From a virus: a DNA stretch of 37,447 nt. Under the pieces are notes generated by a model. That model made no database searches. It was not told where the DNA came from and was given only the letters and a program-made list of their open reading frames with translations. The position numbers and the translations under genes are program-made. Every line of letters starts with the position of its first letter. Positions within the stretch are counted from its first letter, which is position 1. The DNA is taken from IMG/VR virus record IMGVR_UViG_3300032053_000224, positions 1 through 37,447 of that record; one strand, given 5' to 3'. This document shows positions 1 to 37,447 of this stretch, one piece after another.

Positions 1-96
1 TGGTAAACTTTCCATAAATTGTATTGCTTGTTCTTTCGTAATTTTGTCTTCTTTCCTCTTTATATGCATTGTCCAATCCCAATCATAACAAGACAT
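1..96 (-). CDS. Partial small gene at the left edge (N-terminus only)
   Basis: The first 32 codons of a minus-strand gene are present, beginning MSCYDWDWTMHIKRK, and the frame runs off the window without a stop. A GGAG motif lies 7 bases upstream of the ATG at 94-96, which supports the start. It follows the two small membrane proteins by only a few bases, so it belongs to the end of the late operon (lysis or packaging-accessory position). The visible part is hydrophilic, has no signal peptide and matches no family I recognise. An endolysin would be expected near here, but nothing in these 32 residues shows one. Confidence 0.5.
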   Translation of the reverse strand, partial: MSCYDWDWTMHIKRKEDKITKEQAIQFMESLP

Positions 97-110
97 AATA
101 TTTCTCCTTA

Positions 111-323
111 TTATTTATTAATCTTATCTTCTAAATCCCTACTATTAAGATAGAATCGAATGAATAACGTTTCTAAACCAGCAAAAATTCCATAAGCACT
201 TACCTTAAAAGCGTCTAGTGCTACCCCATCACAAAATAATCTATATGTAATTAATAGAAAAAAATAGGTAAATATACCTAATAGTAATCTTCTTATTAGA
301 TGAAAACGGTCTATCCAATTCAT
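111..323 (-). CDS. Small two-helix membrane protein, possible holin
   Basis: This 70-aa protein has a charged N-terminus (MNWIDRFHLIRR), a first hydrophobic segment at about residues 13-30 and a second at about 42-60, ending in a charged tail (SRDLEDKINK). The size, the two helices and the charged C-terminus fit a class II holin. So does the position, directly after tail-fibre genes and overlapping the next upstream gene by four bases (ATGA). It follows a protein of XhlA-like layout, and pairs of this kind are common in phage lysis cassettes. There is no sequence signature that proves holin function, so the call rests on topology and context. Confidence 0.55.
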   Translation of the reverse strand: MNWIDRFHLIRRLLLGIFTYFFLLITYRLFCDGVALDAFKVSAYGIFAGLETLFIRFYLNSRDLEDKINK

Positions 324-538
324 TTTTGCACCTTAAAAAAGAAAAGAATAAAGGCGTTCATTATTGCCGTTACTAATACCGCAATGACTCCACTCGCACC
401 TTTCATACCCGCTATATTTTGAGCATTCTTATTAATCTGTTTCCATTGTGCCTTATCATTACCTTTAATTTCTGTAGTATCTTCTTTAACACTCTTTATC
501 ATTTCATATAAAACTGCGTTAGTTATTCGTTCAGCCAT
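320..538 (-). CDS. XhlA-like membrane-anchored protein, possible holin partner
   Basis: This is a 72-aa protein. Residues 1-45 are hydrophilic and helical, with heptad-like spacing (YEMIKSVKEDTTEIKGNDK). Residues 48-68 form one transmembrane helix, followed by a short basic tail. This layout, an N-terminal coiled coil with a single C-terminal anchor, is that of haemolysin XhlA/holin-accessory proteins of phages. Its stop overlaps the start of the downstream two-helix protein (ATGA), so the two are probably co-translated. An AAGGAGATGATG-type site precedes the ATG. Function in lysis is inferred from topology and from the position after the tail fibres, as holin gp17.5 lies after the fibre gene in T7. 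Confidence 0.55.
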   Translation of the reverse strand: MAERITNAVLYEMIKSVKEDTTEIKGNDKAQWKQINKNAQNIAGMKGASGVIAVLVTAIMNAFILFFFKVQK

Positions 539-551
539 ATCATCATCTCCT

Positions 552-1211
552 TTATTCTATTCTATATGTGCAATTGAGTAGAATAGCACTATTATTTGCA
601 AAGTCTGCATTTGTTAAAGTTGACTGAACCCCTGCCTCTGTAATTTCTTTAAGTATTATTGTTTTTGTATTTACTTCGGTATATCCCTGATATTGACCTG
701 TATAAGTTATAGCGCCAAAAACCAATGCTACTGCGGTAAGACCAGCAGTATTGTTTACTACTGTGAATGGAAGACCCCCAATTATTGCGTCTCCTGTAGA
801 TGAACCTTTCGAGGTCATATTTATAAATGCACTTATAGTTACTACATTGCCTATCTTCGTATAGTATCCTGTGTTTGTATCATAAGTTATCCCCGTTGTC
901 CCTCCACCGAAAGATATTACTGGTGTCCACGTTCCTTCTTCGTAATCGTCTAATGTATTTGCATCTGCACTTGGAGCAGCAGTCGCAGGGAAGGCAATTT
1001 GACCACCTGTTAAGTTGATAGTGGTTATTGTTGGAGCAGTTGTACACACTATCGCTCCACTACCAGTTTTAACTATCCCCAACCACGCTTCTATTTCAGT
1101 TATTGCATCTTCAATGACATCATAACTCGCACTGGTTATAACCTGACCAGCCTCTCTATCAGTATTTAAAACATCTAAACTTGTGGGAAAATTTGCTTGT
1201 GTTTTTGCCAT
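552..1211 (-). CDS. Tail fibre / virion surface protein with an 'EEGTWTP' beta domain
   Basis: This is a 219-aa protein. The N-terminal 70 residues look like an attachment part. From about residue 88 it carries the pattern DDYEEGTWTPVISFGGG, then YTKIGNVVTISAF and a GLPF motif. This beta-rich domain recurs in tail fibres and other surface-exposed virion proteins of environmental phages. A strong AAGGAGATGA site precedes the ATG. It is the last of three consecutive fibre-type genes before the lysis genes. Receptor binding is the likely role by family and position. No chaperone or peptidase motif is visible. Confidence 0.7.
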   Translation of the reverse strand: MAKTQANFPTSLDVLNTDREAGQVITSASYDVIEDAITEIEAWLGIVKTGSGAIVCTTAPTITTINLTGGQIAFPATAAPSADANTLDDYEEGTWTPVISFGGGTTGITYDTNTGYYTKIGNVVTISAFINMTSKGSSTGDAIIGGLPFTVVNNTAGLTAVALVFGAITYTGQYQGYTEVNTKTIILKEITEAGVQSTLTNADFANNSAILLNCTYRIE

Positions 1212-1224
1212 TTATATCATCTCC

Positions 1225-1800
1225 TTAAATTTTTTCTATTTCTGTTTCTGTTAATAAACTAGTTCCTTTAGAAGTTTCTGTCCATGCACTAGTTCCTTTA
1301 TTCTTTTCTGTTAATAAACTAGTTCCTTTAGAAGTTTCTGTCAATTCACTAGTCCCTTTAGTCTTTTCTGTCCATCCACTAGTCCCCTTAGAAGTTCTTA
1401 TCCAAAACATATTAGTTCTACAAGTATCAATTAATTGTAATAATTCGCTAAAAGTTAATGACCCAGATGTTTCTTTAGAATCTATGATACCTAAGGTTTC
1501 GGCTTTTGCTTGAGTTGTTGATGTTACCTTAGAATCTATGATATTTAAGGTTTCGGAAAAGTTAATAAATATAACCCAAGTGTCAATAATAGAAAGTGTT
1601 TCTGCTTTTGATAAATTCCCTGAGGTTGCCTTGGTATCTATAATAGAGAGTGTCTCATCTTTTGTTTTTATACCGGATATTGTTTTTATATCTATTATAT
1701 TCAAAGAAATTGCATCAGTAAGTAAACCTATATCATAATTTGATTCATCATATCCTTGTCCAACTGTATCAAATTTACTATCTGGTATATAAGTTGGCAT
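1225..1800 (-). CDS. Repeat-built tail protein (IID repeats and KGTS/W repeats)
   Basis: This is a 191-aa protein made almost wholly of two repeat classes. Residues about 28-125 hold around six units of some 19 residues built on LxIIDxKxTSG. Residues about 138-187 hold five 10-residue units of the form KGTSxWTExS or KGTSxLTExS. Short W/T/S/K repeats like the second class occur in tail fibres and tail-tip proteins of many phages. A clear AAGGAGTAATAT site precedes the ATG. It lies between two other tail-surface genes. The repeats imply an extended fibrous or beta-solenoid shaft whose length could change by recombination. Exact function is unknown. Confidence 0.65.
   Translation of the reverse strand: MPTYIPDSKFDTVGQGYDESNYDIGLLTDAISLNIIDIKTISGIKTKDETLSIIDTKATSGNLSKAETLSIIDTWVIFINFSETLNIIDSKVTSTTQAKAETLGIIDSKETSGSLTFSELLQLIDTCRTNMFWIRTSKGTSGWTEKTKGTSELTETSKGTSLLTEKNKGTSAWTETSKGTSLLTETEIEKI
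1234..1390. repeat. Five tandem 30-bp coding repeats
   Basis: Five direct repeats of 30 bp, each around the core ACTAGTYCCYTTA, lie inside the tail repeat gene. They are in frame and encode the KGTS(x)(W/L)TE(x)(x) units. Units alternate between a 'TTAATAAACTAG' and a 'TCCATSCACTAG' form, which suggests expansion by duplication of a 60-bp pair. They are not CRISPR: there are no spacers and the repeats are translated. Confidence 0.85.
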
Positions 1801-1810
1801 ATATTACTCC

Positions 1811-2296
1811 TTAACTTAAAGTGAATGTTGCTATAATGGTCAATGAATCAATTGTAATTGCTGTAAATCCTGCAGTGTTAAGAAGAGTTGCAGTATTTGC
1901 AGTAACCACATTGAAACATCCATACTCAGTTGCAGCCACTACCGTTGTAAATGTACCCGAACTGGTAAAAATTTTCGTTCCAGCAGTATGGGCATAGGTT
2001 GCAGCAACCCTTTGGTCTTCAGAGGTTAATAGTGTTGCAGTTGCATTTCCTACTGCTCCATCTCCTATTGCCATCCAATGAAAATCATCGGGTTGTGTGG
2101 TATTCCCTATACAAGCACAAATAGCATCAAATCCTGCATTGGTAATTAGGTTAGGTACTTCAAAATCAAAGGCAAGACTACCATCCTTATTATGACCTAT
2201 AAGTCGCACCTTACCACAGATGTGTAAACTTTCTTCTGCTTTCTTTATTCCTGACATTTTAAATGAATCACTGATTTTATTTTTTTCTTTAAACAT
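1811..2296 (-). CDS. Tail-associated structural protein
   Basis: This is a 161-aa protein. After a polar N-terminus, residues about 50-85 read NLITNAGFDAICACIGN, then MAIGDG. This 'LITNAG...IAIGxG' pattern is shared by short phage tail-fibre or tail-tip proteins. The C-terminal half is Thr/Ala-rich and predicted beta. An AAAGGAGAAATAAA site precedes the ATG. It is the first of three tail-surface genes after the internal virion proteins, the position held by the fibre in T7-like phages. Distinct enzymatic motifs are absent. Confidence 0.6.
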   Translation of the reverse strand: MFKEKNKISDSFKMSGIKKAEESLHICGKVRLIGHNKDGSLAFDFEVPNLITNAGFDAICACIGNTTQPDDFHWMAIGDGAVGNATATLLTSEDQRVAATYAHTAGTKIFTSSGTFTTVVAATEYGCFNVVTANTATLLNTAGFTAITIDSLTIIATFTLS

Positions 2297-2336
2297 TTTA
2301 TTTCTCCTTTCTTTTTATTTTTCATCTCTAAAATTA

Positions 2337-2366
2337 TTATCCTTTAGAAGTCGAACTCCAGGTCAT
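2337..2366 (-). CDS. Nine-codon minicistron MTWSSTSKG, possible remnant of a tail gene
   Basis: A GAGGTGA ribosome binding site lies five bases before an ATG that opens a 9-codon frame, MTWSSTSKG, closed by TAA. The peptide resembles the W-T/S-K-G repeat units of the tail repeat protein one gene downstream. It could be the truncated start of a former fibre gene or a translated leader peptide for the gene at 1811-2296. With only nine codons, translation cannot be shown from sequence. Confidence 0.35.
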   Translation of the reverse strand: MTWSSTSKG

Positions 2367-2380
2367 TTTACTCACCTCAT

Positions 2381-2409
2381 TTGACATTTATTTAACTTTC
2401 TGATATATG
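2381..2409 (+). promoter_or_regulatory. Sigma70-type promoter for the plus-strand membrane protein
   Basis: TTGACA at 2381-2386 is a perfect -35 box. A 17-bp spacer ending in TGA (extended -10) leads to TATATG at 2404-2409. The predicted start near 2416 is about a dozen bases before a folded leader. The same TTGACA-N14-TGA-TATWTK layout occurs at 10131-10159 (plus) and 28649-28677 (minus). Confidence 0.75.
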
Positions 2410-2427
2410 ATATTCATAATAACGGGG

Positions 2428-2507
2428 TAGGCGGACCGAGTTTTGAAATACCGAAGTCTATTTCGGTAGGTCATCTCCTTGCTTGGCTCGCCTATCACTT
2501 CAGGAGG
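2428..2507 (+). promoter_or_regulatory. Folded 5' leader with possible SD sequestration
   Basis: On the plus-strand RNA, 2428-2440 pairs with 2482-2494 (13 positions, two G-U wobbles, one A-C mismatch). Nested inside, 2449-2455 pairs perfectly with 2462-2468 around a 6-nt loop. The wobbles hold only in plus-strand RNA, which argues for transcription from the promoter at 2381. CTCCT at 2475-2479, in the internal loop, is complementary to AGGAG at 2502-2506, the ribosome binding site of the following gene, so a pseudoknot that hides it is possible. The leader matches no riboswitch class I recognise. Confidence 0.5.
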
Positions 2508-2513
2508 TCTATT

Positions 2514-2819
2514 ATGAAAACCTATGTTAAAATTAAAGATATTTTATTAATATTTTTAATTATTTTTTTATTTATTTATTTCGTTCCAATTTTTACTTAT
2601 CAAACAAAAATTTTATCCGATGGAACTATAATAAAAATGAATAGATTTAATAAACAAATTTCTGTTAAACCATTTAATTCTAATCTCTATTATATTGCAG
2701 ACCCATCAGGTTCTGTATCTTATCGTATTTGTGAAACTAATGAAGAAAAATATTATGTTCCACCAAATTTTAACGATACTCTTTATAAATCTTATTTATC
2801 TATATTTAAAAATCATTGA
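2514..2819 (+). CDS. Membrane-anchored moron protein, unknown function
   Basis: This is a 101-aa protein on the strand opposite to the late operon. A single hydrophobic segment spans about residues 9-29. The remaining 70 residues are polar and, by the positive-inside rule (MKTYVKIK N-terminus), probably outside the cytoplasm. It has its own promoter, a folded leader and an AGGAGG site seven bases before the ATG. Its stop overlaps the stop of the convergent 1334-aa virion gene by 7 bp. An isolated, self-promoted gene inside late genes is the hallmark of a moron. Superinfection exclusion or another change of the host envelope is a reasonable inference, but there is no recognised domain. Confidence 0.7.
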   Translation: MKTYVKIKDILLIFLIIFLFIYFVPIFTYQTKILSDGTIIKMNRFNKQISVKPFNSNLYYIADPSGSVSYRICETNEEKYYVPPNFNDTLYKSYLSIFKNH

Positions 2820-5800
2820 AAATCTGTTAATATTTCCTTTAATCGTTTATTGTAATTTTGTAATCTTATATAAGCTTCTTTCGGATTTTCAGGAGGGTCA
2901 TCAAGTGCTTGATTCCTGAAATCATTTTGTAATTTCCTTAAAGCCCAACCTTTTCTGATATTTTTAGGTTCTCTTAAATAATTAAAGATAAATGGTTTAA
3001 TAATATATGCCTCTAACTTTCCTAAATCATTTTGTAATGCCTTGAAATTTTCTAAACTTACATTTCCCGTTTCGGAACTTTCTAAGATACTACCGGTTAT
3101 TGCTATTAATTTACCTATCACATATTTACCAACATCTAAAGCAATTGTTTCTGAATCATCATAACCGTTATATACTGTATTTCTATAATTTTGCACTACA
3201 TCAGAGGACACTCTCCATATAGGATGTAAATCCCATTTAACGGTCTCTACTAATTTTTCAGCCACATTAGTAGTTTGTGGTTTAAAAGCATTCTTTACCC
3301 TATAATAATATCTCCAGGGTATATTGAATGGATTAGCTAAAGTAATAACATTTTCTTTTGGGCCTTCGTCAGTTTCTACGGTCTTAACATATTTTCTAAA
3401 TAATTCTTCTTCTTTATATCCTTTATTCTGAAAATATAATTTTATCCCCATCATAATACCTAAACCAATTGCTGCACCTCTTGCTAAATTCTTTTCTTGT
3501 TTACTTACTTTAATATCTACACCAACAATTTTAGCAGGAATTTTTAATCCACATTTAACAGTTCCCTTTAACATATTAAGATATAGTTTAGCCATAGTCA
3601 TTTTAAAGGTTGGAGTAAAGAATATTTTGTTTAATACTTTTCTGGTTGCCGGGGGGACAGAGGCATAATCAGATTGATATAGGGCAGTTTGTTGACCTGC
3701 TTCTCTATCGGTATATCCTTTATCTTTTAAATAATTAAAGGTAACCATTCTTATTGTTTCATCTAATTTCCAAGCAATGTTCCAAGAACCTTGATATATT
3801 AGTGGAATCCAATTTGTAGGTAAGGCAACTTTTTTAGCCAATACACCAAGTTTATTTCCTTTCATTGCCTCAGTAAACTGATATTCAAACTTATCATAAG
3901 GGATAATAAATGGTTTAGAAAAAGTTCCATTTTCCATTGCAGTATAATAATTATCAGTTTTTTTAAAACTATCATTAAATCCTTGTATAATATATTTAGG
4001 TGCTTTAATATTTATTATTGCTCCAGCCGCAGCGGATTGCCATACATCATACATAGGCATAAATAAAGGATTATAAAATTGCATCATTTTAACTATACCA
4101 AGTGTATTTTCTGCTATACCTCCCAATCCCACTTGACCCCTACCAAAGAATTTAGCTATTACATCACTAAAGAAGGGGTCTAATCTCTTACCCCTTAATT
4201 GAGGTATAGAAACACGTTGACCATTCATCACAATTCTTGCGGTTGGCCAGTCTGGTTTTTCTACTGATGATTTAATCAATCCTTCCTTTTCAGCATTTTC
4301 AAATATCTGACCCAGTGCATATTTTCTTCCCATTCGATCAGAATATTCACCGATAATATATCTAATATCCGCTTCTTTTCTGGTGATAATTCCCCTATCT
4401 ACCAAATCCTTAACTGTAATGGTAGTTCTACCCCAATGAGGTAAAATAGACATTACCTTTGCTCTTAATTCTGGGTTAGTGTCCATTTTAGCAAGAATCA
4501 ATTTAGCAGGGACTGATACAAATTGTATATTTTGATTTTTAATTCTTTCATTAATATCAGTTAAATTCTTAATCTCGTCTAATATTTTGGTTCTTGTTTC
4601 AGGAGATTTTGTAGTTCCTAAAGAACCTTTTAAATTTCCTATGGTTCTATTATTTCTGGTAATTAAACTTTGAGGGAAGGGTTCTTCCATCCAACCTATT
4701 TCTTTTAATTTATCTTCCCATTTTTTATAGAAATCTCTTATTGATTTATCTGCGGGTGCAACTTTTAATTTTTCTTCTGGGGTAAGTTTTGATATTAAAG
4801 TAGGATTTTCGCTTATATAGGTAATATCTGTATAATCAAGGTCTTTAGATATTTTAAAACCACTTTCTATTGCAACAGGTGTTTTAAAATTAAATTTATT
4901 TAACTTATTTATTTCATCTAGACCTTGTCCGTGTGCTACTCCAATATTATTATAATAGTTCTTTACCTGAAATCCGGTTTCTTTAGCCCCTGATTTTATA
5001 AAGGGAGCTTCTATACTTACCACTCCTGCCATTTTAGTTCCTATATTTTGCACTTCTGCCATAGAAGGAATAAATAATGACCCTTTTTCGCCCGAAACTG
5101 TTCCTACTGGGGTAATAAGTTTTTCAGGTTTAACTTCCCCAACTCCCGCAGTTTTCTCGGTAATTGGTATAGTCGCTTCTGCCTTGCCTTCTGCCTTTAG
5201 ACCAACGGCTTGGTTGTAGAAGTCATTTATTTTTTTATGTCCATAGAAACCTTTAACGATTTCTCTTACTTCTTTAGGAGCATAAAACCACTCTTCGGCT
5301 GCTGTTCCTGCCCATACAACATCATCAATATTTACTTCTTGCTTATATAATTGTTCTCTACCTAAAACCCCTAAATGCACTTCAGCATATTCTTTAGTAA
5401 GAGCCACCCAATCCCCTGCTTCTATTTTTACATCTTTAGGAGCTGCTCTCCAAACGGTTATTTTACCTTTTGAAATATCTGGAGGATTTTTACCTATATC
5501 TTTAAAAATACCTTTCCATTCAAAATCATATTCTCTAATAAAATCCTTTATTGTTGGAGATTCTTCACCTTCAATTTGAGATAAAATTAATCTTCCCCAC
5601 CTTTGCGTATCCCTATTTGAAACATCAAGTGCCCCACCAGATGGATATAGTGCATTTCTAAATTCCTCTACACTCTCATACTTCCTTGCTTCCTCTGCCA
5701 ACGGTTCAAGTTCTTTGGGGATAGCAGTCTTTGGAGTGGGTTCAACGATAGGTTCTACTTTTGATACTTCAGGAATACCAACCTTACCTTCAATAAGTCC

Positions 5801-6817
5801 TGTAACGGGTTTAACTTCCCCTGCATAATTTATAATAGTATTTGAAAATGGTTTAACGCCAAATGCTTCTTTTAATTTAGCAAACCAGGGTTTATCAGCA
5901 AAAGTTTCTATTTTAGAAGCAGGGATTTCAATATCTACTCCGCCCTCTTTAAATGCTTTTCTGGCAATATCTGCTTTATTACCTAAATTTGCATAAATAT
6001 CTTTTTCAAATTGAGTATATTCTTCTGTATTTAATGTTCCGTGTAAATTTCTTATCTTATCAGCACTAAGATACATATTTTCAGGTAATTTATATTCTGT
6101 GGTAAGGTCTTTAGTAAATTTATTCCACATCTTCATTATGTTCTTATCAGTTTTAGCAATAAGATAACCTTTACCTAAAAAGTCTATTATATCTACAGCA
6201 TCTTTAGTTAATTGATTAGTTTCTTCTGGTAAAAGTTCTTTAAATCCTTTACCTGCACCAAATTTATAACCTGTATTTTTAACTTTAGAAATAACAAAAT
6301 TTTCAGCTTCGGTTAAAGCCATAAATTTAGCCACTCCAATACCAGTAGTTATAGGATTAGCAATTAAAGCAGCGGCAACGGGAAAAGTAAACATAGCCGA
6401 TAAATATTCTTCGGAAGTAGGTATTCCTCTTATTCCTAATGCTTTACTATATTTATCAAGATTTTGATTAATTTCAGTAATAGGAATACCTGTCTTTTGA
6501 GAAATATTATAACTAACCTGTGCTTTAGCCACTTGCGTTTCTGGTTTTGCCTCAAATGGTTTTTTAATCTTACCCCATAAAGTTTCTTTAACGGGAGTAT
6601 AAGTAGATATTTTTGCAGGTATAAGATTAGTTCCCATAATACCTATTTTTGCTTTTGCACCAATACCAGCACCTACACCTACACCAGCCATAACTTCTGG
6701 TGGTTTAAGAGAACTCCAATCTAAAGTTTCTTTCTTTTCTTCTGGTGGTTTAAAGACACTCCAATCTAATTTTTTTTCTTCTTCTGGTTTTTTAAATATA
6801 CTCCAATCAAGTATCAT
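2813..6817 (-). CDS. Giant internal virion (ejection) protein with ART-like segment
   Basis: At 1334 aa this is the largest gene. The N-terminus has three copies of an LDWSxFKxPEE motif (residues 3-40) followed by an Ala/Gly-rich stretch. Residues about 390-530 resemble an ADP-ribosyltransferase fold of the kind found in phage polyvalent proteins: WRAAP (Arg457), GDWVALTKEY (Thr474) and AEEWFY (Glu508/509) give an R-S/T-E order. The C-terminal 600 residues are helical, with a segment around YNPLFMPMYDVWQSAA that recalls large polyvalent-protein-associated regions. It follows the other internal proteins, the place of T7 gp16, and overlaps the upstream gene by ATGA. Injection into the host with the DNA is the likely role. 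No lytic transglycosylase motif was seen. Confidence 0.7.
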   Translation of the reverse strand: MILDWSIFKKPEEEKKLDWSVFKPPEEKKETLDWSSLKPPEVMAGVGVGAGIGAKAKIGIMGTNLIPAKISTYTPVKETLWGKIKKPFEAKPETQVAKAQVSYNISQKTGIPITEINQNLDKYSKALGIRGIPTSEEYLSAMFTFPVAAALIANPITTGIGVAKFMALTEAENFVISKVKNTGYKFGAGKGFKELLPEETNQLTKDAVDIIDFLGKGYLIAKTDKNIMKMWNKFTKDLTTEYKLPENMYLSADKIRNLHGTLNTEEYTQFEKDIYANLGNKADIARKAFKEGGVDIEIPASKIETFADKPWFAKLKEAFGVKPFSNTIINYAGEVKPVTGLIEGKVGIPEVSKVEPIVEPTPKTAIPKELEPLAEEARKYESVEEFRNALYPSGGALDVSNRDTQRWGRLILSQIEGEESPTIKDFIREYDFEWKGIFKDIGKNPPDISKGKITVWRAAPKDVKIEAGDWVALTKEYAEVHLGVLGREQLYKQEVNIDDVVWAGTAAEEWFYAPKEVREIVKGFYGHKKINDFYNQAVGLKAEGKAEATIPITEKTAGVGEVKPEKLITPVGTVSGEKGSLFIPSMAEVQNIGTKMAGVVSIEAPFIKSGAKETGFQVKNYYNNIGVAHGQGLDEINKLNKFNFKTPVAIESGFKISKDLDYTDITYISENPTLISKLTPEEKLKVAPADKSIRDFYKKWEDKLKEIGWMEEPFPQSLITRNNRTIGNLKGSLGTTKSPETRTKILDEIKNLTDINERIKNQNIQFVSVPAKLILAKMDTNPELRAKVMSILPHWGRTTITVKDLVDRGIITRKEADIRYIIGEYSDRMGRKYALGQIFENAEKEGLIKSSVEKPDWPTARIVMNGQRVSIPQLRGKRLDPFFSDVIAKFFGRGQVGLGGIAENTLGIVKMMQFYNPLFMPMYDVWQSAAAGAIINIKAPKYIIQGFNDSFKKTDNYYTAMENGTFSKPFIIPYDKFEYQFTEAMKGNKLGVLAKKVALPTNWIPLIYQGSWNIAWKLDETIRMVTFNYLKDKGYTDREAGQQTALYQSDYASVPPATRKVLNKIFFTPTFKMTMAKLYLNMLKGTVKCGLKIPAKIVGVDIKVSKQEKNLARGAAIGLGIMMGIKLYFQNKGYKEEELFRKYVKTVETDEGPKENVITLANPFNIPWRYYYRVKNAFKPQTTNVAEKLVETVKWDLHPIWRVSSDVVQNYRNTVYNGYDDSETIALDVGKYVIGKLIAITGSILESSETGNVSLENFKALQNDLGKLEAYIIKPFIFNYLREPKNIRKGWALRKLQNDFRNQALDDPPENPKEAYIRLQNYNKRLKEILTDFQ

Positions 6818-8280
6818 TCTGTTATATAACCTCTTTTTTTAGCTTCTTCGTAAAGCAATTTATACATTGGGTCAGAAGGGTCAAGACCTTTCATTTGTTT
6901 AAATAATTCTTCTTTAGATAAAGAAGATATTAAGGCTCCTTTTTGTTCTGTGGACATTGTCGGTGTTGGTATTCCCTGATTAATTTCTGAACCTTGCATA
7001 TTATTAACTGGATAACCTTTCTGTTGATTATAAAGACCTTTAATCCAATTTACTCCTTTTTGAATTGGACCAGGTCCAGGTGTTACTGGAGTTACGGGTG
7101 TTACTGGAGTTACTGGCACAGTTTCCTCTAAATTAATCTCAAGTTGTTTTAAAATTAATTCAACCTGTTTTAGACTATCTTCATCAAGTAAGGATTTTTG
7201 TATATTATGATTATTTATAATCTCTTTCTTCTGTTCTTCAGTTAATGGAATACCAGAACTAATATTTAATTGTGTCGCATAAGGTATTATTCCCATACTT
7301 TGAACATTTCCATATAAATCTTTCTTACCAAATAAATAACTATTAGGATTAGGTTTTTCTCCTGTTGGTTCAGGAGTATAATTTGCATACCAACCTTTCT
7401 CTTTATCTAAAGTAGGATCAATTCTATATCCTTCTACCTTTGAAGATTTCTTTATAACTTCGTCGGGAGTTTTAAAGAATTGATTTGCTGTTAAAGTAGA
7501 GACTTTTTCAGGTTCTCTCAATGATTCCTGTGTAATATTAGATACATCTATACCAAATTTATTTTGGATACTTGCCTTTTCTTTATTAAAAACATCAAGT
7601 GGAGAATTTACAAATTTAGATAAATAAGTAGCGGCACTGTTATAATCAGAAATACCTGCTACTTTAACTTCTGCTGGTTTTGTTTGTTTTACAATATATT
7701 TCTTTAAAGAGGAATTAAATTCCCAGTCTGCACCCGGGTGGGCCTTAAGAAGTTCCTCTGGTGAATTAAATCCTTCTGGTTGTTGTTGTCCTCTACCGTT
7801 GATCATATTTTTTAGATAATCAACCTGAGTCTTTACTTTAGGATATTTAGTGCTCTTTCCAATATCATCTAATACCCCCATAAAGGATTCTGGATTTCCC
7901 ATTCCTAAAGTTGTCCATTTATCCCAAGCAAAATTTATAGTATCTAATTGAGAATCAATTTCTTGGGAAGACATATCGGTATAATTTTTATATAAATCTT
8001 CCCATTCCTTTAGATATTCACTTCCAAGAACAGTACCGAAACCTACCATATCCGAATATTCTTGTTGTGTTACAGTACCATCTTTAAAAGTTTCATCTAT
8101 TTTAGTAGCAAAATTTGCTATATTTATTTTAAATTCTTCTGCTGCTTTATCAATTTTTTCTTTCTCTTTCTTTTTTTCTTTCCATTGTAGAGCTTGGAAT
8201 ATCATACTGGGAGCTTGAGAGAAAGTACTGGCAAATCCTTTCGCCCAAGAACCAGCATAACTACCCGTATATTTAGCCAT
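6814..8280 (-). CDS. Internal virion protein (T7 gp15 position)
   Basis: This is a 488-aa, largely helical protein. A charged coiled-coil region covers residues about 30-60. A sequence DETFKDGTVTQQEY at about 62-75 resembles an EF-hand loop, though only weakly. Near residue 395 a (VTP)n run followed by GPGP forms a flexible linker to a C-terminal segment of about 85 residues. The start ATG has an upstream site and the stop overlaps the next gene by ATGA, so it is coupled to the 1334-aa protein. By gene order it corresponds to the second large internal protein of T7-like phages. I see no direct homology motif that proves this. Confidence 0.6.
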   Translation of the reverse strand: MAKYTGSYAGSWAKGFASTFSQAPSMIFQALQWKEKKKEKEKIDKAAEEFKINIANFATKIDETFKDGTVTQQEYSDMVGFGTVLGSEYLKEWEDLYKNYTDMSSQEIDSQLDTINFAWDKWTTLGMGNPESFMGVLDDIGKSTKYPKVKTQVDYLKNMINGRGQQQPEGFNSPEELLKAHPGADWEFNSSLKKYIVKQTKPAEVKVAGISDYNSAATYLSKFVNSPLDVFNKEKASIQNKFGIDVSNITQESLREPEKVSTLTANQFFKTPDEVIKKSSKVEGYRIDPTLDKEKGWYANYTPEPTGEKPNPNSYLFGKKDLYGNVQSMGIIPYATQLNISSGIPLTEEQKKEIINNHNIQKSLLDEDSLKQVELILKQLEINLEETVPVTPVTPVTPVTPGPGPIQKGVNWIKGLYNQQKGYPVNNMQGSEINQGIPTPTMSTEQKGALISSLSKEELFKQMKGLDPSDPMYKLLYEEAKKRGYITE

Positions 8281-8692
8281 TTATATTCACTTCCTTTTCA
8301 AAAATTATATATCTCTGTTTATAACCATATTTACTCAATTTTCTTTCAATCACTTCAGGATTTCTTTTTGTATTTATTAATATTCTATTCGCTCCTAATT
8401 CTTTGGCTTTTTTTTCTACGAATTTTTCATATTCTATCCATAATTTAGGATATTTTTTATCAATCCATATAAATACTAAAAATAAAATCAGACCGGGATT
8501 TAAATCTCTTACCAGAGATAAAACCAGACATCCATTCATTTGTTCATTTTCATAACTGGCATAAGTAAATATTTTTTTATTTCTAATCCCATTCCATAAA
8601 TAAAAATAGAATGATTGTTCACTTATAGAGCAATCTTTAACATATTTTAATTTATCTATAATATCTAATAAATCTACTTTATCGGTTATCAT
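8273..8692 (-). CDS. GNAT-fold protein in the T7 gp13 position
   Basis: This is a 139-aa protein. An open frame extends upstream to a TTG, but the ATG at 8690-8692 has AGGA eight bases before it and avoids a 20-bp overlap, so I choose it (MITDKVDLLD). The core holds NGCLVLSL, an acceptor-side beta strand, and then EKFVEKKAKELGANRILINT and YKQRYIIFEKE. These are typical of the helix and last strands of GCN5-related acetyltransferases. T7 gp13, an internal virion protein encoded just before gp14-16, also has a degenerate GNAT fold. A structural or ejection role is therefore as likely as catalysis. It overlaps the downstream gene by 8 bp. Confidence 0.6.
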   Translation of the reverse strand: MITDKVDLLDIIDKLKYVKDCSISEQSFYFYLWNGIRNKKIFTYASYENEQMNGCLVLSLVRDLNPGLILFLVFIWIDKKYPKLWIEYEKFVEKKAKELGANRILINTKRNPEVIERKLSKYGYKQRYIIFEKEVNING

Positions 8693-8702
8693 ATTTTTTA
8701 TC

Positions 8703-10103
8703 CTAAAACATAGCTGCTGCAACAGTAGCTACTCCGGTTACTATTGTCCCACTAATACTTCCTTGTGCTTCTGAAGCTGCTGCTTGTTGGTTATAATCCA
8801 TTTCCATTTCTGCCATTTCTATTTCATGTGGATATTCTACATTATTAGCAAAATCTGTAGCTATTTGATTTGATAAAATCATATTATCTTGTGCATAGGC
8901 TTGATTAATACCCAATTTATATATATCCACCTGAGCTGCCCAATTTGCCATTTTAGCTTGAGTTTTAATCTGGAATACTGCTAAATCATAATTAGCCTGG
9001 GTTTCCCATTCGGCTATATTGAATTGATTTGCCATCTTCCACGCTTCAACCATACTAGTGCTATTCTTATCCCAGGCAGCAAATAAAGCCTGTGTATTTG
9101 CCTGCCAACCTACTAAATTATATTGATTTTCCATTTTCCATTGGTCTAAATCAACACTAATTTGAGCTTGATATTGTATAAGGTCAGCTTGAGTCTGTGC
9201 TTCCCAGGTAGCCATTTTACCCGTATAGACCATTTTAGATTGTTCTTGTAAATAACCAAGAAACTGTCCTGCCTGTCCTAAAGCATTTTCAAAACTCGCC
9301 ATCTTCATTAATGAACTTTTAATCTGAATATCGGTTATGCTCGCAGCGATTGCGGTGGTAGTTGCGGATTTAATCTTTTCTGTATTCCAAAAAAGCAATC
9401 CCGAATTAGTAATCCCTCTCCGCTCCATATCATTAGCCATCAACCTCAAATTTTCATCTTCCCTTGCCGTTAATGCTTGAGTCTGTTGGCGGATCATCAA
9501 ATCTTGAGTCTCTTGAGGTATACCTAATCCTTTTGCCTCAATAATACTTTTTATCTCTCCGCCATACATACCTGACCACGCCTGTTCTTCTGCTGTTGGT
9601 TTATATTCTGGTGCAGGCGTTACTATTGGTGCTGTTATGGTAGGAGCTGGTGTAATTGCCGGCATCACTGGAACGGTAGGTGCTTCAACTATAGGCGCAG
9701 GTGTAACTGCAGGCATAGGTGCTAATGCAGGTGCTACAGGTGTAGGTGCTTGAGGCATTAACGCCATCTGTTCCTCAACACTTGGAGTGGTAGTCGTTGG
9801 TGTTGTAGTAGTAGGTGTAGTAGGTGCAGTAGTAGTCGTAGTAGTCGTTGCTGCTGTCGTTGCTGCTGCTGTTGCTGGTGTAACCGTCGTTCCTATAGCA
9901 ACTGGCAATACTCCAGTTAATTTATACTTACTGTAGGCATCGGTTAATTTAGTTGAAGTAGTAAGTCCATACCCATTTTGATATTTTGTTTTAAATGTGG
10001 CATAATCCATTGGAGAACCAGTTTCTTCAGTACCCCACTGAAATCCAGGTGCTGGATTAAGAGTTGTATCCAATATATTTGTAAACCATGACTTTGTTGC
10101 CAT
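8703..10103 (-). CDS. Internal virion protein with Thr/Pro linker and W/Q-rich helical repeats
   Basis: This is a 466-aa protein. Residues 1-70 form a small N-terminal domain. Residues about 74-165 are almost pure Thr, Ala and Pro, encoded by a trinucleotide-repeat tract. From about 225 to 400 there are helical repeats rich in Trp, Gln, Asn and Ala (for example WEAQTQADLIQYQAQ), and the C-terminus is hydrophobic (GTIVTGVATVAAAMF). It is the first gene of the internal module and may be the functional counterpart of T7 gp14, an outer-membrane pore-forming ejection protein. That is inference from order and the amphipathic, membrane-prone composition. An AAGGAGATGATTTAAT site precedes the ATG. 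Confidence 0.6.
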   Translation of the reverse strand: MATKSWFTNILDTTLNPAPGFQWGTEETGSPMDYATFKTKYQNGYGLTTSTKLTDAYSKYKLTGVLPVAIGTTVTPATAAATTAATTTTTTTAPTTPTTTTPTTTTPSVEEQMALMPQAPTPVAPALAPMPAVTPAPIVEAPTVPVMPAITPAPTITAPIVTPAPEYKPTAEEQAWSGMYGGEIKSIIEAKGLGIPQETQDLMIRQQTQALTAREDENLRLMANDMERRGITNSGLLFWNTEKIKSATTTAIAASITDIQIKSSLMKMASFENALGQAGQFLGYLQEQSKMVYTGKMATWEAQTQADLIQYQAQISVDLDQWKMENQYNLVGWQANTQALFAAWDKNSTSMVEAWKMANQFNIAEWETQANYDLAVFQIKTQAKMANWAAQVDIYKLGINQAYAQDNMILSNQIATDFANNVEYPHEIEMAEMEMDYNQQAAASEAQGSISGTIVTGVATVAAAMF

Positions 10104-10130
10104 ATTAAATCATCTCCTTAAATTTCTTGT

Positions 10131-10159
10131 TTGACATATTATAAATTCTATGATATTTT
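10131..10159 (+). promoter_or_regulatory. Sigma70-type promoter abutting the lipoprotein gene
   Basis: TTGACA at 10131-10136, a 17-bp spacer ending in TGA, and TATTTT at 10154-10159. The predicted transcription start is about 7 bases downstream, at or next to the A of the ATG at 10166, so the mRNA would be leaderless. The arrangement equals that of the other two promoters in the window. Confidence 0.7.
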
Positions 10160-10165
10160 AAGATT

Positions 10166-10693
10166 ATGAAAAAATTATTAGTCCTTTTTATTATATTAAC
10201 TATATTTTTATCAGGTTGTGGTATCTATCATTTGTCTAATTTTACCCTACCTGATGATACCGAATTTCTTGCCTTGATTCAGGAACTGGATACTCCTGAA
10301 AAAATAGGCAATTATATGAAAGATAATTTTATTTACGAATTACATCTTTTAAATATTTTAACTCCTTATCAATTATATATAATCAAAAAAGGTGATTGTG
10401 ATGATTTTGCCAATTTTTCTATGTTTATTTCTAATTATCATGGTTATGAAACCTTTTTAATTAAAATACATTACAAAAATTGTGCAATTAATCATTATTT
10501 AGCAATTTATAAAGAAAATGGTTTATATAATTTCTCTGATAATCAATATTATTTTCCTATAAATTATGATAATTTCTTTAATATTGTAAAACTTAATGGT
10601 CAAGGGATGTATTATTTTTTTGGTTATATCTGGTCATCTTATATTGTCTACGATTATTACAATAATATAATTGAACAAGGAATTAATAATTAA
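10166..10693 (+). CDS. Transglutaminase-like cysteine protease lipoprotein (moron)
   Basis: This is a 175-aa protein. Residues 1-17 are a lipoprotein signal with lipobox LSGC (lipidated Cys18). A transglutaminase-like core follows: KGDCDDFA gives Cys78, INHYLAI gives His110 and NFSDNQ gives Asp125, the Cys-His-Asp triad of bacterial transglutaminase-like cysteine peptidases. The protein should be attached to the cell envelope. It lies alone on the plus strand inside the late operon with its own promoter and no Shine-Dalgarno sequence, and ends in a shared bidirectional terminator. These are moron traits. A role in cell-wall modification, exclusion of other phages or host fitness is inferred. 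The substrate cannot be told. Confidence 0.75.
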   Translation: MKKLLVLFIILTIFLSGCGIYHLSNFTLPDDTEFLALIQELDTPEKIGNYMKDNFIYELHLLNILTPYQLYIIKKGDCDDFANFSMFISNYHGYETFLIKIHYKNCAINHYLAIYKENGLYNFSDNQYYFPINYDNFFNIVKLNGQGMYYFFGYIWSSYIVYDYYNNIIEQGINN

Positions 10694-10701
10694 TTACCTT
10701 G
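10676..10701. terminator. Bidirectional hairpin between convergent genes
   Basis: CAAGG at 10676-10680 pairs with CCTTG at 10697-10701. The pairing continues through AATTAA/TTAATT with one bulged A, giving an 11-bp stem over the two abutting stop codons. There is no long T-tract on either strand, so termination would be modest. Confidence 0.45.
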
Positions 10702-11353
10702 CTTTAATGTCTAATTTAATAGTAACTTGTGCCGATAATCTTGCCCTCGCCGAAGAAGTAAATTCAATAATATAAGAACCTGCATCAACGATATAATCTT
10801 TTATCTCTAAATTAACTACATCAGAAACATAACTTCCTAATAAACTTCCGTAAGTTTTACCATTGTCTTTAGAAATCTGAAGTCCTATTGTCGGTGAGTT
10901 GGTTTCTTCATATATACCAAAAGATACTTCATGTGTATGATATGTATATTTAACTGTTTTACTTGTTGGGGTTGTATCATCTATAAAAGGGAATCCATAA
11001 TTATTTCCATATAATGGATAAGTGTTAATAGTGGTTTCGCTACCCAATGTTGGACTGCCATTAGTCCCTGTTAATATTCTATTATATGCCCTATATGGAA
11101 GTAACCAGAAGGAAATCTGGATAGAAACTATCTTTACCATTTCAGGGATAATGTTAAAATGCACATACATAGGATAAGTGGCGTCTAAAGAGTCTTGAGC
11201 ATTTATGACATAAGTATTCCTGTATTCCTTTAGGTTGGCACTACGTAGTCCGCCAGAAATAGTGTCATCAATATTTTGGAGCAAAAGATTTGTTTTCCCT
11301 TGATTTTTTAATAATTCCATTAATTTATTATATTCTTCTTGAGTTAATTCCAT
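10694..11353 (-). CDS. Tail-tip / fibre-like beta-sandwich protein
   Basis: This is a 219-aa protein. It has a short coiled N-terminus (EEYNKLMELLKNQGK) and then a beta-rich body. Residues about 133-219 carry VKYTYHTHEVSFGIYEE, LQISKDNGKTYG and GSYIIEFTSSARARLSAQVTI. This C-terminal domain is widespread in tail and baseplate-associated proteins. AGAGG lies five bases before the ATG. It overlaps the last codons of the upstream homing endonuclease by 10 bp. Located between the tail tube genes and the internal proteins, it is most likely a tail appendage. Confidence 0.6.
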   Translation of the reverse strand: MELTQEEYNKLMELLKNQGKTNLLLQNIDDTISGGLRSANLKEYRNTYVINAQDSLDATYPMYVHFNIIPEMVKIVSIQISFWLLPYRAYNRILTGTNGSPTLGSETTINTYPLYGNNYGFPFIDDTTPTSKTVKYTYHTHEVSFGIYEETNSPTIGLQISKDNGKTYGSLLGSYVSDVVNLEIKDYIVDAGSYIIEFTSSARARLSAQVTIKLDIKAR

Positions 11354-12024
11354 ATTAACCTCTTTTTGTTTTTTTTACCTTTATAATTGAAATAACTATC
11401 TGTTTTTTTATGACATTTTTCACATAAAGTTACACCATTATTTATATTAAACAATTCTTCGCATCCTAAAGCTTCTTCTAAATTAATTATCTCATAATAC
11501 TGTAAAATAGAAGAAAGACTTTTTATGTGATGTGCGTGCAAACTTCCACCCCGCTGTTCACATTTTTGACAGGTAAAGTTATCACGAGTAAATATATCCG
11601 ACCGCCATTGTCGGTATATAAAACTATTTCTAATTTGACTGACAAGAGGATTTATTCCACCTTTCCAACCGTGTTTATTCCCCATCATATTTTTGCTCAT
11701 TTTTTTTCTTGTTTCTTCTGATACAAACCTCCCTTTATTTCCTATACTTATTTTTAATTTATGTTCTTCAGAAAGTTGTTTACCTTTGTGAGCTTCACTT
11801 AATTTCTTTTTTGTTTCTTCTAAAAGTTGTTTTCCTTTCCAATAACCAATTTTACCTAAATGTGCTAATCTATTTTTAAGTTTAGATTCTTCTGAATGAT
11901 GTTTACCTTTTATCCAAGATGCTTGTCCTTTTTTAAATGGGTTTTTTGGGTATATACCTTTTTTAAATTCTGTTTCCGTATGTGTTCCTTTTATAAATTT
12001 TCCAATTTTATCTCTTAAAATCAT
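11344..12024 (-). CDS. Free-standing homing endonuclease (NUMOD3 repeats + HNH)
   Basis: This is a 226-aa protein starting at the ATG that overlaps the stop of the tail gene (TAATG), preceded by GGAGAAGG. Residues about 40-125 hold three or four NUMOD3-type DNA-binding repeats (KGKxxSEExKxKxSxAxxGK). Residues about 140-215 form an HNH nuclease: CQKC, HAHHIK, then N..NGVTLCEKCHK. Proteins of this build cut recipient DNA at a specific site to spread themselves. It is not inside an intron as far as I can see, since both neighbours have intact frames. Codon and base composition resemble the surroundings. Confidence 0.85.
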   Translation of the reverse strand: MILRDKIGKFIKGTHTETEFKKGIYPKNPFKKGQASWIKGKHHSEESKLKNRLAHLGKIGYWKGKQLLEETKKKLSEAHKGKQLSEEHKLKISIGNKGRFVSEETRKKMSKNMMGNKHGWKGGINPLVSQIRNSFIYRQWRSDIFTRDNFTCQKCEQRGGSLHAHHIKSLSSILQYYEIINLEEALGCEELFNINNGVTLCEKCHKKTDSYFNYKGKKNKKRLIWN

Positions 12025-14027
12025 TATTCCTTCTCCTCGGCCCACGCCTCGTCATCATAACAAATCGCTAATCCATGTATCTCAAAGGCATATTTATCTG
12101 ATATATAAGGTCTGATTGAAATTGCCCTTGCCCTATTACCACCAGAAACTAAACCAATTCGATACCATTTGGTGGTATTTGCAGTTATAGTTTTTGTTTG
12201 AGAAGTTATTTCACTTGCATTATCTAAGGTATAATTCATGGTAAGAGTTGTCGCAGTAGTAGATTTCACTTTTATAAATATTGAATAGAATTGTTTATAT
12301 ACTTCAGGTCTTCCAAAATCCAATGGTTCTATATCATCATAGGCAGTAATAGCAGAACCATCATCGTCCAACCCTGAAAGAACTTTATAAATTCGTCCCT
12401 CTGTGTTACTCCCACCTTTAAGTGAAAGTCCGTCTCCCCCTTTATCCCATTTACTAAAGCAAGAGAAGGCAAAGGAATATATCCCATATCTACCTGTTGA
12501 AAAGTCATAATATATGGTTACGTTAGGAACGGCACTTGTCCCTGTCGGGATACAAAGTAGATATTTATTGTCATAATAGGTGGCACAAGATAGATTGGCA
12601 TAAGTATAGTAGATATTATCCCTTATATATTTATTGAGTCTTCCGCCAGAGGCAACATCTATTGCACTGGCACTAACTCCATCAAAGATGTATATCCCGT
12701 TATAAGCTAAATAAACTACATAATTCTTACAATTAACTACTGACCTTTTGGCTATGCAACCATCTTCTTGATGGGCATTACTATTTTCAAAATTATCTTC
12801 ATCCGTCCCTACCAGACGTTCGATAGTATTCTCAGTAAAGAATGGTAACCCATTTAATTGTTCTATTAAACCCGTTATATTCTGTCCATTACCAGTAGGA
12901 TAATAATTAGTGGAGGGGAAATATTCTACACTTCTAACCCCTGTAGTCTTGTCATAATTTTTTGATACATATAATTTATCATCTACCGCTACATTTACTC
13001 TACTTAACCTTTTAACCACTAAATCAGGTGCGGAAGGTGGTGCATTATGATCAGTATGTAAAACGGATTTAAGTGATATATCTGCATCCGATATGGTAGA
13101 AGAATAGGTAAGGGTATCTTTATCTGCAACCTCTCCATCATAATAATAGATTGAACCGCCTACGGTAGTTCTGTATATCCTGCGTTTGGCTATTTTAGCA
13201 TCAGATGAGGCAGCAATGGTTAAAGTTATTCCATCGTTAGGGTCAGCCAATGCAGTTATGGCAGCCGAAGCAGTTCCTCCATTAGACTCATAACCATCTT
13301 CATCGACAAAAGTATATTTATAATAATAAACTCCTGCGGTTAAAGACCCATTTAAATTAGAAACACCAGTCGGAGCGCCTGGAACGGTTATTCCATTAGT
13401 CCTGACATTGGTCATATTGTATTTCATCATATCGTTCGCACCATTGACGATATAACAATGATTGGCAAAGTCTGCAAAATAAGTATCACTATCAGCAGTT
13501 AATGCTGGACATCCAGTTAAGGCGGTTGCACCCCAGGGAGTAAGTTCGGATAATTCATATAGACTGGTATTCCAGGCTACATCAAATTCTTTAGAAGTCG
13601 TTGCTTGTTTATAGAAGCGGTGCATACCTACTATTTTATGGTCGCATTTAACTGCATCGGCTTGAACTGCGGTATGGGTATAAGTAAGATTTACGGTCAT
13701 AGTTAGGGAAACGTTAGTACTTATAGAAGCAATAATCTTTGTTTCTTCCCTTGCCCCACCTGAATTAATAGTAACTGAATTTCCCACCACAAAACCTGTT
13801 GTGGCAGTTACATTCAAAACTGTTTGAGCAGCAGCAGAATCAGCATCAACGGTAGTAGATATAACTAAAGCAGTAGTATTATATTTTGCATAACCTGCAC
13901 GCTTGACTAACTGCCCATATTCATTAAAAGCAAGGTTATATAAACCATCAGGTTTACGAGGTAAATCTGTTAGTTTAAGTTCAGACGGACTTAAAGCGTC
14001 TAAAAATTTTATTATCCTTTTAGCCAT
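12024..14027 (-). CDS. Tail tube / nozzle protein (T7 gp12-like position)
   Basis: This is a 667-aa, beta-rich protein. The N-terminus (MAKRIIKFLDALSPSELKLTDLPRKPDGLYNLAFNEYG) and the block GMHRFYKQATT followed by ANHCYIVNGANDMMKYN are like phage tail-nozzle proteins with a beta-propeller body. A recognisable segment around residues 355-480 (GLIEQLNGLPFFTENTIERL, YLAYNGIYIFDG) matches 'stabilisation/tail' proteins of podoviruses. It follows a gp11-like adaptor and precedes the internal proteins, as T7 gp12 (794 aa) does. The AAGGTGG site before the ATG is good. Confidence 0.65.
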   Translation of the reverse strand: MAKRIIKFLDALSPSELKLTDLPRKPDGLYNLAFNEYGQLVKRAGYAKYNTTALVISTTVDADSAAAQTVLNVTATTGFVVGNSVTINSGGAREETKIIASISTNVSLTMTVNLTYTHTAVQADAVKCDHKIVGMHRFYKQATTSKEFDVAWNTSLYELSELTPWGATALTGCPALTADSDTYFADFANHCYIVNGANDMMKYNMTNVRTNGITVPGAPTGVSNLNGSLTAGVYYYKYTFVDEDGYESNGGTASAAITALADPNDGITLTIAASSDAKIAKRRIYRTTVGGSIYYYDGEVADKDTLTYSSTISDADISLKSVLHTDHNAPPSAPDLVVKRLSRVNVAVDDKLYVSKNYDKTTGVRSVEYFPSTNYYPTGNGQNITGLIEQLNGLPFFTENTIERLVGTDEDNFENSNAHQEDGCIAKRSVVNCKNYVVYLAYNGIYIFDGVSASAIDVASGGRLNKYIRDNIYYTYANLSCATYYDNKYLLCIPTGTSAVPNVTIYYDFSTGRYGIYSFAFSCFSKWDKGGDGLSLKGGSNTEGRIYKVLSGLDDDGSAITAYDDIEPLDFGRPEVYKQFYSIFIKVKSTTATTLTMNYTLDNASEITSQTKTITANTTKWYRIGLVSGGNRARAISIRPYISDKYAFEIHGLAICYDDEAWAEEKE

Positions 14028-14046
14028 AAAACCACCTTATATTTAA

Positions 14047-14775
14047 TTAAAATTGGGACCAATCGGGCCATCTTCCAGCCTTATGATAATGTGCAGGACT
14101 ATCTTCTGTTATCATATTGTAACCTTCGTCTCCATCCTCTAATAACTCCGATTTCATTTCAGCCAATCCTACCCAAAAACTACCTACTTTTGGAGCAAGG
14201 TAAAAGGCAAACTTCTCTATCTCATTCTTTTTCTTCCAGCACATCCCTATTGCATAATCAACTAATAGATAACGATATCCTACGGTCCGATAATCACCAT
14301 CGAAGGGAGCTTGTGTCCCTGTAAGTTCAGTAGGCATCTTAACTCCATAGATCCTGACTGTATCTGCTGCGGATATTTTATTGTCGAAACCCAACATATC
14401 CCCTCTTAAATAATACCGGGAGGGGGTACCTGAGCGTTCCAACCAGTCTTCATCAGAATCTTTAATCTGCTTAATACTCGTTGCCGCACAAACATCATCA
14501 TTGTAATAAACCCCGCCATCATCAATGGATATGAAGGTAGAAGGCAATAATATCTCCCTATCGTCTACAATTTGAGCCTGCCCGGTACTTGCTGTTCCTG
14601 TAACTAAAGTAACCGTCCAGAGCATCTTTACCATTTTTATCTTGGTAGAGGCAATCTGATGACCCTTATTTAACTGTCTTACGATATAGGCAGAAGACCA
14701 GAAACTTGCTGTCGTTTCATTGATAATATCTCTGACATCTTCTTCAAGGTCGGCAATGTTGGTTAAGATAGACAT
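14047..14775 (-). CDS. Head-tail adaptor / tail tubular A-like protein
   Basis: This is a 242-aa protein. The N-terminus IADLEEDVRDIINETTASFWSSAYIVRQLNKGHQ is the helical start typical of podoviral adaptor proteins. There follow ILLPSTFISIDDGGVYYND and, further on, a Tyr/Arg-rich stretch RTVGYRYLLVDYAIGMCWKK. Such proteins form the ring below the portal and the top of the tail. The gene begins directly after the stop of a 46-aa gene and precedes the nozzle-type protein, the gp11-gp12 order of T7. Confidence 0.65.
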   Translation of the reverse strand: MSILTNIADLEEDVRDIINETTASFWSSAYIVRQLNKGHQIASTKIKMVKMLWTVTLVTGTASTGQAQIVDDREILLPSTFISIDDGGVYYNDDVCAATSIKQIKDSDEDWLERSGTPSRYYLRGDMLGFDNKISAADTVRIYGVKMPTELTGTQAPFDGDYRTVGYRYLLVDYAIGMCWKKKNEIEKFAFYLAPKVGSFWVGLAEMKSELLEDGDEGYNMITEDSPAHYHKAGRWPDWSQF

Positions 14776-14916
14776 CTATTTCACCTTCTTTTCTTTCATA
14801 ACTTTGTCGAATGATTTGATTAAAAGTTCCATATTACTTTTTATCAATCCAAGTTCTTCCATTATCTTTTTTATTGCAGGTCTAAAATCTTCATCTCTAC
14901 TAATAGGAATAGGCAT
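14776..14916 (-). CDS. Small helical virion-operon protein (46 aa)
   Basis: The ATG at 14914-14916 is preceded by AAAGGGGGATAAAATA and opens a 46-codon frame, MPIPISRDEDFRPAIKKIM and on, ending KEKKVK. Its TAG directly abuts the ATG of the adaptor gene. The protein is helical with many Lys and Met residues. No family is recognised. The strong ribosome site and tight junction make it a real gene. Confidence 0.65.
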   Translation of the reverse strand: MPIPISRDEDFRPAIKKIMEELGLIKSNMELLIKSFDKVMKEKKVK

Positions 14917-14968
14917 TATTTTATCCCCCTTTCTAATTATTAATTCACTAATTTATATTTCAAAACGC

Positions 14969-16495
14969 TTAAGTTGGATTTATAAGATATCCAAAAGTTT
15001 CTACTAAATTCATAAAATAACTAAATAATTCCTCCCTTTCTCCATCACTCATAAAATAACCATTATCTGTTGGTGCCGCCACTCCCCAAAAATCTGCTTC
15101 ATATAAGTATGCTGTTCTTGCCGTAGCAACATCAATATTATAAAATTTAACCCGCATTGCTGTTACTGTTTGAGTTGAACCAATCTCTTTTTCTACCCAA
15201 ACTCTATCAGTAAAAGCACCTTCATAAATATTATGCCAACCAGCAGAATAATAGACATCTAAACTTATTTGGTTAATAGTGGTAGATGAATAATAAGCCC
15301 AAAACCTTACTTTAGAACAATTCATGGCAGAAATGGTAATTTCTAAATAAGATGACCACGAAAGAGGAGGGACAGATGGATTATTATGATTGGCAGCTGT
15401 AGTTGTGTTTTCATCATAAGCATTATATTCGGCAGACCAATATCCTTCACTATCAACATATCCAGTTGGAGATAACCAATTGCTCCAATCAAATTGAACA
15501 GTATTTCCATAACTTGTCCCTGCTGGATTAATAGCATAAGACCTAACTCGGTAATTCGTTCCTTCAGTTAATCCTGTTATAGTCTTTGTATATGCACCTA
15601 TATCAAAACTTCCTTCATCATAAACAACACTATTGGCGGTAGTAGGGTCGCCTTCTGTGCCTTCCATATAACAGAAACCTCTTGTAGTGACATAAGCTCC
15701 ACCTATAATGGTAATATTACCATTGCCTGTTGCTGAAGTCGTATCTATAGGTATACAATTTTGAGTGGTAACGGTCGGAACAACAATAATTGCAGTAGTA
15801 ATACTTGCAAGACAAGTCCCGATTGAAGTCGAGCTGGTATATAGTGCAAATTCATATACATCATTATCGTGAGCAGCACTACAATCTAAAGCCCATTGCA
15901 GTTCGGTATATTTTTCATCTGCAAGGGAATATGTTCCTGAGTCAGGTAGAATATTATCCCCTTCGTTTTCCATTCCATTTTGCCAGGTATAATTAGTTTG
16001 AGCAGAACAAATTTTACTTTCCGTTGGTAATGCCTGCCCATCTACTAAAACGGTATCAGCGGCATAGGATATTTCTCCCGTTGCCCCTACTGCCGCAAAA
16101 GAACCGCTATCGGTAACATTTCTCCATTTCAAAGTATAGGCATAGTTGTAAGCACCTTTAGAGCCATATATTCTTGTTGCCAGAATGAAGTCATTAGTCT
16201 TAACCCAACCCGTTACATCACCATTATCAGCAAGAGATTTATCAATCCTATTGGCATCGGCAATCCTTGAAGCACCTAAACTGGGATAAAAGGCAAGGTT
16301 TAACTTCTCTACTTTCTTTAATTTCTCTATTTTTTTGTCAAAGAGCGTAAAATCAACCTTATGTTTTAGACCACAATGGGGGCAAATTAATATATTGTCT
16401 TCATAGAGATTATCTTTAATATCATATCCTTTGCCACATTTACAACACTTTATTAAAAATGTATCTATTAATGTTCCTATATTAATTTGACCCAT
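14969..16495 (-). CDS. Virion protein: zinc ribbon + Fn3-like + beta-sandwich domains
   Basis: This is a 508-aa protein. An N-terminal zinc ribbon uses Cys17/Cys20 and Cys38/Cys41 (CCKCG...CPHCG). Residues about 245-335 show an Fn3/Ig-like pattern (ATGNGNITIIGG, TTRGFCY, ITGLTEGTNYRVRSYAINPAG). Residues about 340-470 look like a discoidin-type jelly roll (SSYLEITISAMNCSKVRFWAYY). Fn3 and discoidin modules are typical of carbohydrate-binding surface proteins on capsids and tails. The intracellular-looking zinc ribbon at the front is odd for a virion surface protein and may drive attachment or assembly. AAGGAGTAATTT precedes the ATG. Confidence 0.6.
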   Translation of the reverse strand: MGQINIGTLIDTFLIKCCKCGKGYDIKDNLYEDNILICPHCGLKHKVDFTLFDKKIEKLKKVEKLNLAFYPSLGASRIADANRIDKSLADNGDVTGWVKTNDFILATRIYGSKGAYNYAYTLKWRNVTDSGSFAAVGATGEISYAADTVLVDGQALPTESKICSAQTNYTWQNGMENEGDNILPDSGTYSLADEKYTELQWALDCSAAHDNDVYEFALYTSSTSIGTCLASITTAIIVVPTVTTQNCIPIDTTSATGNGNITIIGGAYVTTRGFCYMEGTEGDPTTANSVVYDEGSFDIGAYTKTITGLTEGTNYRVRSYAINPAGTSYGNTVQFDWSNWLSPTGYVDSEGYWSAEYNAYDENTTTAANHNNPSVPPLSWSSYLEITISAMNCSKVRFWAYYSSTTINQISLDVYYSAGWHNIYEGAFTDRVWVEKEIGSTQTVTAMRVKFYNIDVATARTAYLYEADFWGVAAPTDNGYFMSDGEREELFSYFMNLVETFGYLINPT

Positions 16496-16504
16496 AAATT
16501 ACTC

Positions 16505-16539
16505 CTTAAAAAATACTGGGGATTTGAGGATAATCCCCA
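16505..16539 (-). terminator. Intrinsic terminator-like hairpin after a virion gene
   Basis: TGGGGATT at 16517-16524 pairs with AATCCCCA at 16532-16539 (8 bp, 7-nt loop). Read on the minus strand, the stem is followed by GTATTTTTTAAG. On the plus strand it is followed by ACCTTTTTTTATA, so it could terminate in both directions. It begins 8 bases after the stop of the 142-aa gene and may only reduce read-through, since the downstream genes have no obvious promoter. Confidence 0.65.
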
Positions 16540-16547
16540 ACCTTTTT

Positions 16548-16976
16548 TTATATTGGTGTATCATCATAATCTACATCTAATTTACCACCCAATGCTACAG
16601 TGCCTCTTTGAATGCTAATAACCTTAAATTCTCCAGTAGTTGGGCCAGTCTTAATATATCCTCTTGCCGTATCAGTCATTGCATCGAGGCTTGCTTTTGC
16701 TTGACCAGTTGCCACTTGAGCATTAATAATACCAGCAGCCGCAGCAAGTGAAGCAGAAACAAGTTTATCACCATCTGCTTCAGCACCAAGTTTGGTTTTA
16801 ATAGCACCAGCAGCTATTTTCGCATCAGTAACTTCTGAATCTGCAATCGGTCTGGCAGCAGCAGCCACTGAACTTGCTCTAGTAATTTGAGCACTTGCAC
16901 TATTAACTTTTCCTACAATTTCATCATCTGTATAAACGACAGCATTCGGGTCTAAAAGCATACTTACAATTGCCAT
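16548..16976 (-). CDS. Small Ala-rich structural protein
   Basis: This is a 142-aa protein rich in Ala and Gly, with ASAQITRASSVAAAARPIA and repeated A-x-I/L-x-A patterns, then a C-terminal beta part (GYIKTGPTTGEFKVISIQR). Composition and position between Ig-like proteins and the Fn3 protein suggest a decoration or fibre protein. It is followed directly by a strong hairpin, as several abundant virion genes here are. No named family is certain. Confidence 0.5.
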   Translation of the reverse strand: MAIVSMLLDPNAVVYTDDEIVGKVNSASAQITRASSVAAAARPIADSEVTDAKIAAGAIKTKLGAEADGDKLVSASLAAAAGIINAQVATGQAKASLDAMTDTARGYIKTGPTTGEFKVISIQRGTVALGGKLDVDYDDTPI

Positions 16977-16978
16977 AA

Positions 16979-17182
16979 TTAATCACTCCTTTCATATTTT
17001 ATTTTTAACTTTCCATCTTTAATATATATTTTTTTTATTCTAAGACCATCTTCATCGGGGACAAAAACAGAATCAAGTATAGAAGATAATTTTTCCTCAA
17101 TTATTATATTTATAGGTTGTTCTTCTCCAATAACAAATACTATAGGTTCTGCTTCTATAATGGTTATATTAATATCACTCAT
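16979..17182 (-). CDS. Small hypothetical structural-operon protein (67 aa)
   Basis: A TTG lies one codon upstream, but the ATG at 17180-17182 overlaps the previous stop as TGATG and has AAGGAG at good distance, so I place the start there. The protein (MSDINITIIEAEPIVFVIG...) is beta-rich, with Ile-rich alternating strands and an acidic middle. The neighbouring Ig-like gene suggests a small partner or decoration domain. I recognise no family. Confidence 0.55.
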   Translation of the reverse strand: MSDINITIIEAEPIVFVIGEEQPINIIIEEKLSSILDSVFVPDEDGLRIKKIYIKDGKLKIKYERSD

Positions 17183-17520
17183 CAATTTTCTCTCCTTGTT
17201 ACATCTGCCTCAACCTTTATCTTACCTACCACAAGTGTTGTAACCATTTCATCTGATTTTTTGACCTGAATATCATAAAAATATTCACCGGGAATTAAAT
17301 CATCTGTTTGACTATTGGCTAAATGAATTGAAGATAGACCATTGGTTGGATCATCGTGCGTAGTTACATCTATTCTAACGGCAGCTTCATCATCAGATTG
17401 AGTAATTCGTTGTTTCATTGTAAAATATACTTTCCAACCTGTTATATCAATCACATTGCCAGCACTATCCTTAAAAGAAAGAGTATAAGTTTTATTATCA
17501 CCACGATAGATTGGTTTCAT
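17182..17520 (-). CDS. Ig-like virion protein of the 'YRGDNKTY...DVTR' type
   Basis: This is a 112-aa protein. The open frame extends 29 codons further up, but that part overlaps the preceding gene and lacks a site. MKPIYRGD at 17518-17520 has AAAGGAAG before it. The pattern YRGDNKTYTLSFKDSAG, then ITGWKVYFTMK, LIPGEYFYDIQVK and VVGKIKVEADVTR is a well-populated phage family, a small beta-sandwich like the N-terminal domain of baseplate upper proteins. It probably decorates the virion or joins an appendage. Confidence 0.65.
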   Translation of the reverse strand: MKPIYRGDNKTYTLSFKDSAGNVIDITGWKVYFTMKQRITQSDDEAAVRIDVTTHDDPTNGLSSIHLANSQTDDLIPGEYFYDIQVKKSDEMVTTLVVGKIKVEADVTRREN

Positions 17521-17537
17521 TATTTTTCTTCCTTTCT

Positions 17538-17822
17538 TTATAACGAATAGTAAATTATATAATCCCCTGTTTCTGCTGACATAGAAGCATATAATCCAGC
17601 AGAACAAGGTACACCTTTTCCAGGAAACATTATATTAATTGTATGTACTTCATCACTTGGCATTAAAAAAGCAATGGCAGTATTACCCGCCGTAATGCTA
17701 TCATAAACAGTGATAGTAGTTTCCGTGGCACTATCCGCTGTATAAGATACCCCTATTAAGTGACAAGGTCCTGTAAAGATAAGTCCACTTGCTCCTAATT
17801 TACCACTTGATTTAATTACCAT
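17538..17822 (-). CDS. Small structural protein (94 aa)
   Basis: A GTG three codons upstream is part of the AGGTGA ribosome site itself, so the ATG at 17820-17822 (MVIKSSGKLG) is the better start. The sequence has alternating strands (ATETTITVYDSI) and a Gly-Lys-Gly-Val-Pro-Cys-Ser turn (GKGVPCSAGLYASMS). The pattern 'AVYDS...TAGLY' is seen in small phage head or decoration proteins of about 100 aa, but I cannot name a family with confidence. Confidence 0.5.
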   Translation of the reverse strand: MVIKSSGKLGASGLIFTGPCHLIGVSYTADSATETTITVYDSITAGNTAIAFLMPSDEVHTINIMFPGKGVPCSAGLYASMSAETGDYIIYYSL

Positions 17823-17831
17823 AATAATCAC

Positions 17832-18026
17832 CTACTTTTTAGATTTTTTACTTTTAATTTTTTTTAATTTTTTATATATTGATGGATGTTTTTCTTTTAA
17901 AGTTACATTGATATCTAACGCTTTCTTGTGTCTTTTAGCAGCTGCAAGACTTTTGGGTTTTTTACTTTTAGCTTTCTTACCGTGAAAGACTTTATATCCA
18001 TCTACTTCTTTAATTTTATACGGCAT
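17832..18026 (-). CDS. Very basic Lys-rich small protein
   Basis: This is a 64-aa protein of which over a third is Lys or Arg, with runs such as KKAKSKKPKSLAAAKRHKK and a C-terminus KKLKKIKSKKSKK. It should bind nucleic acid by charge and may be packaged with DNA, as short basic virion proteins of other phages are. The N-terminus MPYKIKEVDGYKVFHGKK resembles short phage proteins with a YKVxHxxxG start. Function is inferred from composition only. Confidence 0.55.
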   Translation of the reverse strand: MPYKIKEVDGYKVFHGKKAKSKKPKSLAAAKRHKKALDINVTLKEKHPSIYKKLKKIKSKKSKK

Positions 18027-18030
18027 TTAC

Positions 18031-18345
18031 TCACCCCCCTTTTTTGATTTTAACTATAAAATTATCTGCTAATACCTGATATAACCCATTGGCTAATCTA
18101 CCCACTTCTTTTTCTTTTAATGCGTAATTATTATAATGACCATCTATTGCATGTATTATTTCATGGTAAAATGTTCTATCAATATCTGATTTTGCTCTTA
18201 CTTGTTTTTTAAATTTTTTACATAATCTTATTTTTTGGGAGATAAAATCACATTGACCTAATATTTTTTCCTTATCAAGGTATTTATCATCAAAAAATAC
18301 TTTATAATTATGTCCAGCTATCCTAACGGTTTTAGGTATTTTCAT
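18031..18345 (-). CDS. Small zinc metallopeptidase-like protein (HExxH)
   Basis: This is a 104-aa protein with HEIIH at residues 61-65, then Glu78/Glu80 in KEKEVGRLANGLYQVLADN, which is the zincin pattern of short ImmA/IrrE- or SprT-like proteins. The N-terminal half is a small beta sheet (VRIAGHNYKVFFDD). Such proteins are common in phages between capsid and tail genes. Their substrate is usually unknown. The position in the virion operon, not next to a repressor, speaks against an ImmA role here. Confidence 0.65.
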   Translation of the reverse strand: MKIPKTVRIAGHNYKVFFDDKYLDKEKILGQCDFISQKIRLCKKFKKQVRAKSDIDRTFYHEIIHAIDGHYNNYALKEKEVGRLANGLYQVLADNFIVKIKKGG

Positions 18346-18354
18346 ATATCCCCC

Positions 18355-18567
18355 CTAATTAATTAATTCTAATTTTTCTTTAAAATAACCGTCCACTAAT
18401 GGTTTCACATATTGATTAAAAAATATCTTGGCTGAATCATCGGCATCTCCCTCAAATTTTATCCCGTCTTCTTCAAAGGATAGTTTTCCAATTTCTCTAC
18501 CATTTAACCAAAATATTATGCAATTCGGTTCATTGAATTTAAAATCAACAAATCTACTTTTTTCCAT
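18355..18567 (-). CDS. Small acidic hypothetical protein (70 aa)
   Basis: This 70-aa protein begins MEKSRFVDFKFNEPN and contains NGREIGKLSFEEDGIKFEGD, which reads as a short beta meander, followed by a helix (KIFFNQYVKPLVDGYFKEKL). AAAGGAGGGGAAT precedes the ATG. It lies 9 bases upstream of the metallopeptidase-like gene. No family is recognised. Confidence 0.6.
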   Translation of the reverse strand: MEKSRFVDFKFNEPNCIIFWLNGREIGKLSFEEDGIKFEGDADDSAKIFFNQYVKPLVDGYFKEKLELIN

Positions 18568-18579
18568 ATTCCCCTCCTT

Positions 18580-18972
18580 TTATTCTTCGATAATCTTTCC
18601 CAATTTAGCTAATGTGATCGGTTTCAATTTAATATCGCCTAACTGCTCTAACTTAATCGGTTTAAAATCAATCTCCACTTCTTCATTGGTTAACTCAATA
18701 AACTCATTCTGAAAAGTATCCATATCAGGTATGTCGTATTGGTTTGTATCTTTACCATCTTTGTCTTTTACAAACATAGGATTGCCCTTATCATCTTTTT
18801 TAGCGTGCTTCTTGACCAAATTAATCCTTGCCTTTTCCATAGAAGCATTTTCAGAATTAACTTTGTCTAAAAATCTTGCTAACCAATAAGCAGTCTTAAC
18901 TGGTAATTCCTTTTCCAATATTTCACCTAAACCATCAGTAGCCAATCGAATTTCATTAAGTTTAAATTTCAT
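18580..18972 (-). CDS. Conserved phage protein of unknown function (130 aa)
   Basis: The pattern MKFKLNEI, LGEILEKELPVKTAYWLARF, KARINLVKKHAKKDDKGNP, then VEIDFKPIKLEQLGDIKLKP and a final short helix is a recurrent phage protein type of about 130 residues. It has an N-terminal helical part that resembles a helical hairpin and a conserved acidic 'EVEIDF' region. The function of the family is not known to me. The start has AAAGGAGG at good spacing. It lies in a run of small genes downstream of the capsid genes. Confidence 0.6.
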   Translation of the reverse strand: MKFKLNEIRLATDGLGEILEKELPVKTAYWLARFLDKVNSENASMEKARINLVKKHAKKDDKGNPMFVKDKDGKDTNQYDIPDMDTFQNEFIELTNEEVEIDFKPIKLEQLGDIKLKPITLAKLGKIIEE

Positions 18973-18974
18973 TA

Positions 18975-19184
18975 TTATTTTCCTCCTTTCTTATTTATTT
19001 TTTCAACAAACGGTATCCAATATTCTTTACCATTGATAAGAATTTTTAAGTGATTATCTTGTATCATTTCACTTAAATCAACTACTCCAATTATTTCAAT
19101 AAATGCATCGGGTCTATAATCTTTTGCTTTCTCACCTTCAAAATTAACTTGTATAACATTTCCACCTACTTTTTCATCTTCCAT
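18975..19184 (-). CDS. Small hypothetical protein (69 aa)
   Basis: The protein starts MEDEKVGGNVIQVNFEGE, is beta-rich and ends in a short Lys/Gly tail that overlaps the ribosome site of the next gene. The segment LKILINGKEYWIPFVEKI looks like a single small domain. AAAGGAGGAAAAGAAT precedes the ATG. No family is recognised. Confidence 0.55.
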   Translation of the reverse strand: MEDEKVGGNVIQVNFEGEKAKDYRPDAFIEIIGVVDLSEMIQDNHLKILINGKEYWIPFVEKINKKGGK

Positions 19185-19204
19185 TATTCTTTTCCTCCTT
19201 TCTT

Positions 19205-19237
19205 AAAATATTGCGGGTTTTAAGCAGAAACCCGCAA
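19205..19237 (-). terminator. 10-bp stem-loop after the 452-aa virion gene
   Basis: TTGCGGGTTT at 19211-19220 pairs perfectly with AAACCCGCAA at 19228-19237 around a 7-nt loop, 11 bases after the stop codon. On the minus strand it is followed by TATTTTAAG, a weak U-tract, so partial termination or a 3' stabiliser of the mRNA is likely. Confidence 0.6.
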
Positions 19238-19248
19238 AGCCTATATTT

Positions 19249-20607
19249 TTATTGGTAAACTGGTATGTAATAAGTTGTAGAAGTTCCACCTGGGGTAGAT
19301 TCATGATTAATTGTGATTCTACCGATGATACTACCACTTGCTGGAGTACCTCTTTGGAATGGTGAAGTATCAGTTCCACAAAATGTGAATAGATTAGTAG
19401 CCATAGCGTTACTTGTACCTTCAATATAAAATACAGATTTAGCAGTTCCGCTATGTGTTTTGAATCTTGCGAAAGAATCCCTTGAAGAACCAGTATTAGT
19501 ACATACTCTACCAATTTCAATGGGAAATACATTAGCCGCAGCAGACCCAACATCTTCTAAATATGCTTGCCATACTGCAACATTTCCAGTTAATTTATTT
19601 CCAGTTTGGGTAATATAATGTGATTCTAATGCCACTTCTGTGCAAGCAGCAGTTGTGGCGGCAAAATCAATTGAAAATGGATTAACATATCCACCAGTTT
19701 GTGCACCAGTTTTAGTCCAATTAATATATATCGCCCTACTGTAATCACTTGCCAATGCAGCACTATCAGTTACATTAAGTCTTAAAATATTTTGTCCAGT
19801 TGTTGAAGTTAAAGTTGGAGTTAAATCAATTGCAGTACCAACATAAGTTGAAATTATCGGATAGGCAGTAGTATATGACCCTTGAGCACTGGATAATGGT
19901 ATATACCAAGCAGTAGAACCTACTATACATCGTATTGTATTAGCATAAAATAAATTTCCTGATGCACTGGTAAATCCGTTTAAGTTGAATAAGTAACCAT
20001 AATCTTCAAAACTGGCTACTGCTGTAGCATCGCCCCAAATTGCAAATCTTTGGAATGCAGTAATGTGAGCTGTGTTGTTTGTACAACTTAAATAACTTGC
20101 AGGTGTCCACATCTCTAAGTCGGCAATATAATAACTACCACCAACTACAGCCAGTGTTTTCCCTGGAAGTTTTAATTCAGCACAAAGTGCAGATGCCATA
20201 CCACCACGTGCATCACCAGAAGCACCGTAAGTCATTTGAGCATAAATTGTGGTTATTGAACTACCTGTTACTACATTCACATCAACATTGGCATTTAAAG
20301 CCTGCAAATTTGCAGAAGGTGTTGACACACTCCCAACAGTCGCAACTAAATTAATCCGAGCAGCCTTAACTGTACTTGCTGTAGCAACTGTAGTTACATA
20401 TATATCAATAGCTTTTTCTGAAGCCGTAAGTGTCTGTGCAGTAGTAGAATCACCAACTTGAATTGCTGAGATACCAGCCGTAATACTAAAACTAATTCCT
20501 TTTATTTTCATACCACCGAATCTATCAGTGGTATCATAGGCAAGAGCAGCATAAAGTTCACCTTTAGCAAAACCCTCACCTATACTTTTTCTAATTGTCT
20601 GAGTCAT
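19249..20607 (-). CDS. Virion structural protein (452 aa)
   Basis: This is a 452-aa protein, very rich in Thr, Ser, Ala and Gly, with beta-strand patterns throughout and almost no charged residues after the first 40. The N-terminus MTQTIRKSIGEGFAKGELY and the end STTYYIPVYQ occur in structural proteins of environmental phages, but the role is not established. It follows the capsid and Ig-like genes and has a strong hairpin behind it, as a highly expressed gene would. It could be a capsid fibre or a decoration protein. It does not resemble a tail sheath or tape measure. Confidence 0.55.
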   Translation of the reverse strand: MTQTIRKSIGEGFAKGELYAALAYDTTDRFGGMKIKGISFSITAGISAIQVGDSTTAQTLTASEKAIDIYVTTVATASTVKAARINLVATVGSVSTPSANLQALNANVDVNVVTGSSITTIYAQMTYGASGDARGGMASALCAELKLPGKTLAVVGGSYYIADLEMWTPASYLSCTNNTAHITAFQRFAIWGDATAVASFEDYGYLFNLNGFTSASGNLFYANTIRCIVGSTAWYIPLSSAQGSYTTAYPIISTYVGTAIDLTPTLTSTTGQNILRLNVTDSAALASDYSRAIYINWTKTGAQTGGYVNPFSIDFAATTAACTEVALESHYITQTGNKLTGNVAVWQAYLEDVGSAAANVFPIEIGRVCTNTGSSRDSFARFKTHSGTAKSVFYIEGTSNAMATNLFTFCGTDTSPFQRGTPASGSIIGRITINHESTPGGTSTTYYIPVYQ

Positions 20608-20637
20608 TTAAAATCACATCCTTTTTAATTTTTTACA

Positions 20638-20662
20638 GGGGTAAGAGTTATCGTCCTACCCC
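20638..20662 (-). other. GC-rich stem-loop between virion genes
   Basis: GGGGTA at 20638-20643 pairs with TACCCC at 20657-20662. On the minus strand the stem is followed by TGTAAAAAA, not by a U-tract, so it is not an intrinsic terminator. It may be an RNase barrier or processing site between the 126-aa and 452-aa genes. Confidence 0.5.
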
Positions 20663-20693
20663 CTTCCTATTGTTTTAATATTTTAAGTTAATT

Positions 20694-21074
20694 TTAAGTA
20701 TATGTAAGTACACCACTTACAACTAATTTTCCATTAGGCATAACCAGTACAAGATATTTAGCATCAGTGCCGCTATCAGTCACATCTATAGCAATATCTC
20801 CATCTGCTTCACTAATTAACTGCCAACTATATTTTGCCAGTAAAATTAATACAGCTCCATCTCCACTTGATGTCGTTGATATTTCCGAAGTTAAATCAGA
20901 AGGGTCGAGTCCAGTTGAAGTACTTGACACATAACAAAGAATAGCAGCAGCAACATCTAAATCATTACCTGCATAATCTTTTAGTTGTATGGTGACAGCA
21001 AATGTATCACTTGATATAACTGGTACAGTTATAGTCGCATCGTAAGCCATATCTACAATCGGAGTCCATTCCAT
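20694..21074 (-). CDS. Ig-like head decoration protein candidate
   Basis: This is a 126-aa protein, a beta-sandwich type with TITVPVISSDTFAVTIQLKDYAGNDL, GDGAVLILLAKYSWQLISEADGDIAIDVTDSG and KLVVSGVLTYT. It comes directly after the major capsid gene, where decoration proteins are often encoded, and is flanked by hairpins on both sides. The pattern is close to small phage Ig-like domains. The call is by fold pattern and position. Confidence 0.55.
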   Translation of the reverse strand: MEWTPIVDMAYDATITVPVISSDTFAVTIQLKDYAGNDLDVAAAILCYVSSTSTGLDPSDLTSEISTTSSGDGAVLILLAKYSWQLISEADGDIAIDVTDSGTDAKYLVLVMPNGKLVVSGVLTYT

Positions 21075-21112
21075 AAAAAGTCATCTCCTTTCAAAATTAT
21101 TTTTATACTTTT

Positions 21113-21144
21113 TTGATAGGGGAAGATTATACTCCCCCTATCAA
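21113..21144 (-). other. 10-bp stem-loop directly after the capsid gene
   Basis: TTGATAGGGG at 21113-21122 pairs perfectly with CCCCTATCAA at 21135-21144 with a 12-nt loop, 7 bases after the capsid stop. On the minus strand it is followed by an A-rich stretch, so it should not terminate. Protection of the capsid mRNA 3' end or transcript processing is more likely. Confidence 0.55.
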
Positions 21145-21151
21145 TTTATTG

Positions 21152-22327
21152 TTATACAGTAGTCGGACAATTAAATATGTTCACAATATTCGCACCATTT
21201 AACACAGTAGGTGCACATAACTCATACCAACCCATAGTTCCGAACATAGCTAACGGATTATTAGGATCAGCCTCAGGTGGACACATATAGAATTTTTTAT
21301 TTAGACCCTTTAGTCTTACATTACCGAAAGCATTCTTCCCAAAGATAGAAATTACATAAACTGCACCAGATGCTACATAAGTACCGATTGCATTAACAGC
21401 AGACCGATAAGGATTAGTATCCTTATGGAAACGTACACCAAAGATTTCTCCATCTAAATTACGGTATAAATCTTTAGGTGCAGCATAATGTTGCATATTT
21501 ATCCATTCACTATCTCTTTGGAAATCATACTTTTCTAATGGACTATAAACGGCATGATAGAAACCATCATCAAAGACCGCAGAACCATTAGCTTCTAATA
21601 TTGCCACTGCTTTTCTAATCAATTCGCAAGATACGGTATCGGCAGTAGTTAAACTCTGGGTGCATACCACTCTGGCTAAATCTCCACTTACCGGTATATT
21701 ATCAAGAGTAGACACAGTAAGTGTAGTAGATGAAGCATAGGTAAATGTTCTGGCTATTCCATAATTTTTGCCTGAAGTGAATACAATTACACCTGTATCG
21801 GCAGATCCTAGTCCACTCGGTAAAGATGAAAATACTGGTACAGTTACTGAACTACCAGAACCAACAGTTACTTCACCTGAATTAGTTGAATCAGCATCAG
21901 CAAGTAATCCTATTCCACCTTCTGCTATGACTTCCCATATTAGAGAGTCAATAGTAGAAGCGGAAGCCTTACCTTGTTCTACTGCAGTTTCGGCTAAATC
22001 TGCATCCATATTAGTTAGCCAATATTTCTTTGATGGTTGTACATACATTCCATATTCAACTACAGTCGCTGATACGGTATTGCCGTAAATCTTGGTTGCA
22101 GTAGGGTTAGTTCCTTCAGTTAAGGCAGTCCTTGATAAATCAAAAGGTGATACACGAGTAAATTTTACAGTATCTCCCTCATTTTTGGGTATTTCTGCAT
22201 TTTTCTCTCTGGCGGCAAACTGATCCCAGACTACAAAATTCTCTCTACCTTGTAAGAACTTCCCTTGATAATAGGTTTTATTAAAAGGTACACCTACAAC
22301 CGTTCCATAATCAGTAAATCCTGCCAT
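21152..22327 (-). CDS. Major capsid protein, N4-gp56-like
   Basis: This is a 391-aa protein. Early residues TKFTRVSPFDLSRTALTEG-type (here VKFTRVSPFDLSRTALTEG), then NTVSATVVEYGMYVQPSKKYWLTNMDADLAETAVEQG, match the N4-gp56 family of HK97-fold major capsid proteins, which are usually 350-420 aa. The C-terminal region has a capsid-like FHKDTNPYRS and a final APTVLNGANIVNIFNCPT. It follows the scaffold gene, has AAGGAGATGACTTTTT before the ATG and a strong hairpin after the stop. Both fit a highly expressed gene. Confidence 0.8.
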   Translation of the reverse strand: MAGFTDYGTVVGVPFNKTYYQGKFLQGRENFVVWDQFAAREKNAEIPKNEGDTVKFTRVSPFDLSRTALTEGTNPTATKIYGNTVSATVVEYGMYVQPSKKYWLTNMDADLAETAVEQGKASASTIDSLIWEVIAEGGIGLLADADSTNSGEVTVGSGSSVTVPVFSSLPSGLGSADTGVIVFTSGKNYGIARTFTYASSTTLTVSTLDNIPVSGDLARVVCTQSLTTADTVSCELIRKAVAILEANGSAVFDDGFYHAVYSPLEKYDFQRDSEWINMQHYAAPKDLYRNLDGEIFGVRFHKDTNPYRSAVNAIGTYVASGAVYVISIFGKNAFGNVRLKGLNKKFYMCPPEADPNNPLAMFGTMGWYELCAPTVLNGANIVNIFNCPTTV

Positions 22328-22475
22328 AAAAAGTCATCTCCTTATTTAATATATTTTGTTTTCCTCTTTTTCTACTTATGGAGATATATTCTTTTTTAGC
22401 CTTCCTTCGGCAGAGTGTCCTTTCGGTTTGCTTCAGGGGTGTTGCTTAAAATCTTATATCTTACCTATTCCCCGT
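22328..22475 (-). other. Untranslated leader between scaffold and capsid genes
   Basis: These 148 bases hold no convincing ORF. On the minus strand the middle part is more GC-rich than the surroundings and contains two short hairpins, one closed by a GAAA loop (CCGAAAGG) and one GCC-GAAGGAA-GGC, then an A-rich run and the capsid ribosome site. No consensus promoter is visible. It may be a processing or translation-control element that raises capsid expression above scaffold. Confidence 0.4.
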
Positions 22476-23438
22476 TTATCTTCTTCTCTTTTCCATATCG
22501 GCTATAACTTGTCGGTTATATTCGGGATCTTCTTCCATTTTTTCTATATCATATTTGGGAGCTGAACCCGTTGGATTAATCGATTGAGTTTCCAGGTCAC
22601 TCAACCCAACATTACTTGCCTGGCTCTGATTCTTCATCTCTTCCAGAACCTCACGTTTAACCTGTTCTCGCATTGTTTCTCTTTCTACTTTTTGTTGTTG
22701 AGAAAAGTCCGTTGCTGACATGTCGTGGTAAGCCTGTTCGTAAGCATTGGTCTTATATTTAGTGAAATATTGGGGATTTTGATTTAAAAATCCCTGAACC
22801 TTTTCTCGGTCAAACTTTACAGGAAAATCTATATATTTATTTTCCATTTCGATATAAAGTTTTTCCCTTCTTTTTTCTACATCACTTTGATAAAAGGGAG
22901 CAGTCTTAGCACTGGTCAGCTGGTCAACATAGTCCAATAACTCTTTATTGTATTTAGACTGTTTATTGAATGCCTTTACTGGATCTTCGTAATATTCACT
23001 ATCACTTATGATTGGAGGTTGAGGTTTCTGGGGCAAGTTGCTCGGTTGTTGAGACTCTTTTATGGCCTCTTCTTCAATCTTGACAACCTTTTCCCTTAAT
23101 TCTTCTGTCTCTTTAATTTTCTGTCTATATTCTCCAATCTCATCAGAACGACCTTGAATAAATTTCTCTTTTTCATCCAATAATTTAACTAATTCTTCGG
23201 CTGATTTTCCCTTATATCGTTCAGGTAATTCCACTTTCGGCTCTTCTACTATTTTCTCTTTCTTGATTGCCTGAATCAGAGGAACTTCGGGAGTTTCGCC
23301 TTCTTCTTGGGCTACTAATCTCTCGGCTTCTTCCATAGTCAGGTCTTTTCTAATATCAACAGTCTTTTCGACCTTCTCTGAAGGGGTGGTCTCCTTTACG
23401 GGAGCTTCCTTTTTGAGGGTGTTGTCTTTAGTTACCAT
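22476..23438 (-). CDS. Scaffolding protein
   Basis: This is a 320-aa, highly charged protein with long helical and coiled-coil stretches (residues about 60-125 and 240-270). It has the pattern YKGKSAEELVKLLDEKEKFIQGRSDEIGEYRQKI, typical of podoviral scaffolds, with a low-complexity Pro/Gln linker near 135-145. It contains no catalytic residues of a prohead protease. It lies directly before the major capsid gene, the canonical scaffold position. The C-terminus is basic (DMEKRRR), as is usual for capsid binding. Confidence 0.75.
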   Translation of the reverse strand: MVTKDNTLKKEAPVKETTPSEKVEKTVDIRKDLTMEEAERLVAQEEGETPEVPLIQAIKKEKIVEEPKVELPERYKGKSAEELVKLLDEKEKFIQGRSDEIGEYRQKIKETEELREKVVKIEEEAIKESQQPSNLPQKPQPPIISDSEYYEDPVKAFNKQSKYNKELLDYVDQLTSAKTAPFYQSDVEKRREKLYIEMENKYIDFPVKFDREKVQGFLNQNPQYFTKYKTNAYEQAYHDMSATDFSQQQKVERETMREQVKREVLEEMKNQSQASNVGLSDLETQSINPTGSAPKYDIEKMEEDPEYNRQVIADMEKRRR

Positions 23439-23444
23439 TCGATA

Positions 23445-23726
23445 TTACTCCTTTCCTTTCATTCTATTTAATTCTCGCTGATCTTCCTCAGCTGCAATAT
23501 CTGTAAATCTTAATAAATCCTTAAAATCTTTAACAAACTTTATTATCCTGCGGCAAGATTGAATAATTGCTAAATCATTATTTTCTATATCTTGTAGTTT
23601 ATTAAGGCTATCTTTCTCATATTTGCCTAAGAAATCCTCTATAATCTTCCATCCAGGCATCTTAGTCATTTTCTTTAGATTATCAGCCTGGGCAATAGAA
23701 ATAATTAGTTCAGTTTTCTCGTCCAT
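23445..23726 (-). CDS. Small helical protein between portal and scaffold (93 aa)
   Basis: This 93-aa, all-helical protein has MDEKTELIISIAQADNLKKMTKMPGW and later RIIKFVKDFKDLLRFTD, a composition seen in small phage proteins encoded between portal and scaffold. AGGAGATAACG precedes the ATG and its stop is 6 bases before the scaffold ORF. Function is unknown. Confidence 0.6.
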   Translation of the reverse strand: MDEKTELIISIAQADNLKKMTKMPGWKIIEDFLGKYEKDSLNKLQDIENNDLAIIQSCRRIIKFVKDFKDLLRFTDIAAEEDQRELNRMKGKE

Positions 23727-23745
23727 CGTTATCTCCTAAAAACTT

Positions 23746-23949
23746 TTAGAATATTAAACCTTCTTTTTTACAATAATCTACATGATTTATTGCACATTCT
23801 TTTGTATTAAAAGTTTCTACCATTTCATAGAACCTCTTATTTTCATCCAGATGTAGTTCAACAACATAATAATCACAGAAATATTTTCTACGTATTATTT
23901 CATCTTCTATCTCTCTTTTGGTATTACCATTTTCAACTTTAAATCTCAT
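23746..23949 (-). CDS. Small hypothetical protein (67 aa)
   Basis: This 67-aa protein begins MRFKVENGNTKREIEDE and contains KYFCDYYVVELHLDENKRFYEMVETFNTKECAINHVDYC, an alpha/beta pattern with three Cys. AGAAGGAGATATAAG precedes the ATG. No family is recognised. It sits between the portal and a small helical protein. Confidence 0.55.
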   Translation of the reverse strand: MRFKVENGNTKREIEDEIIRRKYFCDYYVVELHLDENKRFYEMVETFNTKECAINHVDYCKKEGLIF

Positions 23950-23970
23950 TCTTATATCTCCTTCTATTAT

Positions 23971-25890
23971 TTATACTTCCCCTTTAGCCTCTGATACTTT
24001 CCCTTGTTGTCCACCAGGCGAGGATACAGAGGAAAGCATACCCCCGCCCGGTAAACGACCGGGTACGGGGTTTACGCCCGGTCCTGGGGAAGAACTCTTT
24101 TTCTTCAATTCTTCCACCGCTTTCTTCTGCTTATTATTAAATTCCTTTGCCTCTCTCTCTTTCTTGAGTGAAGGTATTAGTTTTTCAACATCCTTGAACA
24201 TAAATCTATCGGCTATCCTCTTACAGATTTCTCTAATATCGATAATGGCTTCCATAATGGTCTTTCCATCTGGTCCTGGTTGTGGATTGCCAGCATCATC
24301 TAACTTCGCAGCAACCGCCTTTAAGGCGACATCTAAGAAAGCGAACAAGTTTTTGAGCTCGGTCATCTTCTCTAAAAATCCTGATACACCAGTAGGAATA
24401 AAGTCAGGGTTTCCCTTTAGCGCAATATTTTCACGAGTAATCTCGGTAAGTTCTAATTCCTTGGCTTTCTCTTTTCCTAAGACACGTATAGCATTAACCT
24501 TCTCCATAAACTGTATATTATGCTTATAAAATATCTCTAAAATCTTCTTGAAGGCAGGTTCTAAATTATTCTTGACCTCGGTTTTAATGGGCAATAGTGC
24601 CTGTTCCTGCATCTGCATCAATCCCCTGAAGGTTGAATGCACATCTTCCTTATCCCCGGAGGGCATAACCTGAGGTGGAGTAGAAGTCAATTCTTCGATT
24701 ACCTTCTCAAACATACCGATAATTTGATATAGAGGGGATAAGGCAGCAGCTTGAGCAGTAGTGTTAAGGGGAATGATAGTGCCAGCCCTTTTTACCGGGA
24801 ACATCTTACCAGGACGTGCCTTGACTGCCTTGGGATTACCCAGATAATCCTCTATTACCAACTCATACATATTGTTGGCAATGTAATTTACGATGTTGGT
24901 CAATTTATTGTATAGATTAGTAACCATCGGGACTAAAGCAGAGACGTCTTCACCCGTCCCTATCCCCTTATTCTCGCCGGTTAATTTATCTTTCCACACC
25001 GGGACGAATATATTACCACACCAATAAGGATATTTTGCCGCTCTGATGACTTTGACTCTATTTGCAAGTGTGATAATGCTCCAAACATAATCTTCTTGAA
25101 AGGGGTTGATATCGGTAGTATCGTTTAGTTTTCCTTCGATTAATCGTTGTGGTACTAATCCATGATATTCTAATAGTTCAACTGAATCCTTAGGTGCAGT
25201 AAGAGAAGCCTGCTCGAAGGAAGAAGGATATTTTGTCTCCGCAAGGTCTTTGATATTAATGTATACGCCTTCTTTCTCTTTCTGTCTCAGGTAGGTGGCA
25301 GGGACATTTTTCTTCTGGAATATCTTCCAGGAAGTTAAATCTTTGTTAAAGGGGTCAGATAAAAATTCTTCCACAATATCTACATCTTCTATGTCTGGAC
25401 CGTCAAACAAAACTACGTCTTTATATTTATCGTTTCCAACTTTCTGTTTCTCCTTAATTAATTTCCAGGGGACACAGACCACACCATATCCATAGGTCTC
25501 ATAACTTTGTATATAGGGAACTAATTTTCTTTCTATTTCAGCATTGTTCAAGTCATAGACTATTTTAAATCTTAGAAGTTCTGCATTTTCCTCGTCGGAT
25601 TCCTCTCCTGGCTCTAAATCAAAACTTTCTGCACCACGAGATAGAAGCATCTCCGCAAAGTGAGATGTCTTATTGCGGATAATCTTCTTCAAAATAGGAA
25701 CATTGATATTAGCCTCAGTAGATTTCTCATCAGTCCAAACGCCGGTATAAATGCTTTTGATGTCTCTCCATCTATCTTGAATAGGTCCCCAATACGTTCT
25801 CGCCATCTCATAACGAGTCTTAACATAATCAATTAGCAAATCTTCCTTGGTATTGATGACCTTCTTCTCTTGTGAAGTCATATTATTCAT
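23971..25890 (-). CDS. Portal protein
   Basis: This is a portal of about 640 aa. The N-terminus has TRYEMARTYWGPIQDRWRDIKSIYTGVW and IRNKTSHFAEMLL, and the body has GYGVVCVPWKL, VEEFLSDPFNKD and the GTGEDVSALVPMVTNLYNKLTN region, followed by a helical barrel-type C-terminus that ends in a Pro/Gly/Ser-rich tail. It lies between terminase and scaffold. The start is uncertain. I give the first ATG (25890), but the site AAGAGGTGA sits at proper distance from a CTG at 25908 whose product would start PKKTNMNN, and the frame opens at a GTG at 25917. The C-terminal tail is locally GC-rich. Confidence 0.8.
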   Translation of the reverse strand: MNNMTSQEKKVINTKEDLLIDYVKTRYEMARTYWGPIQDRWRDIKSIYTGVWTDEKSTEANINVPILKKIIRNKTSHFAEMLLSRGAESFDLEPGEESDEENAELLRFKIVYDLNNAEIERKLVPYIQSYETYGYGVVCVPWKLIKEKQKVGNDKYKDVVLFDGPDIEDVDIVEEFLSDPFNKDLTSWKIFQKKNVPATYLRQKEKEGVYINIKDLAETKYPSSFEQASLTAPKDSVELLEYHGLVPQRLIEGKLNDTTDINPFQEDYVWSIITLANRVKVIRAAKYPYWCGNIFVPVWKDKLTGENKGIGTGEDVSALVPMVTNLYNKLTNIVNYIANNMYELVIEDYLGNPKAVKARPGKMFPVKRAGTIIPLNTTAQAAALSPLYQIIGMFEKVIEELTSTPPQVMPSGDKEDVHSTFRGLMQMQEQALLPIKTEVKNNLEPAFKKILEIFYKHNIQFMEKVNAIRVLGKEKAKELELTEITRENIALKGNPDFIPTGVSGFLEKMTELKNLFAFLDVALKAVAAKLDDAGNPQPGPDGKTIMEAIIDIREICKRIADRFMFKDVEKLIPSLKKEREAKEFNNKQKKAVEELKKKSSSPGPGVNPVPGRLPGGGMLSSVSSPGGQQGKVSEAKGEV

Positions 25891-25913
25891 ATTTGTTTTT
25901 TTAGGCAGTATAA

Positions 25914-26240
25914 TCACCTCTTAAAAAAATCTGTTATACTAATAAGTTTTCCCCTAAATATTCTTGGATTTTCTATAGTAATAAGTCCATCACTATCTGG
26001 TTTAATCTTATGTTTCATTAATCTTTTGACAACCTTTTTAATCATTTCAGGTGTAATATATTCTGGTATTTCTATATCTCTATGTGGTAAATTATTGTTT
26101 TCAGTTAAGAAATCAATGCCTTTTTTAACCATATCCATATTTAGAATGTCATATGCTTTTGTTTCATCATCTGGCTCAATCTTACGTTCTAATCTTTTGG
26201 CCGCCCTTCTCAAATCTTTAGCATAAAGTTTATCTTCCAT
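25914..26240 (-). CDS. Hypothetical helical protein upstream of portal (108 aa)
   Basis: The frame extends to 26267, but GGGGGAAATT before the ATG at 26238-26240 and the preceding stop at 26254 define the start (MEDKLYAKDLRRAAKRLERK). The protein is charged and helical, with IPEYITPEMIKKVVKRLMKH in the middle. It lies between terminase and portal. I recognise no family. Confidence 0.6.
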   Translation of the reverse strand: MEDKLYAKDLRRAAKRLERKIEPDDETKAYDILNMDMVKKGIDFLTENNNLPHRDIEIPEYITPEMIKKVVKRLMKHKIKPDSDGLITIENPRIFRGKLISITDFFKR

Positions 26241-26253
26241 AATTTCCCCCTTA

Positions 26254-26448
26254 CTATAAACATACATTATTCAGCATCCCAAACTGTATCCTTACAGCTT
26301 GATCAATAGATTCGCATAAAAGAAAAATAGATTTCTCTTTGTATCTTTCGATGTCTCCTAGAATGTGAAGTAAACATATCATTTTGTCTGCATTATCTTT
26401 CTTAATTTCCATACTTTTAAGTTCTTTCCAAAAATCTTTAGTTATCAT
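26254..26448 (-). CDS. Small helical hypothetical protein (64 aa)
   Basis: This 64-aa protein (MITKDFWKELKSMEIKKDN...) has a hydrophobic, Cys-containing middle (MICLLHILGDIERY) and is predicted all-helical. Its leader GGGGGAAATTATG is the same as that of the next gene, which suggests duplication of the initiation region. It is directly downstream of the large terminase gene. Function is unknown. Confidence 0.55.
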   Translation of the reverse strand: MITKDFWKELKSMEIKKDNADKMICLLHILGDIERYKEKSIFLLCESIDQAVRIQFGMLNNVCL

Positions 26449-26462
26449 AATTTCCCCCTTCC

Positions 26463-27845
26463 TTATGATCCTGTATATTTATTCGCCCTTGCCAGTGCCT
26501 CAGCGTCCTGTTCTGCTTCCCATTGTGACCACTTACCTTGTGTAGAATGAGTTTCTTCCATAACCATTGTTGCCATATATCTAAAGGCCGCCCCGGCATG
26601 TTTATGGGGATTTTTTGCTTCCCAATCAGTATATTCCTGAATCTGATTATTCCAGGTCCTTCCCCATTGTTCTAAATGAAAAAGAAGTTTACTACATTTT
26701 TCTCTATCAAAATAACATCGGCTCATTATCGCTCTTGCATTATCTACACTATTTTCAAAACTTGCTTTCGGTACAGGTTCAAAGGTAATTCCTACTTCTT
26801 CTGCCTTCTCTAATCGTGATAAAGCTCTTAATTCTTTATTGCTTCCTGCTCCCATTTCTCTATTCTCAATATCAAAGGGTGCATAATGTTCTCCATACAG
26901 ATAATTCTTCTCTTTCATAACCTTGGCATAATAAACAAAGGAATAACCTGTTGCTTCGTGATAATCAATGACAATAACCCTATTCCCGATTAACTGGTAG
27001 AAGATTATCGCCATAAAATCTCCTATACCTAAGTCCCAAGCAGTATAAACCGGGAAGGTCTCGTCATATAAGAAATTCCCGATTCGTCCTTCGTTATTAG
27101 CAATTTGTAATTGTTTTCCTAAATAAGTGCCTTCAATCCCTTGTAAGAATGAGCAATAATAATCCTGATTGATAAAATCTTCTGATTTTCCCTTTTTTCT
27201 TTCTTCCTCTATCTGTGCCTCAGTGATTAGAGGTTGCCCTAAATGATTGTAAGTATCTTTAACAGTAAAGGTTCTCGCAAAACATTTCGGGTTAAATTCC
27301 GCTAACTTATAACCTTTCTGAAAGTGATTTTGCCCATTGGGGGTAGAATTAAAAACCAAAAACCCATTTGTTTTTACGATCATCGGCGATAAGACCTGTA
27401 ACCCTCTGGGGTCTTGATATGCAAACTCCGATAAGACTGCTCCATTGCTTGGTTTCCCTCGTAGAGAATTATATTGCTCGCCATTAGTCCCGAATACTTG
27501 AATAAGAGAAGTCCCACCCTCAGCCCTTAAGAAGAGTTTCATATCTTGATTATCTGCTTTAAAGATTGACCCTGGAGGGGTATAATGATCAAGAATATCT
27601 CTTCCCTCTTCGTCTTTTCCTTCCCAGAAGCCATCTCTCCCTTCTTTGAGGGTTGGCCAGATATACTGATATGTCCCTGGTTTTTTTAAGGCTTTCGGAA
27701 GTAAAAATCTACAATAACAGAGTAAATCCTTTCCACCTCGCCTATGTATGTTTAGCCATAATTCCAAATTTCTTAAAAAGGCCTCTACAATGGTGTTCTC
27801 CCAATCATATTCCCTATAATTGTAAGGAAGAATTATATCAGCCAT
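26463..27845 (-). CDS. terL: Terminase large subunit
   Basis: This is a 460-aa packaging motor. The longer frame to 27968 runs antiparallel to nothing useful and lies over terS, so I choose ATG 27845 (MADIILPYNYREYDWEN), which overlaps the terS stop by 8 bp. The ATPase has a variant Walker A, NIHRRGGKD (residues 32-40), Walker B VLSEFA with Glu140, and the coupling motif FNSTPNG (165-171). The nuclease half has AWDLGIGD (Asp271) and APFDIE (Asp325). The third motif reads HAGAAFRY (416-423), where related terminases have Asp in HAADAFRY. That loss is notable. It should cut and pump DNA into the prohead through the portal encoded nearby. Confidence 0.85.
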   Translation of the reverse strand: MADIILPYNYREYDWENTIVEAFLRNLELWLNIHRRGGKDLLCYCRFLLPKALKKPGTYQYIWPTLKEGRDGFWEGKDEEGRDILDHYTPPGSIFKADNQDMKLFLRAEGGTSLIQVFGTNGEQYNSLRGKPSNGAVLSEFAYQDPRGLQVLSPMIVKTNGFLVFNSTPNGQNHFQKGYKLAEFNPKCFARTFTVKDTYNHLGQPLITEAQIEEERKKGKSEDFINQDYYCSFLQGIEGTYLGKQLQIANNEGRIGNFLYDETFPVYTAWDLGIGDFMAIIFYQLIGNRVIVIDYHEATGYSFVYYAKVMKEKNYLYGEHYAPFDIENREMGAGSNKELRALSRLEKAEEVGITFEPVPKASFENSVDNARAIMSRCYFDREKCSKLLFHLEQWGRTWNNQIQEYTDWEAKNPHKHAGAAFRYMATMVMEETHSTQGKWSQWEAEQDAEALARANKYTGS

Positions 27846-28179
27846 TCTCTTTTTCTTCTTCCAGGGGAAGAGCAGGGAAAAATTCTTTGTAAGTGATTGG
27901 TCCGCCGTCTTTACCGGTAAGTTCACTAATGGTTTTAGTCGGCACATACCTATTAATAAAATTTTCAAGGAGCCGATTATCTTTTCTCAGTTCTTCAATG
28001 TAATGCTTCAAAATGGTGACATCGTGAGTCTTGTCATATTGCATCGCTACTTTGGTAAGGTCAAGAAGGGTATAGCCTTTTTTCTTCATGCGACCTATTT
28101 GGTTGCCTTTGGCAAATTCATGTTTACCGCTTTTCCCATAAATATAATCTGGGTTATTGGATTTCTTTGGATTTCCCAT
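27838..28179 (-). CDS. terS: Terminase small subunit-like protein
   Basis: This is a 113-aa protein that starts at the ATG sharing its A with the previous stop (TAATG). Its N-terminus is basic (GNPKKSNNPDYIYGKSGKHEFAKGNQIG), like DNA-binding proteins of the DUF5681 type. Then come MKKKGYTLLDLTKVAMQYDKT, and a C-terminus ENFINRYVPTKTISELTGKDGGP that resembles small terminases ('VPTK...LTGKDGGPI'). It overlaps the large subunit gene by 8 bp. DNA recognition for packaging is the expected role. Confidence 0.7.
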   Translation of the reverse strand: MGNPKKSNNPDYIYGKSGKHEFAKGNQIGRMKKKGYTLLDLTKVAMQYDKTHDVTILKHYIEELRKDNRLLENFINRYVPTKTISELTGKDGGPITYKEFFPALPLEEEKENG

Positions 28180-28367
28180 TACCATTCACCCTCACACTTT
28201 TCAATCGTTACCTTAAAAGCCTGCCCTTTCATTGATATCAATTTCAATATTGCCTCAATCTCTGAAGCAGGTATATCAAGTTTTATCCTGCTATTTCCGT
28301 CTAATCCATCCAGCTGAATAGCGCTTAAAAGTGGAGCTATCGAAGCTATAAATTCTATTTTTTCCAT
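28179..28367 (-). CDS. First gene of the late operon, unknown (62 aa)
   Basis: A TTG at 28379 opens the frame, but GAGG six bases before the ATG at 28365-28367 makes that ATG the better start. The product MEKIEFIASIAPLLSAIQLDG... has a helix and then IPASEIEAILKLISMKGQAFKVTIE. Its translation site begins right behind the U-tract of the terminator at 28382-28431, so expression needs read-through of that terminator or an unseen promoter. No family is recognised. Confidence 0.6.
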   Translation of the reverse strand: MEKIEFIASIAPLLSAIQLDGLDGNSRIKLDIPASEIEAILKLISMKGQAFKVTIEKCEGEW

Positions 28368-28381
28368 AAATTTCCTCAAAA

Positions 28382-28431
28382 TAAAAAAAGCCCTAACAAT
28401 TGAATTAATTAAAATTCAATCATTAGAGCTT
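28382..28431 (-). terminator. Strong intrinsic terminator ahead of the late operon
   Basis: On the minus-strand RNA, positions 28431-28413 pair with 28406-28388 in a stem of about 19 bp with three G-U wobbles and a short loop, followed by UUUUUUUAUUUU. The wobbles would be mismatches on the other strand, so the hairpin is built for minus-strand transcripts. A second hairpin at 28436-28455 (ATCTC/GAGAT with GG/CC at the base) stands just before it. Late genes start immediately behind, which suggests regulation by antitermination. Confidence 0.8.
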
Positions 28432-28475
28432 CGCGGGACATCTCTTTTGAGATCCTTTAGATCGTCTCTAAATTA

Positions 28476-28634
28476 TTATTTAATTTTTAAATCCTCACTT
28501 TTATTAATATTAACCAGACCACCCATATAAAAATTTTCGGTTACACTTCCAGTAAATTCAGGGTTATCTTCTAAAATCTCCTTCAACTTTATTAATATTT
28601 TTTTTATTATTTCATATCTTTTATTCTCTGTCAA
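28476..28634 (-). CDS. Small gene between promoter and terminator (52 aa, TTG start)
   Basis: The frame opens at an ATG at 28658, but AAGGAG stands before the TTG at 28632-28634, so I take TTG (M-TENKRYEIIKKILIKLKEI...). The product is a Lys-rich helix followed by TGSVTENFYMGGLVNINKS. It is the only gene between the promoter pair and the terminator. A regulatory role at that terminator is possible, but nothing in the sequence proves it. Confidence 0.5.
   Translation of the reverse strand: MTENKRYEIIKKILIKLKEILEDNPEFTGSVTENFYMGGLVNINKSEDLKIK
28606..28634 (-). promoter_or_regulatory. Second, tandem promoter candidate
   Basis: TTGACA (28634-28629), 17-bp spacer ending in TGA, then AATAAT (28611-28606) on the minus strand. 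It begins with the same TTGACAGA as the upstream promoter, 43 bp further downstream, and overlaps the start of the small gene. The -10 is one base off consensus, and coding constraints could explain it, so this one is less sure. Confidence 0.4.
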
Positions 28635-28648
28635 TATATTCTCCTTAA

Positions 28649-28677
28649 AATATATCATTAAAATTTTAGTCTGTCAA
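28649..28677 (-). promoter_or_regulatory. Consensus sigma70 promoter driving the late-operon entry
   Basis: On the minus strand TTGACA (28677-28672), a 17-bp spacer ending in TGA, and TATATT (28654-28649). The predicted start is near 28642, inside or next to the AAGGAG of the small gene, so the leader is only about 8 bases long. The same layout is found at the two plus-strand morons. Confidence 0.75.
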
Positions 28678-28686
28678 ATTTATTTT

Positions 28687-28905
28687 TTATTTTGTATCAT
28701 TAATTATTTTATTTTGTATATCACTAATATATTCTGTAATATTTTTAGAAATCTCTACCATAAGCATGTTAATTTTATTTTCACTATCGTTCGGAATATA
28801 CCCATAATATTGACATCTAAATTCGCTTAAATCACTAACAATCTTGCGTAATGTATCACTATTTACCCTTAATTCATCTATGCTTAATTCTTTTAATTTA
28901 TTCAT
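28687..28905 (-). CDS. Small helical hypothetical protein (72 aa)
   Basis: This 72-aa protein begins MNKLKELSIDELRVNSDTLRK and is helical almost throughout, with ENKINMLMVEISKNITEYISDIQNKI in the second half. AAAGGAGGAAAT precedes the ATG. It is the last gene before the promoter at 28649-28677. Function is unknown. Confidence 0.6.
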   Translation of the reverse strand: MNKLKELSIDELRVNSDTLRKIVSDLSEFRCQYYGYIPNDSENKINMLMVEISKNITEYISDIQNKIINDTK

Positions 28906-28936
28906 ATTTCCTCCTTTTTTATTAAAATCCCCCTAC

Positions 28937-29200
28937 TTATCTCTCAGTTTTTTCACTTAAATCTACTTCAGCCTTTTCTAATTTCTCTATCTTCTCCTGC
29001 AACATTCTAAAATGATTCCAAACATCAAGTTCAAACTTATCAAATTCATCGCTTAATAAATCTACTTTTGGCCTCAGGGTTTTATGGGAATCCCTGTCAA
29101 ATAAATCGTTCACCTTACCAGCTTCTTCATAAACAAAATTAGATAATTCATTAAGTTCTGATTTTAAATCATTAATATCATCTTTTAATCTATTAAACAT
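28937..29200 (-). CDS. Coiled-coil protein (87 aa)
   Basis: This 87-aa protein has heptad patterns over nearly its whole length (LKDDINDLKSELNELSNFV, then FRMLQEKIEKLEKAEVDL). Its ATG shares a base with the stop of the rusA-like gene (TAATG). A role in assembling or regulating the early proteins is possible, but no family is recognised. Confidence 0.6.
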   Translation of the reverse strand: MFNRLKDDINDLKSELNELSNFVYEEAGKVNDLFDRDSHKTLRPKVDLLSDEFDKFELDVWNHFRMLQEKIEKLEKAEVDLSEKTER

Positions 29201-29568
29201 TATTTTTCACCTCCTCCCAATCCTTTAATAATTATTTCCGTTCTCGGGTTTTCCTTATCCACATTAAATATAATATTGGGTTGCCCTATAACATCATAAC
29301 AATCATCAACTATAATATTCTGATCCACTAAAACATCTATCCAAGCAATTAATCCACCACCTAAAAAGTTAGCCACATCACGCTTTCGTTTAGTTTTGAA
29401 ATAGATATTAAAAGTTAATTTTGCCTTTTTATATTTAGGTCTTTTTTTGTTTAGTAACGCCTCTTCTATTAACCAGAATATCAATGTCTTATATGTTTTT
29501 CTTTTTGCCCAATGCATATTCACATATTTATTCTTGCTCAATGGCACTTCATTAATGGTTAATTTCAT
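29200..29568 (-). CDS. rusA: RusA-like Holliday junction resolvase
   Basis: This is a 122-aa protein, the usual RusA size. The motif KRDVANFLGGGLIAWIDVLVDQ-type region (residues 62-83) followed by IIVDDCYDVIG holds the acidic residues of the RusA family (Asp64, Asp78, Asp82, Asp88/89), and NPRTEIIIKG closes the domain. RusA enzymes cut four-way DNA junctions, which in phages resolves replication or recombination branches before packaging. The start overlaps the previous stop (ATGA). It fits with the nuclease and annealing protein encoded further upstream. Confidence 0.85.
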   Translation of the reverse strand: MKLTINEVPLSKNKYVNMHWAKRKTYKTLIFWLIEEALLNKKRPKYKKAKLTFNIYFKTKRKRDVANFLGGGLIAWIDVLVDQNIIVDDCYDVIGQPNIIFNVDKENPRTEIIIKGLGGGEK

Positions 29569-29885
29569 TCTTCGCCTTCTTTGTGCTCATTAGTTTCCTT
29601 TGGGAAGTATTTTTGCTTAAACCAATTCATTTTATCTTTTATGTTTTGTAATTTGCCATCAAACACTATAGATAGACTGCAACATTTTTTAAATTCTTCC
29701 CACATCAACCGATACTTCTCGCCCTGCTGGAGTAGGATAATTACTTGATTATATTTTATAATTATATTTTTATTAGCTTCGATTACTTGTATATCTATAT
29801 CATCATTTGGATTACAAATTTCAATTTCTTTCTCAAGACATTTAATTTCAACTTCTAAAAATTCAATCGCTTCCTTCGTCTTCAT
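29565..29885 (-). CDS. Helical phage protein of unknown function (106 aa)
   Basis: This is a 106-aa, charged, coiled-coil protein (EAIEFLEVEIKCLEKEIEI). It has a typical phage segment GEKYRLMWEEFKKCCS and a C-terminal acidic tail. Its start follows AAAGGAGATGATTAA and its stop overlaps the rusA-like gene (ATGA). Proteins with a 'EKYRxMWEEFK' segment are common in Gram-positive and environmental phages without known role. Confidence 0.6.
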   Translation of the reverse strand: MKTKEAIEFLEVEIKCLEKEIEICNPNDDIDIQVIEANKNIIIKYNQVIILLQQGEKYRLMWEEFKKCCSLSIVFDGKLQNIKDKMNWFKQKYFPKETNEHKEGEE

Positions 29886-30120
29886 TTAATCATCTCCTTT
29901 CTTAACTTTCTTCATCTCTATATACCAGCTGTCTAGACACTGTTTTAATCTTAACGCTTCAATGCTTTTCAAGGTTTCGTCACTTAATTTAGCAGAGACC
30001 ATAAACGAAAATAACAATAAAATGTGGTTTACTAACTTCGGGAGTTCTACATTCTAAACCATCGATAACTGAATAAAAGACATCAACAATTTGACACTTG
30101 GTAGGATATTTTATTTTCAT
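29886..30120 (-). pseudogene. Small gene with a one-base frameshift
   Basis: The ATG at 30118-30120, with AAAGGAGATGATTAG before it, opens MKIKYPTKCQIVDVFYSVI... and stops after 43 codons. The +1 frame continues coding-like sequence (KPHILLLFSFMVSAKLSDE, then LKSIEALRLKQCLDSWY) to a TAA that abuts the next gene. Its last codons, KKGDD, encode the ribosome site of the next gene, just as the preceding gene ends in KGDD. The span is 235 bases, one more than a multiple of three. The likely break is the TTTT run near 30015. It could be a real lesion, a programmed shift or a sequencing error. Confidence 0.5.
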
Positions 30121-30124
30121 TTAT

Positions 30125-30496
30125 CTAATCATCTCCTTTCTCTAGTTTAGTTAAATCATAAGCAATAAAATTTGACTCAGGACTTTCTATTTTTTCTATT
30201 TTAATATTATCTACCCCGCCAATACAGTAATCAGTAAAATGTTCAAATATATATTTGTTATCACTATGATATGGGAAATAAGTTTGTGCCTGCTCTAATC
30301 TCTTAATCTTTTCTTCCAATTCTTTTAATTTAATCTGTAATTTGCTTATTTCTCTATAGTTTAAAAATTCTTGAGCGTGTTTTTCTAATTCAGTTATCTG
30401 CTTCTCAAAATCTTCTAAAACTTCAACAATATCTCTTATTATCACTTTATCTTGTGCATAAAAATATTCTTTTTTTAATAAGTCTAAGTTTTTCAT
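30125..30496 (-). CDS. Coiled-coil protein (123 aa)
   Basis: This is a 123-aa protein. Residues about 20-75 are a long coiled coil (LEDFEKQITELEKHAQEFL, LQIKLKELEEKIKRLEQAQ). The rest is mixed alpha/beta and ends LTKLEKGDD. GGGGGGTGAATTAA precedes the ATG. It lies downstream of the initiator gene. No known domain is seen. Confidence 0.6.
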   Translation of the reverse strand: MKNLDLLKKEYFYAQDKVIIRDIVEVLEDFEKQITELEKHAQEFLNYREISKLQIKLKELEEKIKRLEQAQTYFPYHSDNKYIFEHFTDYCIGGVDNIKIEKIESPESNFIAYDLTKLEKGDD

Positions 30497-30501
30497 TTAA
30501 T

Positions 30502-30813
30502 TCACCCCCCTTCCAATATCTTTTTTCTTGGTATCCAATCTTCTTGCCACTCATAATGCTTCACTAAATTCTGATTAACCTGACTATTCTCCTTCATTTT
30601 AGTTAATAATCCCTGGCTCACCCGTTTCTCAAAAGGTATTACTTCCATCCTTTCCTTTATAAAATTATTTAATATTGATTTATGTTCTTCCCTATATATT
30701 CGGTTCTTAGTTCTTACTTTGCCAGGATTATCTTTTGCCCACCTCTTAGCATTTGCTTTTATTCTTTCTTTATGTTCCAAATAATAAAGTTTCATATATG
30801 TTTGGTAATACAT
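30502..30813 (-). CDS. Basic helical protein next to the initiator (103 aa)
   Basis: This 103-aa, strongly basic protein has an N-terminus YYLEHKERIKANAKRWAKDNPGK that resembles the helical start of some HNH proteins and phage DNA-binding proteins, but it has no Cys or HNH motif. The C-terminus ends HYEWQEDWIPRKKILEGG. AGGGGGTTAAATA precedes the ATG. In lambda the helicase loader P follows O. This protein has that position but is far too short, so I do not call it a loader. Confidence 0.5.
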   Translation of the reverse strand: MYYQTYMKLYYLEHKERIKANAKRWAKDNPGKVRTKNRIYREEHKSILNNFIKERMEVIPFEKRVSQGLLTKMKENSQVNQNLVKHYEWQEDWIPRKKILEGG

Positions 30814-30816
30814 TAT

Positions 30817-31548
30817 TTAACCCCCTTTATCCAAATCATTCTTTAAAGCCGTTACCAGCCAGCCCACTGGATTCCTGATATTCTCTAAATATTTAAGCTC
30901 CTCAAAATATTTCTCTATCTTCTCCACCGGATATTTTTTAAATAGGCCATCTAAAAAACTTTCTTTAAAGCAACCAGACACCAGGTCCAGCATCTCTTTC
31001 TTTAACAACTTCTCTTTTTCCTTAGAGGAGTTATCCACAGTTTCCACAGTTTCCACAGGAGAAACACACACCACATCTTCCTTTTGTGTTTCTTTATTAG
31101 TTTCTTTAAGAGTTTCTTTACGGTCTGGCAAAATCTTATTCTGTAATGGTTTGGGGTCTATCAAACTTGACGATTTATCAAGTTTCGCTTGACTTTTTAT
31201 CAAGTTTCGCTTGATAATTTGTCCAGTTTTACTTGACGATTTATCAAGTTTCCATTTATCCCAATGTTCATTAAATTGATAACAGCCATCTTTTATAATC
31301 ATTTTATCTTCAATAACCATTTTATTAATAATTCTGTTAAATTGGCATTCATCCATTCCTATATCATCAGCTATTTGTCTTTTGGTTAATTCTTTAGTAT
31401 AATCTTGCCTTCTACTTTTCCCATCAAACCCCCAAGACCAACGAATAATATAAAATATTATTCTCATTTCATCTTTATTTAGCAAACCTTTAGCAAATAT
31501 ATTTATCAATATTTCATTCTTTATGGGAGTGGAATTTTTTGGTATCAT
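30817..31548 (-). CDS. Replication initiator, lambda O-like (phage replisome organizer)
   Basis: This is a 243-aa protein. Residues about 7-95 form the winged helix typical of phage O-type N-termini: NEILINIFAKGLLNKDEMRI, IIRWSWGFDGK, then TKRQIADDIGMDECQFNRIINKM. A low-complexity linker (about 96-165) coincides with the repeat arrays in the DNA. The C-terminus YPVEKIEKYFEELKYLENIRN with NPVGWLVTALKND resembles the helicase-recruiting end of phage and plasmid initiators. The protein should bind the iterons inside its own gene and load the host helicase. It overlaps the HNH gene by 4 bp. Confidence 0.8.
   Translation of the reverse strand: MIPKNSTPIKNEILINIFAKGLLNKDEMRIIFYIIRWSWGFDGKSRRQDYTKELTKRQIADDIGMDECQFNRIINKMVIEDKMIIKDGCYQFNEHWDKWKLDKSSSKTGQIIKRNLIKSQAKLDKSSSLIDPKPLQNKILPDRKETLKETNKETQKEDVVCVSPVETVETVDNSSKEKEKLLKKEMLDLVSGCFKESFLDGLFKKYPVEKIEKYFEELKYLENIRNPVGWLVTALKNDLDKGG
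31031..31058. promoter_or_regulatory. DnaA-box cluster
   Basis: TTATCCACA at 31031-31039 equals the consensus DnaA box. Two 9-bp repeats follow at once (GTTTCCACA at 31040-31048 and 31049-31057) that differ from it by one or two bases. The cluster lies within the initiator gene, about 110 bp from the iterons, and probably brings host DnaA to the phage origin. Confidence 0.65.
31088..31123. repeat. Three 12-bp AT-rich direct repeats (possible unwinding element)
   Basis: GTTTCTTT begins at 31088, 31100 and 31112, with exactly 12-bp spacing. Units are GTTTCTTTATTA, GTTTCTTTAAGA and GTTTCTTTACGG. One strand is nearly pure pyrimidine. This resembles the 13-mers of oriC and the AT-rich, strand-biased region beside the iterons in lambda ori. 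It is translated as (K)ET-type repeats. Confidence 0.55.
31165..31252. repeat. Four tandem 22-bp iterons inside the initiator gene
   Basis: Units start at 31165, 31187, 31209 and 31231. The first and fourth are identical, the second has three changes and the third is degenerate. Each intact unit is an inverted repeat ACTTGA-N7-TCAAGT, fitting a dimeric binding protein. As 22 is not a multiple of three, the units are read in different frames, so DNA-level selection keeps them alike. Lambda ori has four iterons in the middle of gene O in the same way. Confidence 0.85.
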
Positions 31549-31937
31549 TTATCAATCTTGTTTCCTTTTTCTCTATTACATTTTTTACATAAAGTTTGTA
31601 AATTATTTATTTCGGTAACTCCACCCCTTGAAAACGGAACGAGATGATCTATGACTAAATTAAGAATATTGGTATCACCACAAAGCTTACATCTATAATT
31701 ATCTCTTTTAAAAATTGTATTTCTTAATTCTTCAGCAATAACTCTTCTTATTATTTTAATCTTTATATTTTTTTCATCATCATTGGGAAGAAAATTATTA
31801 TATTTATATAATTTTTCTAAACATTCATAACAAAGGTCAAAATCTTTTTCCTTCCAATATAAAGTTGGTCTACCATCATCTTTATTACACATATCACAAA
31901 TATGTGTATAACCACCTATAATTTCATATGCTTTCAT
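31545..31937 (-). CDS. HNH endonuclease with N-terminal zinc finger
   Basis: This is a 130-aa protein. Residues about 13-45 carry two CxxC pairs (CDMC, CYEC) of a small zinc finger. Residues about 75-130 form a classic HNH nuclease: FKRDNYRCKLCG, then IDHLVPFSRGG, then NNLQTLCKKCNREKGNK. It may be a DNA-processing or packaging-related nuclease, or a mobile nuclease like the one at 11344-12024. It overlaps the initiator start by 4 bp and its own ATG overlaps a 21-codon frame. Type by motif is certain, the role is not. Confidence 0.8.
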   Translation of the reverse strand: MKAYEIIGGYTHICDMCNKDDGRPTLYWKEKDFDLCYECLEKLYKYNNFLPNDDEKNIKIKIIRRVIAEELRNTIFKRDNYRCKLCGDTNILNLVIDHLVPFSRGGVTEINNLQTLCKKCNREKGNKIDK

Positions 31938-31999
31938 ATTTTCACCTCTATTTTATTATTTATATCTACGTGCCCATTTTCCTTTTGGGGATTAGCCAT
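31934..31999 (-). CDS. 21-codon frame coupled to the HNH gene
   Basis: AGGAG lies five bases before the ATG at 31997-31999. The frame MANPQKENGHVDINNKIEVKI ends in a TGA that overlaps the ATG of the HNH gene (ATGA). It may be a translational-coupling leader rather than a functional peptide. Confidence 0.4.
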   Translation of the reverse strand: MANPQKENGHVDINNKIEVKI

Positions 32000-32007
32000 A
32001 TAATCTC

Positions 32008-32139
32008 CTAATCTTCAATAATTTTATATCTAAATATCTTAATGCTCATTTTTGATATATTATATTTATCGGTAGAATTTTTAATCTTATCCCAATCATG
32101 TTCTATTATTTGAGTTCCTTCTGTTCTTTTAATATCCAT
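32008..32139 (-). CDS. Small hypothetical protein (43 aa)
   Basis: The frame MDIKRTEGTQIIEHDWDKIKN... ends YKIIED, with AAGGAATAAAG before the ATG. Directly upstream and in the same frame a 14-codon ORF (32152-32196, MANKRLRKIAERLF) ends in TAA 12 bases before this ATG. The two could be one gene split by a stop codon. No family is recognised. The rest of the 275-bp interval between the methyltransferase and the HNH gene holds only these short frames. Confidence 0.45.
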   Translation of the reverse strand: MDIKRTEGTQIIEHDWDKIKNSTDKYNISKMSIKIFRYKIIED

Positions 32140-32213
32140 TATCTTTATTCCTTAAAACAACCTCTCTGCTATTTTCCTTAATCTCTTATTTGCCATATCA
32201 ATATACTCTTTCT

Positions 32214-32936
32214 TTAATTTTTTATATCAACATCTAATATGCAGGCATTAACGTTCGTCCCACTTTCAGCAAAAGATTTTTCCGGTAATTCTATGATTTT
32301 CCCATTTAACCTTTTTATCTTTTCCCTAAATGCTATAGTTTTTTTATTCGTTCTAAATAATATAGAATTTGACATAACAGTTACTACTTTCCGCCTTGCC
32401 AATTCCAACATATGCTCAACGTGTGTTATATCTTGCTGGTTTGAAAATGGGGGATTTGCGATAATAACATCATAATATTTACCATTAAATTCTAAAAAAT
32501 CTATTCCTACAAGATTAAAATGATTCTTTATTAAATAAGATATATTGTCTTTATTAATTTCAATACAATCGCATTTAAAAATATATTTAGCTATTGCTCC
32601 CCTTCCTGCACTGGGTTCTAATATTGTTTCATCCTCTTTAATTCCTGCCATTTTAATTAAAAGTTTAGCGATATTTTCAGGAGTTTCAAAGAATTGATAT
32701 TCTTTTTTTGGGTCTGTATATTCGCCTGTCAATATTATATTTTCGATAGAATTCTCTGGAGATTCACTAAATATATGGGATTTTGTTTTTCTATTCCACT
32801 TGCCACCTATTGACTCTAAAACTTTATTAATTTTTAAATATAAGTTTCGTTCAAATTGTTCATCTGGCAAATAAAGATTATTGCCTTCTATAACTGAATT
32901 TCCTAATACATTAGATACATCATTATCTATTTTCAT
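32214..32936 (-). CDS. N6-adenine DNA methyltransferase
   Basis: This is a 240-aa protein. The order is QFFETP (residues 81-86), the SAM-binding motif LEPSAGRG (106-113) and the catalytic NPPF (161-164), which is the amino-methyltransferase pattern of adenine-N6 enzymes of phages. The first 70 residues (IGGKWNRKTKSHIFSE) form a small extra domain seen in similar phage proteins. No restriction gene is next to it, so it is probably an orphan that protects phage DNA or marks it. An AGGAGGGTAA site precedes the ATG. Confidence 0.8.
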   Translation of the reverse strand: MKIDNDVSNVLGNSVIEGNNLYLPDEQFERNLYLKINKVLESIGGKWNRKTKSHIFSESPENSIENIILTGEYTDPKKEYQFFETPENIAKLLIKMAGIKEDETILEPSAGRGAIAKYIFKCDCIEINKDNISYLIKNHFNLVGIDFLEFNGKYYDVIIANPPFSNQQDITHVEHMLELARRKVVTVMSNSILFRTNKKTIAFREKIKRLNGKIIELPEKSFAESGTNVNACILDVDIKN

Positions 32937-32944
32937 TTACCCTC

Positions 32945-33295
32945 CTAAAACCTTATATCTAAATCTAACTGCCCGGTCCTGCTATTACTTCTGATCCGTC
33001 TTGCCTTTAAGAATAATTTAACCGCTTGCCTTCTTATTCGTCTCGCACACTCCAAACCTTCCTCTGGTTTATCTTGCCAAAAATAACCGCCCCCATTACT
33101 GGGTGTGCTTACTATCGGGTAACCTTGTTCGATTAAGTTAACAATGGCCAGCCTAACCTGACGGCATTTTGAATCATCAAAATATTCGTTGTCAGATGGA
33201 TATATAATCCCAGTTATCTCATATTGGGTTAATTTATTCTCGTCCCCCACGTGGGATTTAAGAATAGATAAAATAGATTTTTCTAAATCAGTCAT
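32945..33295 (-). CDS. Winged-helix phage protein (116 aa)
   Basis: Residues about 20-75 show a winged helix with the phage-typical phrase EQGYPIVSTPSNGGGYFW. The tail is Arg-rich (CARRIRRQAVKLFLKARRI), which suggests DNA binding. Similar proteins are common in early regions of phages from Gram-positive and related bacteria, with roles in replication or regulation not fixed. The ATG overlaps the stop of the upstream zinc protein by 4 bp. Confidence 0.65.
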   Translation of the reverse strand: MTDLEKSILSILKSHVGDENKLTQYEITGIIYPSDNEYFDDSKCRQVRLAIVNLIEQGYPIVSTPSNGGGYFWQDKPEEGLECARRIRRQAVKLFLKARRIRSNSRTGQLDLDIRF

Positions 33296-33522
33296 TTAAC
33301 CCTCCTTATAATTTTTTGATATATTTCTGATATTCTCTTTAACCGTTTTATATGTCTTTCAACTTGTTCTCCCATAGAATGCTTAACGTGTTGAGAATAT
33401 CTAAAATCACAATGAGAACAATATCCTTCGTCTGGTGAAATTTGCATACCATCAGGATAATATTCTCCTCTCTCTTCTTTATAAGTAATCTTCCCACATA
33501 CAGGACATTTTTCTCTACACAT
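33292..33522 (-). CDS. Zinc-ribbon protein (76 aa)
   Basis: Cys6/Cys9 (CPVCG) and Cys35/Cys38 (CSHC) make a zinc ribbon with a long loop between (ERGEYYPDGMQISPDEGY). A basic helix follows (HIKRLKRISEIYQKIIRRVK). It is likely a nucleic-acid- or protein-binding adaptor. Its ATG overlaps the preceding stop by one base (TAATG). Confidence 0.65.
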   Translation of the reverse strand: MCREKCPVCGKITYKEERGEYYPDGMQISPDEGYCSHCDFRYSQHVKHSMGEQVERHIKRLKRISEIYQKIIRRVK

Positions 33523-33683
33523 TATTTTCCCTCCTCTTTTTCTTCTTTAAACCAACCACGATATTTAGCTTCTAAACTCTCTATCCTTTTTTCTAACCTT
33601 ACCGTTATTTTATTAATTCCATCTATTATTGCAAATAATATTCCAGACAATACAAATCCAGTAAGCATACCAAAGACATACAT
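33522..33683 (-). CDS. Membrane-anchored coiled-coil protein (53 aa)
   Basis: The frame MYVFGMLTGFVLSGILFAII gives one transmembrane segment at about residues 3-21, followed by a charged coiled coil (ITVRLEKRIESLEAKYRGW). AGGAGGAAAAATAAA precedes the ATG. The size and topology are like small early phage membrane proteins. Function is unknown. Confidence 0.65.
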   Translation of the reverse strand: MYVFGMLTGFVLSGILFAIIDGINKITVRLEKRIESLEAKYRGWFKEEKEEGK

Positions 33684-33684
33684 T

Positions 33685-33978
33685 TTATTTTTCCTCCTTT
33701 CTTAATTCAAACAAATGACCTACAAATCCATTCTTTAATTGAAATGTGCCTATATATTTTATAAATTTAGCGTCCAATGTTAAATCGTGTCCAGTCCCAA
33801 ATAATTTAAAATATCTTGTTTCTGTTGAAAATGTAGAATAATTTGAACTTGTTTTAACCCATAATTGCGGGATATTATTTTGCGTTTGGACAGTTAATAT
33901 TTCGGCATCTGTTGATAACTCTAATTCAAAACAATCGCATAGTAATAATGGAATTTCATATTTATATATAGTTATCAT
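33685..33978 (-). CDS. Conserved phage protein, DUF7352-like
   Basis: This is a 97-aa protein with the pattern IYKYEIPLL, then DAEILTVQTQNNIPQLWV, YFKLFGTGHDL, FIKYIGTFQ and VGHLFEL. I recognise this order of motifs from a short family (DUF7352) common in phages and bacterial mobile DNA. It is a compact beta-rich protein of unknown function. The length matches the family. Confidence 0.65.
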   Translation of the reverse strand: MITIYKYEIPLLLCDCFELELSTDAEILTVQTQNNIPQLWVKTSSNYSTFSTETRYFKLFGTGHDLTLDAKFIKYIGTFQLKNGFVGHLFELRKEEK

Positions 33979-33993
33979 TTTTCCTCCTTTTCC

Positions 33994-34206
33994 TTATTTT
34001 TTTATGAATATTCTATCTACATCAGAAATGTTAAGTTTTATGTCTTTAATGTCTTTATCGCAAAGTAGTATATGTGCGTATTTACTAAATTTCATCAATT
34101 TTTCTCTTTTTGTAAATAGAATATTTTCACCATTCTGCAGGACTACCCAATCTTTTCCTTTATAACTATAGTATTTTTCCCCTTCATCAACAGTAAAGTC
34201 ACTCAT
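33994..34206 (-). CDS. Small hypothetical protein (70 aa)
   Basis: This 70-aa protein begins MSDFTVDEGEKYYSYKGKDW and contains beta strands and a Lys-rich middle. GGGGGTGAATTAA precedes the ATG, the same leader as that of the gene at 30125-30496. No family is recognised. Confidence 0.55.
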   Translation of the reverse strand: MSDFTVDEGEKYYSYKGKDWVVLQNGENILFTKREKLMKFSKYAHILLCDKDIKDIKLNISDVDRIFIKK

Positions 34207-34241
34207 TTAATTCACCCCCTTTCTTATCTTTTTTATAGTAA

Positions 34242-34415
34242 TCAAGTGGTTTCATTGTAATTCTTCAGAGGACACCAATCAGAAATTTCTGTAATATTAG
34301 TTACATTTCTATCAGATAATTTACAATAACTAATACCACAGACTTCTTCATTTGGAATTTTTCTCCATCCTCTATAAGGACATTCTGCACAATCTTTAAT
34401 CTTTATTATTTTCAT
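34242..34415 (-). CDS. Cys-rich small protein (57 aa), paralogue 1
   Basis: A GTG and an ATG lie a few codons upstream, but AAAGGTGATGAC before the ATG at 34413-34415 and alignment with the paralogue set the start at MKIIKIKDCAECPY. Cys9, Cys12, Cys26, Cys31 and Cys48 (DWCPL) form a pattern C-x2-C...C...WC-x-L shared with the gene at 34595-34801. It probably binds zinc or an iron-sulfur cluster. Function is unknown. Confidence 0.6.
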   Translation of the reverse strand: MKIIKIKDCAECPYRGWRKIPNEEVCGISYCKLSDRNVTNITEISDWCPLKNYNETT

Positions 34416-34570
34416 TGTCATCACCTTTCTTAAAATCTATTAAGCACCCCTTGCAGGTATCTAAAGCCAGCCACTTTTTGCAGGTATCATCAAAAGTCAC
34501 TTCCTCATTTATCGCTATGTAGATAACAGTTCCCGCAGGTTTCATCTTTTTCATAAGCAGTATTCGCCAT
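34396..34570 (-). pseudogene. Cys-rich small gene with a +1 frameshift at AAA-TGA
   Basis: GGAGG stands nine bases before the ATG at 34568-34570, which opens MANTAYEKDETCGNCYLHSDK and meets TGA at 34505-34507. In the +1 frame the sequence continues as EEVTFDDTCKKWLALDTCKG, then CLIDFKK, to a TAA at 34396-34398. Joined, the product has C-x2-C...C...C-x2-C and reads like one Cys-rich protein. Either one A too many in AAA or a programmed +1 shift at AAA-UGA would explain it. It overlaps the start of the next Cys-rich gene. Confidence 0.55.
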
Positions 34571-34594
34571 TTAGGTTATCCTCCCTTAAATATT

Positions 34595-34801
34595 TTAATA
34601 ATCTCCATATTCGTCTTTCATTCCCTCATTCCCGTAATAATAAGGATAATATTTAAGTGTGCACCATTCTTGTATTTTGTTAATGGATTCCCTACTAATA
34701 TTTTTATCCATATGTTCAATACACCAATATTTCTTTACGCCTTTATTTAGATATGGACATTCTTTGCAACTTTCTATTTCTATTATTCTTGACCTACTCA
34801 T
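34595..34801 (-). CDS. Cys-rich small protein (68 aa), paralogue 2
   Basis: Cys12, Cys15 (CKECPY), Cys27 and Cys47 (EWCTLKYY) align with those of the 57-aa gene downstream (I-x-C-x-E-CPY ... C ... I-x-x-WC-x-LK). The C-terminal tail is acidic and Tyr-rich (YYYGNEGMKDEYGDY). The start overlaps the stop of the preceding 58-aa gene (ATGA). It probably binds a metal. Function is unknown. Confidence 0.6.
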   Translation of the reverse strand: MSRSRIIEIESCKECPYLNKGVKKYWCIEHMDKNISRESINKIQEWCTLKYYPYYYGNEGMKDEYGDY

Positions 34802-34974
34802 TTTAATTTACCTTCCTTTTCATATATTTTAATTTTTTCTTCTTTGTTAAGATTCCAGTGCCATTCAATACAATCATCGTGAGTTCCACTGGTAAAATGT
34901 TTAAAATATATGTTCATTCTTTCTTCTGCTGTAATCATACGCCACCAAGTATCAGCCATTTGTATATCTTCCAT
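34798..34974 (-). CDS. Small hypothetical protein (58 aa)
   Basis: The frame MEDIQMADTWWRMITAEERM and on, with THDDCIEWHWNLNKEEK, is preceded by AAGGGGGATAATTAA and overlaps the next gene by ATGA. It has five Trp in 58 residues. A 'TW..M...ER...Y' helix followed by a Cys/His pair is visible, but I know no family. Confidence 0.6.
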   Translation of the reverse strand: MEDIQMADTWWRMITAEERMNIYFKHFTSGTHDDCIEWHWNLNKEEKIKIYEKEGKLK

Positions 34975-35060
34975 TTAATTATCCCCCTTAAAATAAATTT
35001 TTATGAAATTAATACGATTGCGAGAGGAGCAGGAAAGAGCGACCCAACCTGCCCCCCATT

Positions 35061-35098
35061 TAGGAGATAGTATGAACTTGAGAAAGAACTATCTCCTA
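35061..35098. other. Perfect 11-bp inverted repeat at the end of the annealing-protein gene
   Basis: TAGGAGATAGT (35061-35071) and ACTATCTCCTA (35088-35098) form a perfect stem with a 16-nt loop that includes the stop codon of the gene. On the minus strand no U-tract follows. On the plus strand TTTACTTTTTTT follows, so it could stop antisense transcripts. A second short stem, GCAGG/CCTGC, lies within 35030-35053. The 121-bp gap otherwise contains nothing I can identify. Confidence 0.5.
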
Positions 35099-36055
35099 TT
35101 TACTTTTTTTCTTTAGATAATTAACTAGCACTAAATACCTTTCTGGATTATCTATTAATTCTTTTTTTGCTTCTTCTTCACCCATTCCTGGCTTAAAGAT
35201 ATGTCCATCCTTATAGGGAATTTTGCAACCTTCTAAAACAATATCCCCCCAAGTTTCCAATTGAGCATCAATGGCCATTGCCTCCAAGGTAATAAAATCA
35301 TCTTTAGTAATTACAATTTTCTCTAAATTTGGATTTGTTTCTTCTTTTGGATTATCTTTTGCTTTTGCTTCCTCTCTTTTTTTCCTTTCTCCGACAATTC
35401 CTTTTTTACTATCTCCCATCCACCAACTTAATTTTTCATAAGCTTCTTCGAAGCCTATCCCATCAATTATCAACTTATTCCATTCTTGTTTTTCTTTTAA
35501 GGTAGATTTTGAAGAATTAATCATTTTTTCTTTGATATAATTTATTTGTTTGGGAGTAGCAGGATTACTTTTTTTGTCTTCATTTGTTCCATTGTGAATA
35601 ACTTCGGTAAGTTCTTCTGCGGATACTTCACCGAAACCTACAAATTCTAATACTGTTCTATTCTTTGCTCTGGTTTCGGCGTGAGATTCAGCATTATGGT
35701 ATCTTTTTGCCATATCTCTTTCTTTTTCTTTAGTATTACAAGCTCCCGTTGCTTCGTGAAATAATCCACTTCCTAAATGTGTTACCCTTGCCCTTTTGTG
35801 ATAAGTAATGGAATTGTCATCTTCTTTGGTATCCCAATCCTTAATTATCTCTACTGATAATCCAAAAAACCTTTCCAGCTTAACTCTCCATTGTTTGGTA
35901 GGGGCTTTCTTTTTTCCTTGTGAAGTAGAAAATTCAATAAAATCTCCCTCCCTTTCTAATTTTTCTCTTAATTTTTGATACTCATCAAAGGTTGCAACCA
36001 TCTCATCAATTTTCATTACTGGCATTATTTTAGTGGTTAAAATTTCATTACTCAT
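35096..36055 (-). CDS. Probable single-strand annealing / recombination protein
   Basis: This is a 319-aa protein. Residues about 55-160 have WRVKLERFFGLSVEIIKDW, RARVTHLGSGLFHEATGACNTKE and AESHAETRAKNRTVLEFVGFGEVSAEE. The last motif is typical of phage and archaeal proteins of the Rad52/Erf-type recombination group. The middle holds TPKQINYIKEKM, a tail motif often joined to phage recombination proteins. It starts at an ATG that overlaps the stop of the RecB-like nuclease (ATGA). A nuclease plus an annealing protein in one operon is the classic phage recombination pair. The exact annealase family is not settled by eye. Confidence 0.6.
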   Translation of the reverse strand: MSNEILTTKIMPVMKIDEMVATFDEYQKLREKLEREGDFIEFSTSQGKKKAPTKQWRVKLERFFGLSVEIIKDWDTKEDDNSITYHKRARVTHLGSGLFHEATGACNTKEKERDMAKRYHNAESHAETRAKNRTVLEFVGFGEVSAEELTEVIHNGTNEDKKSNPATPKQINYIKEKMINSSKSTLKEKQEWNKLIIDGIGFEEAYEKLSWWMGDSKKGIVGERKKREEAKAKDNPKEETNPNLEKIVITKDDFITLEAMAIDAQLETWGDIVLEGCKIPYKDGHIFKPGMGEEEAKKELIDNPERYLVLVNYLKKKSK

Positions 36056-36729
36056 TTACTTTTTACCTCCTTAATTTCTTTTTTTAGATTATAGATAGAT
36101 AAACAATGCTTAAATATCTCAAAATATTTATTTGGGTTATCAATTTTTCTTACTTCAAAACCTTCTGTTTCATCCCTGCCAATACGAAGGATTAATATAT
36201 CATCAGTTATAAAACCATATTCGGTAAGCAACCAGTTATAAGCAGTAACTTGCATAAAATATTCGTCATAAATCGCCTTTGAAGTTTTATAATCAATTAA
36301 GGTATATACTCCATTAAGCAAACAATAATTATCTATTGTTCCTCCGTATTGAAACACTTCACTTATTCTTGGTTCTTCTAAAAGTATCGGCTCAATAGAT
36401 TTACCCTTTTCCCAGTCTAAATATTTTAAGAAACAAGTTTCCGCAAGGTCAATTTGATTTTGGGAATAACAAGAAGTATCTGGAGTTTCCTTTTTGAGAT
36501 GACAAAGTATCATCTCGTGGGCAAGTGTTCCTATATCCGCCTTATCATCTCGAAAAGTTTTATAATCAATTCCTTTACAACCAAGATCCCATGCCCAATG
36601 GATTAACGCAGGCTTGTTGAGTATTCCCAATACCGTAGTTACTCCAGGTATTCTTTCTCCTTCTTTATTTTTGTAGACGATATGAGTCTTTACTCTCCGA
36701 CCGTTCTTCTCTGTAATTTTCATCTTCAT
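36052..36729 (-). CDS. RecB/Cas4-like PD-(D/E)XK nuclease
   Basis: This is a 225-aa protein. GVTTVLGILNKPALIHWAW opens it, GTLAHEM gives His71, GGTIDNY gives Asp133, LIDYKTS gives Asp146 and Lys148, and FMQVTAYNWLL gives Gln160 and Tyr164. Together these are the full H-D-DxK-QxxxY motif set of the RecB/lambda-exonuclease-type family. Length fits phage exonucleases. Beside the annealing protein it should resect DNA ends for recombination. An alternative start two codons on (36723) fits the AAGGAGGTAA site equally well. It overlaps the small upstream gene by 65 bp. Confidence 0.8.
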   Translation of the reverse strand: MKMKITEKNGRRVKTHIVYKNKEGERIPGVTTVLGILNKPALIHWAWDLGCKGIDYKTFRDDKADIGTLAHEMILCHLKKETPDTSCYSQNQIDLAETCFLKYLDWEKGKSIEPILLEEPRISEVFQYGGTIDNYCLLNGVYTLIDYKTSKAIYDEYFMQVTAYNWLLTEYGFITDDILILRIGRDETEGFEVRKIDNPNKYFEIFKHCLSIYNLKKEIKEVKSK

Positions 36730-36850
36730 TTACCTCCTTAAAATATTTTCTAAAATTCTTTCTCCTCTCATACACCTTTTCAGCTTCATCTATGCTGATT
36801 CCCTTCTCCTGGGCTAAATACTTTACTAGATGACCGTTCGACATTTTCAT
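36665..36850 (-). CDS. Small basic early protein (61 aa)
   Basis: The frame MKMSNGHLVKYLAQEKGISIDEAEKVYERRKNF... is preceded by AGGAGGTAA. The second ATG (36844) has better spacing. It is helical and basic, with a short HTH-like 'AQEKGISIDEAEKVY' stretch. Its last 20 codons overlap the nuclease gene in another frame, which is unusual in this otherwise tight but little-overlapping genome. Confidence 0.55.
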   Translation of the reverse strand: MKMSNGHLVKYLAQEKGISIDEAEKVYERRKNFRKYFKEVNEDENYREERSESKDSYRLQK

Positions 36851-37030
36851 TTACCTCCTATTAATATTTAAAAGTATTAAAAGGAATACTAAACATACTA
36901 AGAAACATACCCCATTTATCACAAGGTAAGAGTAACTTTCTGTATAGTGCATATGTAATAGTATGCCTTGAAATAGAAACAATAGACCATTAATTATTGT
37001 TGTTAATATCATTACGAAAATCATTTTCAT
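36851..37030 (-). CDS. Two-helix membrane protein (59 aa)
   Basis: The frame MKMIFVMILTTIINGLLFLF and on has hydrophobic segments at about residues 4-25 and 35-55, separated by a short polar loop (HMHYTESYSY), with an end LNINRR. AGGAGGTAA precedes it, and its stop codon overlaps the ribosome site of the next gene. It is an early-region integral membrane protein of unknown role, possibly in superinfection exclusion. Confidence 0.6.
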   Translation of the reverse strand: MKMIFVMILTTIINGLLFLFQGILLHMHYTESYSYLVINGVCFLVCLVFLLILLNINRR

Positions 37031-37051
37031 TTACCTCCTATTAATATTTTC

Positions 37052-37216
37052 TTAAATTTTCCCTAAAACTTTTAAGACTACCATTGCTTCCATTACTATC
37101 AAAGCCACTAACATTCCCCACCAGGCCCACTCGTTTGTTTGCTCTGCCTTCATTATGGGTCGGTTGAAATATCGAAGTTCCTCGTCAGTCCACTTTAACG
37201 GAATATGTTTTGACAT
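37052..37216 (-). CDS. Small membrane protein (54 aa)
   Basis: The frame MSKHIPLKWTDEELRYFNRP and on has one hydrophobic helix at about residues 31-50 (WAWWGMLVALIVMEAMVVL). GGGGGTGAAAA precedes the ATG. It is the first gene after the potential four-way-junction leader at 37238-37315. Function is unknown. Confidence 0.6.
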   Translation of the reverse strand: MSKHIPLKWTDEELRYFNRPIMKAEQTNEWAWWGMLVALIVMEAMVVLKVLGKI

Positions 37217-37237
37217 TTTTCACCCCCTTTTTATTTG

Positions 37238-37315
37238 CCTGCCCTGTTAGGTTGCTCAGACCTTTGAATACTCCTTTACCAAAATTCAAGCGTTTTCAGA
37301 ACGCCACAGGGCAGG
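37238..37315 (-). ncRNA. Potential four-way-junction structured leader
   Basis: A perfect 10-bp stem, CCTGCCCTGT (37238-37247) with ACAGGGCAGG (37306-37315), encloses three hairpins: AGGT/ACCT (37249-37252, 37260-37263), TTGAAT/ATTCAA (37264-37269, 37284-37289) and GCGTT/AACGC (37290-37294, 37300-37304). Only one unpaired base lies at each of two junction borders. It is about 20 bases upstream of a gene start on the minus strand. The cloverleaf resembles a tRNA in outline, but arm and loop sizes do not fit. The strand is inferred from the operon. Confidence 0.5.
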
Positions 37316-37338
37316 TAGTGTAAAATAAAAAACAAATA

Positions 37339-37447
37339 TTATGATTCGACCGTTGGTGTCATATCTATGTGATAGATATTAATATTTAAATTTTTACATA
37401 TAGCTTTTACTACATCTTCCGTTGTCATTTCACTATTACATCTGTTG
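37339..37447 (-). CDS. C-terminal end of a gene cut by the right edge
   Basis: The last 35 codons of a minus-strand gene are present (NRCNSEMTTEDVVKAICKN, then IYHIDMTPTVES, stop at 37339-37341). The visible part is alpha/beta and small. It would be the first gene of this window in order of transcription. No family can be told. Confidence 0.45.
   Translation of the reverse strand, partial: NRCNSEMTTEDVVKAICKNLNINIYHIDMTPTVES

Follow-up and report, generated by a model that had tools for sequence, protein, structure and literature searches.

The question raised by this locus is whether four tandem palindromes in the middle of a virus gene form a replication origin recognised by the protein that the same gene encodes. 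The DNA analysed comes from an uncultured phage; the whole stretch, 37,447 bp long and referred to as the window, is a virus record in which nearly all genes lie on the minus strand. As judged from the sequence and from analogy with phage lambda, the palindromes are very probably the iterons of a lambda-type origin located within the initiator gene and bound by its product.

The iteron array and its non-coding constraint

The gene and the repeat units, numbered in gene order, are as follows.

30817–31548, minus strand: initiator gene, 243 aa, with a lambda O-like N-terminal domain and a C-terminal helical domain (AF2 models)
31231–31249, no strand assigned: iteron 1, ACTTGA-N7-TCAAGT, perfect arms
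31209–31227, no strand assigned: iteron 2, arms 4/6
31187–31205, no strand assigned: iteron 3, arms 5/6
31165–31183, no strand assigned: iteron 4, perfect arms, same as iteron 1

The array (31165–31249) is built from four 19-bp palindromes of the form 6-N7-6, each extended by 3 bp to give a period of 22 bp. Four gapless 22-bp units had been described in a sequence-only reading of this DNA, and their starts (31165, 31187, 31209, and 31231) and spacing (22, 22, 22) were reproduced here, as was the identity of the first and fourth units, which extends over the 22-mers. The same reading had assigned ACTTGA-N7-TCAAGT to each intact unit; this applies to the units at 31165 and 31231, but not to those at 31187 (5/6) and 31209 (4/6), and in gene order the arm complementarity is 6, 4, 5, and 6 of 6. 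The array is also the top palindrome array of the whole window (21/24), the next scores being its own overlapping registers, and the best array elsewhere in the window scores 16.

The iterons occupy codons 100–128 of the 243-codon gene, directly C-terminal of the N-terminal domain, and since 22 cannot be divided by three, the array runs through all three reading frames. An alternative explanation for the repeats would be a low-complexity linker, rich in Lys, Leu, Asp, and Ser, whose coding DNA has become periodic by chance or by replication slippage. The linker is indeed rich in Lys and Ser, slippage does produce tandem repeats, and other tandem repeats exist in the window, but the period is out of frame and the codon shuffles rule this explanation out. 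With the peptide kept constant and the phage's own codons redistributed in 20,000 synonymous shuffles, the recoded linkers gave a mean period-22 score of 30.4 and a maximum of 43, and none attained the 51/66 of the window. The four-unit palindrome score of 21/24 compares with a maximum of 17 among 500 recodings. Furthermore, relatives retain the palindrome, its phase, and its place although the peptide differs. The shuffles and the relatives together refute an origin of the repeats in the linker peptide, to which we assign next to no probability, and the periodicity is not a by-product of the protein sequence, as the sequence-only reading had argued from the broken frame. In another part of the window (1240–1396), in-frame tandem repeats of 60 bp and 30 bp are present within a minus-strand ORF (1225–1800).

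The initiator and its N-terminal domain

Two features of the protein are relevant to DNA recognition.

31252–31548, minus strand: predicted N-terminal winged helix-turn-helix DNA-binding domain, residues 1–99 (AF2 and alignments)
31312–31350, minus strand: predicted recognition helix, residues 67–79; residues 65–72 covary with the iteron arms

The AF2 model of the N-terminal domain (pLDDT 80) has helices at residues 11–20, 25–36, 56–63, and 67–79 and wing strands at 83–86 and 89–92, and the domain is closed by the conserved Trp99. Comparison with Pfam Phage_rep_O (PF04492) gives an E-value of 3.3e-5 and 24.8 bits, where the gathering cut-off of 28.7 is not reached, and on this sequence evidence the domain is a remote relative of the family and not a member. 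The PHROG family phrog_277, annotated 'replication initiation O-like', is matched by 10 of the 14 members of the window's own protein family, and others match further O-like families; the window domain alone has no PHROG match at E 0.01. By the sub-cut-off Pfam match, the PHROG assignment through the family, and the winged helix-turn-helix model, the protein is an initiator with an O-like N-terminal DNA-binding domain. For the N-terminal domain, Foldseek returned winged helix matches that were weak and generic (Crp and MarR types), and for the C-terminal domain none. A profile search of the PDB gave no convincing solved relative of O-type initiators, and neither INPHARED phages nor PLSDB plasmids yielded a tblastn match to the initiator.

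An HNH endonuclease gene (31545–31937) overlaps the initiator start codon, and beyond it lies an N6 adenine methylase-like gene (32214–32936). Rfam and tRNA scans were empty. Among the window genes scanned, Pfam recognised neither a helicase nor a loader, which implies that host proteins or undetected proteins are needed. The sequence-only reading had proposed a self-contained origin bound by the initiator, and while the lambda-like part of that proposal agrees with our results, self-containment finds no support in them, given the absence of a Pfam-recognisable helicase or loader. The relative L001 differs from the window in this respect, with a DnaB-type helicase gene adjoining its initiator. 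GC skew, suggested as a check in the same reading, does not change sign at 31.2 kb and is uninformative since nearly all genes are on one strand.

Comparison with lambda ori and the elements beyond the array

As in the window, lambda ori (NC_001416, 39034–39118) consists of four inverted repeats of the 6-N7-6 type inside gene O. The likeness to lambda, which had been pointed out beforehand, is borne out by the 6-N7-6 geometry, the A-rich spacer, and the place after the same conserved Trp codon. The lambda iterons are ATCCCT-CAAAACG-AGGGAA and similar sequences, with A-rich spacers such as CAAAACG and CAAATTG, and the array begins one codon past the Trp that ends the N-terminal domain. The arm is ATCCCT in lambda and ACTTGA in the window, and the lambda iterons are spaced by 20, 24, and 23 bp, compared with a strict 22 bp in the window. 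The two N-terminal domains are about 17% identical, while the window C-terminus has no detectable relation to that of lambda O. No P gene was recognised beside the window initiator, and the combination of an O-like C-terminus with an adjoining loader P, characteristic of the lambda O/P subtype, was not found in the window genes scanned.

Beyond the array, towards the C-terminus, three further elements are present.

31088–31120, minus strand: 12-bp repeats, 2.8 copies by TRF (coding-strand type AAAGAAACTCTT), candidate unwinding element
31029–31058, plus strand: 9-bp repeats, TTATCCACA at 31031–31039 (exact DnaA-box consensus) followed by two GTTTCCACA
30817–31079, minus strand: C-terminal module including the 9-bp repeats, common to L002, where it stands behind a Lin1244-type N-terminal domain

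The iterons are followed by AAAGACACTATTACAAAAGAAAAAAGAAAAG in lambda and by AAAGAAACTCTTAAAGAAACTAATAAAGAAAC in the window, and the purine-rich, AT-rich tract of lambda encodes KDTITKEKRKD, its putative counterpart in the window KETLKETNKETQKED. The 12-bp repeats sit in place of the AT-rich tract of lambda, and this position makes the region a candidate for strand opening. Its codon choice is biased: family-wide, ACT encodes Thr in 20 of 25 cases within the repeat but in 54 of 162 elsewhere (p 1e-5), and CTT encodes Leu in 13 of 18 as compared with 53 of 280 (p 4e-6), with both significances inflated by shared ancestry. By nearest-neighbour energies, the stability of the repeat is average for the AT-rich genome of the window, and the profile did not single it out.

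The 9-bp repeats are weak candidates for DnaA sites on the basis of their sequence. The exact DnaA-box consensus (TTATNCACA) occurs at 29255, 30453, 31031, 31903, and 35593 of the window; four of these five boxes fall within 2.66 kb around the proposed origin, a clustering noticed post hoc that is matched by 0.2% of Markov sequences. Among the initiator genes checked, a DnaA box within the gene is found only in the window, L002, and L003.

Arrays in related initiators

Scans of IMG/VR and GTDB identified window-like N-terminal domains in L001, L008, L009, L010, L013, L014, L016 (with a protein identical to that of L017), L018, L019, L020, L023, and L024. The N-terminal domains of L028 and L022 are more distant, and L022 is the same contig as L005. 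A first GTDB scan, which used a two-sequence alignment, gave no match, and a second gave one Lokiarchaeota-labelled and one Caldiserica MAG contig. A close relative of the initiator gene is carried by L023 (JAHLWS010000037.1), a 9.7-kb contig binned as Lokiarchaeota that is likely of phage origin and possibly mis-binned; such labels are tentative guides to the host, since short contigs can end up in the wrong MAG. An IMG/VR pattern search for an iteron pair gave two matches, L005, which is a distant initiator gene, and L006, a chance match in a structural gene that was discarded. The weak search match L046 was likewise rejected, being a long enzyme-like frame that has no initiator domain.

Repeats of this kind stand directly after the conserved Trp in every listed relative, with the first unit beginning at nt 297–316 of each gene, directly past the Trp codon. 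A strict 22-bp spacing of four units is seen in eleven loci, including the window, and for every one of these the palindrome score is reached by none of 500 recodings. Nine loci carry an additional, fifth unit at a distance of 27, 34, or 37 bp on the upstream side of the array; there is none in the window. L010 has a period of 21 bp and a palindrome score of 22/24, L024 has five copies at 22 bp, and the L028 array consists of three imperfect units. When the palindrome test is fixed at 22 bp, it is not significant in L024, where 67 of 500 shuffles reach the score, or in L010 (498 of 500); the L024 array rests instead on direct repetition (0/500 shuffles) and the L010 array on its 21-bp period, and the L022 array is supported by repetition (0/500 shuffles). 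Across 16 loci, lambda included, the third position of the spacer is A without exception (74 units). The sequence-only reading had named relatives that keep the linker and lack the repeats as the refuting case, and the reverse was found: the repeats are kept and the linker peptide changes. Repeats occupy the corresponding place also in L042 and L044, which are still more distant; in L044 (1811–1917), these are TGTCCCCAAAAATGGGGACA repeats at 21–24 bp, an even-length palindrome, shortly after the Trp codon. Between the iterons and the 12-bp repeats, a conserved stretch encoding approximately LGxPNNxGDSIKNKD is found in L009, L013, L014, L016, L018, L019, L020, and L023, and is absent from the window, L001, and L008.

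The palindromes could in principle be operators at which the initiator, or another winged helix protein, represses the initiator gene or the downstream operon, with the origin located elsewhere. Operators for dimeric winged helix proteins are also palindromic, and among solved structures the N-terminal domain is best matched, though weakly, by generic regulators of the Crp or MarR type. However, the sites lie 100 codons into the gene, with three to five of them in phase at 21–22 bp, and they are followed by a conserved purine-rich repeat as in the lambda origin and unlike usual operators. The protein family, moreover, matches replication initiators, and the window contains no competing palindrome array of such design. 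We therefore consider an operator function highly improbable, and treat the palindromes below as putative iterons.

Linked change of the predicted recognition helix and iteron arms

From phage to phage the arms vary, in most cases on both sides at once. Across 49 units, the arm pairs 4/16, 5/15, and 6/14 change type yet stay 80–86% complementary, and the half-sites in the series of 16 loci range over ACTTGA, ACTTAA, ACTTGC, ACTAAC, GTGGGT, AGTTAT, GTGTTG, and ATCCCT; the arms of the L018 type read CTAACC..GGTTAG. In ten close relatives, half-site distance correlates with distance in residues 65–72 (Mantel r 0.80, p 1e-4), a value that is optimistic because the ten-locus set was picked after other loci were seen to differ; the partial r on the rest of the domain is 0.78. 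For the other residues in these ten loci, r is about 0 (1–55), 0.15 (56–64), and 0.47 (80–99). The first Mantel test had been dominated by the outlier L020, and was redone without it and then with a wider set. With 16 loci, residues 65–72 follow the half-sites with r 0.50 (p 0.0002), which is the safer figure although these loci are related and not independent; given the rest of the domain, which itself has r 0.44, the partial r is 0.33 (p 0.006). The distant L022 pairs the window-like half-site ACTTGA with a different helix, and a one-to-one code between helix and site does not therefore apply.

The linked change need not reflect compensating substitutions, since helix and iteron segment may instead have been exchanged as one recombination block, an explanation that concerns the linkage only and is compatible with an origin at this site. 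L013 and L019 are 100% identical over nt 1–170, 55–70% identical over nt 171–420, from the helix to the last iteron, and 88–98% identical over nt 421–540, and L018 and L019 have the helix–iteron block in common but not the C-terminus. These steps in identity argue for exchange, but the intervening residues 80–99 are closer to the iterons in the DNA than the helix is, and yet track them less well (0.47 versus 0.80). In addition, comparison of L008/L009 with the window and L001 resembles stepwise change, with one arm position altered along with residue 66. We consider block exchange about an even bet as the source of the linkage, and both processes may be in play.

Exchange of C-terminal modules

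At least six C-terminal types occur in combination with the helix–iteron cassette. One is that of the window, common to L002 and L003; a second is found in L008, L024, and L028 together with lambda (L008 versus lambda, E 3e-9); a third in L009, L018, and L020 (Phg_2220_C in L009); a fourth in L013, L014, L016, L019, and L023; a fifth in L010 and L022; and L001 has one of its own. The DNA of the window and L002 is nearly identical from 31079, just past the 12-bp repeats, to the gene end. Such sharing across different N-terminal domains implies that recognition and sites move as one part and the C-terminus, which presumably serves helicase recruitment, as another. Tentatively, and with a good deal more doubt than conviction, helix and array might be viewed as a compact specificity cassette of some 250 bp within one gene, which diversifying selection causes to be exchanged or to evolve anew and which would block origin use or titration by co-infecting phages or parasitic elements, with the C-terminal helicase-recruiting modules exchanged independently.

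Such an origin is in itself ordinary for lambda-like phages, and intragenic iterons that differ among lambda, P22, and L have already been published. What is added here is a finely graded series in which helix and sites change in a linked manner: sixteen initiators, counting lambda, each encoded by a gene that also contains its sites, several of them on near-identical scaffolds. As protein and target can be read from one sequence, the O-type recognition code becomes testable by a swap of about eight residues or of one block, and the series provides natural material on how such initiators choose their origin.

Proposed mechanism

In lambda, O dimers bind 19-bp inverted repeats within gene O, binding bends the iteron DNA further, and an adjacent 40-bp AT-rich stretch opens (PMC5043065, PMC7466680). 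By analogy, the window initiator would bind the palindromes through its N-terminal winged helix domain, probably as one dimer per palindrome, with the half-sites read by the recognition helix near residues 65–72. The four sites are spaced by roughly two turns of the helix, and their occupation would bend the array, with its A-rich spacers, and wrap it. The resulting strain would open the adjoining purine-rich 12-bp repeats, after which the replicative helicase or its loader would be recruited through the C-terminal domain. The sites and their non-coding constraint, the constancy of position and geometry across the relatives and lambda, the linked helix–arm change, and the C-terminal exchange are observed features of these sequences. 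Binding, dimer stoichiometry, bending, strand opening, and helicase recruitment we infer by homology to lambda.

Comparison with other systems

The initiators of lambda, P22, and L each have their own intragenic repeats and differ in origin specificity (PMC8022706). Similar to the window, gp18 of P22 and of phage L have the repeats inside their own coding region, a likeness based on the published description, although these differ in sequence (six 11-bp repeats in phage L) and the partner protein gp12 is a DnaB-type helicase. Iteron plasmids of the RK2, P1, and R6K types share with the window replicon-specific initiator sites in arrays that adjoin the opening region. Most plasmid iterons are direct repeats to which monomers bind (PMC5043065), whereas each window unit is itself palindromic and placed within a coding region.

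The Lin1244/Lin1753-type initiators L002 and L003 also contain the C-terminal module of the window with its 9-bp repeats, and their C-terminal 90 residues are 92% (L002) and 68% (L003) identical to those of the window. Their N-terminal domain (PF14297) is, however, unrelated, and their inverted repeats, GTTTCTGACGCAGAAAC, differ from the window iterons. GTTTCTGACGCAGAAAC occurs twice, 225 bp apart, in both L002 (5791–5807 and 6016–6032) and L003 (6055–6071 and 6280–6296), where the copies are possibly the origin sites of these initiators; the second copy in each lies within an overlapping inverted repeat.
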